NCBI RefSeq assembly: GCF_000332135.1
Contig: NZ_KB235896.1
Span: 3,305,321-3,369,320, forward strand
Source of the DNA: Anabaena sp. PCC 7108
GTDB lineage: Bacteria; Cyanobacteriota; Cyanobacteriia; Cyanobacteriales; Nostocaceae
Length of the DNA stretch: 64,000 nucleotides
Direction: 5' to 3'
A program made the translations under genes and the position numbers. Below are positions 1-64,000 of this stretch, one piece after another. The notes below the pieces were generated by a model, which was not told where the DNA came from, did not search any database, and was given only the letters and a program-made list of their open reading frames with translations. How positions within the stretch are numbered: the first letter of the stretch is position 1; every line of letters begins with the position of its first letter.

Positions 1-1
1 G

Positions 2-568
2 GAATTGAAAAATATCCGCAAAGTGGGATTAAGTCTTCCTGGGTGGCAAACTATTAAACAGTCAGAATCACAAATTGGCGAACATCAATGGTCTTTACAG
101 ATACTCAAGCAAGAAAAGTCAGCTATTGAGGCTATACTGCTTTTGCTACCACAAAATGGACCGAGGGATCAACCAGAGATAGAGTGGACAGATGTTAACG
201 GCTGGGGGAAATTAACTTGGGGAAAGTGGGATATAGCTCAATATCGTCCTGCTGAATTTACTGTTAAACAGCCCACTCTTCAGTCAAATACAACCAAAAA
301 AGTTGCAGCTAGATTTTTTCGGGCTACAACACAACAACAAACTTTTGCTGTTTTACAATGGTACGCAATGCCAGATAGTGGAACTTCATTACCAGTGAAT
401 TGGTTTGTGGCAGACCAATTAGCACAGTGGCAAAAAAAGCGAGTTCCTTGGGTAGCTGTGAGTATTTTGATACCAATGGAGCCTTTTGGACAAGCAGAAA
501 CATCTTGGCCACAGCTTCAGTCTCTGGGTGAAACAGTGCAAACTGCATTGATGGCAAAAATTCTTTAG
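2..568 (+). CDS. Cyanoexosortase B system-associated protein, 5' end outside window
   Basis: The reading frame is open to the left edge and the first possible initiator is a TTG at base 5, so the true start probably lies upstream. The visible 187 residues have no membrane span after the edge. They carry features I associate with the small partner protein of cyanobacterial exosortases (EpsI/DUF3485-like): an early LPGWQT motif, a central RFFR stretch, QTFAVLQWYA and a RVPWVAV strand near the C-terminus. Such partners are thought to act on the periplasmic side with the exosortase, which sorts PEP-CTERM proteins in exopolysaccharide producers. The next two genes are Wza-like and Wzc-like export genes, which fits. 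The family name is from recall of the motif pattern, so it is moderately sure. Confidence 0.6.
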   Translation, partial: ELKNIRKVGLSLPGWQTIKQSESQIGEHQWSLQILKQEKSAIEAILLLLPQNGPRDQPEIEWTDVNGWGKLTWGKWDIAQYRPAEFTVKQPTLQSNTTKKVAARFFRATTQQQTFAVLQWYAMPDSGTSLPVNWFVADQLAQWQKKRVPWVAVSILIPMEPFGQAETSWPQLQSLGETVQTALMAKIL

Positions 569-595
569 AGTATATTATTTAACCATACTGCACTG

Positions 596-1948
596 ATGTT
601 GACAGTTTCTAGTTTTTATATGCGTACATTCAGCGCCTTGTGTTTTTTAACTATTCAGGTATGTGTTAGCTTAATCACATCCATCCCACCTGTTGTAGCC
701 CAGCCTTCGACATCTTCAGAACCAGCACCAGAGCAATTTTCCGCACCTGCTGCCAGTAATGAAAATCAGGAAATTTCACCACAATTCAGCCGCTATTTCT
801 TAGGGATAGGAGATGGAATTGCCGTCGTTGTTCAGCGTCCTCCTGGAATTTACCGCTTAGGAGTTGGAGATTCTATTGCTGTAACAGTTGAGCGGTTTCC
901 AGACTTAAGTTTTCAAGCGGCAATTAATTTAGAAGGAAACATTGTCGTACCGCTGTTGGGAGTCATATCTTTGCAAGGCTTAACTTTGCAAGAAGCACAG
1001 GAAAAAATTCGCTCTAGCTTAGATCGTTATGTCATTAATCCAAAGATATTATTATCACTAAGTGGGCAACGTCAAGATTTGAGTTTTCAAGGAACAATTA
1101 GTCAAGACGGCAATATATTGGTTCCACAAGTCGGGAAAGTTTTTATACAAGGCTTAAGTTTAGAAGAAGCCCAAGAAAAAATTCGCTTGGCCTTAAGTCC
1201 GATTACTACTGATACAGTCATATTATCTTTGACACAGATGCGTCCAGTACAAATTACAATTACAGGGGAAGTATTTCGTCCAGGAATTTATTCTGCGGGT
1301 TCAGGAATGCCGCGAATTACTGATCTTTTGCCTTTAGCAGGTGGTTCTACCTTGACCGCTGACCTCAGACAAGTGCTAATTCGTCGTCAATTAACTGATG
1401 GTTCCATAGTTTCACAAACTATTAATTTATATACGGCTTTGCAAAATGGTGGTTCACTGCCTCAGGTGCGCTTACAAGATGGGGATTCAATAATTATACC
1501 TCGTCGAGAACTTGGTACTGATGACGGTTATGATCGTAAATTGGTGGCACGTTCAAATTTAGCTATCCCCCAGATTAAAGTCCGAGTTCTCAACTATGCT
1601 GCGGGAGGAATTTCCCTTCAATCGTTACCCAATGGCAGTACATTTCTAGACGTGTTAGGAAGTGTTCCTCTGAATACTGCTAATCTTAGAGATATTGCAT
1701 TGGTTCGTTTTGATCCTGAAAAAGGAAAAGCTGTTACTCAAAGACTTGATGCGAAAAAGGCACTTAGTGGCGATGTTTCTCAAAATGTAGCATTACAAGA
1801 TAATGATGTAATTGTTGTTGGCAGAAATCTTGTTGGTAAACTTACTAATTTATTGAGTACTATCACCCAACCTTACTTTAATGTACAATCATTTATCCGC
1901 TTTTTTGAAAATTTTGGTAGCGGCTTATTTGGTGGTGGGTCAAATTAA
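596..1948 (+). CDS. Wza-like polysaccharide export protein with SLBB domains
   Basis: Predicted periplasmic/outer-membrane channel component of exopolysaccharide export. The N-terminus has a signal peptide (hydrophobic stretch from about residue 11, then VVAQP near 33-37). ATG at 620 (MRTFSALCF) gives a cleaner signal peptide and is an alternative start. Residues about 85-213 hold Poly_export units, including paired GDGIAVVVQR/GDSIAVTVER segments (72-81, 91-100) and two copies of an LSFQ-x-x-I...GNI-x-VP unit (103-157 and 161-213). SLBB-like domains follow at about 217-305 and 325-410. There is no lipobox Cys after the signal, unlike E. coli Wza. The gene lies 27 bp after the exosortase-associated gene and 55 bp before the Wzc-like gene, so an export operon is likely. 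Confidence 0.88.
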   Translation: MLTVSSFYMRTFSALCFLTIQVCVSLITSIPPVVAQPSTSSEPAPEQFSAPAASNENQEISPQFSRYFLGIGDGIAVVVQRPPGIYRLGVGDSIAVTVERFPDLSFQAAINLEGNIVVPLLGVISLQGLTLQEAQEKIRSSLDRYVINPKILLSLSGQRQDLSFQGTISQDGNILVPQVGKVFIQGLSLEEAQEKIRLALSPITTDTVILSLTQMRPVQITITGEVFRPGIYSAGSGMPRITDLLPLAGGSTLTADLRQVLIRRQLTDGSIVSQTINLYTALQNGGSLPQVRLQDGDSIIIPRRELGTDDGYDRKLVARSNLAIPQIKVRVLNYAAGGISLQSLPNGSTFLDVLGSVPLNTANLRDIALVRFDPEKGKAVTQRLDAKKALSGDVSQNVALQDNDVIVVGRNLVGKLTNLLSTITQPYFNVQSFIRFFENFGSGLFGGGSN

Positions 1949-2003
1949 AAACTTTTCCAAAAATTATGATTGATAACTAATAATTAATAACCAATTAAAT
2001 GCT

Positions 2004-4184
2004 ATGACACCACCAATTGTTAAACGTTATATAATTGCATTTGAAAAGTATAAATGGGTTGGAATAGCTAGTTCTTGTTTAGTAGTAGCTGGTTCTATAG
2101 TAGTTGCAATACAACCAGATCCACCAGTTACCTACGTAGCACAATCTGCTTTAAACTACGTTAGTCCAACAATTTCTTTCTCCAAAACAGGGACAGATAT
2201 TCAAGAACAAGGTAAAGAACTAACAGAAGATATTTTATTATCCAACCAAATTCTTGAAACTGTGGCAGCTAAAGTCAAAACTAAACCAAAAACGATTGGT
2301 TCTAATGTGACAATTAAATTTCCTAAGGGAGACAAAAGTGGGAAATTAAACTCCATTATCCTGAGTTATGTAGATAGCAATCCTAACAGAGCTAAAGAGG
2401 TATTGAACGAATTGATGAAGTTAATGGTTCAGTTAAGTGGTGAGATTAATACTGGACGATTAAAAACTATTATTAAAAAATTAAATGATCGCTTACCAGA
2501 GTTTAAACAAGAACTCCAAGCCGCTGAAAATAAACTAGAAGAGTATGATCGCCGAGAAAGACCAGCAATTTTTGCAGCTGAAAATGGAAGTTTGCTAGGT
2601 GGGATTACGTCTAGCCAGAATCAACAAAGACAAATTCAATTTACCATTTCTGGGATTGATGCCCAAATCCGTAGTTTAGAAAATAAATTGGGGTTAACAG
2701 TCGGACAGGCTTATGTTTCTTCAGCTTTGAGTGCCGATCCAATTATTGCCAGCTTGCGATCGCAAATTTATCAAGTTGAATCACAAATAGCTGTTCTTAA
2801 AAAAGATTTACGACCTGAACACCCCACAATGATTCAATTACAGCGTCAAAAAGAAGCCTCTGAAGAATTACTTCAAGAACGTGCCTCTGAGGTGTTAGGT
2901 GGTGGTGGGATGGCAGCTCCTATCCGGGGTAATGTTACGGGGATTCGTACCCAAAGTAGTCTAGATCCCACGCGACAGGCATTAGCAAACCAAATGGTAG
3001 CTTTGCAAACTCAACGAGAGACCCTAGAACAACAACTAAAACAGCAAAAGCAACAAGAGGAACAATTAAGGAGAGAATCTTCTCTTGTACCCAATAAACA
3101 ATTAGAGCGATCGCGTTTGGAGCAGGTAGTTGGACTGAAAAAAGCTATCTATGACCAAATGCAAGCCAAGCTAACTGACGCTAAAACTGCAGAAGCAGAA
3201 ACTGTCAGTAGTCTCAGTATTGCTAATCAGCCAACAGTGAGTGCAACACAGATTAAACCAAAAAGTGTGCCTTCTACATTAGCTATCGGTGGCTTCTTAG
3301 GTGTAGTTATTGGTGGGGGTATTATATTTTTGTTGGGGTCATTGGAAGGAACTTTCAAAACCAGAGAAGATATCCGCGAAAGTCTCAAACAAAAGGAAGT
3401 GCTACTGCTAGGAGAATTGCCTTTGATCCCAGTTGATGATTTGGATCAAGAAGCCTTACCAGTCCTGCTTTCTTCAGACTCGCCATACTTAGAGTTTTAT
3501 GAAAAGTTTCGTAGTAATTTGCGCCGGATAGGTGGTCAAAACTTGAAGGTGATATTGATTACTAGCGTCAGTAGTCAGGAAGGGAAAACAGTCAGTGCTT
3601 ATAACTTGGGTATAGCTTCCGCACTGGCTGGTAAAAGAACCTTAATTATCGAAACCGATTTGCGATCGCCCTCCCGTGCTTCAGCCTTGAAAGTTTCTCC
3701 TGATTCCTATGCTACTATTGAACCTCTGCTTTATTATTCCAGCTTGAGTGACTGCATTCGCTTAGTTCCCGATGTAGAAAATTTATACATTATTCCCAGC
3801 GCCGGACCAGTACGTCAATCTGCTGCTATTATCGAATCAGGGGAAATGCGCCGTCTCATAGAAGACGCACGCGAACGCTATGATTTAGTTATATTGGATA
3901 CCAATCCTCTCAGTATTTCCAATGATCCATTATTAATTCAACCCTACAGTGATGGTATAATTCTGGTGGCACGACCAAACCATACACAAGAAAATATGTT
4001 AGGTGAAGCCATTGATCAATTGGTAGAAGATGAGTTGGGGCTGTTAGGAGCTATTATTAATGGTGCTGATATCAAAGTTAATATACCTGCACCAGTAGTA
4101 GAATTACTTGTCTCGCCGCCGGAAATAGACTTAGAAGTTATCGAACCAGCAGCCGAAATTTCAACTATTTTCGGCAAAAAATAG
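2004..4184 (+). CDS. Wzc-like polysaccharide co-polymerase with BY-kinase-type ATPase domain
   Basis: Inner-membrane polysaccharide co-polymerase controlling chain length and export. Transmembrane segments lie at about residues 18-36 and 426-446. Between them is a periplasmic region with long coiled coils (about 150-190 and 325-370). The cytoplasmic domain resembles bacterial tyrosine kinases: Walker A SSQEGKT near 523-529, Walker A' TLIIETDLRSP near 546-556, Walker B LVILDTNPL near 628. The last 78 residues contain no tyrosine, so the autophosphorylated Tyr cluster of classical Wzc/CapB is missing. Walker A' has ETD where IDADL is usual. ATPase or kinase activity is therefore uncertain, while the co-polymerase role is well supported. 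It ends 3 bp from the convergent rhomboid gene. Confidence 0.9.
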   Translation: MTPPIVKRYIIAFEKYKWVGIASSCLVVAGSIVVAIQPDPPVTYVAQSALNYVSPTISFSKTGTDIQEQGKELTEDILLSNQILETVAAKVKTKPKTIGSNVTIKFPKGDKSGKLNSIILSYVDSNPNRAKEVLNELMKLMVQLSGEINTGRLKTIIKKLNDRLPEFKQELQAAENKLEEYDRRERPAIFAAENGSLLGGITSSQNQQRQIQFTISGIDAQIRSLENKLGLTVGQAYVSSALSADPIIASLRSQIYQVESQIAVLKKDLRPEHPTMIQLQRQKEASEELLQERASEVLGGGGMAAPIRGNVTGIRTQSSLDPTRQALANQMVALQTQRETLEQQLKQQKQQEEQLRRESSLVPNKQLERSRLEQVVGLKKAIYDQMQAKLTDAKTAEAETVSSLSIANQPTVSATQIKPKSVPSTLAIGGFLGVVIGGGIIFLLGSLEGTFKTREDIRESLKQKEVLLLGELPLIPVDDLDQEALPVLLSSDSPYLEFYEKFRSNLRRIGGQNLKVILITSVSSQEGKTVSAYNLGIASALAGKRTLIIETDLRSPSRASALKVSPDSYATIEPLLYYSSLSDCIRLVPDVENLYIIPSAGPVRQSAAIIESGEMRRLIEDARERYDLVILDTNPLSISNDPLLIQPYSDGIILVARPNHTQENMLGEAIDQLVEDELGLLGAIINGADIKVNIPAPVVELLVSPPEIDLEVIEPAAEISTIFGKK

Positions 4185-4187
4185 AGA

Positions 4188-4859
4188 CTAATCACGCTGA
4201 AGCAACCTAAACAGGGGAGCAAAAATCATCCCGAACACAAAACCACCGATATGCGCCCAGTAAGCAACACCTCCAGTTTCTACACTCATATTGGCAGATG
4301 CTTGCAGACTAGCAAAACCAGAAATCAAATTTTGAATAAAGAAAAGACCAATCATTACCACTGCGGGAACATTGATGATGGTGACAAAAAAACCTAGGAA
4401 AACTAAGGTTTTAATTTTTGCTTGAGGAAACCAAAGCAGATATGCACCTAAGACCCCAGCAATTGCACCACTAGCCCCCAAGGAAGGAATAGCAGAATTC
4501 ATACCAATAAACCATTGACATAAGGCAGCAGAAGCACCACAAAACAGATAAAAAATTAGATATTTAAAATGTCCTAAGCGATCTTCAATATTGTTACCAA
4601 ATATCCATAAATACAGCATATTTGATATGAGATGCCACCAACCACCATGTAAAAATTGTGAAGTAAATAACGTTGTCCACTCCCCAGCAAAGTTATTTGT
4701 CAACTCTTGTGGTACTACAGCATATAACTGAAAAAACTGCTCTAATTGCCCATTAGACAAATTTACTTCATGCCAGAAAATGAAAATATTCATTCCAATC
4801 AATCCGTAAGTGAAATACGGAGTGATTCGTGTTGGGTTTTCATCGTAAAGAGGAAACAC
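4188..4859 (-). CDS. Rhomboid family intramembrane serine protease
   Basis: Integral membrane protease of 223 residues with about six hydrophobic segments. The catalytic Ser lies in GASGAIAG (Ser130) and the catalytic His in AHIGGFVFG (His203). The HLISN motif (His76, Asn80) of the oxyanion region is also present, so the active site looks intact. The length suits a basic bacterial six-TM rhomboid without extra domains. It is transcribed towards the Wzc-like gene with only 3 bp between stops and no visible hairpin. Its substrate cannot be inferred from the neighbours. Confidence 0.93.
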   Translation of the reverse strand: MFPLYDENPTRITPYFTYGLIGMNIFIFWHEVNLSNGQLEQFFQLYAVVPQELTNNFAGEWTTLFTSQFLHGGWWHLISNMLYLWIFGNNIEDRLGHFKYLIFYLFCGASAALCQWFIGMNSAIPSLGASGAIAGVLGAYLLWFPQAKIKTLVFLGFFVTIINVPAVVMIGLFFIQNLISGFASLQASANMSVETGGVAYWAHIGGFVFGMIFAPLFRLLQRD

Positions 4860-4981
4860 AGGAGTTTTTTCTCATGATATATTAATTGCAATATAACCTG
4901 ATTGGCTGGAAATTGATCAGCGAAACCGAAAATAATTCCGTGTATTTATTGTAGCAATCTCTATTTAAATACCAGTTATTT

Positions 4982-5689
4982 TTATAAAAATTTTAAAGGA
5001 ATTTGCGAGAAATTGTTCACATATATAAAGTCATGATCTACAGATGTAGTTTGTCTATTTAATCCACAAACGTTGAAATTAGCAGCACTGGCCGCAGCTA
5101 ACTCTTTTGAAGAGTCAGACAGGAACAAAATTTCTGGCGGGAGGACAAGTAATTCTTCTGCAATGGTAAGGTAAGACTGACTCTCCGTCTTATTGCCTGT
5201 AGTTGTATCGAAGTACATGGAGAATAATGGAGTTAAATCCCCCATTAAAGTATTTTTAAACAATAGTTTCTGAGCAGCAATAGAACCGGAAGAATAGACA
5301 GCTAGGGTTAAACCCTTAGCATACCAATGTTGAAGACATTTGACAGCATCAGGATACACATGAGCCTTCAGATCACCACTGTCATAACCTTCTTCCCAGA
5401 TTAAACCTTGTAGAGTTTTTAATGGAGTAATTTTGCGGTCTTCAGTGTGCCAAATCATCAACTGACTCAGGCAGCTTTCCACATCAAGATTTGATTGGTT
5501 ATTAATTTCTCTAACTTGTTGGAAGATATCTTGAATAATCGACAATTCTAGGTGATTATATACCCAGTCTGATAAATGTTTTGCAGAATACGGAAAAAGC
5601 ACTTCATGTACAAAACTAATATCGGTGGTAGTACCCTCAATATCGGTCAGAATAATTTTAAGTCGGTTGCCTTGGTAAGTAACTGTCAT
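4982..5689 (-). CDS. mtnC: Acireductone synthase (enolase-phosphatase E1)
   Basis: Bifunctional HAD-superfamily enzyme of methionine salvage. It enolises 2,3-diketo-5-methylthiopentyl-1-phosphate and removes the phosphate to give acireductone. The N-terminal motif LTDIEGTTTDISFV holds the nucleophile Asp16 and the family-typical Glu18 in place of the second Asp. HAD motif II is AVYSSGS, and LFLSDSSKELAAA near the C-terminus matches motifs III/IV of the family. The length of 235 aa is normal. The start MTVTYQ is the first Met of the frame. Other mtn genes are not adjacent. The gene lies 122 bp upstream of the rhomboid start and is probably a separate unit. Confidence 0.93.
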   Translation of the reverse strand: MTVTYQGNRLKIILTDIEGTTTDISFVHEVLFPYSAKHLSDWVYNHLELSIIQDIFQQVREINNQSNLDVESCLSQLMIWHTEDRKITPLKTLQGLIWEEGYDSGDLKAHVYPDAVKCLQHWYAKGLTLAVYSSGSIAAQKLLFKNTLMGDLTPLFSMYFDTTTGNKTESQSYLTIAEELLVLPPEILFLSDSSKELAAASAANFNVCGLNRQTTSVDHDFIYVNNFSQIPLKFL

Positions 5690-6205
5690 AGAAATATTTG
5701 GTATGTAGGAAACGAGCGTGTCTTTAGACCTGAGAGGAAAGCAACACCAGCGCTAATCAGCTTGTGATGGACAAATAACAACTTTAAAATTTTAGTATAG
5801 ATTGCGATCGCAAATCTTCTGAAGCTGGGCGCAAGCAAATTTATATCATGTCCGGTTGTTCGCGTAGCGTCTCGTCAGAAATATACTTATCATTTAGACT
5901 GACGCGGAGAATTTTTTTTGATAACTGAATTAGGCGGAAATGATATGACGGCGTTACATAATTGCAGGATGATTTGAGAATCTGCATCAATATATAATCA
6001 CCATGTCCCCGTGTCCCCGCGTCAGCCTCAATCATCCCCTTATTCAGCAACGCCGATACGTATCAGTGTCCTCAGATACCCAGCCCTCTATTCAAACACC
6101 ATCTAAATTTCCCATAGTTCAATAAACGCATTATACTTACCAAAGCTTATACTAGATTAAGCTGTATATATCCTCCCTGTATCGGTTTCTAGGTGCAATT
6201 AGACT
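5690..6205. other. 516-bp gap with one inverted-repeat element and no supported gene
   Basis: Between divergent mtnC and the kinase gene. It contains one HIP1 octamer near 5804 and the small inverted-repeat element at 5950-6054. The only longer frame (5841-6050, minus) lies mostly inside that element and is rejected as a gene. The last 100 bp before the kinase are AT-rich and presumably hold its promoter, but I cannot assign boxes with confidence. Confidence 0.6.
5950..6054 (-). repeat. GGCGTTGC-ended inverted-repeat element, copy 1 (MITE-like)
   Basis: A 105-bp element whose ends are imperfect inverted repeats (GGCGTTAC on the left, GCAACGCC on the right). Read on the minus strand it begins GGCGTTGCTGAATAAG and is closely similar to the element at 47627-47740, including the shared interior GATGATTGAGGCTGACGCGG. 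It is non-coding. A third, more diverged relative lies at 59366-59477. Confidence 0.75.
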
Positions 6206-8422
6206 ATGCTGCTAGGTGGACGTTATGAAATGATCGAAGTCTTAGGAACTGGTGGTTTTGGCGTTACTTATAAAGCTACAGACACCCAAAAACCCAGTAA
6301 ACCTATATGTGTGGTGAAGGAACTTCTCCCTCAACACCACTTTAATGTTCGTGTTGCGAATTTTTTTGATAAAGAAGCAAGAATTTTAGAGGTATTGGGT
6401 ACACATTCTCAAATTCCTCACCTACTAGCGTACTTTGAGGAAAACCAAAAATTCTACATAGTGCAGGAATTTATTCAGGGACGGTGTTTAGACAAAGAAA
6501 TTCTCCGCGGTAAGCAGCTTAGTGAGGGTTATGTCACAAAATTATTACAGGATGTTTTAGAAGTTTTAGCATTTGTCCACCAGCAAGGGGTGATTCACCG
6601 CGATATCAAACCGCCAAATCTCATTCGGCGACAGCAAGATGGCAAAGTATGTTTAATTGACTTTGGAATAGTCAAGGAAATGGCTACCCAAATGCTCAAT
6701 AGTCATGGTAATCTGCAAAGTTCAATTGTGGCAGGTACTTATGGTTATATGCCATCAGAACAGGCTAGAGGAAAAACTGTTTTTCAAAGTGATATTTATG
6801 CTGTCGGGATAACTGCTATTCAAGCCTTAACAGGTTTACATCCCCAAAATATTGAAGAAAACCCAGAAACAGGAGAATTAGAATGGAAACAAGCAGTCCA
6901 AGTCAGTAACAATTTAACGGAAGTACTCACAAAAATGGTGCGTCGTCACTATAGCTTACGCTACTCCAATGCTCAAACAGCTTTGGCGGATTTAAAAAAA
7001 TTAACTTCTTCTCTACCTACAGTAATTCCAGTTCCTACTCCTGTCAGAAATATATATTATCAAGAAACAGCAAATCTCGCTCAACAAAGTAACGGAAAAT
7101 TTTCTTCTACAGTGTTGAAAATATTGGAAGTTAAAAGAATTGAGTTAGGCTTATCTGAACTAGAAGCACGGGAAATTAGATCAGCAGTTTTACAACCCTA
7201 TCGAGAGTCTGAACGTCAACAACTAAGAATGCGTCAGGAACAAGAAAGCAAGTTGAAAGAGTATCAACAAGTATTCATGAATGCTGTTAACAAGCAGTAT
7301 CCTTTTAGTCCATCAATGATTAAAGACTTGAAAGACTATCGTCAATTCCTAGGTTTAAAGAATGAAGAAATTGCTATGATAGAGCAACAAATTCTGGCTT
7401 TTAAAAGAGCAGAATATGAACGTCAACAACAAGAAATAAAAAAAATAAATCAAAATCAGCAATCTATTTCAACAGGTTCAATAGCAGGAAATAATCCTCA
7501 GCCAGAATCAGAAAATATATTAAGTGACAAACTAGAATCTTCTTCTATTTTTAAAACTAAATTAGTTGAATTTGAGACGGCAGAACTAATTTTAAAATCT
7601 AGATTTTTGGGTTTAGGAACAGCCTGGGAAATTCAGCGCAGTCAGAAAAAAGCAGAGTTATTTTTAGAAGAATTAGAAAATGGCATAATTTTAGAACTAG
7701 TTATTATTCCTAGTGGTACTTTTTTAATGGGTTCACCAGAAAATGAACTAGAAAGCACCGATAGGGGAAGTCCTCAACATCAAGTGACTATCAAACCATT
7801 TTTTATGGGGAAATTTACTGTCACCCAAGCACAATGGAAAGCTGTTTCTTGTTTCCCAAAAGTTCAAATTGATTTAAACCCAGACCCATCTCATTTTAAA
7901 GGTGCTAACCGACCAGTCGAACAAATATCATGGTATGAAGCACAGGAGTTTTGCGCGAGATTATCACGAAAAACAGGTAAATTATATCGTTTACCCAGTG
8001 AAGCAGAATGGGAATATGCTTGTCGTGCAGGTACAACTACACCATTTTATTTTGGTGCTACTCTTAGCACTAATTTAGCAAATTATAATGGTGAATATGT
8101 TTATAGTAATGGCTCAAAAGGTGTTAACCGCAAAGAAACTACAAATGTAGGAACTTTTCCCGCTAATGCTTTCGGTTTACACGATATGCATGGTAATGTA
8201 TGGGAATGGTGCGAAGATGGTTGGTATGATAATTATATAGGTGCGCCAATTGATGGTAGTGCGCGACTGAGTAGAAGTGATAAACATCCTCGTCGTTTGC
8301 TGCGCGGTGGTTCTTGGTCTTATCGTCCTGTTTACTGTCGTTCTGCGTATCGCGTTAATTACGTTGCGACTTGCAAGGATTTCAATCACGGTTTTCGTGT
8401 TGCTTGTTCTGCTACGAGTTAG
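6206..8422 (+). CDS. Ser/Thr protein kinase fused to an FGE-sulfatase-like domain
   Basis: The N-terminal Hanks-type kinase (about residues 7-275) has the glycine loop GTGGFGVTY, the catalytic Lys in VVKEL (Lys38), HRDIKPPN (Asp133), DFG (Asp152) and the activation-segment end MPSEQARG, so it looks active. A helical, charged linker follows (about 300-470). From about residue 500 to the end is a formylglycine-generating-enzyme-like (SUMF1) fold with FLMGS, LPSEAEWEYACRAG and GNVWEWCEDGWY. The Cys pair of true FGE is incomplete: the GGSW motif is followed by Tyr where the first Cys is expected, and only the second Cys remains. Formylglycine synthesis is therefore unlikely, and a binding role is more plausible. 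There is no transmembrane span. The TPR gene 57 bp downstream may be co-transcribed. Confidence 0.92.
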   Translation: MLLGGRYEMIEVLGTGGFGVTYKATDTQKPSKPICVVKELLPQHHFNVRVANFFDKEARILEVLGTHSQIPHLLAYFEENQKFYIVQEFIQGRCLDKEILRGKQLSEGYVTKLLQDVLEVLAFVHQQGVIHRDIKPPNLIRRQQDGKVCLIDFGIVKEMATQMLNSHGNLQSSIVAGTYGYMPSEQARGKTVFQSDIYAVGITAIQALTGLHPQNIEENPETGELEWKQAVQVSNNLTEVLTKMVRRHYSLRYSNAQTALADLKKLTSSLPTVIPVPTPVRNIYYQETANLAQQSNGKFSSTVLKILEVKRIELGLSELEAREIRSAVLQPYRESERQQLRMRQEQESKLKEYQQVFMNAVNKQYPFSPSMIKDLKDYRQFLGLKNEEIAMIEQQILAFKRAEYERQQQEIKKINQNQQSISTGSIAGNNPQPESENILSDKLESSSIFKTKLVEFETAELILKSRFLGLGTAWEIQRSQKKAELFLEELENGIILELVIIPSGTFLMGSPENELESTDRGSPQHQVTIKPFFMGKFTVTQAQWKAVSCFPKVQIDLNPDPSHFKGANRPVEQISWYEAQEFCARLSRKTGKLYRLPSEAEWEYACRAGTTTPFYFGATLSTNLANYNGEYVYSNGSKGVNRKETTNVGTFPANAFGLHDMHGNVWEWCEDGWYDNYIGAPIDGSARLSRSDKHPRRLLRGGSWSYRPVYCRSAYRVNYVATCKDFNHGFRVACSATS

Positions 8423-8479
8423 TAGTTCTTTATCAAATATTCCTACTTCACAAAATAAGATTTTTTAATTACATAAATC

Positions 8480-9100
8480 ATGTTTTCTACCAATTCTCTA
8501 GAGAATCAACTTCAACGCTGGAACAAAATTATTCATAATCAACCAAATAACCCTAATGCTTACATTCAACGAGGGATGTTTTACTTTAAACTAGCTAAAG
8601 TTGAGGAATCAATTCAAGATTTTGACACCGCAGAAAAATTAGATTCTAAAATCACACCCTATCTTTGGCAACGTGGTTTATCTTATTATTATGTTGAAAG
8701 ATTTGCTGAGGGTGCTAAACAGTTTGAAATAGATTTAACTGTAAATTCTCAAGATGTGGAAGAAACAGTTTGGAGATATCTTTGTATTGCTCGTTTATCA
8801 GGTGTGACAGAAGCGCGTAATTCTCTATTACCTGTGAAAAATGACTCCAGACAAATTATGCGTTCTGTCTATGATTTGTTTGCGGGAAATTGTACAACTG
8901 ATGATGTGTTAAATGTGGGTAAGTTGCATGGAGTAAAGGGTAATTTTTACAGTCATCTTTATTTAGGTTTGTATTATGAAGCTGAGAATAATGTGGAGTT
9001 AGCGCAAGAGTATATTGTTAAAGCTGCTGATAATTACAAGATTGATGACTATATGTGGTATTTAGCAGTGGTGCATAAAAAATTGCGGGGGTGGATGTAG
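8480..9100 (+). CDS. TPR-repeat protein
   Basis: A soluble 206-aa protein. Residues about 24-90 contain TPR motifs (NAYIQRGMFYFKLAKVEESI, then PYLWQRGLSYYYVERFAEGA), and another is near the C-terminus (SHLYLGLYYEAENNVELAQE). The central part (about 95-150) is less regular. I recall similar TPR proteins in cyanobacteria and algae, but no biochemical role is established that I can name. It starts 57 bp after the kinase/FGE-like gene with no terminator between, so it may act with that kinase as an adaptor. That link is inference. Confidence 0.8.
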   Translation: MFSTNSLENQLQRWNKIIHNQPNNPNAYIQRGMFYFKLAKVEESIQDFDTAEKLDSKITPYLWQRGLSYYYVERFAEGAKQFEIDLTVNSQDVEETVWRYLCIARLSGVTEARNSLLPVKNDSRQIMRSVYDLFAGNCTTDDVLNVGKLHGVKGNFYSHLYLGLYYEAENNVELAQEYIVKAADNYKIDDYMWYLAVVHKKLRGWM

Positions 9101-9178
9101 CGCGTTAAAAACGGATGCTGTTATAATACCTAAATACCAACAAACGCTAAAATCTTAACTCAAAAAGCTGTACACAAT

Positions 9179-11293
9179 ATGTCTTTAGAAATTCAATTTA
9201 GAAACCTGGTTGATACCACAAGCTCAACATTAGCTGAATATGATATAGAGAAATTAGATTTTTATAGGCAGTATGAACACTATGGAATAGCTTATGACGA
9301 TTCTTTAAAAGGTGAAATAGTAGAGCTTCATCTTCAACGAGTAGTACAAGAATCTCTTTGTGGTGGCTGTGACTCTGATTTTAAGGTATCACATTTACGG
9401 AAATTAAGAGAATATTTTATTCTAAGCTATATAGTTGATAAAAAAACTTTACAGCCTTATTTGGCTATTTTAGAAAAAATTCTCTTCTTTATAACAAACG
9501 GTAGTATTTATTCTTTAGATCATGAAAATCAATGGCGAACAGCTATTCAAGCAGTTAAGGATATTAGAACTCTAGCTGGTCCGATTGCAGAACCTAGCAT
9601 GGAAGACTTTCAAGAAAGATATAAACGTCAATTTGCAGTAGGTTGTGCAGCCAAGAATTTAAAGGAAAAAGGCTATGAATTAAGTATTGAAGATGGAAAA
9701 GTAATAATGAACCCTTCAGAAAAAGAGAGATTAATCAAGCAACTTGAGGATGATATAAAATTTCTTGGTGGTATAAACGTAGTTTCTAATTTATTTGCTT
9801 GGATAGAAAATGAATATTCGTTTAATCATAAACAAGAAAGATATCATTTAGTCCGCACTTTTGACTCAAATGAGCCAAATGTACCTGTATCTTATCTTAT
9901 AAATCTTGCTGTTAAAAATCCTCTAAAATCACCTAAATTAATTTCTGGTTCTCCAGAAGATACTTGGAAAAGATTAATTGAAACTTCTAGGGAATTTGCA
10001 GCAATATTTGATGTACAGCTTTACGAACGACTTCCAATATTTTTCCAAACAATAGACACTTTAGTCAACTTTTTACAAGATATTACAGTTTATGATAGCA
10101 TATTTACTCTAACTCAATTGCGACCATCTGATGTTTTAAGAATTTTACGTGGTTTGTTTGGATGGATTGATAGAGGTTTGTTTAGAACTAAAACAGGGTT
10201 AGATTTAGATCAAATTTTTGAAGTTATAGAGACAATTATTCAATCAGCAAATCATGATAGAACACCAACTTATTATGATTTTCAATCTCTAGCATCAAAA
10301 ATGCCCAATATTTCTCACGAAAGTCTGAGAAACATCTTAGATATCCTATCACATGAGAAATCTGCTAATCACAACTTAAAATTCCCCAATGATATTTCAT
10401 CTGTAGATTTTCAATTTAAGCCTCTTTTGAAAACAAGCAATGATGAATATGTAATGTTAAATCCATCATGGTGTTCACCTGCTTTTTATCAAGCTATTAT
10501 TTCTTTTCTAAAACAAAATGAATATATAATTTCTTATATTAAACAGCAATTTGACAATAAAAGCCTTGATCAAAAAGTTGGTCATCAAATAGAAGAATTT
10601 ATTAAAGAGGAGTTTCAAAAAAAAGGAATATCTTGCAAATTCGGTAAATATAAGATTAATGGTATCCAAGGTGAATGTGACTTAGTTGTGGAAACTAAGG
10701 ATACAATAATATTTATTGAAGTTAAAAAGAAAGAATTAACGCCACAAGCCAAGGGTGGTAATCAAGTTGATATATTTCTTGATATTACTAGAAGTTTAAT
10801 AAAAGCACAAACTCAGCTTGCAGGACATGAAGAATTAATTAGGGAATCTGGTTGCTTACCGCTAAAAACTGGTTCAAGAATTGATTTAGATGGAAGAGAT
10901 GTTGCTAAAATAGCAATTACACTATCAGATTTTGGTGGACTCAATGATAGAAATGTTGTATTTTTACTCGATCTAATGATTAGGAATCAAATTGATATAA
11001 CCGATTTACTATTTCAAACAAAAGCTGATAAAGTTCAGGAGGAAATAAATGACCTTTTAAACAAACTAAATAATTTAAACTCTACTACTTCCAACTCTTC
11101 ACCTTTTTCCAACAGTTGGTTTCTTAGTGTTCCACAGTTATTAGTTTTACTTGATAACGTAAATTCTAATGAATCGCTAAAAGCAGAACTATGGAAAACA
11201 CGCAACCCATCTACAGGTACACTCGATTCTTATTTTGAATATTTTTATTTTGATAAGGTAAGGACATACAGAAATGATATACAAAGTTTATGA
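9179..11293 (+). CDS. Large protein with C-terminal PD-(D/E)XK nuclease domain, putative defence protein
   Basis: A 704-aa protein I do not recognise as a named family. The first 450 residues are mostly helical with no clear motif or membrane span. At about 465-550 there is a restriction-endonuclease-like fold: a leading helix GHQIEEFIKEEFQKKG, then GECDLVV with Asp501, a strand IIFIEVKKK with Glu514 and Lys516, and a later helix with Gln (KAQTQLAG). This is the E...D-(ExK)...Q pattern of Mrr/NERD-type nucleases, so metal-dependent DNA or RNA cleavage is the likely chemistry. The gene overlaps the next one (STAS-like) by 20 bp, implying translational coupling. The coding region is AT-rich and I see no HIP1 octamer in it, compatible with horizontal transfer. 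A two-gene defence or stress module is my inference. Confidence 0.72.
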   Translation: MSLEIQFRNLVDTTSSTLAEYDIEKLDFYRQYEHYGIAYDDSLKGEIVELHLQRVVQESLCGGCDSDFKVSHLRKLREYFILSYIVDKKTLQPYLAILEKILFFITNGSIYSLDHENQWRTAIQAVKDIRTLAGPIAEPSMEDFQERYKRQFAVGCAAKNLKEKGYELSIEDGKVIMNPSEKERLIKQLEDDIKFLGGINVVSNLFAWIENEYSFNHKQERYHLVRTFDSNEPNVPVSYLINLAVKNPLKSPKLISGSPEDTWKRLIETSREFAAIFDVQLYERLPIFFQTIDTLVNFLQDITVYDSIFTLTQLRPSDVLRILRGLFGWIDRGLFRTKTGLDLDQIFEVIETIIQSANHDRTPTYYDFQSLASKMPNISHESLRNILDILSHEKSANHNLKFPNDISSVDFQFKPLLKTSNDEYVMLNPSWCSPAFYQAIISFLKQNEYIISYIKQQFDNKSLDQKVGHQIEEFIKEEFQKKGISCKFGKYKINGIQGECDLVVETKDTIIFIEVKKKELTPQAKGGNQVDIFLDITRSLIKAQTQLAGHEELIRESGCLPLKTGSRIDLDGRDVAKIAITLSDFGGLNDRNVVFLLDLMIRNQIDITDLLFQTKADKVQEEINDLLNKLNNLNSTTSNSSPFSNSWFLSVPQLLVLLDNVNSNESLKAELWKTRNPSTGTLDSYFEYFYFDKVRTYRNDIQSL

Positions 11294-11621
11294 TATTGTA
11301 GGTGAATATGCTATCACCGTTGATGGTGGACAAAAGCTATATAATCAGATTCATCCATATTTACTAACTGGTGAAACTGTAGAGTTAGATTTTGCAGGAG
11401 TGGAAATTTTTGCACCTCCATTCGTAAATTTTGCATTTGGTCAATTGTTGAAAGATATCCCAGCAGAGAAGTTGAATCAATTACTGCAATTCACTTCTCT
11501 CAATGATGATGGGAGGGATGTTATTAAACACGTGATGGCTAATGCTAAACGTTATTACTCTGATGAAAAATATCGTACTGCTGTGGATACGGTGATTACA
11601 GATATGGCTAGAACTTTCTAA
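11274..11621 (+). CDS. STAS-like domain protein (DUF4325 type)
   Basis: A small 115-aa protein. [24 protein letters not shown] at about residues 38-61 matches the core strand-helix of the STAS-like DUF4325 family. Members are often found next to signalling ATPases or large putative effector proteins and are thought to act as regulatory switches. Its start ATG lies inside the end of the nuclease gene (20-bp overlap), so the pair is almost certainly co-translated. Its stop overlaps the convergent uvrB stop by 4 bp. The exact function is unknown. By analogy with anti-sigma antagonists it could hold or release the nuclease partner, which is inference only. Confidence 0.75.
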
Positions 11622-13615
11622 CGTCCCAACATTTTATCCCTTAAATGTTTAATGCGATCGCGTAATTTTGCCGCTTCTTCAAACTCCATCTTTTTCGCTG
11701 CATCTTTCATCTGTTTTTCTAACAATGTAATTAACTCAGGAATATCTTCTAAAGATAATTCATCTATATGTTCATCAACAAGTTTTAAATCACTCGCATT
11801 CAACCGCCGAGATACATCTAAAAAAGACAAAATTGCATTACCTGATTTTTTGATAATTGGTTGGGGTGTAATTCCGTGCATTTTGTTGTGTGCTATTTGA
11901 ATACCCCTTCTGCGGTCAGTTTCATCAATAGCTTTAATCATGCTTTTTGTTAAATTATCAGCATACATGATCGCCTTTCCGCGAATATGTCGGGCTGCGC
12001 GGCCAATGGTTTGAATTAAAGAACGTTCCGCACGTAAGAAACCTTCTTTATCTGCGTCCATAATTGCAACTAGAGAAACTTCTGGTAAATCCAAACCTTC
12101 TCTTAGCAAATTCACCCCAACCAACACATCAAATTTACCTTCACGTAAATCTTGTAAAATCTCAATACGTTGAATGGAATTAATCTCAGAATGCAAATAT
12201 CTGACTTTAATGGCTTTATCTTCCAAATATTCAGTTAGATCTTCCGCCATGCGTTTAGTTAAAGTAGTAATTAACGTTCTTTCGTGGCGGTCAACTCGAT
12301 CCTTAATTTCTCCTAATAAATCATCAATTTGTCCTTCTGTAGGACGAACAAAAATTTCTGGGTCAACTACTCCTGTTGGTCTAATTACTTGCTCAACTAT
12401 ATTATCTTCAGAAATTTCTAATTCCCAATTTCCAGGAGTAGCAGAAACAAAAATACATTGATTAGGCTTTTGCCAAAATTCATCTGCTTTTAAAGGACGG
12501 TTATCCGCAGCACTGGGAAGACGAAAACCATGATCAATTAATACTTTTTTTCTGGCTTGGTCGCCATTATACATTCCCCGAATTTGGGGAACAGTAACGT
12601 GAGATTCATCTATTACCAATAACCAATCTTTAGGAAAATAATCAATTAAACATTCTGGTGGTTCTCCAGCTTGTCTACCTGCTAAATGACGAGAATAGTT
12701 TTCGACACCGTTACAATATCCGACTTCTCGTAACATTTCTAAGTCGTAACGTGTGCGTTGGTCTATGCGTTGTGCTTCTACTAATTTTCCTAATTCTTCT
12801 AATGATAATTTTTGCTGTTTTAATTCTGCGGAAATATCTTCACAAGCAACATCTAAACGTTCTTCTGGGGTAACAAAGTGACGTGCAGGGTAAATATTTA
12901 CAGATTGTAAACTACTGAGAATTTCTCCAGTTACGGGGTCAATATAACGAATTGCATCAATTTCGTCACCAAAAAATTCAACGCGAATTATTCGGTCTTC
13001 ATAAGCTGGACCAATTTCTAAAACATCACCGCGAACGCGGAATTTTCCCCTACCCATTTCTATATCGTTGCGGCTATACTGCACTGATGTTAAATCGCGC
13101 AAAATCTGCCTTTGATTAACTTCCATACCAATCTGCAAAGGGATGGCTGCTTTTAAATATTGTGCCGGCATTCCTAAACCGTAAATGCAGCTAATTGAAG
13201 CCACAACAATGACATCCTTGCGTTCAAATAGAGAACGGGTGGCGGAATGTCGCAACATATCTATTTCATCATTAATCGCCGCTGTTTTTTCTATATAGGT
13301 GTCGGTGACGGGAATATAGGCTTCTGGTTGATAATAGTCGTAATAGCTGACGAAATACTCAACAGCGTTGTTGGGAAAGAATTCCCGTAATTCATTACAT
13401 AACTGCGCGGCCAGGGTTTTATTATGCGCCAATACTAAAGTCGGTTTACCGATTTTCTCAATAACTGCGGCGATAGAAAAAGTCTTACCAGTTCCCGTCG
13501 CACCGAGTAAAGTTTGGTAACGATTACCCGCTTGGATGCTGGCTACAAGTTGTGCGATCGCTTGAGGTTGATCGCCAGTTGGAGTAAAGGGAGCTTGAAG
13601 ACAAAATTCCGTCAT
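11618..13615 (-). CDS. uvrB: Excinuclease ABC subunit B
   Basis: DNA-damage recognition and helicase subunit of nucleotide excision repair, working with UvrA and UvrC. The 665-aa length is typical. Walker A is [12 protein letters not shown]. The beta-hairpin region has [12 protein letters not shown]. The DESH box ([11 protein letters not shown]), the SATPG motif, the helicase motifs [15 protein letters not shown] and QTIGRAARH, and the C-terminal UVR domain ([16 protein letters not shown]) that binds UvrC are all present. No key residue appears to be missing. It is divergent from the small repeat-protein gene, with a 281-bp shared upstream region. Confidence 0.98.
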
Positions 13616-13896
13616 ACAGTTTTGCTGAAGATACCCTTTACCATAGTAGCTTCACCATCTGTTCCCGTGGGGCTTTAATGGTCAAACCGATAATTAGCAA
13701 TAATTTTTAACAAAATGTGACTCTTTAAATTTACTTATGTATCAGTTGTCAAGAAACTTATCTTTTAGCCTGGTTTTTTAAGGTTACACTCTTATATATA
13801 GGAAAAAATATATCTTTCCTTACTTATTGTAAAATTCACTTAATAAGCCATAGGTGTTAATTTATCAAGCGCCTGAGCTTCACAGGAGACATAACA

Positions 13897-14259
13897 GTGG
13901 AAGAAAATAACCAGAGTACTAATTTGAACACAGAAGAAGGTTCTCAGGGAACAATTATAGTTGCTGGAGAGCATCCCGCTGGCAGCAATGGCTTACAAGT
14001 CGCAGAAACATTCTCAAGCGCTGGATTACGTCCTATTGGCACAAGTAGCTTGGAAGTGGTTGAATCCTATAACGAAATGGGAATTCGTCCCATCGGTGCT
14101 AACACATTCCAAGTCGTTAGTAGTATTAACCTGTCTGGTATTCGTCCCATTGGTTCCAGTTCAATAATGGTGTCTGAAAATTATTCAGTCTTCGGTAATC
14201 GTCCAATAGCACCAAATATTGTTGATGATTCGGAAATTCTGATGGGTTTTCTAGATTAG
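13897..14259 (+). CDS. Small acidic protein of four tandem 19-residue RPIG repeats
   Basis: A 120-aa protein with no recognised family. The GTG start at 13897 is preceded by AGGAG (13883-13887) at good spacing. After a polar N-terminus come four imperfect 19-residue repeats, each of the form x-L-x-V-x-E-S-x(4)-G-(I/L)-R-P-I-G-x-(S/N). Three end in RPIG and the last in RPIA. The tail is acidic (VDDSEILMGFLD). There is no signal peptide, membrane span or Cys. Regular spacing suggests a small solenoid or repeated binding sites. It sits between uvrB (divergent) and the Hsp70 operon, followed by a strong hairpin at 14295-14340, so it is probably its own transcription unit. The function is unknown. 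Confidence 0.75.
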   Translation: MEENNQSTNLNTEEGSQGTIIVAGEHPAGSNGLQVAETFSSAGLRPIGTSSLEVVESYNEMGIRPIGANTFQVVSSINLSGIRPIGSSSIMVSENYSVFGNRPIAPNIVDDSEILMGFLD

Positions 14260-14294
14260 ATCCGATCTGAAAAGTTTTGGGCGGATATAATATT

Positions 14295-14340
14295 GCCTCT
14301 AGCACACTACGATTAAGCAGTTACGTAGTTTGCCGGAGGC
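14295..14340. terminator. Strong stem-loop after the repeat-protein gene
   Basis: The arms GCCTCTAGCACACTACG and CGTAGTTTGCCGGAGGC pair with three mismatches over 17 bp, around a 12-nt loop. It lies 36 bp after the stop codon. There is no clean U-run (ATAATTAATTT follows), so it may be a factor-assisted terminator or an mRNA 3' stabiliser. Confidence 0.5.
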
Positions 14341-14388
14341 ATAATTAATTTAAAATCATCAAGCTTTAGCAATAATTGGATTTAAATT

Positions 14389-14498
14389 TCTCGTTCCCAT
14401 ACTCTGTATGGGAATGAATTCTAGAAGGCTCTGCCTTTAATAACCGCTTGAGGCAGAGCCTCTGTGATCACATTACCAGTCAGAGACTGGGAACGAGA
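14389..14498. repeat. CTCGTTCCCA inverted-repeat element (MITE-like)
   Basis: A 110-bp element bounded by TCTCGTTCCCA and TGGGAACGAGA. The inverted ends extend imperfectly to about 27 bp. An internal hairpin is formed by AGGCTCTGCCT and AGGCAGAGCCT. I recall this terminal sequence as a common dispersed repeat in Nostoc-type genomes. No coding capacity. Confidence 0.75.
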
Positions 14499-14657
14499 TA
14501 TAGGAAATTTACGTAAATTTTCTATAGTAGGTTGTTAACTGTATATGTATTAATCTTAATAAATAGCTGGCTTCTGCCCTGAATATGTGGATAATAACGT
14601 GGCAGTCTGCCTAGAGTTTTAGAAAAATAGACATTATCAGCAGGGTGAAGATCAGCA

Positions 14658-16841
14658 ATGGTTAAAGCAATAGGAATTGATTTGGGGACAACTAACTCTG
14701 TCGCTGCTTTTAAGTTGGCAGAAGTGGAAGTAGTGACAGCAAATGATAACACGCCCCCAGAGAGGAAACTCACGCGCTCTGTAGTTGCTTACGACCAAGG
14801 TAAATTTTTAGTCGGAGAACAAGCTTACAACCAGCTACGCCATGACCCCGAAAACGTGGTTACTTCAATTAAACGGTTAATGGGTAGGGGTTTTGGTGAT
14901 TCAGCAGTAAATAAGCAAAAATCAGAATTTGGTTACAAAATTTCCCAACCGACACAGGGAACAGACAACAGCATTGCGGTGTGGGTAGGAAATCAAGAAT
15001 ACCAACCAGAGGATATTTCAGCGGAAATTCTCAAAAAAGTGGTGCAAAATGCCCAAGCTTATCGTCAAGAAATTGGTAAAATCGACCAAGCTGTAATTAC
15101 TATTCCGGCTTATTTCAACGATAAACAGCGTTATGCTACCCGCACCGCCGCACTGAAAGCTGGACTAACACCTTTGGAACTGCTACCAGAACCGACAGCA
15201 GCAGCGATATCCTACGGGTTTTCACCTAATAGCGACGATGTTAAGACGATTTTGGTTTATGACTTTGGCGGTGGGACATTTGATGCTTCAGTAATTACCG
15301 CAGCCGGAACTTCATTTATTGAACAGGGGAAAGCAGGAGATTTATGGTTAGGTGGCGATGACATCGACTCACGGCTAGTGAAGTTTGTCAAAGAGCAAGT
15401 TGCTCAACAAGAAAGAATTGGCGATATTGAGGGATTAATCGCCAAAATGCCCTACTACCAACGGGTAAGGTTTAACGCTGATTTAAAGATAGCGGTAGAA
15501 AGGGCAAAAGTAGAATTAAGTAGTTTTACAGTGGCGATGATTGCGCCTTCTACGCAATTATGTGATGAATTGGGAATTGCAATTCCCATTGAGGTGGAAA
15601 TCACCCGCGAGCAATTTGAAATCATGATTAGTGATTTGGTGGAAAATTCGCTGCAAATTTGCCGCCAAGCTTTAGAGTATGCTCAATATCATTTAGAAAT
15701 GGTAGATGTGGTGCTTTTGGTAGGTGGTTCTTCCCAAATTCCTTTGGTACAAAGCAAACTTAAACAGGCTTTTGGCGCTAATAAAGTAGTTTTGCATCCT
15801 CGGCCTATGTACGCAGTGGCTGAAGGTGCAGCGATTGTAGCGGCTGGACAAACAGATAAAGTCACCACAGTATCCCGCGATTATGCCATTAAATTAGCAG
15901 ATGGCAAGTATACAAAAGTGATTAATCGGGGTGATATTTTGCCAGTGACAACATCCCACACTTTTAAAACTATCGCTGAGGGACAACGCCTAATTCATTT
16001 TCAGTTTTTCAGTCCAGATGAAGATAATAATTATGAAAGAATTGGGGAGATGTGGTTGGGTTTAGATGAAAAGTATCCAGCCGGAACCGAAATTATAGTG
16101 TATTTAGAGTTGGATGAAAAGAACAGCGATTTGCGAATGACAGCAACTTTAAAAAATACTCCAACGGTGAAAGTTAGTTGTACTTTTTCTCGTGGTCGTT
16201 CTGATGAGAGAATATATCAAGATTTAGAAGATGCGATCGCCCAACTCAATCACCAAAACCTAACTACATTCGGTGTGGAGGAAGCGCTGAAGTTAGCAGT
16301 ACCAGTGGTGCAATTAACTAACCAAATTATTAATCCTGTCACAGGAGAAGAACGCAGCGATTTACGTCTACGGGCTGGAGAGAATTTGCAAAAATTCCAG
16401 GTTTCTATGTCTCCAGAACGTCTAGAAGCGGAAACTCAGTTGCATGAGTGCGATCGCATAGTCAGACTTTGTGGATTTATGATTCTCCAACCCCAGCAAG
16501 AACGATTGCAAAAACTCAGTCAAGAACTGGAATCTGCAATTAACAACAATAACCGCTCCGCAATGGAGTATCATAGCGAAGAAGCAAGACGAGAACTCAG
16601 CAACCTACCCGAAGAAGTACAGGTAATTCAAGCTTGTATTATCGCCATTCAACAAGCCAAAGCAGTCGCACCTACCCAAGCAAATGCGATGTCTGACAAA
16701 CTTTCCCGCATACTAACGGCGATGGAAAATAACGATAGCAACGAAGCCGAACGTTTGTTGCGTGAACTACAACCAGATGTCCAACATTGGCTAAATCAAG
16801 ATTTACCAACTAATAGCATTATCACAGGACTGACGCGATGA
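14658..16841 (+). CDS. Divergent Hsp70 (DnaK-like) protein A
   Basis: A 727-aa Hsp70-family protein. The nucleotide-binding domain (about residues 1-385) has phosphate-1 GIDLGTTNS (Asp8), the connect motif PEPTAAAISYG, phosphate-2 LVYDFGGGTFDAS (Asp202) and the adenosine motif LLVGGSSQIP. The Lys essential for hydrolysis in Hsc70 (Lys71, in AKNQ) corresponds here to Tyr57 (AYNQ). The beta substrate domain is diverged (about 390-500). The helical C-terminus lacks a canonical EEVD or DnaK tail and has a 'SNLPEEVQVIQACIIAIQQA' type coil. It is the first gene of a five-gene operon and overlaps the next gene by 4 bp. It is not the housekeeping dnaK. ATP binding is likely, and hydrolysis rate and clients are unknown. 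Confidence 0.9.
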   Translation: MVKAIGIDLGTTNSVAAFKLAEVEVVTANDNTPPERKLTRSVVAYDQGKFLVGEQAYNQLRHDPENVVTSIKRLMGRGFGDSAVNKQKSEFGYKISQPTQGTDNSIAVWVGNQEYQPEDISAEILKKVVQNAQAYRQEIGKIDQAVITIPAYFNDKQRYATRTAALKAGLTPLELLPEPTAAAISYGFSPNSDDVKTILVYDFGGGTFDASVITAAGTSFIEQGKAGDLWLGGDDIDSRLVKFVKEQVAQQERIGDIEGLIAKMPYYQRVRFNADLKIAVERAKVELSSFTVAMIAPSTQLCDELGIAIPIEVEITREQFEIMISDLVENSLQICRQALEYAQYHLEMVDVVLLVGGSSQIPLVQSKLKQAFGANKVVLHPRPMYAVAEGAAIVAAGQTDKVTTVSRDYAIKLADGKYTKVINRGDILPVTTSHTFKTIAEGQRLIHFQFFSPDEDNNYERIGEMWLGLDEKYPAGTEIIVYLELDEKNSDLRMTATLKNTPTVKVSCTFSRGRSDERIYQDLEDAIAQLNHQNLTTFGVEEALKLAVPVVQLTNQIINPVTGEERSDLRLRAGENLQKFQVSMSPERLEAETQLHECDRIVRLCGFMILQPQQERLQKLSQELESAINNNNRSAMEYHSEEARRELSNLPEEVQVIQACIIAIQQAKAVAPTQANAMSDKLSRILTAMENNDSNEAERLLRELQPDVQHWLNQDLPTNSIITGLTR

Positions 16842-17332
16842 ATACCAAGCTCAACTGTCCTGTGTGTGGTTATCAAGAAATTGAGGGTAATATTTGCCCT
16901 AACTGTGATGCTAATCTTACCCTCATTCGCACACTTCAAGATTTACCTCAACTAGAAAAACCGCTTTTACAAAGCAAATTTAGTAAATGGACTTTGACTG
17001 TAGCTCTGCTAATGTTGATCATAGGTATTGGATTAGGTGCAGGAGGCAGTTTTTTGATTTTGCAATCATCTCCTTCTACTTCCACAATAGTTAGTACCCC
17101 CAAAGCAGCTATAAATTCATCTTTGACATTGAAGCAGCCACCAAAATCAATTTTTTACACAGTTAAATCAGGAGATAGCCTGAGTTTAATTGCTGAAAAA
17201 TTTTGTGGACAAGGAACTGATTGGCAAATAATGGTTCCAGCTAACCCTTTCTTAGAAAAACGGGAAAACTACTATATAGATCCTGGGGAAAAATTAGCGA
17301 TTCCTCATAGTTGTCAGGAGAAGAATAAATGA
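16838..17332 (+). CDS. Zinc-ribbon, single-TM, LysM-domain protein
   Basis: A 164-aa protein with three parts. An N-terminal zinc ribbon uses Cys7, Cys10, Cys20 and Cys23 (CPVCGYQ...CPNC). A transmembrane helix lies at about 51-75, preceded by Lys48 and Lys50, which predicts a cytoplasmic N-terminus. A C-terminal LysM domain (about 106-156; YTVKSGDSLSLIAEKFC...DPGEKLAIP) would lie in the periplasm and could bind peptidoglycan glycan chains. The start overlaps the upstream Hsp70 stop (ATGA) and its own stop overlaps the next start (ATGA), so translation is coupled. It is the likely membrane anchor of the operon's chaperone proteins. That role is inference. Confidence 0.82.
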   Translation: MNTKLNCPVCGYQEIEGNICPNCDANLTLIRTLQDLPQLEKPLLQSKFSKWTLTVALLMLIIGIGLGAGGSFLILQSSPSTSTIVSTPKAAINSSLTLKQPPKSIFYTVKSGDSLSLIAEKFCGQGTDWQIMVPANPFLEKRENYYIDPGEKLAIPHSCQEKNK

Positions 17333-19764
17333 GCCTTCTTGACAGCATCAAAGAAACAAGTCAGAAAGCCGAAAAACTTGCTCAACATAAGCAACTACGG
17401 GAAGCCATTACTATTAGTCAAACCGCACTCGCTGTTTGGGCAGAAAAACCGGGTTTTTGGGAACGTTGGCTAGGTAAATTATTAATCGGTAATCTTGTCA
17501 ACAAACTAGAACAACAATTAGAAAATTGGCGTAAACAAGTTGCAGAAGCCGATAATTTAGCTCATCAAGCCCAATTGATTCTTGAGCGAGATCATGGCGA
17601 TCCTTTTGAAACTCAAGCTTTATCTAGTGCGATCGCAATTTATCATCTTCATAACCGAATTCTTCACGATAAGCAGGTATCATTAGCGATTCAAAACAGC
17701 CAACAGGAACTGGAAAAGCGAGAACAATTTCAAGTCTTGGTGAAGCAAGCACAATCACAGGCAGAAAATCGCTTTTTTATCAATGCACTCACCACATATC
17801 AAGAAGCTGAAAATTTATACTCTACAGATTCAATAAAACAAGCTATTTCAGAAGTTAAAATCCAAGTTCAGCAAGAAGAAATTTACACTTCGGCGCTAGA
17901 AAAAGCACAGCAAGCTGTATCTGAAGGCAGATTACGGGGAGCGATAGCACTTTTAGATTTTTCTTTGGCAAACTTTCCTCGTTCTGATGGCATAAATTTA
18001 CTCAAAAAGATAAAATTAATAGTCCAAGGTAGAGAACTATTCCGTCAAGGATTAGCAGCCGAAAAAGCCGGTTCTTTACCAGCAGCTAAATCTTTGTATG
18101 AAAATGCAAAATCCCTTTTACCTGATTTTACAGATTGCCAAATCCGCTTAGGTTTAGTTGCAATTAAAATGCAAGATTGGGAAAATGCACTATCTCACTT
18201 ACAAGGTTTATCAGGACAACAAGCTGCTTATTTACGAGGTTTTGCACTAGCGCAACAAGCAAATTTACAGTTAGCTTATCGAGAATGGCAAGATATATCT
18301 GCTGCATCAATAACTGAACAACGAGAAATTGTTAAACGCATTGCTCAACATCAACGTTTACTATGTTTACAGAATATTGAAGAATTAGTCAAAGCTGAAA
18401 ATCTAGAAGCAGCAAAAAGATCCAGTACGGAATATATCCAAAAATTTGGAGATAATTCTGTGGTTGAACTTAATCTTCAAGAACATATTCAACCAAGTTT
18501 AGAAGCATCTGTTTGGAAAGATTCAGACTGGACAAATATTGCTAATAAAATGCAAAATATCTGGATTGTTAATCCTAATATTACGACATTACACAATTGG
18601 ACAGTAGCTAATTATTATCATTCCCAAAACCATCCTGATAAATTATTAGATTTAATTATTTCTGTATTTACTGCAATAGCAAATTTAACAATAGATCCAA
18701 CTCTGGAAGATGTACCTTGGTTGGGAAACCAAGCTGTTGATTTTACTTCTATATCTGTAGAACTAAAACGCCGTTTAGAAGCAGCAATTGATAATATCAA
18801 AAATACCAATATTGAAGATTATGACGCTTATTTAAATCTGCGTGATTACTACCGTTGGGAGTTAGTCGCACTCAGATTTATGGGTGAACCGGCGAACTCA
18901 GGAATACAAGTCAATAATGTATTTATCACACCTGGATGTTATCAACAATTTAGTTCCCAATGGCAAAATTTAATCAGATATACAATAGATCCTAGTCAAA
19001 AAATTCTCCGTTCTCTTTATACACCTTGGGGTTTAGCAGTAGCAGCTTGTTTAGAAAGTGATATTCAAAGAGCAATTGAAATCAAACCTGTAAATCAAGC
19101 TACTAATGAAGTTGAAGAATTTGCCCATAACTTCATCGCTTATTATCAAGGTTGCTATTACTTACAGCAACAAAAATGGCAATTAGCAATTCTACCGTTA
19201 CAAGATGCTATAGCCGAAATTGAAGATAATCAAGATTGGCAAAAAGAAATCGATAGACTTTTTAGTTTGCAACGTCAAACCATATCAGAATTTCCAGAAC
19301 ATTTAAAATTTGCTCAGTTTTGGTATGATATTATCAGCAGTAATTCCGCTAGAAGTTATTTAGCTGAATATAAAGCAGAAGAAATCAGAAAGCAACTGAT
19401 TAATGAAGAAATTACCGCAGTAAAAGCTTTAGAAAAACTGCAAGAAATTAAAAATATTGATGACGATAATCCTGTTGTCATCAGCATGATCGAAAAGGTG
19501 GAATTTAACCAAGATTTGGAAAAAATCGAGCAACTTTTTCATCAAAATCGTTTTGAAGAAATGGTAAGTAAAGCTAAAAAATCACGCTATGATAGAGTAC
19601 GTTATATTGTCGCCGAACTTTTTATTGATTTATTAATTAATGGGATTAAAAATGATACTTTAACTGATGGTGAAGCCATCCTTAATCTAGGAAAATGGGC
19701 TTTTGAAATCTGCCCAGATGAACCTGCATTCCAAGAAATTTACCGTAGCCTAAGATTGTGTTGA
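17329..19764 (+). CDS. Large helical-repeat (TPR-like) protein of the Hsp70 operon
   Basis: An 811-aa, nearly all-helical protein with no signal peptide or clear membrane span. TPR-like pairs are visible at about residues 15-45, 190-300 (for example AAEKAGSLPAAKSLYENAKSL) and 590-640 (HNFIAYYQGCYYLQQQKWQL), interspersed with coiled-coil stretches rich in Gln and Glu. It overlaps the LysM gene by 4 bp and ends 13 bp before the second Hsp70 gene. By context it may be a scaffold or client-binding adaptor for the two Hsp70s, as TPR proteins are for eukaryotic Hsp70. I know of no characterised homologue. It contains a HIP1 site and ordinary base composition, so it looks native. Confidence 0.8.
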   Translation: MSLLDSIKETSQKAEKLAQHKQLREAITISQTALAVWAEKPGFWERWLGKLLIGNLVNKLEQQLENWRKQVAEADNLAHQAQLILERDHGDPFETQALSSAIAIYHLHNRILHDKQVSLAIQNSQQELEKREQFQVLVKQAQSQAENRFFINALTTYQEAENLYSTDSIKQAISEVKIQVQQEEIYTSALEKAQQAVSEGRLRGAIALLDFSLANFPRSDGINLLKKIKLIVQGRELFRQGLAAEKAGSLPAAKSLYENAKSLLPDFTDCQIRLGLVAIKMQDWENALSHLQGLSGQQAAYLRGFALAQQANLQLAYREWQDISAASITEQREIVKRIAQHQRLLCLQNIEELVKAENLEAAKRSSTEYIQKFGDNSVVELNLQEHIQPSLEASVWKDSDWTNIANKMQNIWIVNPNITTLHNWTVANYYHSQNHPDKLLDLIISVFTAIANLTIDPTLEDVPWLGNQAVDFTSISVELKRRLEAAIDNIKNTNIEDYDAYLNLRDYYRWELVALRFMGEPANSGIQVNNVFITPGCYQQFSSQWQNLIRYTIDPSQKILRSLYTPWGLAVAACLESDIQRAIEIKPVNQATNEVEEFAHNFIAYYQGCYYLQQQKWQLAILPLQDAIAEIEDNQDWQKEIDRLFSLQRQTISEFPEHLKFAQFWYDIISSNSARSYLAEYKAEEIRKQLINEEITAVKALEKLQEIKNIDDDNPVVISMIEKVEFNQDLEKIEQLFHQNRFEEMVSKAKKSRYDRVRYIVAELFIDLLINGIKNDTLTDGEAILNLGKWAFEICPDEPAFQEIYRSLRLC

Positions 19765-19777
19765 TAGGAGTTTGCTG

Positions 19778-22195
19778 ATGGGTATAGCAATTGGAATTTG
19801 TTTTGGCTCAAAAAACTCTATTGCATCGTTCAAACTGCAAGATATAGAAATTGTAACAGCTAACAATAATACACCTCCAGACCGGAAGTTCACTCGTTCT
19901 GTGGTTGCTTACGACCAAGGTAAATTTTTAGTCGGAGATCAGGCTTACAATAAGATATATCATGACCCAGAAAATGTAATTCTTTCAATCCGAAGCTTGA
20001 TGGGGCGTGGCTATGAAGATCCTTTTGTTCAAGTATTTCGTTCAAATGTGGGTTACAAAATTACACCACCAAGCAATGGGACAAAACATAGCTTATCTAT
20101 ATGGCTAGGAGGTAAGGAATACCAGCCAGAAGATATTGCGGCAGAAATTTTTAAACAACTTGTTCAAAATGCCCAAGCTTATCGGCAAGGAATGGGCAAA
20201 ACTGGGGAAATCATTAATCAAGCTGTCATTACTATTCCTGCCTATTTTAACGATAAACAACGCTACGCTACCCTCACCGCAGCCCTCAAAGCTGGACTTA
20301 TTCCTTTGGAACTGCTACCAGAACCGACAGCAGCAGTAATATCCTATGGGTTTCCACCTAATAGCAACGATAACGATGTCAAGACAATTTTGGTTTATAA
20401 CTTTGGCGGTACGACATTTGATGCTTCAATAATTACCGCAGCCGGAACTTCATTTATTGAACAGGGGAAAGCGAGTGATTTGTGGCTAGGTGGTGATGAT
20501 ATCGACTCGCGGTTGATGCAGTTTGTAAAAAAGCAAGTCGCGTTGCAAGAAAGAATTAGTGATATTGATTCCTTAATTTCTAAAATGCCCTATTATCAAC
20601 AGGTGCGATTTAACGCTGATTTAAAGATTGCGGTAGAACAGGCAAAAGTTGAATTAAGTAATGCGAAATCTGCTCAAATTACCCCGGCTACTCAATTACT
20701 TGATGAATTGGGAATTGCAATTCCCATTGAGGTGGAAATCACCCGCGAGCAATTTGAAATCATGATTAATGATTTGGTAGAGCGTTCACTACAAATTTGC
20801 CGACAAGCTTTAGAGTATGCTCAATATCACTTGGAAATGGTAGACGTGGTGCTTTTGGTTGGTGGTTCTTCCCAAATTCCTTTGGTACAAAGCAAACTTA
20901 AAGAAGCTTTTGGCGCTAATAAAGTAGTTTTACATCCCCGGCCTATGTACGCAGTGGCTGAAGGTGCGGCGATTGTGGCGGATGGACAAACAGATAAAGT
21001 CACCACAGTATCCCGCGATTATGTCATAAAATTAGCAGAGGGCAAGTATACAAAAGTGATTAATCGGGGTGATATTTTGCCAGTGACAACATCCCACACT
21101 TTTAAAACTATAGCTAAGGGACAACGCTTAATTCATTTTCAGTTTTTCAGCCCAGATGAAAATAACAATTACGAAAGAATTGGGGAAATTTGGCTAGGTT
21201 TAGAGAAAAAATATCCAGCGGGAACCGAAATTACTATTTATTTTGAGTTGGATGAAAAAAATAGTAATTTAAAAATTTCGGCTACTTTAAAAAATGACCC
21301 TTCCCTAGAAGTTATTTGTAATTTTACCCGTGGTCGTGCTGATGAGAGGATATATCAAGACTTAGAGGAAGCAATAGAGGAAGTGAATAATAAAAATCTC
21401 ACTGCTTATGATATGGAAGAAGTTTTAAAATTAGCAGTACCAGTTATGCAGTTAGCTAACCAAATTATTAATCCTGTCACAGGAGAAGAACGCAGCGATT
21501 TACGTGATCGCGCCCTAACAATTCTGCAAAAAATGAAAGAAGCAGTAGCGGTTCCTAAAATGACAAGCAAATCAAACCCAAATAATCTTAACCCCTACGA
21601 TATTCTCGGTATATCTCAAGCCGCATCAAAAGCTGAAATTACCAAAGCTGTAGCCTTAGCAATGAAGCGCAAGCAATATCCTGTAGATGTGATTGCTAAA
21701 GCGCAAAAAAGCTTGATGAAGTCAGAAGAAAGAATAATTGCTGACTATTTGCGTCCAATATTGCCAACTATTAAGCGCTTCAAGTATAGTAACTTAGAGG
21801 CGTTGGCACAAGCAGCACCGTCACTGACCTTATTATCAGAATTTGATAATTTAGATCATGCGATCGCTCAAGCCAAGCAACAAGAAAACCTAGAACGAGA
21901 ACCTTTACCAATTCCTTTATCAGAACTATTCACAGAAGGCATGACAGCCTGTAGAGAAGGACGCTACCCCAAAGCGATCAAATACCTAGAAGACTACTGC
22001 CAAGGCTGTAAAGAACACAATAGTCAAAACTATCTGCAAGCGCAAATTTGGTTGATTAAAGCCTATCAAATGGGTGGACAATTACAAAGAGCGATCGCTA
22101 TTTCACGAATGTTGAGTAATCATACTCATCCTCAAGTCAATACTTGGGCTAACAAGATATTAGCTATGTTATCTAAAGAAGCTTCCCGTGTCTGA
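19778..22195 (+). CDS. Divergent Hsp70 protein B with degenerate nucleotide site and J-like/helical C-terminus
   Basis: An 805-aa Hsp70 paralogue. The ATG at 19778 is preferred because AGGAG ends 7 nt upstream. A TTG 6 nt earlier is an alternative. Phosphate-1 reads GICFGSKNS: the metal-site Asp8 is Cys and the Thr12 of protein A is Lys. Phosphate-2 reads LVYNFGGTTFDAS: Asp is Asn208 and the third Gly is Thr. Tyr57 again replaces the catalytic Lys. The adenosine motif LLVGGSSQIP remains. ATP hydrolysis is predicted to be lost or very weak. At about 603-655 a J-like segment (NPYDILGISQAASKAEITKA) lacks HPD, having YPVD instead. Helical repeats follow to the end. Long stretches are near-identical in DNA to protein A. 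The stop overlaps the GrpE-like start by 8 bp. Confidence 0.88.
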   Translation: MGIAIGICFGSKNSIASFKLQDIEIVTANNNTPPDRKFTRSVVAYDQGKFLVGDQAYNKIYHDPENVILSIRSLMGRGYEDPFVQVFRSNVGYKITPPSNGTKHSLSIWLGGKEYQPEDIAAEIFKQLVQNAQAYRQGMGKTGEIINQAVITIPAYFNDKQRYATLTAALKAGLIPLELLPEPTAAVISYGFPPNSNDNDVKTILVYNFGGTTFDASIITAAGTSFIEQGKASDLWLGGDDIDSRLMQFVKKQVALQERISDIDSLISKMPYYQQVRFNADLKIAVEQAKVELSNAKSAQITPATQLLDELGIAIPIEVEITREQFEIMINDLVERSLQICRQALEYAQYHLEMVDVVLLVGGSSQIPLVQSKLKEAFGANKVVLHPRPMYAVAEGAAIVADGQTDKVTTVSRDYVIKLAEGKYTKVINRGDILPVTTSHTFKTIAKGQRLIHFQFFSPDENNNYERIGEIWLGLEKKYPAGTEITIYFELDEKNSNLKISATLKNDPSLEVICNFTRGRADERIYQDLEEAIEEVNNKNLTAYDMEEVLKLAVPVMQLANQIINPVTGEERSDLRDRALTILQKMKEAVAVPKMTSKSNPNNLNPYDILGISQAASKAEITKAVALAMKRKQYPVDVIAKAQKSLMKSEERIIADYLRPILPTIKRFKYSNLEALAQAAPSLTLLSEFDNLDHAIAQAKQQENLEREPLPIPLSELFTEGMTACREGRYPKAIKYLEDYCQGCKEHNSQNYLQAQIWLIKAYQMGGQLQRAIAISRMLSNHTHPQVNTWANKILAMLSKEASRV

Positions 22196-22727
22196 ATTAC
22201 CGCCAATTTATCCTCTGAGTCAAGAGTTACGCAATTTAGTTATCCAAAAATTGGGGATTCTTGAAAAAGAAAATGTTGTCTTGCAACAATCCCTAAGAGA
22301 ACAAAAAACTCAAACTGCAGCCCAAACTGAAGATCTATTTTTAGAACTGTTAGAAGTTGCTGATGCACTAGAAGCGTTATTACACTATCTAGAAAATAAC
22401 CCTAATCCGAGTCCAGAATTTATAGAACGCTTACCCCGTTCCATAGCCGCAGTTAATCGGAAATTTCTTAGTGTATTAGGAAAACGCCAACTTTTACCTA
22501 TAGAATTGACGGGTACAGAACCAGATTTTAACTTGTGTCGAGTTATAGATCGAGAAGAAAGAACGGATGTTCCCGACCAAACAATTACTAAAATTGTCCG
22601 TCGCGGATTTCGTTGGGGTGAGAAAATTCTCCGCCCTACAGAAGTAATTACCGCTAAAGTAGAATCAAATTTAGATGATAATATAAATGAAACTATAAAT
22701 GAAACTATAAATGAAACTATAAATTAA
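22188..22727 (+). CDS. GrpE-like nucleotide exchange factor
   Basis: A 179-aa protein starting at GTG 22188, inside the end of Hsp70 B. The N-terminal half is a long amphipathic helix (ILEKENVVLQQSLREQKTQ). The C-terminal half has GrpE-type beta-domain features ending in GFRWGEKILRPTEVITAKV, comparable to the G...VLRPAxVxV end of GrpE. It is more diverged than a housekeeping GrpE. The last 15 residues are a NETI repeat coded by a 12-bp tandem repeat. As last gene of the operon it would serve as exchange factor for one or both upstream Hsp70s. That is inference from family and context. Confidence 0.85.
   Translation: MSELPPIYPLSQELRNLVIQKLGILEKENVVLQQSLREQKTQTAAQTEDLFLELLEVADALEALLHYLENNPNPSPEFIERLPRSIAAVNRKFLSVLGKRQLLPIELTGTEPDFNLCRVIDREERTDVPDQTITKIVRRGFRWGEKILRPTEVITAKVESNLDDNINETINETINETIN
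22685..22724 (+). repeat. 12-bp tandem repeat at the end of the GrpE-like gene
   Basis: AATGAAACTATA occurs three times in a row at the 3' end of the GrpE-like gene, coding for repeated NETI, just before the stop. A 12-bp unit changes length in frame, so the tail may vary among strains. Confidence 0.85.
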
Positions 22728-22840
22728 TATTCAGATTATTTATTTGTAAAGGTTCGCACAGAACCAAAAGTACTAATAAATATACCTTTAGAGTCACAAT
22801 AGTCAAGGTAGTTCCAAATTTAAACTTGTTGAAAAATACT

Positions 22841-23413
22841 ATGAATCCTGACAAAAGTAATATTAAAGAAACTTCCACATCCTCAAAAACATGGCATGGT
22901 TGGCAAGAAAATCTGAATTTAATTGCGATCGCTTTATGTTTAGCACTCCTAATCAGAACTTTTATCGCTGAACCTCGGTTAATTCCATCAGCATCAATGT
23001 ACCCCACCTTACACACAGGCGATCGCTTGGTAGTAGAAAAAGTATCCTATCGTTTTCACCTTCCCAAAACTGGCGATATAGTCGTTTTTTCCTCACCACC
23101 AGAATTGCAACGTCGGGGATATGAAAAAAATCAAGCCTTTATCAAACGGGTAATTGGTATGCCCGGAGAGGTAATTAGTGTTAATAAAGGTAAAGTTTAC
23201 CTTAATGGTCAACCCTTACCAGAAGACTACATCGCCGAACCCCCAAATCAACCATTCCCACCGGTAACAGTCCCAGAAAATGAATTTTTTGTGATGGGAG
23301 ACAACCGCAACGATAGCAATGACTCTCGCTACTGGGGCTTTTTACCACGCAAAAACCTCATCGGTCGCGCTACCTTTCGCTTCTGGCCTTTAGACCGTCT
23401 GGGGGTAATTTAA
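22841..23413 (+). CDS. lepB: Signal peptidase I
   Basis: Membrane-bound serine protease that removes signal peptides. The ATG at 22841 (MNPDKSN) is chosen over an in-frame TTG at 22826. A single N-terminal transmembrane helix lies at about residues 26-40. Box B IPSASMYPTL holds the nucleophile Ser52. Box D FIKRVIGMPGE holds the general base Lys102. Box E is GDNRNDSNDSRYWGF. All catalytic elements are present and the 190-aa length is usual for cyanobacterial LepB. It stands 113 bp after the GrpE-like gene. Whether it shares that operon's transcript is unclear. Confidence 0.96.
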   Translation: MNPDKSNIKETSTSSKTWHGWQENLNLIAIALCLALLIRTFIAEPRLIPSASMYPTLHTGDRLVVEKVSYRFHLPKTGDIVVFSSPPELQRRGYEKNQAFIKRVIGMPGEVISVNKGKVYLNGQPLPEDYIAEPPNQPFPPVTVPENEFFVMGDNRNDSNDSRYWGFLPRKNLIGRATFRFWPLDRLGVI

Positions 23414-23490
23414 TCATTGGTGATTAGTGATTGGTGATTGGTGATTGGTTATTAGTCATTGGTGATTGGTGATTGGTTATTAGTCATTGG
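23414..23490 (+). repeat. Short tandem repeat array (GGTGATT-type heptamers)
   Basis: Reiterated 7-mers such as TGGTGAT and TGGTTAT, arranged as a 28-bp unit repeated twice in tandem (ending GTTATTAGTCATTGG). This is the STRR type typical of heterocyst-forming cyanobacteria. There are no spacers, so it is not a CRISPR. Confidence 0.85.
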
Positions 23491-23547
23491 AGAAAAACCA
23501 ATACCCAATCTCCGCTTCACCGCGTCTCCCCACCTGTCACCTTCTTC

Positions 23548-24081
23548 CTAAAACCGCAGATAATACATTAATTGAGCGATCGCTTCACCAGATAATTCTA
23601 GACGTTGCTGAAAATCAACCAGATTACGATAAGGCCCAGCAGTAACACGGTTCTGCAATACGGCTTGTGCTAGGGGCAAATCTATAAAGGGAATTTTTGC
23701 TAAACTCTCTAATGTTGCTGTATTCGGGTTCAGCAAATAAGTAGGTTTATCTAGAGATTCGTCATCATAGTAACTAAAATTAAGTAGAGGTTTTAGTGGT
23801 TCTAGCCGCTGTACAGGCACACTCAAAGCCGCAGCAATATCCTCAATACAATAAAATTTAACACCAGAGCGGGAAAGTTCCACAAGCGATCGCCCTTGAT
23901 GAATAGACAAACCAGGTAAACGCAGCCAATCATCAACAGTGGCAAGATTTGCATCAATACGCATACCCAATTGTGCCGCCATCTGAATTTCTTCCCCAGA
24001 TTGGAGACGATAGTAAGGATCATTCAGCAACTTGGCGCGGAGTTTTTGCAATTTCAGATTTAAAGGTAGCCAGTTGTTCAT
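23548..24081 (-). CDS. Helix-hairpin-helix (ComEA-like) protein
   Basis: A 177-aa soluble protein with two helix-hairpin-helix regions. The N-terminal one is around residues 40-70 (ANLATVDDWLRLPGLSIHQG) and the C-terminal one around 117-170 (LNPNTATLESLAKIPFIDLP, then DFQQRLELSGEAI). These resemble the ComEA HhH module, which binds DNA non-specifically, but there is no signal peptide or membrane anchor. It is therefore probably cytoplasmic and not the natural-transformation receptor. It starts 14 bp after the TM2/SHOCT gene on the same strand, suggesting a two-gene unit. Confidence 0.82.
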   Translation of the reverse strand: MNNWLPLNLKLQKLRAKLLNDPYYRLQSGEEIQMAAQLGMRIDANLATVDDWLRLPGLSIHQGRSLVELSRSGVKFYCIEDIAAALSVPVQRLEPLKPLLNFSYYDDESLDKPTYLLNPNTATLESLAKIPFIDLPLAQAVLQNRVTAGPYRNLVDFQQRLELSGEAIAQLMYYLRF

Positions 24082-24095
24082 CGTTTGTGATTACC

Positions 24096-24479
24096 TTAAG
24101 AAATCTGGTCTAGGAGATGGCGACGCTTTTGCTCAAATTCATACTCTGAAATTAAACCATCTTGGCGCAAAGCATCCAACTCACGTACAGCACTAGCTAC
24201 TGATTCTACTTGATTACCAACCTGGAGAGAAACCTTAGCTGCTGACTTACCGAAATTAAAATTCCGGTCAAAAGCCTCTTCATCTTGGGCTAAATACCAA
24301 ACTCCCTCTATAGCACTAGCCACCTTAGGGATTGGTGTCCAAGATAACAAAACATATAAAATTCCCCATAGTGGTTGTCCTAAGTAAAATTTATGTAATC
24401 CTGAAATTGTCATTGTGCCAGAAAAAGCTAAAATGGCAGCAATACTTCGGCTTTTCCGTTTTTTTAAAATCATTTCCAT
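24096..24479 (-). CDS. TM2-domain protein with C-terminal SHOCT-like motif
   Basis: A 127-aa membrane protein. Two hydrophobic segments (about residues 12-30 and 35-55) flank GLHKFYLGQPLWG, the TM2 signature. The last 25 residues (LDALRQDGLISEYEFEQKRRHLL) form a SHOCT-like short helical motif. GGAGG lies 3 nt before the first ATG and 9 nt before the second (codon 3), so either could initiate. The function of TM2 proteins in cyanobacteria is not known to me. It is upstream of and close to the HhH gene. Confidence 0.85.
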   Translation of the reverse strand: MEMILKKRKSRSIAAILAFSGTMTISGLHKFYLGQPLWGILYVLLSWTPIPKVASAIEGVWYLAQDEEAFDRNFNFGKSAAKVSLQVGNQVESVASAVRELDALRQDGLISEYEFEQKRRHLLDQIS

Positions 24480-24656
24480 AAACCTCCAAATACCACAATT
24501 TCTAAGACAAAACAGCCATAATAGCCAATTTACCCAAATATCAAGCTGCTTTCACTTCTGACTCCTGCTATCAACAGAAACTCTTTGCATTGAATAAAAT
24601 ATTCTGAACTTAGCTTTGCTGCCACCTTAAAGCTTGTATATACAAATTCTACTAAA

Positions 24657-25592
24657 ATGTCACAGAACTTCCTGCCACCAGAAGCACTTGAACTACTCAT
24701 TGACCCTTATTCTGTTTTGGGAGTTTCTGTAAATGCTAATGATCATCAAGTTTTTAAACGTTATCATGCCTTAGCAAAGCAACTACATCCTGATAACTAT
24801 ATTAACAGCAATAAGTTAGATGCAGAATTAGGCAAAGTTATATTAACTCGTTTAATTAACCCAGCTTACCAGGAATTAAAACATACAAAAAAGCGTCTTA
24901 GTATAGCCCAGACATTACGCTCAAAAGCTATAGACTTAGACAAACAGTCAGTTTTAGGTCTTCAAGCTGGACTCAATCTCGACATCATGTCTATGTCTCC
25001 CAATGAAGCCGAATTCTTCTATGAAAAAGCTATAACTTCTTATGCATCTGCTCAATATAAGTCACTCCTACAATCACATCAAGTTACTAAAAAAATCAGT
25101 CAACTGAATTTAGTTTACTTATCGTTACACAAAAAAGATGCCTTAACAACTGAACAGTGGACAACTTCATCTAAGTCCATCATCCCCCGTCCAGAAATCA
25201 AACCAGTCGAACTGAAATTACCTCAAGATAAAAATCTTACCTCCGTTCCGATTAACTATGCTCGACGTAACTATGAGCGGGCTGTTCAGTATGGAGAACA
25301 AGGAAAATGGGATTTAGCCGTACAGGAACTACGCGATGCTATCAAGCTAGAACCAAATAACAGCGACTATTATGCTTTACTGGGGGTAGTACATTTCCAA
25401 CAGAAATTCACAGGAATGGCCAAAGTTTACATCCGTCAAGCATTAAAGTTGAACCCCAAGCAACCCCTAGCTTTGAAATACGCTGCTCAATTGAACATTC
25501 AAGCTACTGAAAACGGTAATCCTAAATCAGTCGCCAAAGCTGTGGGTATTGCAGCCTTATTAAATCGCTTTTTCTCTAGAAAAGATTCTTAA
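24657..25592 (+). CDS. J-domain protein with C-terminal TPR repeats
   Basis: A 311-aa Hsp40-class protein. The J domain (about residues 16-70) has IDPYSVLGVSVNAND and an intact HPD triad (His44-Pro45-Asp46), so it should stimulate an Hsp70 ATPase. A middle linker follows. At about 205-280 there are two TPR motifs (RNYERAVQYGEQGKWDLAVQ and SDYYALLGVVHFQQKFTGMA). There are no Gly/Phe-rich or zinc-finger regions, making it a type III J protein. It lies 2 kb downstream of the Hsp70/GrpE-like operon and is a plausible partner for it. The genes are not contiguous, so this is inference. Confidence 0.9.
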   Translation: MSQNFLPPEALELLIDPYSVLGVSVNANDHQVFKRYHALAKQLHPDNYINSNKLDAELGKVILTRLINPAYQELKHTKKRLSIAQTLRSKAIDLDKQSVLGLQAGLNLDIMSMSPNEAEFFYEKAITSYASAQYKSLLQSHQVTKKISQLNLVYLSLHKKDALTTEQWTTSSKSIIPRPEIKPVELKLPQDKNLTSVPINYARRNYERAVQYGEQGKWDLAVQELRDAIKLEPNNSDYYALLGVVHFQQKFTGMAKVYIRQALKLNPKQPLALKYAAQLNIQATENGNPKSVAKAVGIAALLNRFFSRKDS

Positions 25593-25765
25593 GCCTGTGA
25601 AAGAAACAGGGATAGTTACGTAAAATTTCTTATTTGCTAGTAACCTGTCAGCATTTCTATTTAATTAATTTTGAATTTTGAATTGATTTGTCCCCTAGAC
25701 TAAAATATAGATAGAGGCAAAATTTGAAATTACTGAGTAATCACACTCAGTTGAATAAAAGCAAA

Positions 25766-26089
25766 ATGGGATTCTTTGATTCTGAGATAGTTCAGCAAGA
25801 AGCCAAACAGCTGTTTGAAGATTATCAAGCGCTGATTCAAATTGGCAACAACTACGGCAAATTTGACCGCGAGGGCAAAAAGCTGTTTATTGAGCAAATG
25901 GAAGCAATGATGGATAGATATCGCGTCTTTATGAAGCGGTTTGAACTATCAGAAGACTTCATGGCGCAAATGACCATACAGCAACTAAAAACACAGCTGG
26001 GTCAGTTTGGTGTCACTCCACAACAAATGTTTGAGCAAATGAATGTCACCCTGCAAAGGATGAAAACAGAGCTAGAAAAACAATTATGA
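25766..26089 (+). CDS. DUF1825 family protein
   Basis: A 107-aa soluble, helical protein conserved across cyanobacteria. The ATG at 25766 (MGFFDSEIVQQEAKQLFEDY) is used because this N-terminus is the family norm. An upstream in-frame TTG at 25724 adds 14 unrelated residues. Conserved features visible are GNNYGKFDREGKKLFIEQME and MMDRYRVFMKRFELSEDF. No catalytic motif is visible and the function is unknown. Confidence 0.92.
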   Translation: MGFFDSEIVQQEAKQLFEDYQALIQIGNNYGKFDREGKKLFIEQMEAMMDRYRVFMKRFELSEDFMAQMTIQQLKTQLGQFGVTPQQMFEQMNVTLQRMKTELEKQL

Positions 26090-26219
26090 CTGGAAATGGG
26101 GAGATGGGGAGACGCGGGGACGCGGGGATGGGGAGGGTGTTTATCTTTCTTCTTCCTACACCCTTCTTCCTACACCCTGCTCCCTGCTCCCTGCTCCCTG
26201 CTCCCTGCCTCCTGTAACA
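26090..26219. repeat. Short tandem repeats (GGGGA/CGCGGGGA and CTCCCTG units)
   Basis: The gap between the convergent DUF1825 and PBP1A genes is almost wholly low-complexity: GGGGAGATGGGGAGACGCGG-type repeats followed by CTTCTTCCTACACC twice and CTGCTCC-type heptamers four times. The G-rich then C-rich halves can pair loosely and could hinder read-through. Confidence 0.8.
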
Positions 26220-28142
26220 CTAATTTGATTTAGGACGAGGAAATTGAGAGGGCGACTTGAATTTTTCTACAGGTACATCCTTAAGAGCTTTAACCATAAA
26301 ATCACGCCAGATAGGAGCAACCATTCCACCACCTGTTGCACCACTGGACAACTGACGGTTATCATCCCTTCCTACCCAGACAGCAGTTGTGAGTTGCGGT
26401 ACTGTACCCACAAACCAAATATCTTTTTCAGAGGAAGTTGTTCCCGTCTTACCTGCAACTGGCCTACCGAGAGCAGCCCCTTTGCCTGTACCATTATTAA
26501 CTACAGATTGCAGGACATCAATGATCGCTGCCGATGCCCAAGGATCAAGCACTCGCTGTGGTTTGGGTGTGTTGTCGAGTAACACATTCCCACTGCTATC
26601 TGTGACGCGCACAATTACTGTTGGTGGTGACTGCCAGCCATAATTAGCGAAGGTAGCATAGGCACTAGCCATTTCTAAAGGTGTCACACCAATTGCACCC
26701 AGAGGCAAAGAAGTTACCGGTTCCATTGGACTCATAATGCCCAAGGTGCGGCAGGTTTCAATTACTCTATTCATACCCACAGCTTTACCAATCTTAATCA
26801 CCGGGATATTGCGAGACTGGGAGAGAGCAGTACGAATTGACATAGCTCCGCTAAAGCCGCCATCATAGTTTCTCGGATAATACCAACCATTACCATCTCG
26901 GTAGCTAACTGGAGAATCTACCACTGTGCTATCTGGTGCATATTTGCCCGTAGCAAAGGCTGTATAGTAAACAAAAGGTTTAAAAGAAGATCCTGGCTGA
27001 CGTTGAGCTTGGGTGGCGCGGTTGAATTCACTGGCTTTAGGATCTACGCCACCGACTAGAGCTTTGACAAAATGTGTGCGGGGGTCAACTGACACAAGGG
27101 CAATTTGATTCTTGTATAAACCTTGTCCAAGTAAAGTTTTATGCCACTTGTTAACTGTTGCCTCTGCCATTTCTTGAAATTTGGCATCAACTGTGGTCTG
27201 CACCCGCATTCCCCCTTTTAGCAGCGCTTCCCGCCCAAACTTTTTCGCTAATTCTTGAGCTACGGTATTGGTGATATAAGGTAAAGCACTGCCTTGAAAT
27301 GACCTAATTCTCCCCAGTTTGATTTCTTGCTTGAGAGCATCGTCATATTCCTTTTGGGTGATCCAGGTCAATTCCAGCATCCGCCCCAGAACTTCTTTTT
27401 GTTTGAGTTTAGCCAGCTTCATATTGGCAAATGGGCTGAATTCTTCTGGGGCTGGGATTAAACCTGCCATCATTGCTGACTCAGCCAAAGTTAAAGTTTC
27501 TGATGACTTGTTAAAGTAACTGCGTGCAGCTGTTTGGACACCGTAGTTGTTATGACCCCAATAAACTTGATTGAGGTACATTTCTAAAATTTGGTCTTTG
27601 GTGAGAATTTGCTCTAGTCGAATTGCTAGTACAGCTTCTGCTAATTTGCGAGTAAAAGCACGCTTTTGAGATAAAAACAGGTTTTTCACCAACTGCATGG
27701 TGATGGTAGAACCACCTTCTTTCACACCCCCTGCTACCAAGTTGACTATAACAGCCCGTCCAACACCACTAGGGTTAATACCGTGGTGAGTGTAAAAGTT
27801 AGCATCTTCACTAGCTAATACTGCCCGTTTGAGATTGGGGGAAATTTTATCTAGGGGTACAACTTCTCGGTTTGCTTCCCCGTGAACACTTGTTAGGAGC
27901 TTACCTTTAATGTCATATATGTGTGTAGTTTCTGAGGGAAAAAAGTTACGTAGTTGTCTAACATCAGGCAAATTACGGAAACTAATGGCTAGTCCCACCA
28001 GTCCTCCCGCGACAATAGAGCTGGCCAGCAATGTGATAGATAAAAGAGTGCCGCCAGTTACCTGACCGACTCCTTTAAGAAACTCAAAGCCAGATGAAGC
28101 CTGCTCTGGTGGCTGTTTATCTTCAAAAGTCCTAGACGACAC
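26220..28142 (-). CDS. Class A penicillin-binding protein (PBP1A type)
   Basis: Bifunctional peptidoglycan synthase of 640 aa. A short cytoplasmic tail is followed by a TM helix at about residues 27-53. The glycosyltransferase-51 domain has [10 protein letters not shown] (catalytic Glu112) and [14 protein letters not shown]. The transpeptidase domain has GSSFKPF (SxxK, near residue 385), the SRN triad (SQSRNIP) and [12 protein letters not shown] (KTG). Both active sites look intact. The start is a GTG at 28142. A divergent TTG/ATG gene (tyrS) lies upstream. Confidence 0.95.
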
Positions 28143-28315
28143 GGCTATCTCACTTCCTCACTTATAAATATGAATGTAATTCATTAAATGGAATCAGATG
28201 GTTAATTTTTTGCAATTATAGTAGTTTGGCAGCGCAGAAAACGGATAATTTGCCAGTGAACATAACTAACCTAATTTCTAAAGTGCAAAGTGTAGTTAAT
28301 TGTGAATCTCTTAGT

Positions 28316-29509
28316 ATGGCTCAAGATTTCTCCTGGTTGCATCGTGGTGTGACAGAAATTTTTCCTCAACCTCATGATGATAGTGAAGCTGAAAGTCTAG
28401 AACACCGGTTAACAAATGCGAATCGTCCTTTAAGAATCAAGCTGGGTATTGATCCTACGGGTGCGGATATTCATCTTGGTCATAGTATACCAGTACGCAA
28501 ACTACGGGCTTTTCAGGATGCTGGTCATACAGCTGTTTTGATTATTGGTGATTTTACCGCACGTATTGGTGATCCTACGGGTAAATCTGATGTGCGTCGT
28601 CAACTGACAGAGGCAGATGTGGCAGAAAATGCCCAAACTTATCTTGACCAAGTTCGTCCTATTTTAGATTTTGACACACCCGGTAGGTTGGAGGTGCGTT
28701 ATAACTCAGAATGGCTTTCCCATTTAAATTTGGGGAAAACTTTAGAGTTGCTCTCGACGATGACTGTGGGGCAGATGTTAGCCAAAGAAGGTTTTGCGGA
28801 ACGTTATAAAAAGGAGAATCCGATTTTTCTCCATGAGTTCCTGTATCCATTAATGCAAGGTTATGATTCTGTGGCTGTTGATGCTGATGTGGAGTTGGGC
28901 GGAACTGACCAAAAGTTTAATATTGCTGTGGGGCGAGATTTACAACGCCATTTTGGTCTAAAGCCTCAGTTTGGGCTACTTCTGCCAATTTTGATTGGTA
29001 CTGACGGTGTACAAAAAATGTCTAAGTCTTTAGGTAATTATGTCGCTTTGGGAGAACATCCTTCTCAAAAGTATCAAAAACTCCAAGGTGTGCCTGATAA
29101 TTTACTATCTCAGTATTTTGAATTGCTGACAAATTTACCTTTGGATAGTCTGCCAGAAAAACCACGCGATCGCCAAGAATTTTTGGCTTGGGAAATTGTC
29201 AGACAGTATCACGGTGAACAAGCAGCTAATGAAGCCAAGGAAGCGGCAAGAAGCGGTGGGAAGGAAGGTGCTGTTCCCGAATTTTCTCTGGCTGCTATAG
29301 CTCAGTTTCCGGTGAAATTAACTTATCTTCTCGGTGCTACTGGTTTGTGTAAAAGTGCTAGTGAAGGCAAGCGGAAAATTCAGGAGGGTGGGGTACGTTT
29401 AGATGGTGATAAGGTGACTGATGTGGATGCTACTTTTGCTGCGCCTGGGGATTTATACGGTAAGGTTTTGCAAGTGGGTAAAAAGAATTTTGTTCGTTTT
29501 GTTCCGTAA
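28316..29509 (+). CDS. tyrS: Tyrosyl-tRNA synthetase
   Basis: Class I aminoacyl-tRNA synthetase charging tRNA-Tyr. The ATG at 28316 ([11 protein letters not shown]) matches the cyanobacterial N-terminus. The longer frame from a TTG at 28226 is not favoured. The HIGH-type motif is HLGH in [18 protein letters not shown] is present ([10 protein letters not shown]). The C-terminal S4 RNA-binding domain begins around [20 protein letters not shown]. The 397-aa length is typical of the TyrS group with HLGH. pyrF follows after 29 bp and may be co-transcribed. Confidence 0.97.
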
Positions 29510-29518
29510 TTAATTTAA

Positions 29519-29552
29519 TTAAACGCAGATAAACGCAAATGAACGCAGATGA
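29519..29552 (+). repeat. AACGCAGAT-type short repeats spanning the pyrF start
   Basis: Four near-copies of AACGCA(G/A)AT(A/G) run through the 29-bp tyrS-pyrF spacer and into the first codons of pyrF. The reverse-complement version (TTATCTGCGT) appears near 51056-51080. The first pyrF residues (MNAD) are therefore repeat-derived. Confidence 0.7.
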
Positions 29553-30246
29553 ACGGATTATTGTTCCTTTAGATGTACCAGATTTGGAAAGTGCGATCGC
29601 TCTTGTTGATAAACTTCCTCAAGTTACTTTCTGGAAAGTCGGTTTAGAATTGTTTACCAGCACTGGTCCAGCAATTCTAGAAATTCTTAAATCTCGCCAA
29701 AAGCGGATTTTTCTAGATTTGAAATTTCACGATATCCCCAACACTGTCGCCGGTGCTTGTCGCGCTGCGGCTAGTTATGGTGTGGATTTATTGACAATTC
29801 ACGCTACTAATGGTAAAGATGCCCTGAAAGCTGCCGTGGAAGCGGTGCAAGTAGGAGCAGAAAAAGCGGGAACTAAACCGCCAAAATTAATCGCTATTAC
29901 TCTGTTAACCAGCATTTCTACAAGACAATTGGCGTTTGAGTTGAAAATTCCTTTAGAATTGCCTGAATTTGCTTTACAAATGGCGCTTTTAGCTCAAGAA
30001 TCGGGTTTAGATGGGGCGGTTTGTTCTCCCCAAGAAGTTGGACAATTACGGGAAAGTTGTGGAAATGACTTTTTACTAGTTTGTCCTGGTGTGCGTCCAA
30101 CCTGGGCTGAAAAAGGAGATCAAAAGCGATCGCTCTCCCCGGCTCAAGCTATACTTGCAGGTGCAGATTATTTAGTTATTGGTCGTCCCATCACTGCGGC
30201 TGCTGATCCTGTGTTAGCTTGGCAGAAGATTACCGAAAAACTGTAG
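29539..30246 (+). CDS. pyrF: Orotidine 5'-phosphate decarboxylase
   Basis: Last step of de novo UMP synthesis, decarboxylating OMP. A 235-aa TIM-barrel enzyme. IIVPLDVPD is the first strand. The catalytic block is [13 protein letters not shown] with the Asp-Lys-Asp array (DLKFHD). The phosphate-binding end VIGRPIT is present. There is no fused OPRTase domain. It lies 29 bp after tyrS on the same strand, and the initiator ATG sits inside a short repeat. An inverted-repeat element directly follows the stop. Confidence 0.96.
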
Positions 30247-30297
30247 GGGCGTATTGCAATACGCCCCTGCATTGATATTATTGCAATACGCCCCTAC
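30243..30297. repeat. 55-bp palindromic element after pyrF
   Basis: The outer arms GTAGGGGCGTATTGCAA and TTGCAATACGCCCCTAC are perfect 17-bp inverted repeats. The left arm also overlaps a 24-bp perfect palindrome (30245-30268, AGGGGCGTATTG and its complement). It directly follows the pyrF stop, so it may also act as a 3' stem-loop. Such GGGGCGTATTGCAATACGCCCC repeats are known to me as dispersed cyanobacterial palindromes. Confidence 0.75.
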
Positions 30298-30362
30298 ATG
30301 AGTCTTATTTATCCACAATCTGCTGTGTATAGCAACCACCAAGGTGATTAGGATATCAACTA

Positions 30363-30980
30363 ATGATAAAACTTAGACACAAACAGATATTCAACTCTGT
30401 CACCTGTCACCTTTCACCTGTCACCTACTGCTGGTGGTTAATAGCCTGTAGTTGCTTGTTCACCTCTCCTGCATTTTCCAAAACTCTCACCCCCAAACCT
30501 GTCAACCCAGAAGTAAGTAATTCTTGCTCTGAGCAAAGTTTACAAAAATTAACAACTCAGCTATTGCTTGATTTACCAAGTTATGCAAACCGCACCACAC
30601 AACGCGCCCGTCGTCTGAGACGAAGTGTAGATATTTTCCCTTATATTTTGGCTGCGGGTAAACCGGAGTTTCAATCTCTACCTTTAAATCCTGGTATTGA
30701 TACTGTTAAGTATGAATCTGAGGGAGTTGAACAGGTTTTCTTTACTACCTTGGAACGACAGTATGTAAATAAGAAAGCCATAGAGTTACAACAATTTCAC
30801 AGACTGTTTTTGACTAAAACTAAAAATGGTTGGAATTTGGTAATGATGTTGACTCAAACTGGTAGTTATCCAGCCAAATCGACTATTGCACCAGCAAGAG
30901 ATAGTACTAACGGTGCGATCGCTCAAGGTGTTAAACTTTGGTTACGGGATTGTCAAGCCGGAAGTGTGCGAATGCCATAA
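30363..30980 (+). CDS. Conserved exported protein of unknown function
   Basis: A 205-aa protein with a hydrophobic N-terminal stretch (about residues 22-40, YCWWLIACSCLFTSPAFS) that looks like a signal peptide. The first 20 residues are encoded by a short tandem repeat (CACCTGT units), so the true start or the natural N-terminus is uncertain. The mature part has QRARRLRRS, two Cys residues (CSEQSL and LRDCQAG) and no recognised domain. I recall homologues only in cyanobacteria. Neighbouring genes give no functional hint. Confidence 0.7.
   Translation: MIKLRHKQIFNSVTCHLSPVTYCWWLIACSCLFTSPAFSKTLTPKPVNPEVSNSCSEQSLQKLTTQLLLDLPSYANRTTQRARRLRRSVDIFPYILAAGKPEFQSLPLNPGIDTVKYESEGVEQVFFTTLERQYVNKKAIELQQFHRLFLTKTKNGWNLVMMLTQTGSYPAKSTIAPARDSTNGAIAQGVKLWLRDCQAGSVRMP
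30397..30427 (+). repeat. CACCTGT short tandem repeat inside a coding region
   Basis: Four to five copies of TCACCTG/TCACCTT heptamers lie within the first 25 codons of the exported-protein gene. A 7-bp unit would shift frame unless gained or lost in threes. Confidence 0.75.
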
Positions 30981-30999
30981 GCCGACAAAATTAAATTCA

Positions 31000-31677
31000 T
31001 TAGTAATTGCGAATTTCATCAAACTTTTTCCGTACCGCCTGTATATCCTGCCACATTAACCATTTAGGAGAACCCTTGTCTTTAGCAGGGTTACGCAACA
31101 AATAAGAAGGGTGAAAAATCGGCATACATAAACGACCTGACCACTCTAACCATTGACCGCGAATTTTCGTAATTTGTCGCTTATCGCCAGTTATAGCTTT
31201 TACAGCAGTTGCACCTGTTAATAAAATAATTTTCGGGTCAACTAAACGAATTTGTTCTAATAAATAAGGCTTACAAGCTGCCATTTCATCAGTTGTCGGC
31301 ACTCGATTTTCTGGTGGACGACATTTAACAATATTACAAATATATACGTCCTGATCTGGATTTAATTCTACTGATGCCAAAATTTTATCTAGTAATTGCC
31401 CTGATTTACCCACAAATGGTAAACCGGTTTCGTCTTCTTGTTGCCCCGGTGCTTCCCCAATAATCATAATAGTAGCTTGCAAATTCCCACGTCCGACTAC
31501 AGCATGAGTACGAGTTTTCCCCAGTTCACAACGTTGACAGATATGACAATGCTGTGCCAAATCTGCCATTTGGGGGTAAGTTTCAGCAGGAATGGGAATT
31601 TTAGAATCTGTGGGAATTAAATCTTTTTGGTTAAAACTTGATTCGTCAAAAAGGCTAAGTTGGTTATCGTTGCTCAT
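31000..31677 (-). CDS. Family 4 uracil-DNA glycosylase
   Basis: DNA-repair enzyme that removes uracil, of the iron-sulfur family-4 type. Cys residues for the [4Fe-4S] cluster are visible in CHICQRC (about residues 40-46), with further Cys in ICNIVKCRPP and AACKPYL. Active-site motif A is GEAPGQQEDETGLPFVG and the C-terminal motif is FHPSYLLRNP. The 225-aa length is normal. The first 35 residues form a polar extension. A single gene with no operon partners visible. Confidence 0.93.
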   Translation of the reverse strand: MSNDNQLSLFDESSFNQKDLIPTDSKIPIPAETYPQMADLAQHCHICQRCELGKTRTHAVVGRGNLQATIMIIGEAPGQQEDETGLPFVGKSGQLLDKILASVELNPDQDVYICNIVKCRPPENRVPTTDEMAACKPYLLEQIRLVDPKIILLTGATAVKAITGDKRQITKIRGQWLEWSGRLCMPIFHPSYLLRNPAKDKGSPKWLMWQDIQAVRKKFDEIRNY

Positions 31678-31906
31678 GAAAATTGGGATTTTAGCTAGGC
31701 AATTTTTCTAAAGTGAATTCTTGTGTAAATTTTATTGTATATGAGTATTAGCATTTTTATTTATTTCCTGTTATGTTTTTGAGTGTATATTAAATTGATA
31801 TATAACTAGTATTCGGAAAATAAACTATTGGCTAAGTGAAATCCGGGCTTAATTTTGGGACAATAGCAAGTTAACCAGGAATACTGACTTATTAAGGGTG
31901 CAGAGA

Positions 31907-34750
31907 ATGAATAAAGTAACCTTTTATATCGTTTTGTTACACAGTTTATTTTTAGGAATGGGAAATGCTTGCGCCCAGTCACTACCAATTAATCGACTCA
32001 AACCGGGAACAGAAGCAGGGTTAAAGGTGGCTGAGAACACATTACCAGCATCAAAAATCTGGGTGATTGATCAAAATAAACTAGTAAAAAAACAACCTTT
32101 TATGTGGGTAGTTCAAGATTCACATAAAGCCAGACAGCAACCATTTTTGCAAATTGCTAAAACTTCTAATCAGCCGAAAAAAAAGCCTAACTCCAGCAAG
32201 AAACCATCTAAAATAAATGAGCTAGATTCATTTAGTGAAGTAGTGAAAGATAGTCAAAAGCTAGATGGTATATTCACTATTTATCGCCAAAAAGAGAACA
32301 ATAAAATATATTTAGAAATTAAACCAGAACAACTAGAGAAAAACTTCTTAGCTACAGCCACATTAGAATCTGGTATTGGTGAAAGAGGTATTTACAGTGG
32401 AATGCCATTACAAGATTTTTTATTTTATTTCCAACGAGTAGAGAATAACTTACAGTTTATTGTCCGTAATGTTAATTTTCGTACCCGTGAAGGAGATCCC
32501 CAAGCGCGATCTCTAGCTCGCTCTTTTAGTGACTCTATTCTCTATACTATCCCAATTAAAAGTATTAATCCAGAACGTAAAACTATTCTGATTGATTTAG
32601 GTGACTTGCTGCTGACAGATTTAGCTGGATTGTCTGCGGGTTTAGAATTAGCTGCTAATCCTGACCAAAACTATTTTGGCAATGCTAAAGTCTTTCCTAG
32701 TAATTTAGAAATTGAGTCTGTTTTCAATTTCTCTAGCAGTGGTAGCAATAATCAAAATTTTGAGGTGTTACCAGATAGTCGCGGCTTTAGACTGAGAGTC
32801 CATTACAGCCTTTCTGAATTACCCAAAAATAATTATCAACCTCGATTAGCAGACGATAGAGTCGGTTATTTTCTCACCGCTTATCAAGATTTATCCACAG
32901 ATGATCGCAATGATCCTTTTGTGCGTTATATTAATCGCTGGAATTTAGAAAAACAAGATCCCCAAGCCGCAATTTCTCCACCCAAAAAGCCAATAGTTTT
33001 CTGGATTGATAATGCTGTACCTGTGGAGTACCGGAGTGCGATTAAAGAAGGTGTCTTGATGTGGAATCAAGCCTTTTTAAAAGCGGGATTTAAGGATGCA
33101 ATCGAAGTCCGGCAAATGCCAGATAATGCCACATGGGATGCAGCAGACGTTCGTTACAACACAATCCGCTGGATTAATACTGTAGATGGATATTTTGCGA
33201 TGGGACCATCTCGTAGTAATCCTTTAACTGGAGAAATTTTAGATGCAGATATTCTTGTAGATGCTAGTTTTCTGCGGGCATTAAAAAACGATTATCGTCA
33301 AATTGTTTTACCTAACCAAACACAAACTCGTACTTCCTTATCAGCATTGATGCAAAATCGTCTGCTTTGCAACAAAGGTGATAAAACGGCTAAAGGATTA
33401 TTAGGCAATTTATCCAAATTAGCAGGAGAGTATGATTTATGTTACGGAATAGAAGCTGCTAACCAATTTGCTTTTGGTTCACTGGCGATGTCTCTATTGC
33501 CAAATATTACTCCGACCAAAGAGCAGGTACAAGATTATATTCATCAATATTTACGTTTAATTATTGCCCATGAAGTTGGTCATACTTTAGGTTTGCGACA
33601 CAATTTTCGTGGTAGTACCCTCTTACCACCAGAGGAGATGAATAATCTAGAAATTAGCCGTAGCAAAGGCTTGACATCATCAGTAATGGATTATATTCCC
33701 CCCAATATTGCCCCTCAGGGTACACCGCAGGGAGATTATTTTCCGAGTATGGTGGGAACTTATGATGACTGGGCAATTCAGTATGGCTACTCTCCCTTTG
33801 AAGCTAAAACTCCCATTGCGGAAAAACCATTTTTAGATAAAATTGCTGAACAATCAACAAAACCAGAGTTGAGTTATTCTCCTGATGAGGATACATCTGA
33901 TATTGATCCGACTTCGGCAGCTTGGGATAATAGCGGTAATGTGCTAGTTTATTCTCAATGGCAGTTGGATAATTCCCGTGCTATCTGGAAACGTTTAAAT
34001 CAAAGTTTTCCAATGGCTGGAGAAAGTTATAGTGATTTAAGCGATCGCTTTGAAACTGTCTTAGGTAATTATTTACAGCAGTTATTTTATACTAGTAAAT
34101 ATGTTGGTGGACAGTCTTTTTATCGAGTTCATCCCAGTCAAGGAAAAGACCAATTACCATTTGTAGCAGTTCCAGTAGAACAACAACGACAGGCATTAGC
34201 AACGCTGCAAAAGTATGTATTTGCTGAAGATGCACTGAATTTTTCCCCAGAATTACTCAATAAATTAGCACCTTCTCGGTGGCGACATTGGGGTAGTCCT
34301 GTCAAGACAGGACGTTTAGATTATCCAATTCATAATTTGGTATTGTTTATTCAGAGTGCTGTGTTAGGGGATTTACTTTCAGGAGATCGTCTTTCTCGTC
34401 TCAAGGATATGGAATTGAAAAGTAAAGCTGGTAAATCATTGACTTTACCTGAGTTATTCGATACTTTGCAAAATGGAATTTGGACAGAAGTTTTACAACC
34501 CAAAGATAAATTAAAAATTTCTAGTTTGCGACGAGGTTTACAACGGGAATACCTGAACCTGTTGATGGCTATGGTGTTACGGAAAGAAGCCGTACCAGAA
34601 GATGCTCGGACTTTGGCTTGGTATAAACTCAAACAATTGGATAGTAAACTGAGTGGAGTGAATTCCGAAGATGAATATACCAAAGCTTTCCTATTAGAAA
34701 CGCGCGATCGCATTGAGAAAACTTTAAACGCACAATTACAAGGAAATTAA
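31907..34750 (+). CDS. Large secreted zinc metalloprotease (DUF5117/DUF4953 type)
   Basis: A 947-aa exported protein. The ATG at 31907 (MNKVTFYIVLLHSLFLG) gives a clear signal peptide ending near ACAQS. A GTG at 31898 is an alternative, but AAGGG sits 8 nt before the ATG. The catalytic zincin motif is HEVGHTLGLRH (His555, Glu556, His559, His565), the extended HExxHxxGxxH type. The upstream region (QYLEIKPEQ...LTAYQDLSTDDRNDPFVRYI) resembles DUF5117 and the downstream region DUF4953, a pairing common in bacterial secreted metalloproteases. Residues just after the signal are low-complexity and Lys-rich. The substrate is unknown. Confidence 0.9.
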   Translation: MNKVTFYIVLLHSLFLGMGNACAQSLPINRLKPGTEAGLKVAENTLPASKIWVIDQNKLVKKQPFMWVVQDSHKARQQPFLQIAKTSNQPKKKPNSSKKPSKINELDSFSEVVKDSQKLDGIFTIYRQKENNKIYLEIKPEQLEKNFLATATLESGIGERGIYSGMPLQDFLFYFQRVENNLQFIVRNVNFRTREGDPQARSLARSFSDSILYTIPIKSINPERKTILIDLGDLLLTDLAGLSAGLELAANPDQNYFGNAKVFPSNLEIESVFNFSSSGSNNQNFEVLPDSRGFRLRVHYSLSELPKNNYQPRLADDRVGYFLTAYQDLSTDDRNDPFVRYINRWNLEKQDPQAAISPPKKPIVFWIDNAVPVEYRSAIKEGVLMWNQAFLKAGFKDAIEVRQMPDNATWDAADVRYNTIRWINTVDGYFAMGPSRSNPLTGEILDADILVDASFLRALKNDYRQIVLPNQTQTRTSLSALMQNRLLCNKGDKTAKGLLGNLSKLAGEYDLCYGIEAANQFAFGSLAMSLLPNITPTKEQVQDYIHQYLRLIIAHEVGHTLGLRHNFRGSTLLPPEEMNNLEISRSKGLTSSVMDYIPPNIAPQGTPQGDYFPSMVGTYDDWAIQYGYSPFEAKTPIAEKPFLDKIAEQSTKPELSYSPDEDTSDIDPTSAAWDNSGNVLVYSQWQLDNSRAIWKRLNQSFPMAGESYSDLSDRFETVLGNYLQQLFYTSKYVGGQSFYRVHPSQGKDQLPFVAVPVEQQRQALATLQKYVFAEDALNFSPELLNKLAPSRWRHWGSPVKTGRLDYPIHNLVLFIQSAVLGDLLSGDRLSRLKDMELKSKAGKSLTLPELFDTLQNGIWTEVLQPKDKLKISSLRRGLQREYLNLLMAMVLRKEAVPEDARTLAWYKLKQLDSKLSGVNSEDEYTKAFLLETRDRIEKTLNAQLQGN

Positions 34751-34758
34751 CATAATTT

Positions 34759-34796
34759 GTAATCCCCCTCTATAAATCGCCGCAGATGGGGATTAC
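34759..34796. terminator. Stem-loop after the metalloprotease gene
   Basis: GTAATCCCC and GGGGATTAC form a perfect 9-bp stem with a 20-nt loop, 8 bp after the stop codon. There is no long U-run, so this is a possible terminator or repeat-derived hairpin. Confidence 0.45.
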
Positions 34797-35020
34797 TATA
34801 TGAAGCAGTATTAAAAAACTTCCTTAGTCTATAAATTCTTTATAACTTTTGTTAGATAAATAACTAGCTTTTTATTGCTAGTTTTGGATTGTGCTAGTGG
34901 CAGCTAAATTGGTGATAGAACCAATATGATTTTGCTGAATCATCGCTAATTCAGATTATTAGCCAACCAATAAAGCTCTGCTAAGTGGAAAGTTTATTCA
35001 CATTGAATTGATGGAGTACA

Positions 35021-35398
35021 ATGATGGCAAATTTACTTGCTAAAGCACTAAAGACTATTAAGTCAATATATCAAAACGTTGAATTTAAACGCTTTTTTGC
35101 TGTTGCTTTAGTTGGTTTTTTAGTTCTAGCAACAAACTTAGATTCTAGTATTGAATCTGGACGTAGCAGTAACTCTGTAACCAGAAAACTGGACAAAGTT
35201 GTACATCAGGATGATGCTGATAGACCTAAAACTACAGGAGAATGGAATAAAGAAGCTCGTCAAACAGAAAATGATCCTGGTGAAAGAGCTAAAAGAATTG
35301 CTAAAGAATCTGGCGAAGCTCTAAAACAATGGAGTTCTGTGTACCCAGACACAGCTAAAAGAAGTGCTAACGACCGCGAAAACAGTAATAAGTATTAG
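35021..35398 (+). CDS. Small membrane-anchored hydrophilic protein, function unknown
   Basis: A 125-aa protein. One transmembrane segment at about residues 24-42 (FFAVALVGFLVLATNL) is followed by a charged, low-hydrophobicity region rich in Lys, Glu, Asp and Arg (DDADRPKTTGEWNKEARQTE), with a C-terminal SxxRENSNKY. The first ATG of two (MM) is at 35021. I recall no defined family. The composition resembles stress-related small cyanobacterial proteins, but that is only an impression. It is an isolated gene, followed by the palindrome cluster at 35441-35509. Confidence 0.7.
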   Translation: MMANLLAKALKTIKSIYQNVEFKRFFAVALVGFLVLATNLDSSIESGRSSNSVTRKLDKVVHQDDADRPKTTGEWNKEARQTENDPGERAKRIAKESGEALKQWSSVYPDTAKRSANDRENSNKY

Positions 35399-35440
35399 TG
35401 CAAAATAAATTGCATATTGAGGAGAGGGAATAGGGAACAA

Positions 35441-35509
35441 TACAGATTCAATCTGTACTGTAGAGACGTTTCATGTAGCGGAAGCTTTCCGCAGGGTAAC
35501 ATCTCTACA
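35441..35509. repeat. Palindrome plus cruciform-type repeat
   Basis: A 17-nt palindrome (TACAGATT-C-AATCTGTA, 35441-35457) is followed by arms TGTAGAGACGTT and AACATCTCTACA (one mismatch) enclosing an inner hairpin GCGGAA-GCT-TTCCGC. The outer arms match the palindrome at 59418-59447 (TGTAGAGAGGTT). It lies between the small membrane-protein gene and the convergent DUF1995 gene. Confidence 0.7.
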
Positions 35510-35520
35510 TTTTCCATATT

Positions 35521-36255
35521 TTAACTACTCAAAGCCTTGATAAACCGTTGCAAACTTTTAAAGACACTGGGTTTTTTGGCAGGTGTTCCATCTGTGGAGT
35601 TTATCGGTTGTCCCTTCATGAGAATCAAATCTAACTCATCACCTGTCGGTCTTTTTGGTAATTCGGCAATTTTTTGATATTCGCCTTCAATTTCTAACCA
35701 TACTTCCCACTGTCCAGGATAGCTACGCAAAACGGCGCTTTCCTCATCAACAGGGCGGAGGTAATAGCAAGATTCAATGGTGCTGATGAAACGGCGACGG
35801 GTTTCCCTAGCTGCGTAACCAATACCGACGACACCCGAATCTTCGAGACGAGGATTTAACATGATGAAGGGGCGCGTACCAATTACTTCACATAGCTTTT
35901 CTATTTGCGGTACTTCTACGGAAGTTGGGGCGATAAAGAGGAAAATTTCATCTTCTGGCTGAATTTTGGTTTGTAAAGAAGCAGCCCTACCCGTACCAAT
36001 ATCTTCAATTTTAAATGGTACATCTTGCCAATCTCGACGGGCTAAAGCAGCTGCACCCGCATCAGCAAAAAAGACTTTGAGACGAGATTCATATTCAGCC
36101 AACACAGGCAGAAATTGTGCTGCAACTGGCATAAATTTGAGTTCGGGAAACAGAAAATCAACTTGAATGCGAGTCATGCCATCAGCTAAAGCAGATTTTA
36201 CAGCTTCACAGGATTGAGCGATCGCATCTTCTAAAGTTTTGGGTAGTTCTGGCAT
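35521..36255 (-). CDS. DUF1995 family protein
   Basis: A 244-aa soluble protein of a family shared by cyanobacteria and chloroplasts (LPA3-like in plants, linked to photosystem assembly). Visible family features are the N-terminal LPKTLEDAIAQSCEAVKSAL, RIQVDFLFPELK, FIMLNPRLED and YYLRPVDE segments. There are no membrane spans or catalytic motif. The C-terminal 30 residues are variable. Role in cyanobacteria unproven; assignment of family is confident. Confidence 0.9.
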   Translation of the reverse strand: MPELPKTLEDAIAQSCEAVKSALADGMTRIQVDFLFPELKFMPVAAQFLPVLAEYESRLKVFFADAGAAALARRDWQDVPFKIEDIGTGRAASLQTKIQPEDEIFLFIAPTSVEVPQIEKLCEVIGTRPFIMLNPRLEDSGVVGIGYAARETRRRFISTIESCYYLRPVDEESAVLRSYPGQWEVWLEIEGEYQKIAELPKRPTGDELDLILMKGQPINSTDGTPAKKPSVFKSLQRFIKALSS

Positions 36256-36607
36256 AATTTAGATATTAGATCAAGTTTCTGGGTCAATACTCAATTCTCT
36301 CAGTTTGGCGGCTAGACGTTCAGATTTTTGTTTTTCCTTAGGACTAAAGCTGCGTGTCACACCAAAAATCTATTGTAGGGTGTGGTTCTGCAAGCTCACC
36401 AACCACGTCAGATATCAAAAATCTGTTTATTTACTAGATTTATGCAGTAGTAAAGCACCCTACCAATGTGCCAGTTGCGTAAGTCCTGTTCCTGTTTCTA
36501 TTGCTGCTTTCGGTGTAGGTATTAGCTGTGCTTGTGGGGTAATCAGGTAGAATCCTGGACATCCTGATATGGCTACGCCACGCTACGCTATCAGACAATT
36601 ATATTGT
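36256..36607. other. 352-bp gap holding inverted-repeat element copy A
   Basis: The gap lies between two minus-strand genes. The element at 36340-36487 fills nearly half. The small reading frame at 36305-36550 lies mostly in the element and is not a gene. Confidence 0.6.
36340..36487 (+). repeat. AGGACT-ended inverted-repeat element, copy A (core orientation 1)
   Basis: A 148-bp member of the family also found at 37817, 40102 and 42607. The ends are AGGACTAAAGCTGCGTGTCA and CCAGTTGCGTAAGTCCT. It has the same core orientation as copy D, but a 24-bp insertion with its own small hairpin (GTGGTT...AACCAC) follows the left GTAGGGTG. Confidence 0.85.
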
Positions 36608-37771
36608 TCAACTCTTTAATAATTCCACATTTACCAATCTCTGCAAAACTTGTTTTAACACCATCGCTGTCCAATCAATATCAGCTGCTGTCGTCTGTTT
36701 TCCCAAAGTTAACCGAATTCCCGATAAAGCTGCTTTTTCAGAATAACCCATTGCTAATAAAATCGGACTGGGGCTTAATTTTCCACTATGACAAGCAGCA
36801 CCGGCACTAATACCAATTCCCGCCAAGTTTAGCTGACGTACCAATGTTTTACCGCTGATTTTTTCCCCGTCGGCGTATTTTAAATAAAAACTGAGATGAT
36901 GAGGAAGACGATGTATTAAATCACCTGTAGGCATTAAACCAGGAATGTCTGCTAATTTAGTAAAAAGGCGATCGCGCAATCCCATCAATCTTAACCTTTC
37001 TTCCACCAATTCTTGCGCTGCTAATTCCGCAGCCACTCCAAAACTCGCAATAGCGGGTGTTGCTTGCGTCCCCGAACGCAGTCCTCTTTCTTGTCCACCT
37101 CCCCCCACCAAAGGCATTAAATCCACACCAGGACGGACATACAACGCCCCTGCACCCAAAGCACCATATAATTTATGACTAGATAGACTTAGTAAATCTA
37201 CAGGTAAAGTTTGCACATCTATAGGTAAACGTCCGGCAACTTGGACTGCATCTGTGTGAAATAAAGCACCATAAATTTTAGCAATTTTACTCAATTCCGC
37301 AATCGGTTGTACCGTCCCAACTTCACTTTGTCCGTAAATCACGGAAACTAAAACCGTGTTATGACGCAAAGCTGCTTGTAAATCTAGGGGATTGACTCTA
37401 CCTTGATGATCAACACCTAACCGGGTGACATCCCAACCCCAACTTTCTAACATTCGTGCTGGTTCAGAAATGGCAGAATGTTCGACACTAGAAATAATTA
37501 GATGTTGGGGGGAAGTGTAACATCGCGCTATCCCCATTATTGCCAAATTGTCTGCTTCGGTTCCCCCAGAAGTAAAGATAATTGATTCAGGAAGGGCGTT
37601 AATTAATCCTGCAACTTGCATTCTCGCCTGTTCCACAACCAAGGCTGAACGGTTGCCCCATTCATGTAAACTGGAAGGATTACCCCACTCTTGGGAGAGA
37701 ACTGCTTGCATGATGGCGATCGCTTCTGGACGAGTAGGAGTAGTTGCACTGTAATCTAGATATATTTGCAT
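36608..37771 (-). CDS. Cysteine desulfurase (NifS/IscS-like)
   Basis: PLP enzyme that takes sulfur from cysteine for Fe-S clusters and thio-cofactors. A 387-aa class V aminotransferase. TSGGTEADNLA is the cofactor phosphate site, His99 (SVEHSA) stacks on PLP, and Lys200 in SLSSHKLYG is the Schiff-base lysine. The active-site Cys327 lies in AGAACHSG on the mobile loop. The long GGGGQERGLRSGT motif is intact. Sequence style is NifS/IscS class I. No nif or isc neighbours, so the pathway assignment is general. Confidence 0.95.
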   Translation of the reverse strand: MQIYLDYSATTPTRPEAIAIMQAVLSQEWGNPSSLHEWGNRSALVVEQARMQVAGLINALPESIIFTSGGTEADNLAIMGIARCYTSPQHLIISSVEHSAISEPARMLESWGWDVTRLGVDHQGRVNPLDLQAALRHNTVLVSVIYGQSEVGTVQPIAELSKIAKIYGALFHTDAVQVAGRLPIDVQTLPVDLLSLSSHKLYGALGAGALYVRPGVDLMPLVGGGGQERGLRSGTQATPAIASFGVAAELAAQELVEERLRLMGLRDRLFTKLADIPGLMPTGDLIHRLPHHLSFYLKYADGEKISGKTLVRQLNLAGIGISAGAACHSGKLSPSPILLAMGYSEKAALSGIRLTLGKQTTAADIDWTAMVLKQVLQRLVNVELLKS

Positions 37772-38098
37772 AAAATCAATAATTGAGTTATACCAGGTTC
37801 GTCTATTTATTTACCTATGACTTACGCAACTGGCACATTAGTAAGGTGCGTCAGATGTCAAAAATTTGCTTATTTACTAGATTTATGCAGTAGTAAAGCA
37901 CCCTACAATAGATTTTTGGTGTGACACACAGCTTTAGTCCTATTACCAAAGAATAATTTCCCCATCTCCGTATTACTGAGTCAGTCCTAAATGCGGATCT
38001 ATGCCATTTTGACGCAGTGGGTTTTCTATATAATTCGACATACACCTTTTGGGGAATAATAAATACATTAACCCTTAATTCACTTTGATCAGATTACC
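37772..38098. other. 327-bp gap holding inverted-repeat element copy B
   Basis: The divergent region between the cysteine desulfurase gene (minus strand) and the phospholipase D-like gene (plus strand). It contains the element at 37817-37941 and about 150 bp of unremarkable AT-rich DNA upstream of 38099. Confidence 0.6.
37817..37941 (-). repeat. AGGACT-ended inverted-repeat element, copy B (core orientation 2)
   Basis: A 125-bp copy in reverse orientation. Read on the minus strand it starts AGGACTAAAGCTGTGTGTCA and has the core in the same arrangement as copy C, opposite to copies A and D. It is slightly diverged (AAGGTGC in place of AGGGTGC on one side). Confidence 0.85.
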
Positions 38099-39730
38099 GT
38101 GTCTATTTTCCCTCACAAAAGATATTTATCTTATATTTTTTTATTAATCTTCACTCTTTTTGGTTGTCAAAAAGTCCAGTCTTCAAATCAGCGTTTAGCA
38201 CCATTACCTCAAGATCCATTAATTCAAGTTTACTTTAATCATTCCCAATCTTCAGAATATCAGGAAGCTTACCGTCAAAAAACCCGCTTAGGAGATGATT
38301 TAGAAACCCAGATTGTTGATGTGATTTCCCAAGCCACATCTACTGTAGATGTAGCAGTACAAGAATTGCGTTTACCCAAAATTGCTCAAGCATTAGCTGC
38401 TAAACATAAATCTGGCGTAAAAGTGCGATTAATTTTAGAGAATAACTATTCTCGTCCTTGGAGTAATTTCACATCAGCAGAAATCCAGAAATTAGCAAAA
38501 AGAGAACAAGACCGATATCAAGAATTCCGTAAATTTGTTGATATCAATCAAGATGATCAAATCACACCTGAAGAAATTAGTCAACGAGATGCTTTAACAA
38601 TTATCCAAAATTCTAAAATACCCTGGATAGATGATACTGCTGATGGTTCTAAAGGTAGCAGTTTAATGCACCATAAATTTCTCATTGTCGATAATCGCTT
38701 TGTAATTATTACTTCCGCAAATTTCACCTTAAGTGATACCTCCGGTGATTTTACAAATTCCAGCAGTTTAGGAAACGCCAACAACTTATTAAAAATTGAT
38801 AGTCCTGAATTAACAACTTTATTTACAGAAGAGTTTAACATGATGTGGGGTGATGGAGCAGGAGGAAAACCAGATAGTATATTTGGTGTGAAAAAGCCGC
38901 TGCGTTTACCCAAACAAATCACTTTAGCCAAGACTAAAATTACCGTACATTTTTCACCGACTTCAGCAACTCAAATTTGGAGTAATACTAGTAATGGGTT
39001 AATTGGTAAAACCTTGGAAACAGCTACTAAATCGGTAGATATGGCATTATTTGTATTTTCCGATCAACAGTTAGCCAATATTTTAGAAAAGCGCCATGAC
39101 CAAAAAGTACAAATTCGGGCTTTAATTGAACCACAATTTGCCTATCGTTTTTATAGCGAAGCTTTAGATATGATGGGTTTAGCTATCAATGATAACTGTA
39201 AATATGAAATTGATAACCGTCTTTGGAAAAATCCCATTTCTACAGTTGGAGTGCCAATTTTACCCAAAGGAGATTTCCTACATCACAAATTTGCTGTCGT
39301 TGATAACCAAACTGTAATTACAGGTTCACATAATTGGTCAGAAGCGGCTAATTATGGTAATGATGAAACTTTAGTAGTCATTGAAAATCCTACAGTAGCG
39401 GCTCATTATCAACGTGAATTTAATCGACTTTACACAAATATTAAACCAGGTTTACCGCCAAGAATTCAAACTAAAATTGATGCAGAAGTCAAAAAATGTC
39501 CCCAAATCAAAACTCCTTCCTCTCTGGAAAAGTTAGAAATTAAACCAATCAATCTTAACACAGCAACCCAAGAAGAATTAGAAACTCTCCCAGGTGTAGG
39601 TAAGAAATTAGCCGAAAGGATAATTATTGCTCGTCAACAGCAAAAATTTACATCCTTACAAGACGTAGAAAAAGTTCCCGGAATTAGTGTTAAAACTTTA
39701 GAAAAATGGCAAGAACGTGTAACTTGGTAA
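38099..39730 (+). CDS. Secreted lipoprotein: phospholipase D-like with EF-hand insert and ComEA-type HhH
   Basis: A 543-aa protein from a GTG start. The signal peptide ends in a lipobox (TLFGC, Cys23), so a lipid-anchored, exported protein is predicted. Two PLD catalytic HxK(x)4D motifs are present: HHKFLIVD near residues 191-198 and HHKFAVVD near 395-402, each followed by a Ser-Ala-Asn or Ser-His-Asn strand. An EF-hand loop DINQDDQITPEE (148-159), with all ligand positions filled, is inserted before the first HKD. The C-terminus (about 483-540) is a helix-hairpin-helix module (INLNTATQEELETLPGVGKK). The set suggests a Ca-responsive extracytoplasmic nuclease or phosphodiesterase rather than a lipase, which is inference. 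Confidence 0.88.
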   Translation: MSIFPHKRYLSYIFLLIFTLFGCQKVQSSNQRLAPLPQDPLIQVYFNHSQSSEYQEAYRQKTRLGDDLETQIVDVISQATSTVDVAVQELRLPKIAQALAAKHKSGVKVRLILENNYSRPWSNFTSAEIQKLAKREQDRYQEFRKFVDINQDDQITPEEISQRDALTIIQNSKIPWIDDTADGSKGSSLMHHKFLIVDNRFVIITSANFTLSDTSGDFTNSSSLGNANNLLKIDSPELTTLFTEEFNMMWGDGAGGKPDSIFGVKKPLRLPKQITLAKTKITVHFSPTSATQIWSNTSNGLIGKTLETATKSVDMALFVFSDQQLANILEKRHDQKVQIRALIEPQFAYRFYSEALDMMGLAINDNCKYEIDNRLWKNPISTVGVPILPKGDFLHHKFAVVDNQTVITGSHNWSEAANYGNDETLVVIENPTVAAHYQREFNRLYTNIKPGLPPRIQTKIDAEVKKCPQIKTPSSLEKLEIKPINLNTATQEELETLPGVGKKLAERIIIARQQQKFTSLQDVEKVPGISVKTLEKWQERVTW

Positions 39731-40258
39731 TCTGAATATAGCGGTTCTCGGTTGAGTGAGATACAAAAACCCCACCCCCAACCCCCTCCCCGCAAGCGAG
39801 GAGGGGACTATGATGTACCTCATGTAATTATTTTTTGTGGGTTGGGTTGACGGAAGGAAACCCAACATTTACTGACGTTTGTTGGATTGCGCTATCGCTT
39901 AACTCAACCTACAACAATTATTAACTAAAAAGTATTGGATGGGACTTTTATTATGCAATTAATTTTTGCCAGTTAAATGTACAATAAAGAAATATATAAA
40001 GAGAGTGATTATGAAACAGAATCAACTCTATCTAAAGTATAATCATGCAAATCTCTACTTCTAGAAAGAGGAAAAATAATTACTAAATTACTAACATAAA
40101 TAGGACTTACGCAAGTGTCACACCAAAAATCTATTGTAGGGTGCTTTACTACTGCATAAATCTAGTAAATAAACAGATTTTTGATATCTGACGCACCCTA
40201 CCAATGTGCCAGTTGCGTAAGTCCTGATAAACGTAACTTAGATCATCGGAGTCGGTTT
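39731..40258. other. 528-bp gap with repeats, no supported gene
   Basis: It holds a hairpin CCCTCCCCGCAAGCGAGGAGGGG-type repeat near 39783-39807 and a GGGTTGGGTTGAC...AACCCAAC...TCAACCTAC block (about 39838-39912). Both look like common dispersed cyanobacterial repeats. The inverted-repeat element copy C is at 40102-40225. The stretch GGTTGAGTGAGATACAAAAA near 39753 is echoed in reverse near 54005-54025. Confidence 0.55.
40102..40225 (+). repeat. AGGACT-ended inverted-repeat element, copy C (core orientation 2)
   Basis: A 124-bp element. Its ends, AGGACTTACGCAAGTGTCAC and GTGCCAGTTGCGTAAGTCCT, form an imperfect 21-bp inverted repeat. Inside, GTAGGGTGC (40136-40144) and GCACCCTAC (40193-40201) flank a 48-bp core that is the exact reverse complement of the core in copy D, while the outer flanks keep the same orientation. 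Confidence 0.9.
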
Positions 40259-40504
40259 ATGCCTTATAACAAAATAGATGAATTACCTCAAGACATCCAA
40301 GCACGACTACCAGAACACGCACAACAGATTTTTGTTGCTGCTTTCAACGCTGCACAACATGATGGAATGAGTGAAGAAGGTGCAAAGGAAGTAGCTTGGA
40401 ATAGTGTTCATAATGAATATGAACCAGATAGCCAAGGTAACTGGCGTAGAAAACCAGAAGATCCTGCCACACATCATAAAGCTGTAACATCTGGTGGTAA
40501 TTAA
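40259..40504 (+). CDS. ChaB family protein
   Basis: An 81-aa protein. The ATG at 40259 (MPYNKIDELPQDIQARLP) is the family-typical start. Longer in-frame starts would read into the inverted-repeat element. Conserved features are LPEHAQQIFVAAFNAA, EGAKEVAWNSV and the C-terminal WRRKP. ChaB is annotated as a cation-transport regulator in E. coli, but its molecular role is poorly defined. A rho-independent terminator follows directly. Confidence 0.92.
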   Translation: MPYNKIDELPQDIQARLPEHAQQIFVAAFNAAQHDGMSEEGAKEVAWNSVHNEYEPDSQGNWRRKPEDPATHHKAVTSGGN

Positions 40505-40533
40505 TTATCTTTTAAATCTATGTTGCATTGCTG

Positions 40534-40565
40534 ACGGTTTATAATTTATGTAGACCGTTTTTTTA
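40534..40565 (+). terminator. Rho-independent terminator of the ChaB gene
   Basis: ACGGT and ACCGT pair as a short stem, extended by weak pairs, and are followed by TTTTTTTA. It lies 30 bp after the ChaB stop and just before the acetyltransferase start. Confidence 0.65.
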
Positions 40566-40579
40566 TAGCAATATGGAAT

Positions 40580-41152
40580 ATGTTAATTATTCAAAATGAA
40601 ATTAGGCTTCGTCCTATGAGAGATGATATAAATGACTATGAGTTAATGGCAAAATGGCGGACAGATGAACAAGTATTAAAATATTATGGAGGACGAGATG
40701 ATCCTCATTATCTAGAAAAAGTTATCGCCACCTATCAACCGAGAATTCAGAGAGAAGAACCTGTAATTCCCTGTATCTTCTCCTATAAAAATCAGGATAT
40801 TGGTTATTTACAATATTATTGTCTCAATCAAATACCAGAAGAAATTAGACAAATGTATTGTTTAGAAAATACAGATAATGTCTATGGAATCGACTTATTT
40901 ATCGGCGAAACTCAATATTGGAATCTAGGAATTGGGACACAAGTGCTTTCATCAGCCGTAGAATTCATTTTTACAGAACTACAAGCTGTTAGAATAGTTA
41001 TTGATCCAAGTGTAAAAAATCCTCGTGCTATCCGCTGCTATGAAAAATCTGGGTTTGTAAAAGTCAAGCTGTTACCCTCCTATGAACTGCATGAAGGTAA
41101 GTATCAGGATTGCTGGTTAATGGCAATAGACCGCAATAAATCATTACACTAA
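40580..41152 (+). CDS. GNAT acetyltransferase resembling aminoglycoside 6'-N-acetyltransferases
   Basis: A 190-aa Gcn5-related acetyltransferase. The pattern W-x-x-D...YYGG...IFSYKNQDIGYLQYY, GIDLFIG, the acetyl-CoA loop LGIGTQVLSSAV and DPSVKNPRAIRCYEKSGF strongly recalls AAC(6')-Ib/RimJ-like enzymes. In environmental bacteria such proteins may acetylate siderophores or other amines, and drug resistance cannot be claimed from sequence alone. It starts shortly after the ChaB terminator and has its own transcription start by inference. Confidence 0.88.
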   Translation: MLIIQNEIRLRPMRDDINDYELMAKWRTDEQVLKYYGGRDDPHYLEKVIATYQPRIQREEPVIPCIFSYKNQDIGYLQYYCLNQIPEEIRQMYCLENTDNVYGIDLFIGETQYWNLGIGTQVLSSAVEFIFTELQAVRIVIDPSVKNPRAIRCYEKSGFVKVKLLPSYELHEGKYQDCWLMAIDRNKSLH

Positions 41153-41191
41153 AATAAATACAAAACTGGGATTTAGCTTTCTATAAAAACC

Positions 41192-42385
41192 ATGACTCAA
41201 CCAACTACAAGAATTTGTATACTAGGTGGTGGCTTTGGTGGCCTCTACACCGCCCTCCGTTTAGGCCAATTACCTTGGGAAACTACACCAAAACCTGAAA
41301 TCATATTAGTAGATCAGAGCGATCGCTTTATCTTCTCTCCCCTTCTCTACGAACTCCTCACCGGCGAACTCCAAACCTGGGAAATTGCGCCTCCTTACCA
41401 AGAACTACTACAAGGTACAGGAGTACGTTTTCATCAAGCCATTGTCTCAGGAATTGACATAGACAAGCAACGAGTACAGTTACAAGATAGTCCAGGAATT
41501 TCCTACGACCGATTAGTATTAGCTTTAGGTGGCGAAACATCCCTAGACTTAGTACCAGGCGCGACAAAATACGCCTATCCTTTCCGTAACCTTACTGACG
41601 TTTATCGCTTAGAAGAACGCCTCCGAATTTTAGAAGCATCAAATGCAGAAAAAATTCGCGTCGCCATCGTTGGTGCTGGTTACAGTGGCGTAGAATTAGC
41701 TTGTAAACTCGCAGATAGAATTGGTGAAAAAGGACGCTTCCGCCTCATTGAAATCAGCGATCAAATTTTGCGAACTTCCCCAGAATTCAACCGTGAAGCC
41801 GCCAAAAAAGCCTTAGACACCAGAGGCGTATTTATTGACTTAGAAACCAAAGTAGTCTCAATTGGAGAAGATACCATCTCCTTAGAGTATAAAGAGCAAA
41901 TAGACGAAATTCCCGTAGATTTAGTCATCTGGACAGTAGGAACAAAAGTCAGCCCAATCATCAAAACACTACCCCTCCAGCAAAACCAGCGTGGTCAAAT
42001 TATTACAACACCTCAGCTACAAGTTCTTGAACACCCAGAAATTTTTGCATTAGGAGACCTAGCAGACTGTCTTGACGCAGAAGGAAAGCAAGTACCCGCC
42101 ACAGCCCAAGTCGCCTTTCAACAAGCCGATTATACAGCATGGAATATCTGGGCTTCATTAACCCATCGTCCCCTTCTTCCCTTCCGCTATCAACAATTAG
42201 GCGAAATGATGGCCTTGGGAGTAGACAACGCTACCCTCACGGGTTTAGGCATTAAACTAGATGGTTCTTTAGCATACATCGCCCGTCGTCTAGCTTATTT
42301 ATATAGACTACCAACTTTAGATCATCAACTCAAAGTTGGTTTTAACTGGCTAGTTCGTCCTATTCTAGAAACCATCAGTAAGTAG
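41192..42385 (+). CDS. Type II NAD(P)H dehydrogenase (NDH-2, NdbB/NDC1-like)
   Basis: A 397-aa FAD-dependent quinone oxidoreductase. The FAD-binding GGGFGGLYTALRLG lies at about residues 10-24. The second Rossmann motif for NAD(P)H is VAIVGAGYSGVELA (about 155-170). The second FAD motif is IFALGDLAD. The C-terminal region is short and amphipathic (YRLPTLDHQLKVGFNWLVRP), suitable for peripheral membrane attachment. The sequence is closer in my judgement to cyanobacterial NdbB/plant NDC1, linked to phylloquinone reduction, than to bacterial respiratory Ndh. The subclass is not certain. Confidence 0.9.
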   Translation: MTQPTTRICILGGGFGGLYTALRLGQLPWETTPKPEIILVDQSDRFIFSPLLYELLTGELQTWEIAPPYQELLQGTGVRFHQAIVSGIDIDKQRVQLQDSPGISYDRLVLALGGETSLDLVPGATKYAYPFRNLTDVYRLEERLRILEASNAEKIRVAIVGAGYSGVELACKLADRIGEKGRFRLIEISDQILRTSPEFNREAAKKALDTRGVFIDLETKVVSIGEDTISLEYKEQIDEIPVDLVIWTVGTKVSPIIKTLPLQQNQRGQIITTPQLQVLEHPEIFALGDLADCLDAEGKQVPATAQVAFQQADYTAWNIWASLTHRPLLPFRYQQLGEMMALGVDNATLTGLGIKLDGSLAYIARRLAYLYRLPTLDHQLKVGFNWLVRPILETISK

Positions 42386-43066
42386 GCACAATTCAACATA
42401 AGTATGTGAAGAAAAATTAGCGTTGCGAATCTTTCTTCCCTCCTGCCTTCTGCCTTCTACCTTACCCTAAAGATAAATATTCATACCCACTTAGGTGACA
42501 GGCGAACATAGTTCAGCTAAGATAATTGACCTATTGAAACGTTGCATACAACGGGGAGCATCCCAAATGTGTAAGTTTGTTTGTTATCTGAACTTGTAAC
42601 TTATCTAGGACTAAAGCTGCGTGTCACACTAAAAATCTGTTGTAGGGTGCGTCAGATATCAAAAATCTGTTTATTTACTAGATTTATGCAGTAGTAAAGC
42701 ACCCTACCAATGTGCCAGTTGCATAAGTCCTGTTATCTAATACCGTTTCTTGATGAAGATGCAATTTATCCTTTGTTGTAGAGCCGAGAATCCCTAACCA
42801 TGGAAAGTCTCTACCAAATCAATAAATTTAGCGCAGCTTTACATCGAATTGGTATAAGGTAAGAAATAAACAGATCGCCAAGGCATATATAAATGTATTG
42901 CTAAAGCGATATCAAAGGAACAGGGATGAAAAGATTGCGGATTAATTCCGTAATTTTAGTAAAATTGGGATGCTCTTCATACAACGTCTTTACTCATCAT
43001 GAATTCCTACTTTTTAGTTCTAATTGAACCCTATTGATTTATTAGTAAATAGCAGTCTTAATTTTC
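42386..43066. other. 681-bp gap with repeats, no supported gene
   Basis: Contents include a CCTGCCTTCTG short repeat near 42437, a TACCTTACCCTAAAGATAAA segment near 42459 that recurs near 58660, and element copy D at 42607-42731. A segment near 42828-42858 (GCGCAGCTTTACATCGAATT) resembles one near 49936-49962. The last 130 bp before the HAD gene show no clear signal. Confidence 0.55.
42607..42731 (+). repeat. AGGACT-ended inverted-repeat element, copy D (core orientation 1)
   Basis: A 125-bp element. The ends are AGGACTAAAGCTGCGTGTCA and CCAGTTGCATAAGTCCT. GTAGGGTGC (42642-42650) and GCACCCTAC (42699-42707) flank the 48-bp core 42651-42698, which is the exact reverse complement of the core of copy C. 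Confidence 0.9.
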
Positions 43067-43720
43067 ATGAAAAAACCAAAAGTTATTTTTTTAGATGCTG
43101 TAGGTACATTATTTGGTGTTAAAGGTAGCGTAGGTATAATTTATAGTCAAATAGCTCAAGAATTTGGCGTGACAGTTGCTCCTGAAACTTTGAATAAAGA
43201 ATTCATCAAAAGCTTTAAAAGCGCACCACCGCCTATATTTCTTGATGCAGATATTAAAGATATTCCCCAACGGGAATTTGATTGGTGGCAAACCATAGCC
43301 CTAAATACCTTTGAAGGTGCAGGTGTTCTCCATAAATTTTCTGATTTTCCTGCTTTTTTTACCGAACTTTATATACACTTTGGCACTCCTGAACCTTGGT
43401 ATGTCTATCCTGATGTTGTTTTAGCTTTAATCAACTGGCGACGCTTAGGAGTGGAATTGGGAGTATTATCTAATTTTGATTCCCGTTTGTACTTAGTATT
43501 ACAAGGTTTAGGACTCAAAGAATATTTTGACTCTATCACCATTTCCACTCAAGTCCGTGCTGCTAAACCAGATCCAGAAATTTTTAAAATTGCTTTAAAC
43601 AAGCATCAGTGTTGCCCAGAAGACTCATGGCACATTGGCGACAGCATAACGGATGACTATGAAGGCGCTAAAGCAGCAGGAATGAGAGGGATTTGGATTA
43701 ACCGTAATCCCAGTCTTTGA
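43067..43720 (+). CDS. HAD-superfamily hydrolase, subfamily IA
   Basis: A 217-aa HAD-fold protein. Motif I is FLDAVGTLFGV: the nucleophile Asp10 is present, but the usual second Asp (+2) is Val12. Motif II is GVLSNFDSRL, motif III Lys is in RAAKPDPEIF, and motif IV is HIGDSITDDYEGAKAAG. The cap is helical, between motifs I and II. The loss of the +2 acid/base Asp argues against ordinary phosphatase activity. HDHD3-like and dehalogenase-like members differ at this position. The substrate is unknown. Confidence 0.88.
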   Translation: MKKPKVIFLDAVGTLFGVKGSVGIIYSQIAQEFGVTVAPETLNKEFIKSFKSAPPPIFLDADIKDIPQREFDWWQTIALNTFEGAGVLHKFSDFPAFFTELYIHFGTPEPWYVYPDVVLALINWRRLGVELGVLSNFDSRLYLVLQGLGLKEYFDSITISTQVRAAKPDPEIFKIALNKHQCCPEDSWHIGDSITDDYEGAKAAGMRGIWINRNPSL

Positions 43721-43852
43721 TACCGTAATTATACTGTCAATATAAGTTTGTGGTGTAAATTTTTCTTGCAAAGAATATATATAGCCATATTCATAAGTTA
43801 TCACTGTTACGCTAGAAAATAAATTCTTAAGTAATTCGGGTAGTGGTAACAA

Positions 43853-46699
43853 ATGAAAAAATCCCTATCATATATTTGGTATCAGTTGCGTCAATCTTTC
43901 TCAGTAACAGAAAGTGTAAATACAACAACTGGTAAAGCAGTTTTAGAAGCAGCAACAACCATTAAAAAACACGGTGCTAATGCAGAAATTTTGCAACTGT
44001 TACTGCAAGATTCTTCTTCTTTATTAGATATATTATGTTCACCGTTAACCCAGGTAATAAATGGAGAATCATCATTTTTATCTCTGGGAGTGGCTTTACT
44101 CAAATATTATCGTGAGATTTCTCAACAAGCACCTGTTTTAGAAGACTATATATCTATTATTAGTCAAGCTGCTTATTTAGAAAGTATCCGCAATATTTTA
44201 TCTTTATATCCATCTTTGAACTATGACAACCCAGAGGAAAATGAAGAATTAGGAAAAATTCTTGAAAACATCAATAATATTGAATTAGATGAAAAAACTG
44301 CCTTGCAAACAATTGAATGTTTTCATAAATCTCCATTAGCAGCAGCATTTAATCACCTATTATCTACAAGGTTGATATCTCCACATCTTAGCAAATATCC
44401 AGCCATGCTTTTAGTAAAAAGAATAGCTGTTAATACTAACTTATATATCATTAAGTGTTTGCTAGATTTGGGTGATGATATCCAAACAGTTATCCCCAAT
44501 TGTCGAGATAAATGGGAAGAAGAAGATCAAAATATTCAAAACATTCATAAATATCTGCAAAATGAAATTGCTACTCAACCATTAGATCGGGTTTTTGATC
44601 AAACTTGCTCATTTAAGGATATTTATATCCCTCTCAAAGCTAAACCTGTCAATAAATATGGGCAAATAAATACCAATGCTGAATCTGGAGATTTAGAAGC
44701 ATGGGTAAAGAAAAATATCTTGACTGAAAATAACTTGGAAAAAGTTATGTTTATCCAAGGGAAAAGCTGTGCAGGTAAGAGTATTTTTTGCAAAATGTTC
44801 GTAGATTGGATTAGACAACATTTACATCCTTTATGGACACCAATTTTAATTAATGTCAAAGATATCAAATCTTTATCATCTAATCTAGAAGATACATTAG
44901 TCGCTAATCTAGATATTAGTTTGACTCGCGGTAATAATAACTGGTTAAAAAATCAAAATACTCGCTTTTTGTTTATATTTGAAGGTGGGGATGAATTAAC
45001 AATTGTAGCTAGAAATAATCATAATTTAGCAACATTTATTCAGCAAGTTTCTGAATTTCAGCAGCAATGCAAAAATAACGATAAAATGGGACATAGGGTA
45101 TTAATCACAGGTAATACTATTCCCTTATCAGTTATCCCTGATTTACCTGAAAATTTAGACATAGTAGAAATTCTCCCTTTCGATAAACAGCAACAAGAAA
45201 AATGGTTAGAAAAATGGCAATCTTTACCAGTAAACCAGGGTAAAAATACAGATTTACAGCATTTTCTGACAAATCAAAAATGTCCCGCATTTATTCAAAA
45301 ATTAATTCATGAACCGCTATTACTTTATTTTTTGGCGGGAATGTATCGAGATGATCAACTATTAATTGATAATTTAACAGCAAATAATTCTCAAACTACT
45401 ACAGCTTTAATTTATCAAGAAGCTATAAATTGGTTAATTTCCAAATCAGCTGATGATTGGCATGATAAATTACCAAATCTAAAACATATTTTTACAGAAG
45501 CTGCTGTTGCTGTAATTCAGTCAAAGCGGGAATTTGCGCCTATATCAATGCTTGAATCTCGATTAAAAGATGATCCAAAATGTTTAGCAATAATTACCGA
45601 TCAAATTCCTAAAACACCTTTAGCTAAATTTAATATTCATCCTGATGATCAATTAGAGAATATGGTGAAATTTTGCCATCAAAGTTTGAGTGAATTCCTA
45701 TTTGCTGAACGATTAAAATTAAGTCTGATTAATTGGACTCAGTATGATAATACCGCATCTGCTAAACAGCTAATTATCACAGATTTCCAAATGAATTGGC
45801 AAATTTATGATTTGCTAGGTTTTGGTATTCTTAGCAAACAAATAGTTGAATATTTGATGGGTTTAATGATTGGTATTCCCCATTTTAATTGGAGACAACT
45901 ATATAAACGCTTAGATAGTTTTTACACGAGTTGGTGTCAAGGCAAATTTATTGATACCGCTGAAGAAACCTTATCCCAAAACAAACTAAGAGAATTACAA
46001 AATGCTGGTATTTATCAATTAGGTCAGCGTCAAGTAGATGTTTATGCTGGGTTAAATGTGATGATTTTACTTTTAGCTATACAGCGTTATGCCCAAGAAA
46101 ATGAAGTACTCAAAGAATATATAATTTTTTATCCTTCTGGTCAACCACAAGAGAATAATTTCACTTACCAATTACAAAATGTTATTCATTACAGTAGTTG
46201 TTTACAGGGTGAAAATTTCCGCAGTTTAGTTGGTCAATTTCTCAGTGGCGCTCATCTTCGGGGTGCAAGTTTATTAAATATCAATCTTAGCTACGCAGAC
46301 CTGACAGAAGCAGACCTTAGCCGCGCTCATCTTTGTCGAGCAAATTTCAGCTATGCTCACCTTAATAGTGCTTATTTCATTGGTGCAGATTTGCAAGATG
46401 CAGATTTTACAGGAGCAAATTTAGCAGAAACTTACCTGAGTGGTGCAAATCTCAGCCGTGCTAATCTCTATGGAGCAAATCTCAAAGATGTAGATTTGAG
46501 TCGCGCTAACCTCAGCGGTGCGGACTTGCGAGGTGCAAACTTTGATGGTGCGAACTTTATGGGCGCTATATTCAGTGATGATACCTTTGGTGATATCCGT
46601 TGGGATCAAAAAACTAACTGGAAAAATGCGGAAGGTTTAGAAATAGCGAAAAATGTGCCATTAACTTTAAAAAAACGATTTTTGTCAGAATCTGATTGA
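43853..46699 (+). CDS. NACHT-type STAND NTPase with C-terminal pentapeptide repeats
   Basis: A 948-aa protein. Residues 1 to about 270 are helical with no recognised domain and are probably the effector or linker part. The P-loop is GKSCAGKS (303-310). Walker B is RFLFIFEGGDEL (Glu377, Asp380, Glu381), where the first acidic residue is Glu instead of the common Asp. A winged-helix-like region follows. From about 796 to 907 there are pentapeptide repeats A(D/N)LxX forming a right-handed beta helix as sensor or binding domain. NACHT proteins in bacteria include anti-phage effectors (bNACHT), with repeat domains sensing infection. I see no HIP1 octamer in the gene. A single gene with no adjacent defence partners. 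Confidence 0.82.
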   Translation: MKKSLSYIWYQLRQSFSVTESVNTTTGKAVLEAATTIKKHGANAEILQLLLQDSSSLLDILCSPLTQVINGESSFLSLGVALLKYYREISQQAPVLEDYISIISQAAYLESIRNILSLYPSLNYDNPEENEELGKILENINNIELDEKTALQTIECFHKSPLAAAFNHLLSTRLISPHLSKYPAMLLVKRIAVNTNLYIIKCLLDLGDDIQTVIPNCRDKWEEEDQNIQNIHKYLQNEIATQPLDRVFDQTCSFKDIYIPLKAKPVNKYGQINTNAESGDLEAWVKKNILTENNLEKVMFIQGKSCAGKSIFCKMFVDWIRQHLHPLWTPILINVKDIKSLSSNLEDTLVANLDISLTRGNNNWLKNQNTRFLFIFEGGDELTIVARNNHNLATFIQQVSEFQQQCKNNDKMGHRVLITGNTIPLSVIPDLPENLDIVEILPFDKQQQEKWLEKWQSLPVNQGKNTDLQHFLTNQKCPAFIQKLIHEPLLLYFLAGMYRDDQLLIDNLTANNSQTTTALIYQEAINWLISKSADDWHDKLPNLKHIFTEAAVAVIQSKREFAPISMLESRLKDDPKCLAIITDQIPKTPLAKFNIHPDDQLENMVKFCHQSLSEFLFAERLKLSLINWTQYDNTASAKQLIITDFQMNWQIYDLLGFGILSKQIVEYLMGLMIGIPHFNWRQLYKRLDSFYTSWCQGKFIDTAEETLSQNKLRELQNAGIYQLGQRQVDVYAGLNVMILLLAIQRYAQENEVLKEYIIFYPSGQPQENNFTYQLQNVIHYSSCLQGENFRSLVGQFLSGAHLRGASLLNINLSYADLTEADLSRAHLCRANFSYAHLNSAYFIGADLQDADFTGANLAETYLSGANLSRANLYGANLKDVDLSRANLSGADLRGANFDGANFMGAIFSDDTFGDIRWDQKTNWKNAEGLEIAKNVPLTLKKRFLSESD

Positions 46700-46787
46700 A
46701 TACTGAAAATAGAAGTTCCCACAGATATGATATGACGATATATTTAAATATCTGTATTGCTTTAATCTACCGTTTGTTCTTGAATCT

Positions 46788-47600
46788 ATGAAGTCTTATT
46801 TAGCCGCTGCTATTCAAATGACCAGTGTGCCTGATTTGCAAAAAAACCTGGCACAAGCAGAAGAATTAATTGATTTGGCTGTGCGTCAGGGTGCGGAATT
46901 GGTGGGTTTACCAGAAAATTTCTCCTTCATGGGAGAAGAAAAAGACAAACTCGCACAAGGGGAAGCGATCGCATTTGCATCCGCAAAATTTCTGAAAACG
47001 ATGGCACAACGCTACCAAATCACCATCCTTGGCGGCGGCTTTCCCGTTCCTGTAGAGGGAAACAGCAAAGTCTACAATACGGCTGTACTGATCAATCCTA
47101 ACGGTGAAGAACTCGTTCGTTACCACAAGGCACATTTATTTGATGTTAATGTCCCTGACGGCAACACCTACCAAGAATCGAGTACTGTTATGGCTGGTAA
47201 AGTCTTGCCCCCAGTCTATTTTTCTGACAAGTTGGGTAATGTAGGACTTTCTATTTGCTATGATGTCCGCTTCCCAGAACTTTATCGCCATTTGTCAGAC
47301 AAAGGAGCCGATGTTGTCTTTGTGCCTGCGGCCTTCACTGCCTTTACAGGTAAAGACCATTGGCAAGTATTACTACAAGCTAGAGCAATTGAAAATACTT
47401 ATTACGTAATTGCACCAGCCCAAACAGGTACTAACTACGCCCGTCGTCAAACCCACGGTCACGCCATGATTATCGATCCTTGGGGTGTAATCTTAGCAGA
47501 TGCTGGAGAAAAACCGGGAATAGCGATCGCAGAAATTAAACCCACTAGATTAGAACAAGTTCGTCGGCAAATGCCATCTTTACAACATCGAGTATTTTAG
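46788..47600 (+). CDS. Carbon-nitrogen hydrolase (Nit1/Nit2-like amidase)
   Basis: A 270-aa nitrilase-superfamily enzyme. The catalytic triad is Glu43 (GLPENFSF), Lys114 (RYHKAHLFD) and Cys157 (GLSICYDVRFPELYR). The sequence matches the Nit1/NitFhit group best, members of which hydrolyse deaminated glutathione as metabolite repair. The exact substrate here is inferred from the family only. It lies 88 bp after the NACHT gene and is independent in function by appearance. Confidence 0.93.
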   Translation: MKSYLAAAIQMTSVPDLQKNLAQAEELIDLAVRQGAELVGLPENFSFMGEEKDKLAQGEAIAFASAKFLKTMAQRYQITILGGGFPVPVEGNSKVYNTAVLINPNGEELVRYHKAHLFDVNVPDGNTYQESSTVMAGKVLPPVYFSDKLGNVGLSICYDVRFPELYRHLSDKGADVVFVPAAFTAFTGKDHWQVLLQARAIENTYYVIAPAQTGTNYARRQTHGHAMIIDPWGVILADAGEKPGIAIAEIKPTRLEQVRRQMPSLQHRVF

Positions 47601-48086
47601 AAACTGGAACTGATACAGCAAATTACGGCGTTGCTGAATAATGGGATGATTGAGGCTGACGCGGGGACGCGGGGACACTCCAGACGCGGTGATTATATAT
47701 TGATGCAGATTCTCAAATCATTCCGCAATTATGCAACGCCTAAATCACAAGCAAATGAAGTACAAACTGAAAGTCAAAACCAAAATATCAAGGGGCTTTC
47801 ACTTCTGAATCCTAAATTCTGCTGTATCATGTCCCGATGATGACTTTTTCACTGAGAATAACTTAATTTAAGATTTTCAATTTTGGATTTTCAAGTTCAA
47901 AATTGAAAATTCAAATAGATTTTAAGCTGAATGTATTTAATCGTGTAAAAATCTACAATCTAAAATTATCCAGGTATTCCTTCCTGAACTTTGCAAAACA
48001 GCAACTGTTGTTCAAAAATAGAATTTTGGTATATATTTTGTCTGTCAGGTAGAAGCGACCGCTTTCAAAAACTTACGAGGGAAATT
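47601..48086. other. 486-bp gap with an inverted-repeat element
   Basis: It contains the GGCGTTGC element copy 2 (47627-47740), a GGGGCTTTCACTTCTGAATC segment near 47793 that resembles sequences near 24549 and 58709, and an AAGATTTTCAATTTTGGATTTTCAAGTTCAAAATTGAAAATTC-type AT palindrome near 47870-47912. The open frames at 47631-47840 and before 48087 are not supported as genes. Confidence 0.55.
47627..47740 (+). repeat. GGCGTTGC-ended inverted-repeat element, copy 2 (MITE-like)
   Basis: A 114-bp element with ends GGCGTTGC and GCAACGCC (perfect 8-bp inverted repeat, weaker beyond). The interior is near-identical to the reverse complement of 5950-6054, with a small insertion (TCCAGACGCGG). Confidence 0.8.
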
Positions 48087-49910
48087 ATGGCTAAGTTTCA
48101 GCAGACAAATAATCCCAAATTTGATTGGGTGAATCGGTTTCGGAATTGGCTGACAACTAACCTAGGGATTTCTCCAGCCCGTAAGCAAGAAATTTATCAC
48201 GACTTGCTTGGCTCCGTAAGCCTAACAGATGTCAGCTATTGGCTACAAGTAATATTTGCAGCAGGAATTGCTACCTTGGGTTTAGTGCTGAATAGTCCAG
48301 CCGTAATTATTGGAGCAATGTTAATTTCTCCTTTGATGGGAACAATTCTGGCTACTGGGTTAGCATTTGCTGCGGGGGACTTAATTTTAGCCGTGCGGGC
48401 GATACTGAATCTGACCTTAAGTTGTTTGGTAGCAATTATCTTTGCTGTCATTTTAGTGGGAATTTTGCCCTTCAAGGAACTGACAGGGGAAATTATAGCC
48501 CGGACTCGTCCAAATTCTCTCGATTTAGTTATTGCATTATTTTCCGGTGCTTTAGGTTCAATTGCTACCTGCAAAGAACCTAAAGGGGTTGTCACTTCCA
48601 TACCAGGAGTCTCAATAGCAGTTGCACTCATGCCACCTTTATGCGTCGTTGGGTATGGCATTGGTATAGCAGCCAGCTTAAACTTGTCCGATGGGTTACA
48701 GATTGCCCGTGGTGGCGGGTTACTATTTTTAACCAACCTGATAGCTATCACCCTCATGGCAATGATAGTGTTTTTATTATTACACATTGACACTCCAACA
48801 GTGCGGGAGCAAGTGCGAGAATGGCATCAAAAAGACCCCGAAAGTTATTGGTTCCAGTCGTTTATTGAACGCACACCCATTTCCAATCGCTTAAAAGTTA
48901 TTGGTAGTCTTCCCAGCCGTTTTATTCTAATTTTATTTCCAGTCATGGTTCTCCTCATCCCTTTGAGTCAATCTTTAACTCAACTGCGACAAGAAATTAT
49001 TTATAAGCAAAAAAATAATCAAATCATTAAAATTGGTACAGAACTTTGGCGACAGCAATTTGCTAATTTTTCTGATGGTCAACCACGTTCTGACATTAGT
49101 AAGATATTCGCTCAAGAGCAAAATGGCAAGATTAAAATTCAAATGCGAGTGTTTACTAGTCAGTTATACAGTAACGACGAAAAAAATGAATTTACAAAAT
49201 TAGTTGCATCTCGTTTACATAAAAATCCTAATACCGTATTATTACAATTAATTGAAATCCCTACAGCCTCTAAAGATATTATTGCCCAATTGGCCGAAAC
49301 AGATAAAAAACAATTGCCACCAGAGGAAAAACCACAGCCTAGTCTAGGAGAATATCAAGCTGCTCTTTTACAAACTACAGAGACGGCTTTGCAAAATCTC
49401 CAACTTCCCCCGCCGGCAAAATTATTACGCTATGAGGTAATCATTACAAATAATTTAGTAGAACCCTTAAGTCTCAATATGGTTTATCTTAGCCAACGAG
49501 AAATAAGTAGTGATGCGAAAAATTTACTAGTTAATGATATCAGAAATAGACTTAACTTCCCCAGGGCAAATGTCAGATTTGAAAGAATACCTGTTTCCCA
49601 AGGTTATATAACTTTTGCATCTGATCAAGCCGAACTTACATCTGCTAGTAAGCTACTACTTGATGGGATCGGAAAGATGCTACAGTTGCAGTCAAATTTA
49701 AAACTTGACATAACTGTTGATTTGGCAAAAACAGAGTTTAATAGTATTAGTCAAAAGAGAATTGAGGCTATTAAAAAATACCTAAATTCTCAATGGCAGA
49801 TTACAGATAATCAAATCAATGTATCTCCAGGAAAATTAGAATCTAACCGCCGATTATTACTGAAAATAAATTTAATTGCCAGCCCGAATAAAAATAACTC
49901 TATCTATTGA
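48087..49910 (+). CDS. DUF389 membrane protein with C-terminal OmpA-like domain
   Basis: A 607-aa protein. The ATG at 48087 (MAKFQQTN) is preceded by ACGAGGGA, while the frame upstream of it has no ribosome site. Residues about 50-290 contain six or so transmembrane helices with the DUF389 signature (SPAVIIGAMLISPLMGTILA, SIPGVSIAVALMPPLCVVGY). A further TM is near 308-325. The rest is soluble: a mixed region and then an OmpA/MotB-like stretch near residue 510 onward (ITFASDQAELTSASKLLLDG, with RIEAIKKYL). The typical OmpA peptidoglycan-binding residues are not clearly kept. Possibly a transporter or channel tied to the cell wall; function unknown. Confidence 0.85.
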   Translation: MAKFQQTNNPKFDWVNRFRNWLTTNLGISPARKQEIYHDLLGSVSLTDVSYWLQVIFAAGIATLGLVLNSPAVIIGAMLISPLMGTILATGLAFAAGDLILAVRAILNLTLSCLVAIIFAVILVGILPFKELTGEIIARTRPNSLDLVIALFSGALGSIATCKEPKGVVTSIPGVSIAVALMPPLCVVGYGIGIAASLNLSDGLQIARGGGLLFLTNLIAITLMAMIVFLLLHIDTPTVREQVREWHQKDPESYWFQSFIERTPISNRLKVIGSLPSRFILILFPVMVLLIPLSQSLTQLRQEIIYKQKNNQIIKIGTELWRQQFANFSDGQPRSDISKIFAQEQNGKIKIQMRVFTSQLYSNDEKNEFTKLVASRLHKNPNTVLLQLIEIPTASKDIIAQLAETDKKQLPPEEKPQPSLGEYQAALLQTTETALQNLQLPPPAKLLRYEVIITNNLVEPLSLNMVYLSQREISSDAKNLLVNDIRNRLNFPRANVRFERIPVSQGYITFASDQAELTSASKLLLDGIGKMLQLQSNLKLDITVDLAKTEFNSISQKRIEAIKKYLNSQWQITDNQINVSPGKLESNRRLLLKINLIASPNKNNSIY

Positions 49911-50019
49911 TGCATCAGATTGCAAGTAAGTGAATAAAGCGCAACCTCACATAGAATTGGTATGACTCCTAAATTTTGCTGAATTTATTGCCCGAACAAA
50001 ATAGGTAGGATTGTTTGCG

Positions 50020-50934
50020 ATGGAATTTATAAATACAATTCAACACTGGCTAAAAAATCCTGCTGTGGGAAAACTTATCCAAGTCTGTATTGTTATTTTA
50101 GTTATTACTCTCATCGTCCGCGCCTTAAGGAACTCTGTTTCCCACTACATTCAGGATAACGATACCCGCTATCACCTTCGCAAAACAATTAACTTGATTG
50201 GCTATGGATTTATTTTTCTGTTCGCTGCTAGTATATTTAGCGATAACTTTCGCCAGTTAACAGTCATATTTGGAGTTATTGGTGCTGGTGTTGCTTTTGC
50301 CCTGCAAGAAGTAATTGCCAGTTTTGCTGGCTGGGTTGCTATCTCTTTAGGTCAATTTTATAAGCCTGGAGATAGAGTTTTACTGGGTGGTATTAGAGGA
50401 GATGTGATAGATATAAGTATTCTGCGTACTACTATCATGGAGTGTGGTGACTGGGTTAAAGCAGACCTTTATAACGGACGCATTGTGCGGATTGCGAATA
50501 GTTTTGTCTTCAAAGAACCGGTTTTTAATTATTCTGCTGACTTTCCTTTTGTCTGGGATGAAATTACTTTACCAGTAAAATACGGAAGCGATCGCCGTTT
50601 AACAAAAGAAATCATCCAACGAGTCGCAGATAATATTGTCGGTGAGTACGTATCTGATGCTAGAGGGGAATGGCAAAATATGGTACACAAGTATTTGATT
50701 GAAGATGCCAGAATTGAACCTGCTGTTACCTTAATTGCCAATGATAACTGGATGGAATTTACACTACGGTATGTAGTGGACTATAAAAAACGTCGCGGTA
50801 AGAAAGACGAACTTTTCACCAAAATCCTTGATGAGATTGACCTCACAGAGGGTAGGGTTGCTATTGCTTCCACAACCATTCACCTCGTTGAAACACCTAC
50901 ATTAAATATCAAAGTGTCGAAAAATGAAGAATGA
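50020..50934 (+). CDS. MscS-family mechanosensitive ion channel
   Basis: A 304-aa membrane protein. The ATG at 50020 is preferred over a TTG at 50011 because TAGGA lies 9 nt upstream of it. Transmembrane helices are at about residues 17-36 and 58-78, with the pore-lining helix GVIGAGVAFALQEVIASFAGWVAI near 85-110. The beta domain has GDRVLLGGIRGDVIDISILRTTI, characteristic of MscS. It acts to release solutes on osmotic downshift in the family, and some relatives are regulated otherwise. It lies 109 bp after the DUF389 gene and a shared role in envelope stress is possible. Confidence 0.92.
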   Translation: MEFINTIQHWLKNPAVGKLIQVCIVILVITLIVRALRNSVSHYIQDNDTRYHLRKTINLIGYGFIFLFAASIFSDNFRQLTVIFGVIGAGVAFALQEVIASFAGWVAISLGQFYKPGDRVLLGGIRGDVIDISILRTTIMECGDWVKADLYNGRIVRIANSFVFKEPVFNYSADFPFVWDEITLPVKYGSDRRLTKEIIQRVADNIVGEYVSDARGEWQNMVHKYLIEDARIEPAVTLIANDNWMEFTLRYVVDYKKRRGKKDELFTKILDEIDLTEGRVAIASTTIHLVETPTLNIKVSKNEE

Positions 50935-51116
50935 AAGAGATTATGAAAAATTCTAAAATCTTGTAAATCCTGACTCAGACAAATAAACAGGTGTTGCCAA
51001 TTTTATCTGAGGTTGCACATAATTCTGAAATCCATTGATTTATCTGTCTTTATCCGCGTTTATCTGCGTGTATCCGCGTTAAATTATTTGTTTGTGCCAT
51101 TTCCTAACCTAAAAAC

Positions 51117-51152
51117 AAAAAACCGGGTAGCGTTAAAGTTTCCCGGTTTTTT
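51117..51152. terminator. Rho-independent terminator between MscS and aldolase genes
   Basis: AAAACCGGG and CCCGGTTTT form a perfect 9-bp stem with a 14-nt loop, with A-run and T-run on the two sides, so it can serve both convergent genes. Confidence 0.85.
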
Positions 51153-51204
51153 GATTTCTGTAGAGGCATTGCCTTAATTAGCCTCTATTTATGCTGTTGC
51201 TAAA

Positions 51205-52278
51205 TTAAACTTTAGCAGCCGCTCTCATTACCAATTCGCCCTTAGCATATTTAGCCGCAAAATCTTCTAAAGAAACTTGCTTAATCTTGCTGGCGTTACC
51301 AGCAGTACCAAACTGTACATAACGGTCAGCACAAACCTTCTGCATATATTTAATGGAAGGTTTGAGGAAGTGACGAGGATCGAATTCCTTGGGATTAGCA
51401 GCCAAAGCTTCACGCACAGCCGCAGTAATAGCCAAACGGTTGTCAGTGTCGATATTTACCTTACGAACACCACTCTTGATACCTTTTTGAATTTCTTCTA
51501 CAGGTACACCGTAGGTTTCAGGAATAGCCCCACCAAATTGGTTAATCAGTGCAATCAAATCTTCAGGTACAGAAGAAGAACCGTGCATTACCAAGTGGGT
51601 GTTAGGTAAACGGCGGTGAATTTCTTCAATGCGGCTAATAGCCAAAATTTCACCAGTAGGCTTACGGGTAAATTTGTAAGCACCGTGGCTTGTGCCTATA
51701 GCCACAGCCAAAGCATCCACTTGGGTTGCTTCTACAAAGCTAACAGCTTCATCGGGGTCAGTTAACAATTGAGAATGATCAAGAGTACCTTCAAAACCGT
51801 GACCATCTTCAGCTTCACCAGCACCAGTTTCTAGAGAACCTAAGCAACCTAGTTCACCTTCAACGCTGACACCCAAGGAGTGAGCGACGTTGACAACTTC
51901 ACTGGTAACATTGACGTTATATTCAAAACTAGCTGGAGTCTTAGCATCAGCTTCTAAAGAACCATCCATCATTACACTGGTGAAGTTGTTCTTAATTGCT
52001 GAATAGCAGGTAGAAGGAGCATTACCATGATCTTGGTGCATGACAATGGGAATCTGAGGATAGGTTTCTACCGCAGCTAAAATCAGGTGACGCAGAAAGT
52101 TTTCACCAGCATAATTACGAGCGCCGCGAGAAGCTTGTAGAATTACGGGGCTATCTGTGTCAGCCGCCGCTTTCATAATTGCTTGAATTTGTTCTAAGTT
52201 ATTAACGTTAAAAGCGGGGATGCCGTAACCGTTTTCAGCAGCGTGATCCAAGAGCAACCGCATTGGTACAAGCGCCAT
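51205..52278 (-). CDS. fba: Class II fructose-1,6-bisphosphate aldolase
   Basis: Zinc-dependent aldolase of glycolysis and the Calvin cycle. The start ATG is preceded by AGGAGG at 7 nt. At 357 aa it is of usual length. The catalytic and zinc motifs are visible: [43 protein letters not shown] and [10 protein letters not shown]. The EDGHGFEG insertion before the dehydratase-like loop is typical of the cyanobacterial CbbA type. The gene is monocistronic, ending at a strong terminator. Confidence 0.97.
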
Positions 52279-52650
52279 ATATATTCCTCCTAATTTGGGT
52301 ATTTAGCTAGTCAGTTTAATAGAAGCGTAATCTTTATTTTAATGTAATTTTTACGCTAATCTTAAGAGTTTTTTCAACTTATAGGAAATTATAACTAGTA
52401 GCGGATGCTTATGTTGAAAAACTTTGGGCTTTATTTTAGTCAGTTAATCTATGATTTCCAGAAACTATTGTACTATTTGCTACTTACCTGCCCCCTGCTA
52501 AAAAGCCCTCCTGTCTTAAAAGCGATAGGGTATCTTTTCATTTGGAAGTTTTTGAGACCTGTCGGAAATATAAATTCGGGTACAAAGAGAGAAGGGAGAT
52601 TTGAGAGTCTACCTTTCTACTGTATAAGCCCATAAACTAAAATAGATTCA
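52279..52650. other. 372-bp gap, no supported gene
   Basis: The divergent region between the aldolase and amidohydrolase genes, holding their promoters. A TTAAAAGCGATAGGGTATCT segment near 52516 recurs in altered form near 59309 (AAAAGCAATGGGATATTC), with TTTGGAAGT shared too. The 76-codon frame at 52405-52635 contains this repeat, lacks a ribosome site and is not accepted. Confidence 0.5.
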
Positions 52651-53832
52651 ATGCTGACCCGAATTAAAGACTTAGCAACCACTTTAGCACCCCGCTTAGT
52701 GGAAATTCGCCGCCATATCCACCTGCACCCAGAACTGAGCGGACAAGAGTATCAAACATCTGCTTTTGTGGCTGGTGTGTTGTCTTCTAGTGGCTTGCAC
52801 GTGCAAGAGGGCGTAGGGAAAATAGGTGTTATTGGTGAACTACAAGGCACTAAGCAAAATGATCAGGTGTTGGCAATTCGTACTGATATGGATGCTTTAC
52901 CGATTCAAGAACGTAGCGGTTTGGATTATGCTTCTCGTGTAAAAGGGGTAATGCACGCTTGTGGACATGATGTCCATACTACGGTAGGGTTAGGTACAGC
53001 AATGGTACTATCCCAAATAGCAGCAGAGTTGGGGGGTAACGTCAGGTTTTTATTTCAGCCAGCAGAGGAAATTGCCCAAGGGGCAAACTGGATGGTAAAA
53101 GATGGGGCAATGGATAATGTTTCAGCTATCTTAGGGGTTCATGTTTTCCCTTCTATCCCTGCTGGTTCTATTGGTATTCGTTATGGGGCTTTAACAGCAG
53201 CCGCAGATAATTTAGAGATTATCATTATTGGTGAATCGGGACATGGTGCGCGTCCCCATGAAGCAGTTGATGCAATTTGGATTGCTTGCCAAGTGATTAC
53301 AGCGCTGCAACAAGCTATTAGCCGGACTCAAAATCCTTTACGTCCAGTAGTGTTGAGTATAGGACAGATTAGTGGTGGCAGAGCGCCGAATATAATTGCT
53401 GATCAAGTACAATTGTTGGGGACTGTGCGATCGCTCCACCCAGAAACCCGCGCCCAACTACCAAAATGGATTGAAGGCATTGTCTCTAATCTTTGCAATT
53501 CTTACGGTGCAAAATATCAAGTTAATTATTGTCAGGGTGTACCCAGTGTACAAAATGATTATGCCCTGACACAATTATTACAATCATCAGCAGAAGAGGC
53601 TTGGAGTAGCGAATTTATCCAAGTCTTACCTGAACCATCTCTTGGTGCTGAAGACTTTTCTGTTTATTTGGAACACGCCCCCGGTTCAATGTTTCGTTTG
53701 GGTGTCGGCTACAAAGATAGAATCATTAATCACCCATTACATCATCCTCAATTTGAAGTTGATGAGTCTGCAATTATTACTGGTGTTGTAACTTTAGCAT
53801 ATGCAGCTTATAAGTACTGGCAACTAAAATAA
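52651..53832 (+). CDS. M20-family amidohydrolase
   Basis: A 393-aa zinc amidohydrolase of the hippurate/N-acyl-amino-acid hydrolase group. The metal-binding motifs are RHIHLHPELSGQE, RTDMDALPIQE, MHACGHDVHTT and QPAEEIAQGA, with a further His near the end (NHPLHHPQF). The dimerisation lid domain is intact. The natural substrate in cyanobacteria is unknown; auxin-conjugate or aminoacyl amides are possible by family. There are no neighbours in the same pathway. Confidence 0.93.
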   Translation: MLTRIKDLATTLAPRLVEIRRHIHLHPELSGQEYQTSAFVAGVLSSSGLHVQEGVGKIGVIGELQGTKQNDQVLAIRTDMDALPIQERSGLDYASRVKGVMHACGHDVHTTVGLGTAMVLSQIAAELGGNVRFLFQPAEEIAQGANWMVKDGAMDNVSAILGVHVFPSIPAGSIGIRYGALTAAADNLEIIIIGESGHGARPHEAVDAIWIACQVITALQQAISRTQNPLRPVVLSIGQISGGRAPNIIADQVQLLGTVRSLHPETRAQLPKWIEGIVSNLCNSYGAKYQVNYCQGVPSVQNDYALTQLLQSSAEEAWSSEFIQVLPEPSLGAEDFSVYLEHAPGSMFRLGVGYKDRIINHPLHHPQFEVDESAIITGVVTLAYAAYKYWQLK

Positions 53833-54246
53833 ATGCCTTTTCCCGCAAAAGATGCCACCGGAATTTCACAAATATTCAGTACTAATCAGCCACGATTGTA
53901 ATACGCTTGGTATTACAATTTGGCTGACAATATAGAATTTTCTAATCACATGAGTTACATCGTAGTTCCCTAAACGAAACAGCGAGGTGGGCTTTAGGGT
54001 AGGGTTTTTGTACCTTACTCAACCTAGTACCGCAGGGCAGAATTAAAAATTAAAAATTAAAAATTAAAAAAGCAGATTGTATAAGCTTTTCAGAGATTTT
54101 TTAATGGTTATCTTACTTACGCCGTACTGTACTAGAACCGCTATCTAGAAAATTATTGCTATACTATTTTGATCAATAGTAAGTAAAAAGATTCATTCTT
54201 AGCTACTATTTATCAAGATCATCTCAACATAAACTTTACCTATACC
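53833..54246. other. 414-bp gap with repeats
   Basis: It holds a block near 53976-54030 that matches, in reverse, part of the repeat near 39750-39790, and the AAATTAA short tandem array at 54042-54069. The last 100 bp before the NGN-like gene show no distinct signal. Confidence 0.5.
54042..54069 (+). repeat. ATTAAAA heptamer array
   Basis: Four tandem copies of ATTAAAA-type heptamers with no interruption. Confidence 0.85.
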
Positions 54247-54561
54247 ATGCCAAAAATAGAACCTCTAGAATCTTCATCACCACAACCTATCAGTAATAAT
54301 TGGTACTTGTTAACTGTGCGGTCTAAAAAACGGGAAGTCTTTTTAAAATATCTAAAATTTATGATTGACCAAAATAAACTAGAAGAACTAGTTTTAGATA
54401 TTAAAATCCCTCAAGAATCAGTATATGAAGACATGGTTCTACTGAATCTCAGTAATTTTAAAACTGCCTCTACCTATCTACAAAAAGTTGAATGTTTTCA
54501 GAACATAGAACGCAAACCATTACAATCAGCACAAGTCAGTCGGATGTTAGGCATTGGGTAA
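54247..54561 (+). CDS. Small NGN-like (NusG N-terminal-like) protein
   Basis: A 104-aa protein. From residue 18 the pattern NWYLLTVRSKKREVFLKYL, then VLDIKIPQESVYEDMVLLNL and TASTYLQKVECFQNIE resembles the NusG N-terminal domain (a W-Y-h-h-x-V/T start, E helix, hIP strand, Y/F-h-h-h). There is no KOW domain, so it cannot be a normal NusG. Possibly a regulatory fragment that contacts RNA polymerase, or a homologue of a cyanobacterial family without named function. The similarity is read by eye and should be treated as moderate. Confidence 0.6.
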   Translation: MPKIEPLESSSPQPISNNWYLLTVRSKKREVFLKYLKFMIDQNKLEELVLDIKIPQESVYEDMVLLNLSNFKTASTYLQKVECFQNIERKPLQSAQVSRMLGIG

Positions 54562-54995
54562 ATTATCTGATGATTAAATAAAATATACAGCATAATTCAA
54601 GAGTAGAGGCGTTTCGCTCACCCTGCCTCTATTCTTGATACCTGATGTTGGATTTACAGCAGTTTTCATGTATTTCTTATCTTTTATTTCCCGACAACTC
54701 TGATAATTTTCTCGACTCCCCAATGCCAACTCACTGATACCAATACAACAAAATAGCCGTCGTCATCTGACTTTACAAAGATCATCTTACGAAGATTTTT
54801 CAACCCAAATACACTAACTGTGCTGATTTTTTTTCATTTTTATTTTTGCTTCTTCTCAACTCAGCTTCCCTGAGTCATTTTCTGCGTCTTAGTCTAAAGT
54901 CAAACAAGAAAAAATCGCACTACATCAAAGTAATGCAATTTAAAATTTAGCTATTAAAAGGAAAGAACATGAGTATCTTACTCAGCAGCACTATA
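54562..54995. other. 434-bp gap with no recognisable feature
   Basis: Convergent region between the NGN-like gene and the hemerythrin-domain gene. It is AT-rich and has no long open frame, strong hairpin or dispersed repeat that I can identify. Confidence 0.5.
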
Positions 54996-56051
54996 TTAAA
55001 CATTTGTACCAACTTTAGTTCCACCTATTTCTTGTTGAATGCGGCTTTTAGCAGCTTTGAATTGTGTAGCTAATTCCTCACTCTGTTGAGAACTTAAATT
55101 GTTGCGAATTGCTGCAAACATTGTGCTTTCTTCTTGGCGCACATGATCCGTAACATCATCCATCAAGCGTCTGATTCTGTCTTTGAATTCAGGTGCAGTG
55201 GGGCTAATAGCTTTGAGTTGATCAAACGCAATCCGCCAGCTTGCTTGTTCATCATATAATTCTTGGGTATTAGCATCACCATAAAAAGACCTAACTCTGG
55301 GGTAAACAACTTCTTCTTCGGCAGCAGCATGAGCGCTGATATCCTTATAAAGTTGCCCAAAGTATTGTTGAATTTTTTGTGCCTCGTTGCTTTGTAATAA
55401 TTCTGTAAACAAGATATTTACTTTATTGTGATCCATACGCAGAATATCTTGGATGTTCATATCCTGTTTATCAGAATTTTGGGTAACAGCACTACCTACA
55501 GCACCGCTAATAGCAGCAATTGCATCCTGTACACGCGCCCAGATTCCTTGATCTGCATCTTGTCCAGTCAGTTCCCGCACACCCAAAATTTCCAGAATTC
55601 CTTTAAGTTGTTCTTGGTGAGCGCGGTTCTCAAAGTTTACAGAATTTAGAGCGGCAATTGCTGCCATCACATCAGCACCAACTCTCTGTCCAGCTTTGTG
55701 AATTGTTAAGCCATTCATTACTTGTTGATGCTTTAGCAATTCATGCTGAAATACTTTTTCAAAAAAGCTTAATTCATTACCTTGCATTAGTTGGCGAACC
55801 TTGTTCACCATTTCTTGCGCTGTTCTATCCGCTTCTTTTTGGATGCCGTACTGAATAACTACAGTTTCTAGAATTCCTTGATTTTTGCGGTCGTCATCCA
55901 GCATTTTGCGGATATTATCCGCCACTTCACTATCAACAGATTCTCTCAAAAATAGTTCTTCATTTTGAATGATCAACTGTTGAAGTAATTTCATATCTGC
56001 CAATTTCACAGCAATAGCATTAAGCTTGGTATCATCTAAAGTAGTTACCAT
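54996..56051 (-). CDS. Hemerythrin HHE-domain protein
   Basis: A 351-aa soluble protein. The C-terminal half (about 195-330) is a four-helix hemerythrin-type domain with metal-ligand candidates in RMDHNKVNILF, ISAHAAAEEEVVYPRV and DVTDHVRQEESTMFAAI. It could bind a di-iron centre and sense O2, NO or iron. The N-terminal half (residues 1-190) is helical, with ferritin-like flavour (FLRESVDSEV...FEKVFQHELLKHQQ), and may be another metal or regulatory domain. The neighbouring DUF2231 gene is divergent and its family is often found with redox proteins. Confidence 0.85.
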   Translation of the reverse strand: MVTTLDDTKLNAIAVKLADMKLLQQLIIQNEELFLRESVDSEVADNIRKMLDDDRKNQGILETVVIQYGIQKEADRTAQEMVNKVRQLMQGNELSFFEKVFQHELLKHQQVMNGLTIHKAGQRVGADVMAAIAALNSVNFENRAHQEQLKGILEILGVRELTGQDADQGIWARVQDAIAAISGAVGSAVTQNSDKQDMNIQDILRMDHNKVNILFTELLQSNEAQKIQQYFGQLYKDISAHAAAEEEVVYPRVRSFYGDANTQELYDEQASWRIAFDQLKAISPTAPEFKDRIRRLMDDVTDHVRQEESTMFAAIRNNLSSQQSEELATQFKAAKSRIQQEIGGTKVGTNV

Positions 56052-56386
56052 TTTTATTTTCCCTCAAAACAATTAGTATTGATTACCGTTAATAGGTTGA
56101 CATAGATATTAATAAGCTTTCATCTTTCTTTTGAGTGATAGCTTTGTACGCTAAGGGTGGAAAATAAAAAAAGATTCTTAATTCTATGATCATTCTGAGT
56201 CCAGATATATAAATCTATCATCTCAGTTCAATCACTAGATAGATAATTTTTTTAGCTGCATCTTCTAGATTGACTCAAAGATAGTCAAACAGGAAATTAA
56301 TCCCATTTTGGAGTTTAGATTTGAGGTTCTAGACTAAAGCCGATGTCTAGAAAATTCCTACTGCTTAATAATGAGGACGCTAACTA
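56052..56386. other. 335-bp divergent promoter region
   Basis: It serves the hemerythrin and DUF2231 genes. No repeats seen. AT-rich segments are present, but I cannot fix promoter boxes. Confidence 0.5.
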
Positions 56387-56929
56387 ATGGAAACTACAGA
56401 AACAACTTCTACACCGTTCCCTCATGTCCCACCAATTATTGAAAGCGACGATAGAGAGTATCAAGATAGTGGTGTACCCAGCACAGTAGCGATCGCTGGA
56501 CATCCCTTACACCCTCTAAGTATAATCTTTCCTATTGCCTTTTTAGCTACCGCCCTAGGCAGTGACTTCGGCTATTGGTTAACTCGTGATTTTTTCTGGG
56601 CTAGGGCTTCGCTATGGTTAATTGGACTGGGATTAGTAACTGGGATGATCGCTTCACTAATTGGGATGAGCGATTTTTTGCAAATCGAACGAGTTCGCAA
56701 ACGCACCGCAGGCTGGGCGCACTTGATTCTTAACATTTCTATCCTAGTGTTCACAACCATCAACTTTATCCTCCGCTTAGGAGATCCAGAGGGGAGTATC
56801 TTACCAGGGGGACTGATCCTCTCCCTGATTGTAGGGACATTAACTAGCATTACTGGCTGGTTTGGTGCAGAACTCTCCTATCGTCATAAAATTGGCGTTG
56901 TGGGTGCCGGTAGTCAAAAATATCCATAA
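56387..56929 (+). CDS. DUF2231 membrane protein
   Basis: A 180-aa protein with four predicted transmembrane helices at about residues 45-65, 75-98, 110-130 and 140-158. The family signature is AGHPLHPLSIIFPIAFLATA, where the two His residues are typical of DUF2231. There are no other motifs. The function is unknown; some family members are near cytochromes. An isolated gene divergent from the hemerythrin gene. Confidence 0.88.
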   Translation: METTETTSTPFPHVPPIIESDDREYQDSGVPSTVAIAGHPLHPLSIIFPIAFLATALGSDFGYWLTRDFFWARASLWLIGLGLVTGMIASLIGMSDFLQIERVRKRTAGWAHLILNISILVFTTINFILRLGDPEGSILPGGLILSLIVGTLTSITGWFGAELSYRHKIGVVGAGSQKYP

Positions 56930-57053
56930 CCTAGGTTTAGTTACAAGACGATAATATCAAGTCCGGTTCACGACTGATCATCAAGGGCGATACAGGGACG
57001 CAGAGAGATTTTAATAATCAGTGATGATCCGGTTTTGATATGAAGAGAAAAAA

Positions 57054-57076
57054 TATCCCCCTTTGTAAGGGGGATA
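57054..57076. terminator. Perfect stem-loop between DUF2231 and GT2 genes
   Basis: TATCCCCCTT and AAGGGGGATA pair perfectly over 10 bp with a TGT loop. It is positioned between convergent genes, so probably a shared terminator. The CCCCCTTTGTAAGGGGG motif is also a frequent cyanobacterial repeat. Confidence 0.6.
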
Positions 57077-57098
57077 AGGGGTGTATGAGATGATCAAA

Positions 57099-58514
57099 TC
57101 ATTGCTTGGCAACGCCTGTATGTACGGTTTTTACCCATTTTAGGCGTTTTGGACGAACTGACATCCGAGCAGTAGTACTACTCATTACTACCAACCAGTG
57201 CAGCATATAAATACTGCCACGCAGAGTTTGGAGTAGGAACAGAAAATAAGTAGAGATATTCAATTCTTGATCTTGACGTATCCGCTTTAAGCCGGCAAAC
57301 ATTCCTACTACCGACATCGTGACAGACAAGCCAGTAACAGAACTGAACATGGGTGGACGATGACGAATAATCGCCATTAATAAATCTGGGACTGCTGCTG
57401 TCGGCAAGATATACATAATCAGCAGAAAAATCAGTAAATCCCAGGTTTTCCGCGTACCCATGCGGTTTTTGAGGATGAGATTCCAGTAATCTAAATAACG
57501 TTGATAGCCGCCTTCTGCCCAACGATTGCGCTGATGCCAAAGAGCGATCGCAGTTGTCACACCCTCTTCTTGCACTGGGGGATAGAATAAGCATTCAATA
57601 TCCCAGTTATCGAGATTCAGGCGGATTGTTAAATCCAAATCATCGGTGATAGTTTCTTCATTCCAGCCACCGCAGCTGACCAAGGCTTGACGACGGACAA
57701 ATTGACCATTTCCCCGCAGTTCACCTAGTCCACCAATAGCAGTCCGTTGTTGTTGGAACCAGATATCAACTGCCATTTCTGCCATTTGTCCTTTAGTCCA
57801 AAAATTTTCCTTAGCGTTGGCGATCGCTTTTCGCACTTGCACCGCCCCCACCTGTTCTTTTTGAAATAAAGGCACTACTTGTAGCAGTAAATCTGGATTT
57901 ACTTGAGCATCTGCATCAAATACGGCAATGATGTCTCCTCTTGTCATCGGTAACACTTGATTTAAAGCTCCCGACTTACCTCCACGAGATTGGGGAGAAC
58001 GCCTGAAAACCTTAAGTTGTTTGTATTCCTGCGTTAGTTCTGCTAGTAACTGCGGCGTGTTGTCAGTGCTATTATCATCAATAATCCAGATTTCATATTC
58101 CCCATTAGGGTATTCTAGACTACATAGATTCTTGACTAATCTAGCAATAACAGCTTCCTCATTTTTTGCTGCTATCAAAACAGATACAGAAGGTAAATCT
58201 CCTTGTATTTCTTTATTGTGGTAACGGGGTCTAGCAAAGATAATACCCAAGGCATGAATGCCTAAGACAGTCGTCAGTCCTAGTATAAATATGGAACCCC
58301 AGGAAACTAAATGCAAAGCGATCGTGCCACTCCAGACGATAGTCAAAACTAGAGCGGCTTTGGGTCTACGTCCTGGAAACTGAGATGATGGTAAATACAC
58401 GGCATCTGGCTCTACCGCTGACTCCTCTTCTGCCGATAGGTCGGACAATAGGGGATTAAGGGGATCAGAGCTTAAATTGTAAGAGTCCTCTTCGGGCCAG
58501 GAATTCGCTGGCAT
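57099..58514 (-). CDS. Membrane glycosyltransferase, family 2
   Basis: A processive-type glycosyltransferase, 471 aa from MPANSWPEEDS. A GTG at 58625 would add 37 residues, but its first ten codons fall in a 51-bp repeat, so the shorter start is preferred. Two TM helices lie near the N-terminus (TIVWSGTIALHLVSW, IFILGLTTVLGIHAL). The GT2 motifs are IIDDNSTDNT, FDADAQVN (DxD), TDDLDL and the Q-x-x-R-W motif HQRNRW. Three or so TM helices follow at the C-terminus. It could make a beta-linked glycan or a glycolipid. The last residues (GVAKQ) lie in a sequence like the end of the GGCGTTGC element. Confidence 0.9.
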   Translation of the reverse strand: MPANSWPEEDSYNLSSDPLNPLLSDLSAEEESAVEPDAVYLPSSQFPGRRPKAALVLTIVWSGTIALHLVSWGSIFILGLTTVLGIHALGIIFARPRYHNKEIQGDLPSVSVLIAAKNEEAVIARLVKNLCSLEYPNGEYEIWIIDDNSTDNTPQLLAELTQEYKQLKVFRRSPQSRGGKSGALNQVLPMTRGDIIAVFDADAQVNPDLLLQVVPLFQKEQVGAVQVRKAIANAKENFWTKGQMAEMAVDIWFQQQRTAIGGLGELRGNGQFVRRQALVSCGGWNEETITDDLDLTIRLNLDNWDIECLFYPPVQEEGVTTAIALWHQRNRWAEGGYQRYLDYWNLILKNRMGTRKTWDLLIFLLIMYILPTAAVPDLLMAIIRHRPPMFSSVTGLSVTMSVVGMFAGLKRIRQDQELNISTYFLFLLQTLRGSIYMLHWLVVMSSTTARMSVRPKRLKWVKTVHTGVAKQ

Positions 58515-58595
58515 AGTTACTTGATTCAAAAACCAGTATTTGTCCTTAATATACATCAAGGGATGTATTTCCCGAATTTTGAGAAGATGACGGAG

Positions 58596-58646
58596 AACTC
58601 CAAAAAATAAATTATCCAATTTCACCCCATCAAAACGAATTTTCCT
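58596..58646 (+). repeat. 51-bp direct repeat, left copy
   Basis: Identical over 51 bp to 59239-59289 (begins AACTCCAAAAAATAAATTAT and ends CGAATTTTCCT). The two copies flank the 125-aa gene at 58844-59221. Confidence 0.9.
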
Positions 58647-58843
58647 CCCCTTGTCTCCTGCCTTACCCTAACTATAAATATTCACGCCCACCTACTGATC
58701 AGATATCCAGCAGCTTTCACTTCTGACTCCCGAATTCTGCTGTATATTTACCTCTAGGTGTGTAAATACTCATCTTTGTGGGAATACTAATCATGAAAAG
58801 CAACACATCTCCAGTTATCAGCTAAGTTGAGGAATATTTAAAA

Positions 58844-59221
58844 ATGTCGTCTATTGACCAACTCCAGCCTGTAACTCCGCAACAAGCTACTGTTTATTTA
58901 CCTTATATTCAGGGGAGCAAGCGCACTTTCTTGCCCTATGCCATCAGCCTTTATCAAAAAGGTGTTTTAGAGGGACACCGCAAAATAGAAGGGAGTGATA
59001 ATGTTCCCTTCGTTGCTACCTGGAATGTTGCTACCCTACCCTCAGACTTAACCCGTTGCCGAATCCAGTTTGATGGCAATGCTGAATTAAGTTATGAAGT
59101 CATGATGGCAAGTTTTGAGTTTATTAATTTTTTAATTGAACTGATGGAAAACTATAAGCGCCACCGCATTAGTGATTTTTCCCAAACTTTTTACCGCAAG
59201 CTACTGCGGGTAGAAGAATAA
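58844..59221 (+). CDS. Conserved cyanobacterial protein of unknown function (125 aa)
   Basis: A soluble 125-aa alpha/beta protein with no signal peptide or membrane helix. ATG at 58844 is preceded by GAGGAA. Notable stretches are SKRTFLPYAISLYQKGVLEG, TWNVATLPSDLTRCRIQFDG and SYEVMMASFEFINFLIELME. I do not recognise a named domain and believe relatives occur only in cyanobacteria. The gene is flanked by a pair of identical 51-bp direct repeats. Its transcription is independent of the divergent GT2 gene. Confidence 0.72.
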   Translation: MSSIDQLQPVTPQQATVYLPYIQGSKRTFLPYAISLYQKGVLEGHRKIEGSDNVPFVATWNVATLPSDLTRCRIQFDGNAELSYEVMMASFEFINFLIELMENYKRHRISDFSQTFYRKLLRVEE

Positions 59222-59238
59222 ACAGCAGCATATCAGGC

Positions 59239-59289
59239 AACTCCAAAAAATAAATTATCCAATTTCACCCCATCAAAACGAATTTTCCT
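59239..59289 (+). repeat. 51-bp direct repeat, right copy
   Basis: Identical to 58596-58646 and in the same orientation. Confidence 0.9.
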
Positions 59290-59365
59290 TCCCTCCGCTC
59301 CTAATCCTAAAAGCAATGGGATATTCTTTTTATTTGGAAGTCCCTCAGAGGTTGTTTGAAAAGTC

Positions 59366-59477
59366 GGCGTTGCTGATTTTGGGGATGAAAACAATTTTGC
59401 ATACATTCAAAACCCTTGTAGAGAGGTTCCATGGAACCTCTCTACACTCAAAAAACATCCCGCACTTATGTAACGCT
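59366..59477 (+). repeat. GGCGTTGC-ended element, copy 3 (diverged), with a central palindrome
   Basis: A 112-bp sequence with ends GGCGTTGCTGA and TTATGTAACGCT. The interior is unlike copies 1 and 2 and contains a perfect 30-bp palindrome at 59418-59447 (TGTAGAGAGGTTCCA and its complement). Possibly a hybrid of two repeat types. Confidence 0.6.
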
Positions 59478-59502
59478 GAAAAGTCTAAAAGTTTACTAAA
59501 AA

Positions 59503-59549
59503 CCTCTCTCTAAATCTCTCTCTAAATCTCTCTCCTAATAGGAGAGAGA
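59503..59549 (+). repeat. CTCTCTCTAAAT tandem units with hairpin
   Basis: Near-identical CTCTCTCTAAAT units occur in tandem. The last merges into the stem TCTCTCTCC-TAATA-GGAGAGAGA (59527-59549, 9 bp with a 5-nt loop). Confidence 0.75.
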
Positions 59550-59849
59550 CTTTGAAACCCTTGTTTTCCTCTTCCCCTTCCCTACTAGGGAAGGAGTTAG
59601 GGGTTAGGTTTCAATATTTGGGTGTTAAATATAATACTTTTCAAACATCCTCTAAGAGACAGGATCATGGAAGCAGAAGAGAAGAAGAATTTTTCTTGTT
59701 GCTCCCCTGCTTCCCTCTACCTACCCCTGACAGCCTTAACAAATATTCCAAACTAATTTAGTCATAACGCCGTGCTGCCATCAGAAGCAACTAAAATTAG
59801 AAAACACCTAGCTGGGTTCAACAGACGTTTAAAATTAGGAGTGCATGGC

Positions 59850-60944
59850 GTGCCAAAATCTGCTAAATATTTGCTGATTGGATCAATAGAAACTTACAGT
59901 GGTAAATCCGCAACAGTTCTAGGTTTGTCTCATCAGTTACAGCAAAAAGGACTGGATATAGCCTACGGCAAACCCCTAGGTACTTGTTTCAATGCTTCTG
60001 CTGGAACCATACTCGAAGAGGATGTTCAGTTTATTAAGCATAGCCTGAAACTGCCGGAAAATCGCGTTGCTCAGACTTTATTAGCCTTGAATGAAATTAG
60101 TGTCCAAAAACGCTTATGTGGTGAGGATACAACTAATTATCAGCAGTCTCTAGTGCAGCAATATTTACAAATACCGCGTGGTGATTTGGTGCTGTTAGAA
60201 GGTGCTGGTGATTTGTCAGAAGGCTATTTATTTGGCTTGTCTTTGCTGCAAGTAGCGGAAGTCTTGGATGCTGATGTACTTTTGGTACATCGTTATAAAT
60301 CTCTGCTCTCTGCTGAAGCTCTGTTGTCTGCCAAGCAGCTCGTAGGAGACCGGTTGATTGGTGTTGTGATCAATGAAGTTCCTGCCGAGCAATTAGAAGT
60401 AGGTAACAATCTCTTCCGCCCATTTTTGGAACAGCAGGGGATTCCTGTACTAGCAATGTTGCCAAAAAGCGACCTGCTGGGCAGCGTCAGCGTCGGTGAA
60501 CTGGTAAAACAGTTAAATGCGGAAGTTCTCTGTCGTAGCGATCGCTTAGATCTATTGGTGGAAACTCTGGCAATTGGCGCAATGAATGTCAATTCGGCAG
60601 TCAAGTATTTCCGCAAACGCCGCAATAAGGCAGTTGTTACAGGGGGCGATCGCGTAGAAATTCAGCAAGCTGCTTTAGAAACTTCGACTCAATGCCTTAT
60701 CCTCACCGGAAAATTACCACCTCCCGCCTTTATTCTCAATCGCGCTGAAGAATTAGAAATCCCGATTTTATCTGTTGACCTCGACACCCTTACCACAGTG
60801 GAAATTGTTGACCGCACTTTTGGTCAAGTCCGTGTCCATGAACCTCTGAAAGTAGAGTGTATTTGTCAATTAATGTCCGAACATTTTGACATTGACCGTT
60901 TGTTATCTCAACTAGGATTAAACCCAGCACCGGCTTTGTCATAG
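59850..60944 (+). CDS. BioD-like ATPase domain plus DRTGG domain protein (Pta N-terminal-like)
   Basis: A 364-aa protein from the GTG at 59850 (MPKSAKYLLIGS); TTAGGAG lies 8 nt before it. An upstream GTG at 59772 adds 26 residues. The N-terminal part is a dethiobiotin-synthetase-like P-loop fold (ETYSGKSAT, residues 14-21; LVLLEGAGDLSEG). The C-terminal part is a DRTGG domain (about 215-330; VVTGGDRVEIQQAALE, CLILTGKLPP). In phosphate acetyltransferases these two domains are regulatory N-terminal additions. Here the catalytic Pta domain is absent. A stand-alone regulator or an enzyme of unknown reaction is possible. Confidence 0.85.
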   Translation: MPKSAKYLLIGSIETYSGKSATVLGLSHQLQQKGLDIAYGKPLGTCFNASAGTILEEDVQFIKHSLKLPENRVAQTLLALNEISVQKRLCGEDTTNYQQSLVQQYLQIPRGDLVLLEGAGDLSEGYLFGLSLLQVAEVLDADVLLVHRYKSLLSAEALLSAKQLVGDRLIGVVINEVPAEQLEVGNNLFRPFLEQQGIPVLAMLPKSDLLGSVSVGELVKQLNAEVLCRSDRLDLLVETLAIGAMNVNSAVKYFRKRRNKAVVTGGDRVEIQQAALETSTQCLILTGKLPPPAFILNRAEELEIPILSVDLDTLTTVEIVDRTFGQVRVHEPLKVECICQLMSEHFDIDRLLSQLGLNPAPALS

Positions 60945-61280
60945 TCTGATTAAGTTACTAAAATTACTAGTGAATCGACAGCGTAAGTCCTATATTTCAT
61001 CTGCTCATGAGCAATCAATTCATACTATTTTCGATTTTGGATGCTCAAAGACTTACTAGATCAGGTTTTTGGTATTCTATCCGTCGCTATGATTGTTCTT
61101 GCTTGGTATGACCTCTGAGGCGGCTGTGTATTTTTACCTTATTTGACACGGAGCTATGCCAAAGAGTTGGTTACTAGCAAAACAATCTGGAAAACGTAGC
61201 AATCTGTAACTCTAGTTGGCTTCGCACCTACACGCTCTTTGGTAGAATATCTGGGTCGTTTAATCTGATTATCTCTATCT
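60945..61280. other. 336-bp gap, one possible 25-codon frame
   Basis: It contains an isolated GCGTAAGTCCT (60981-60991), like one end of the AGGACT element family, and a 25-codon frame at 61041-61118 coding a hydrophobic peptide, without a ribosome site. No RNA gene recognised. Confidence 0.4.
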
Positions 61281-61784
61281 TTGAGCCAGTCAACAGACCT
61301 CATCAACCTTGATACGTTAGCGCAAGAACTAGCGACAATCCAACAAACAGGTTCTAAGCGAATTGCCTTGTTGGGTTCTCGTCATGTGCCAATTACTCAT
61401 CAGAATCTCATTGAAATGATGACATATGCCCTAGTTTTATCGGGCAATCGCATCATCACCTCTGGTGCTACAGGCAGTAATTCAGCTGCCATTCGGGGAG
61501 CAACACGGGCTGACCCAAATTTATTGACGGTAATTCTACCCCAAAGTTTGGAACGTCAACCCCATGAATCTCGCCAACAACTAGAGCAAGTAATGCATTT
61601 GGTAGAAAACCCCAGTAATGACAATCTGTCTTTGGCTGAGGCCAGTTACCTGTGCAATAAAGAAATTGTCTCCCGTTGTCAGCAACTGATTTGTTTTGCT
61701 TTTCACGATAGTCGTACCCTACTACAAACTTGTGGAGAGGCCGAAGAACAAAGAAAAGTGGTGACACTGTTCTACTTTGACTAA
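61281..61784 (+). CDS. Rossmann-fold LOG/DprA-like protein
   Basis: A 167-aa soluble protein from a TTG start (MSQSTDLINLDTL). The central pattern RIALLGSRHVPITHQNLIEM, then RIITSGATGSNSAAIRGA and VILPQSLERQP resembles the nucleotide-binding Rossmann fold of the SLOG/DprA superfamily, where SGxxxGxxxAA binds a nucleotide or DNA. DprA normally protects single-stranded DNA in transformation, but this protein is shorter and may be an independent branch. A hairpin at 61840-61870 follows the gene. The role is unknown. Confidence 0.75.
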   Translation: MSQSTDLINLDTLAQELATIQQTGSKRIALLGSRHVPITHQNLIEMMTYALVLSGNRIITSGATGSNSAAIRGATRADPNLLTVILPQSLERQPHESRQQLEQVMHLVENPSNDNLSLAEASYLCNKEIVSRCQQLICFAFHDSRTLLQTCGEAEEQRKVVTLFYFD

Positions 61785-61839
61785 ACTGAAACGTAGTCTC
61801 CACATAGCTAATAATAGAGATGGGAAATTACCAATGGTT

Positions 61840-61870
61840 ACTGGGTAATGATTTTTCTAAATTACCCAGT
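61840..61870. terminator. Stem-loop between the LOG-like and MAPEG genes
   Basis: ACTGGGTAAT and ATTACCCAGT form a perfect 10-bp stem with an 11-nt loop, 55 bp after the stop codon. Part of the ATTACCC repeat style seen at 62349-62373. Confidence 0.45.
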
Positions 61871-61893
61871 ATCCCTTCACGCTCACGAAACAA

Positions 61894-62313
61894 ATGATGT
61901 CTATATTACAACTGCCCATACCTGAGATTTTTTTGTACTCTATTGCAGCAGCTGCTATTCTCATCTATGCCCCTTTTTTGTTGGTAGCTTATGCCAGGGC
62001 GCAAATTGGGTATGATATTTCTGCTCCTCGTGCCATGTTTGATAAATTGCCACTTTATGCTCAAAGAGCTACCTGGGCGCACCAAAACTCCTTTGAGGCG
62101 TTTATGATTTTTGTAGCCGCAGCACTAATGGCCTATGTCACAGGGGTGGATTCTTCTATGGGGGCGATGGCAGCGATCGCTTTTATCACCGCTCGGTTGC
62201 TATACTCTATTTTTTATATTTTGAATATACCTCTTTTGCGATCGCTCATGTTTGGTATTGGCTCTTTTAGCTCTGCAACCCTCTTCTACTTGAGTATCAT
62301 GCAACAGGGGTAA
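61894..62313 (+). CDS. MAPEG family membrane protein
   Basis: A 139-aa membrane protein with four hydrophobic helices (about residues 12-34, 66-86, 88-110 and 115-136). MAPEG signature elements are the ARAQ loop, [16 protein letters not shown] and [12 protein letters not shown]. Eukaryotic and bacterial MAPEG proteins include glutathione-dependent enzymes. A GST gene lies 0.7 kb away on the other strand, but functional coupling is not shown. Confidence 0.92.
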
Positions 62314-62348
62314 TTCGGGAATAGGTAATTGGGCAATAGAAAACACCA

Positions 62349-62373
62349 TTATTACCCATTACCCATTACCCAT
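62349..62373 (+). repeat. ATTACCC short tandem repeat
   Basis: Three to four tandem ATTACCC heptamers directly before the YajQ gene. An in-frame ATG at 62372 forms at the end of this array and is not the preferred start. Confidence 0.8.
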
Positions 62374-62404
62374 GACCAAATTCAACATCTCACATTTAAC
62401 ATTT

Positions 62405-62896
62405 ATGGCTTCTACTTTTTCTTTTGACATTGTGAGCGACTTTGACCGCCAAGAATTAGTCAATGCTATTGATCAAGTGGTGCGAGACATCAAAAGCCGT
62501 TACGATCTCAAAGATACTCAAACCACTGTTGAGTTAGCTGAAGACAAAATTACCATTAGTACCGACAGTGATATGACTTTAGAGTCCGTACACAGTACAC
62601 TGCGCGAAAAAGCTGCCAAACGCAACCTCTCTCAAAAAATCTTTGATTTTGGTAAAGTTGAATCTGCCAGTGGCAACCGTATTCGTCAAGAAATCACCCT
62701 CAAAAAAGGCATCAGTCAGGAAATTGCCAAACAAATTTCTAAATTGATTCGTGACGAATTCAAAAAGGTACAAGCCTCAATTCAAGGTGATGCGGTGCGA
62801 GTAACTGCCAAAGCTAAAGACGATTTGCAAACTGTGATCCAGCGTCTCAAGCAAGAAGACTTTCCTGTGGCTTTGCAATTTACAAACTATCGTTAG
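62405..62896 (+). CDS. YajQ-family nucleotide-binding protein
   Basis: A 163-aa protein. The ATG at 62405 ([21 protein letters not shown]) is the family-typical start. An ATG at 62372 adds 11 residues derived in part from a repeat. The two ferredoxin-like halves of the YajQ (DUF520) family are visible, with [32 protein letters not shown] and [20 protein letters not shown]. Some members bind cyclic di-GMP and act in signalling. This is known only for other bacteria. Confidence 0.95.
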
Positions 62897-63021
62897 TTAC
62901 TCAGAAGAAGGGGAGACGCGGTGACGGGGAAACGCGGTGATGGGGAAAAATAATTATCTAATGCCTCTGCCCTCTGCCTTCTGCCTTCTGCCTTCTGCCT
63001 TCTGCCCCCTGCACCCTGCCT
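62897..63021. repeat. Short tandem repeats (CGCGGTGA/GGGGAAA and CTGCCTT units)
   Basis: The YajQ-GST gap is filled with GACGCGGTGACGGGGAAACG-type repeats and a CTGCCTT array of several tandem heptamers, ending in CTGCCCCCTGCACCCTGCC. Similar in style to 26090-26219. Confidence 0.85.
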
Positions 63022-63582
63022 CTAACCGCGTCCTGCCCCGATACTTTTTTGAAACGCCGGACGTTCAGAAATTTGTTTAATATAGTTCAAAACGGCTGGG
63101 TAGGCGCTCAAGTCTACCTTTAGCATGATGGGAATATAACCGAGCATAGATCCCACAGCCACATCGGCGACAGTGAATTCATCACCCAGCACAAAAGGTT
63201 GCTGTCCAAAAATTTCATTCAGGGGAGTCAATAAGCGGGGCATTTCCTTTTCTCGATTGGCTTCGATAAAAATACCTGTAGCCAAGGTGGAATTGGCAAA
63301 TAATACCCACTGGGAAAATATGGCGCGTTCCTCTGCTGAAAATGCAGTTTTTCCATATTTTTCAGCAAGATACAACAAAATTGCCCCAGATTCCCACAGT
63401 TTAAAATCGCCATCAACAATTGCTGGGACTTTACCTACGGGATTAATTGCTAAGTATTCAGGCTGTAGATGTTCACCAGCCTGCATATCCAGCATCACAA
63501 ATTCATAAGGAACTTCCAGTTCCTCTAAATACCACTTAATGATTGATGCACGACTAAAAGCACCACCGTAAAGTTTCAACAT
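63022..63582 (-). CDS. Glutathione S-transferase family protein
   Basis: A 186-aa GST. The N-terminal thioredoxin-like domain has MLKLYGGAFSRASIIKWYLEEL, NPVGKVPAIVDG (cis-Pro) and WESGAILLYLAEKYG (ES motif that contacts the glutathione gamma-glutamyl group). The Ser10 in the first loop is the candidate catalytic residue. The C-terminal helical domain ends with FVLGDEFTVADVAVGSMLGY, the conserved N-capping motif of GSTs. The enzyme would conjugate or reduce with glutathione. The adjacent gene on the same strand is 22 bp upstream, so they may be co-transcribed. Confidence 0.94.
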   Translation of the reverse strand: MLKLYGGAFSRASIIKWYLEELEVPYEFVMLDMQAGEHLQPEYLAINPVGKVPAIVDGDFKLWESGAILLYLAEKYGKTAFSAEERAIFSQWVLFANSTLATGIFIEANREKEMPRLLTPLNEIFGQQPFVLGDEFTVADVAVGSMLGYIPIMLKVDLSAYPAVLNYIKQISERPAFQKSIGAGRG

Positions 63583-63604
63583 AATTACCTAAAATTAAAG
63601 AAAA

Positions 63605-64000
63605 CTAAAGAACTTTATGAGTATGGGAATGTTGTTTAACGTTATCTTCTTTGCTGACAACTCTGGCAGCATTTAGTACCCGTTTACGTTCCGTAGAATA
63701 ATTAAAATCGGTTTTGGTTGCACCAATGGGGATGAATAATTGGGCTGATTCACGCCGTTTGTAGGTACGAGCCGCAGAAAATGCCCTTAGCACAAATTCA
63801 TCTCCGAACTGTGCTGACTCTGGAATTCCATTAGGCATAACCAGTGTATCACCGTCCAAGATAGATCCTAAAGTTGTTGCACAAGCAAGCTTGTAGGAAG
63901 TGGGAATACCTTTTAATATCGCTTCCAATGCGGCTGAGGGAATAGGCTCTATGACTTCTATCTGATGCACTTCTCCATCTTCTTTGTAGAAGCAAGTTGC
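63605..64000 (-). CDS. Conserved protein of unknown function, 5' end outside window
   Basis: On the minus strand this frame is open to the right edge of the window, and a GTG at 63970 (VHQIEVIEP) is only an internal codon as far as can be seen. At least ten residues precede it (ATCFYKEDGE). The visible part has QLFIPIGATKTDFNYSTERK and a hydrophilic, His-rich tail (KQHSHTHKVL). No recognised domain. It ends 22 bp before the GST gene on the same strand and could be in one operon with it. Confidence 0.6.
   Translation of the reverse strand, partial: ATCFYKEDGEVHQIEVIEPIPSAALEAILKGIPTSYKLACATTLGSILDGDTLVMPNGIPESAQFGDEFVLRAFSAARTYKRRESAQLFIPIGATKTDFNYSTERKRVLNAARVVSKEDNVKQHSHTHKVL

Follow-up and report, generated by a model that had tools for sequence, protein, structure and literature searches.

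Organization and conservation of the locus

The window, i.e., the whole stretch of 64,000 nucleotides of Anabaena sp. PCC 7108 DNA that was analysed, contains at positions 14658-22727 a module of five ORFs (A to E), all located on the forward strand (Table 1). Genes A and B overlap by 4 bp, B and C by 4 bp, and D and E by 8 bp, while C and D are separated by 13 bp when D is read from ATG or by 7 bp from TTG; these ORF coordinates agree with the one-strand set with overlaps or very short gaps that a sequence-only reading of the window had proposed.

Table 1. Genes and features of the module (window coordinates)
Feature	Position	Strand	Remarks
Gene A, divergent Hsp70	14658..16841	+	727 aa; retains catalytic residues, no canonical DVLLLD linker, C-terminal tail conserved
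A codon 72 (DnaK K70, catalytic Lys)	14871..14873	+	kept
A residues 404-409, TVSRDY, at linker site	15867..15884	+	no counterpart of DnaK linker residues
A C-terminal tail TGLTR	16824..16838	+	conserved
Gene B	16838..17332	+	164 aa; zinc ribbon, one TM segment, LysM
B zinc ribbon	16856-16906	+	within gene B
B TM segment	about 17006-17062	+	within gene B
B LysM	17156-17305	+	31 bits, cut-off 20.9
Gene C	17329..19764	+	811-aa helical protein, TPR-like stretch
C TPR-like stretch	about 18034-18318	+	sub-threshold TPR matches, the sole domain matches of C
C conserved C-terminal half	18466-19761	+	no PDB match by sequence
Gene D	19772-22195 (TTG) or 19778-22195 (ATG)	+	807 aa (TTG) or 805 aa (ATG); chimera
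A-derived Hsp70 copy within D	19778-21565	+	N-terminal part of chimera
J-like domain without HPD, D residues 605-699	21590..21874	+	module's ancestral fourth gene
TPR-like tail of J-like protein, D residues 700-805	21875..22192	+	present in long (~200 aa) form
Gene E	22188..22727	+	GrpE-like, 179 aa, GTG start

Conservation of the module was assessed in 81 annotated stretches, the window included. All five genes are present in 62 of them, and 61 of these complete modules lie on one strand in the order Hsp70, zinc-ribbon/TM/(LysM) protein, TPR protein, J-like protein and GrpE, so that the gene order, on which the sequence-only reading had staked its proposal, is indeed conserved, beyond what chance would give. 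The order B-A-C-J-E was found in L061 (family f35), in one of the 18 genomes of its class and in a fragmented assembly, which could be a binning contamination. The module occurs also in families other than that of the window, the gene for C and that for the J-like protein occur in an identical set of 21 genomes among 292 from cyanobacteria, and the flanks differ between loci, being conserved among close relatives only. Comparison of sequences thus supports the view that the five genes form a real, self-contained module, of which searches of open-licence PubMed Central papers returned no description.

Gene A: ATPase center and J-docking surface

Both Hsp70-related sequences of the window score far below canonical DnaK. 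Gene A matches PF00012 with 319 bits and gene D with 284 bits; in a comparison within the genome, they reach 324 and 285 bits vs. 823-891 bits for its three canonical DnaKs. Their scores to the NCBI DnaK equivalog NF001413 are 308 and 256 bits, respectively, both less than half of its cut-off of 648 bits, which justifies the label of non-canonical Hsp70s that they had been given.

The residues of the catalytic center are retained in A proteins. The position of DnaK K70 is K in 61 of 62 (the remaining one has a gap, in the split ORF of L182), P143, D148, E171, D194 and T199 are conserved in all 62, and at R151 there is R in 56 and K in 6 proteins. The linker residues L390, L391 and D393 (DnaK numbering) are absent from all 62 A proteins, Q378 is replaced by V and E217 by I or M in every one of them, and R167 became E in 55, with R retained in a single protein. 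The three canonical DnaKs of the genome keep R167, E217, Q378 and a VLLLD-type linker. In the review PMC8215388, as far as its part on this interface goes, these residues are listed as contacts of the HPD motif and of the basic residues of the J domain. Judged by its residues, the Hsp70 encoded by A has an ATPase center that looks intact and has lost the J-docking surface. The C-terminus is conserved as well, since a TG[LI]-type end is present in 60/62 A proteins (exactly TGLTR in 28), the tail being missing in two.

The J-like protein and its fusion to Hsp70

At the position of the window's gene D relatives carry a stand-alone J-like gene of 118-229 aa, for which reason a second Hsp70 was rejected as an ancestral member. 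The ancestral set comprised one Hsp70 and a small J-like protein, and the two Hsp70s of the sequence-only reading have to be replaced by one Hsp70 and a lineage-specific chimera.

None of 74 J-like ORFs has the HPD motif; the loop is covered by 72 of them. Among 47 parsed J-like proteins, the equivalent of R22 is non-basic in all and that of K26 is K in one. Since several J-like proteins carry HPVD (8/47) or YPVD near the HPD site, some of them may possess a shifted, working motif. PF00226 is matched by 15 of 16 J-like members (best 5.5e-7), the window member reaching 19.3 bits, below the cut-off of 27.8; comparison of the J domain with the J-like family by hhalign gave 93.5%, over 26 columns that cover helix I-II alone, with 0.1% for the controls B and E. 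By these alignments the J-like protein appears to keep helix I-II of a J domain, but not HPD.

The Hsp70 copy in gene D carries K70R, D8C, D194N and G198T (DnaK numbering), and the catalytic residues are therefore not preserved in this part of the chimera. Among the 43 genomes of the window's family whose J-like gene is near full-length, one has such a chimera. Fusion of A and J arose three times, the three changes being forced by the starred branches of the tree: the fused copies nest by their own lineage (WIN_D with Nostocaceae A, L054_D with L054_A, L120_D within family f8). By counting alone one gain followed by losses may be considered; on the tree a single origin was rejected, since it appears in none of 200 bootstrap trees. 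In both readable fusions Lys70, its neighbor and Gly198 are altered; the fused gene of G484 is incomplete and does not extend over K70 and G198. Other fusions within the module join LysM to C (three relatives) and E to a J-tail (once).

Decay of D into a pseudogene is not supported, as 805 codons remain open at dS ~0.6 and dN/dS ~0.2; in the ATPase domain D vs. A gives dN/dS 0.22 at dS 0.63, D being under selection. Along the gene, DNA identity between D and A varies between 0.61 and 0.97, a pattern suggestive of partial gene conversion. The dS of 0.63 exceeds that between the A genes of the window and its relatives (0.11), and L009-L011 have no D copy; the copy therefore predates the split from L009-L011, and a recent origin of this window-only fusion was rejected. 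The copy may have been lost in L009-L011 or transferred into the window lineage.

Genes B, C and E

A zinc ribbon is present in all 62 second-gene products, and a TM segment (Kyte-Doolittle 19-residue mean >= 1.6) in 61, the product of L061 peaking at 1.59. LysM was detected in 52/62 second-gene ORFs and is missing or cut in ten, in one of which (L045) it is present in another frame. Zinc ribbon and TM segment thus appear as the constant part of B and LysM as an optional one, so that of the membrane-anchored LysM protein proposed previously the membrane segment stands and LysM as a constant part does not; the cell-wall or septum role, as it was worded, leaned on this domain and is not supported in that form. 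The positive-inside signal around the TM segment of B is weak. Sequence support for the membrane link comes also from C, which has TM segments in 4 of 23 relatives, and from the J-like protein, which has them in one of 23. Protein E matches GrpE PF01025 with 60.1 bits (cut-off 25.8), in line with its earlier description as GrpE-like, and stays below the cut-offs of the NCBI GrpE equivalogs.

Distribution, decay and expression

Distribution of the module is patchy and it is dispensable. In G295, which belongs to the same genus as the window, A has decayed while B, C, the J-like gene and E are intact (dN/dS 0.14-0.30); in four genomes in which A, C and the J-like gene are decaying (in one of them A lies beyond the contig end), B and E are intact and constrained, with pairwise dN/dS of 0.09-0.19. 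Because members decay separately in some genomes, the parts of the module are separable, which counts against one obligate machine. The C and J-like proteins were not found on plasmids, nor C in phages; matches of A in plasmids are below 60% identity and, among the matches listed, many are annotated as dnaK. Whole modules may have been transferred horizontally in three loci of family f1, L052, L134 and L135: their A proteins cluster in the tree with those from outside the Nostocaceae, and their C proteins likewise fall outside the main f1 group in a quick tree, but the signal peptidase gene downstream in L135 is common to 11 other loci.

Published primers for Planktothrix hsp70(4) have no mismatches to the A gene of L049 and yield the same 259-bp product as printed, and hsp70(4) is therefore taken as the Planktothrix orthologue of A. 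In the expression data given for it in PMC3762838, hsp70(4) falls in the group of lowest basal expression and after 2 h of high light changes 0.82x/1.00x, vs. 13x/8x for dnaK. In 62 upstream stretches the NtcA pattern was not above shuffles (5 vs. 7.25), nor were LexA and other simple patterns, and no CIRCE element was found; scans for promoters and terminators gave chance-level results.

Proposed mechanism

Hsp70s are considered to be switched through the HPD motif and the interdomain linker. In the experiments covered by the relevant part of PMC8215388, replacement of HPD abolished stimulation in every system tested. Considering the residues retained and lost, we lean, by a little, towards a dedicated, membrane-tethered Hsp70 machine in which the HPD-linker handshake has been abandoned and control is HPD-independent. 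Protein B, often together with C, would anchor the machine on the inner face of the cytoplasmic membrane; those B proteins that have LysM would link it to peptidoglycan as well. Positioning of A and its client may fall to the J-like protein and C, with the TGL-type tail of A docking on TPRs. The EEVD tail of eukaryotic Hsp70s docks on TPRs in such a way. Protein E would exchange nucleotide on A, whose ATP cycling could then power the folding or unfolding of one or a few envelope clients, or their extraction. The catalytically impaired Hsp70 copy that is joined to the J-like protein in the window genome would probably be a fixed scaffold or docking decoy and not a second ATPase.

More tentatively, and with rather less confidence than we place in the machine itself, the set could be an orthogonal one: neither HPD nor the DVLLLD linker would be needed to trigger its ATPase, the two faces of the universal J-Hsp70 interface having been dismantled together with catalysis kept, and the TPR and zinc-ribbon membrane scaffold would exert control by gripping the TGL-type tail. 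The fusions would then provide a recurrent pseudo-Hsp70 regulator, since Lys70, its neighbor and Gly198 changed in both that are readable.

Relation to known systems and alternative explanations

With DnaK-DnaJ-GrpE the module shares Hsp70 homology over the ATPase and beta-sandwich, a putatively J-domain-related partner and a GrpE-type exchange factor; it differs in that A lacks the linker and J-docking residues, the partner lacks HPD, and both are encoded alongside the zinc-ribbon/TM/LysM protein and a TPR protein. The mitochondrial import motor PAM combines a membrane-tethered Hsp70 with a GrpE-type factor and with Pam16, a J-like subunit that lacks HPD, and by this description resembles the machine proposed here; however, PAM has in addition Pam18, a working HPD J protein.

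It is possible, although we hold it unlikely, that A is a regulatory switch, whose ATP-dependent binding and release of a partner tunes an envelope process, e.g., exopolysaccharide or pilus. Specialized Hsp70s with such roles are known: DnaK1/DnaJ3 link pilus motors to polysaccharide at the cell envelope of Nostoc punctiforme (PMC9239167), and StkA and SglK affect EPS and social motility in Myxococcus (PMC8265645), as the sections of these papers on the Hsp70s describe. Low expression of the Planktothrix orthologue, its lack of induction by light stress (PMC3762838, expression data) and the patchy, dispensable occurrence of the module would also fit. Yet A is not DnaK1, as the grpE-dnaK-dnaJ arrangement that marks the DnaK1/DnaJ3 T4P-HPS set is found in this genome at C2:698889-702475, outside the window. 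The Nostoc system, in the same sections, relies on a canonical DnaK together with an HPD J protein family and the single general GrpE, at a different locus and with no LysM or TPR operon partners reported there; SglK, a DnaK of the PRK00290 type, complements E. coli dnaK, and its source describes no such operon in those sections. Moreover, no pilus or polysaccharide gene constantly adjoins the module, Wzz-like, sugar transferase and PBP neighbors being seen at single loci.

Less probable still is a biological-conflict (defence-type) system related to the GTPase-centered HSP70/GrpE/DnaJ/TPR systems of actinobacteria and firmicutes. In the part of Kaur et al. (2020; PMC7159879) on GAP1-N2 neighborhoods, these hold HSP70, GrpE and DnaJ-/TPR-fused proteins, sometimes with a second, reduced HSP70, and the patchy distribution, differing flanks and repeated decay of our module would suit an accessory system. 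That theme, however, belongs to other phyla, while the module is cyanobacterial, has a zinc-ribbon/TM/LysM protein, and neither an FNIII-repeat protein nor an effector was found in it by comparison with that part of the source. No GTPase family match indicating a core gene was obtained in the five proteins, two window neighbors and ten sampled neighbors, nor MoxR or vWA matches in the five proteins or the ten; the best PADLOC match was no better than E 0.02, and Pfam and PADLOC recognized no effector in the module.

It seems very improbable that the module is an accessory DnaK set of the ordinary kind, which serves stress proteostasis and diverged only because it can be dispensed with: all nominal parts of an Hsp70 machine are present and members decay in some lineages, but the J-docking surface was altered coherently against an unvarying set of active-site residues, the zinc-ribbon/TM protein is always associated (62/62 ribbons), the Planktothrix orthologue was not induced by high light, the stress covered for this gene in the expression data of PMC3762838, and CIRCE is missing from the 62 upstream stretches.

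Significance

The module provides a ready gene set for the bench, and its Planktothrix member, hsp70(4), has previously been measured under another name. If the membrane-tethered machine with HPD-independent control is the true reading, a natural, conserved set would show that an Hsp70 can be driven by means other than HPD and linker, and as an orthogonal chaperone it would be expected to work without cross-talk to the DnaK and J proteins that the cell already has.

The module and its distribution

The five open reading frames proposed by the sequence-only reading, with their strand and overlaps, were borne out by an ORF check and are labelled A to E in order. In the Pfam scan of the five window proteins Hsp70 was found in A and D, LysM in B and GrpE in E, while C gave weak TPR matches and nothing else.

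Coordinates of the module genes and of further features (window positions unless a locus is named)
Feature	Position	Description
A	14658-16841	divergent Hsp70
B	16838-17332	zinc ribbon/TM/LysM protein
C	17329-19764	TPR-containing helical protein
D	19778-22195	Hsp70 copy (19778-21565) fused to the J-like protein
E	22188-22727	GrpE-like protein
Small ORF	13897-14259	120 aa, repeated RPIG-containing unit; near the module in 4/62 complete loci, all close relatives
Overlapping pair	9179-11621	704-aa protein without above-cut-off Pfam assignment, and DUF4325 STAS-like protein
Third GrpE-family match	C2:401219-401656 (own genome, L142)	239-aa protein, N-terminal helix-turn-helix-like part by eye
E + J-like tail	L179:8708-9535 (-), genome G149	275-aa ORF, GrpE-like protein E with TPR tail of J-like protein

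The five-gene module is real, and the gene order supposed for it is conserved. Among 81 annotated stretches (the window, three named relatives and 77 from other genomes; three duplicates were dropped) all five genes are present in 62, ordered on one strand in 61 and as B-A-C-J-E solely in L061. The 19 incomplete stretches comprise six contig-end cuts (L056, L060, L120, L136, L177, L184), two with one split gene (L167, L172) and 11 decayed or rearranged (L124-L131, L137, L178, L179).

C was matched at E 1e-5 in 27 of 292 cyanobacterial genomes; when four matches in family f31, which cover no more than a stretch within the TPR region (roughly residues 201-325 of the query), and the broken fragments of G127 and G237 were left out, 21 genomes remained, and the J-like domain profile matched in exactly those 21/292 that keep C. 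The J-like gene is patchy: by hand count among the matches listed it is near full length in 43/217 genomes of the window's family, where the remaining matches are mostly the TPR tail alone, with shorter forms in a few further genomes, and it occurs in 7/15 genomes of G109's family, 7/38 of G282's order and 1/18 of G026's class. The flanks vary, no flanking family being common to more than five of 23 loci; a signal-peptidase gene lies downstream in 12 of the 59 loci whose sequence extends far enough, and ten sampled neighbours gave nine unrelated Pfam assignments and one without any.

Catalytic centre and J-docking surface of A

To judge from the alignment, A keeps its ATPase residues, whereas the predicted J-docking surface is lost. 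In DnaK numbering, P143, D148, E171, D194 and T199 are each found in 62/62 A proteins, K70 in 61 with one gap, and R151 as R in 56 and K in six. According to a review, H33 of the HPD motif contacts L391, D35 contacts R167 and Q378, and basic J-domain residues contact E206, D211 and E217 (PMC8215388). The linker residues L390, L391 and D393 are absent in 62/62; Q378 is replaced by V in all, R167 by E in 55, I in four, K in one and V in one (R in one), and E217 by I in 61 and M in one. At the E206 position all 62 proteins carry T, Q, V or M, although Q is also found in one canonical DnaK; the D211 position is uninformative.

The C-terminus of A is a TG[LI]-type tail in 60/62, exactly TGLTR in 28, and the fused copies are without it. 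Over 28 rows the last residues T, G, L, T and R are conserved at 100, 93, 89, 61 and 86%; the mean for residues 681-720 is 55%. By analogy, we infer that this tail would dock on TPRs.

The fourth gene

The reading of gene 4 as a second Hsp70 was not upheld: relatives have a 118-229-aa protein there, and D is a chimera, in which about 596 in-frame Hsp70 residues (79% identity to A) precede the J-like part. The first part of the J-like protein is J-domain-like, PF00226 matching in 15/16 members (best 5.5e-7), and hhalign against seven canonical J domains of its own genome gave 93.5%, in helix I-II only, with 0.1% each for the controls B and E. HPD is absent in 74/74 J-like ORFs, the loop being covered in 72. 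Among the 47 ORFs that were parsed by residue pattern, HPVD stands near the HPD place in eight and YPVD-like loops in many more, and the equivalents of R22 and K26 are basic in 0 and 1, respectively. The J-like partner appears to have lost the side matching A's docking surface, HPD together with the R22/K26 equivalents.

Two further A+J fused genes were found, in G109 (L054) and G484 (L120, truncated where its contig starts). In the tree, starred branches force three changes for the three fusions, and each fused copy stands on a long branch (0.26-0.40). The window copy has lost D8, T11, T12, K70, R71, D194 and G198, and the L054 copy K70, R71 and G198 with D8 and D194 kept, the numbering of neighbour residues in fused copies being approximate. 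These two copies were compared, L120 being unreadable in that region: at 64 columns of the ATPase domain that do not vary among 31 A proteins and three canonical DnaKs, nine are changed in the window copy, four in L054 and three in both (hypergeometric P 0.0075), and at 99 columns invariant in A alone 12, seven and three (P 0.037). D is constrained (dN/dS 0.22). Along the gene, DNA identity of the two window Hsp70 copies varies between 0.61 and 0.97, which suggests partial gene conversion between them.

Membrane link and separability

B has the zinc ribbon in 62/62, a TM segment at threshold in 61/62 and LysM in 52/62. An N-terminal TM segment is found on C in 4/23 relatives and a TM segment on the J-like protein in one of 23; LysM is on C too in three relatives, and E is joined to the J-like tail in G149. 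Such rearrangements of TM, LysM and E within one gene set suggest that the members are physical partners. Another locus of G149 (L052) carries a divergent module that is complete.

In G295, of the same genus, A is a remnant and B, C, J-like and E are constrained. In G245, G333, G048 and G127 (L126, L127, L129, L130) C and J-like decay, and A likewise where visible, beside intact, constrained B and E (dN/dS 0.09-0.19 between these genomes). E and B may therefore work without A, or the decay may be too recent to show; the zinc-ribbon/TM/LysM and GrpE-like pair may have a role of its own.

Expression and possible role

For Planktothrix agardhii hsp70(4), both printed primers fit the L049 (G255) A gene with 0 mismatches, and the product they give there has the printed 259 bp; by exact primer match and product size hsp70(4) (KF294787, PMC3762838) is an A orthologue. 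In that paper it belongs to the least abundant group; 2 h of high light left it at 0.82 and 1.00 fold (dnaK 13.3 and 8.3 fold), and it is listed among slight but significant changes (PMC3762838).

No description of the five-gene set was found in searches of open-licence PubMed Central papers; the nearest described systems are those of Kaur et al. 2020 and DnaK1/DnaJ3. That the module is a regulatory switch seems unlikely, a conflict system is more doubtful still, and an ordinary stress set is the least probable. The best reading, held with slight preference over doubt, is that the module would be a dedicated membrane-tethered Hsp70 machine under HPD-independent control.
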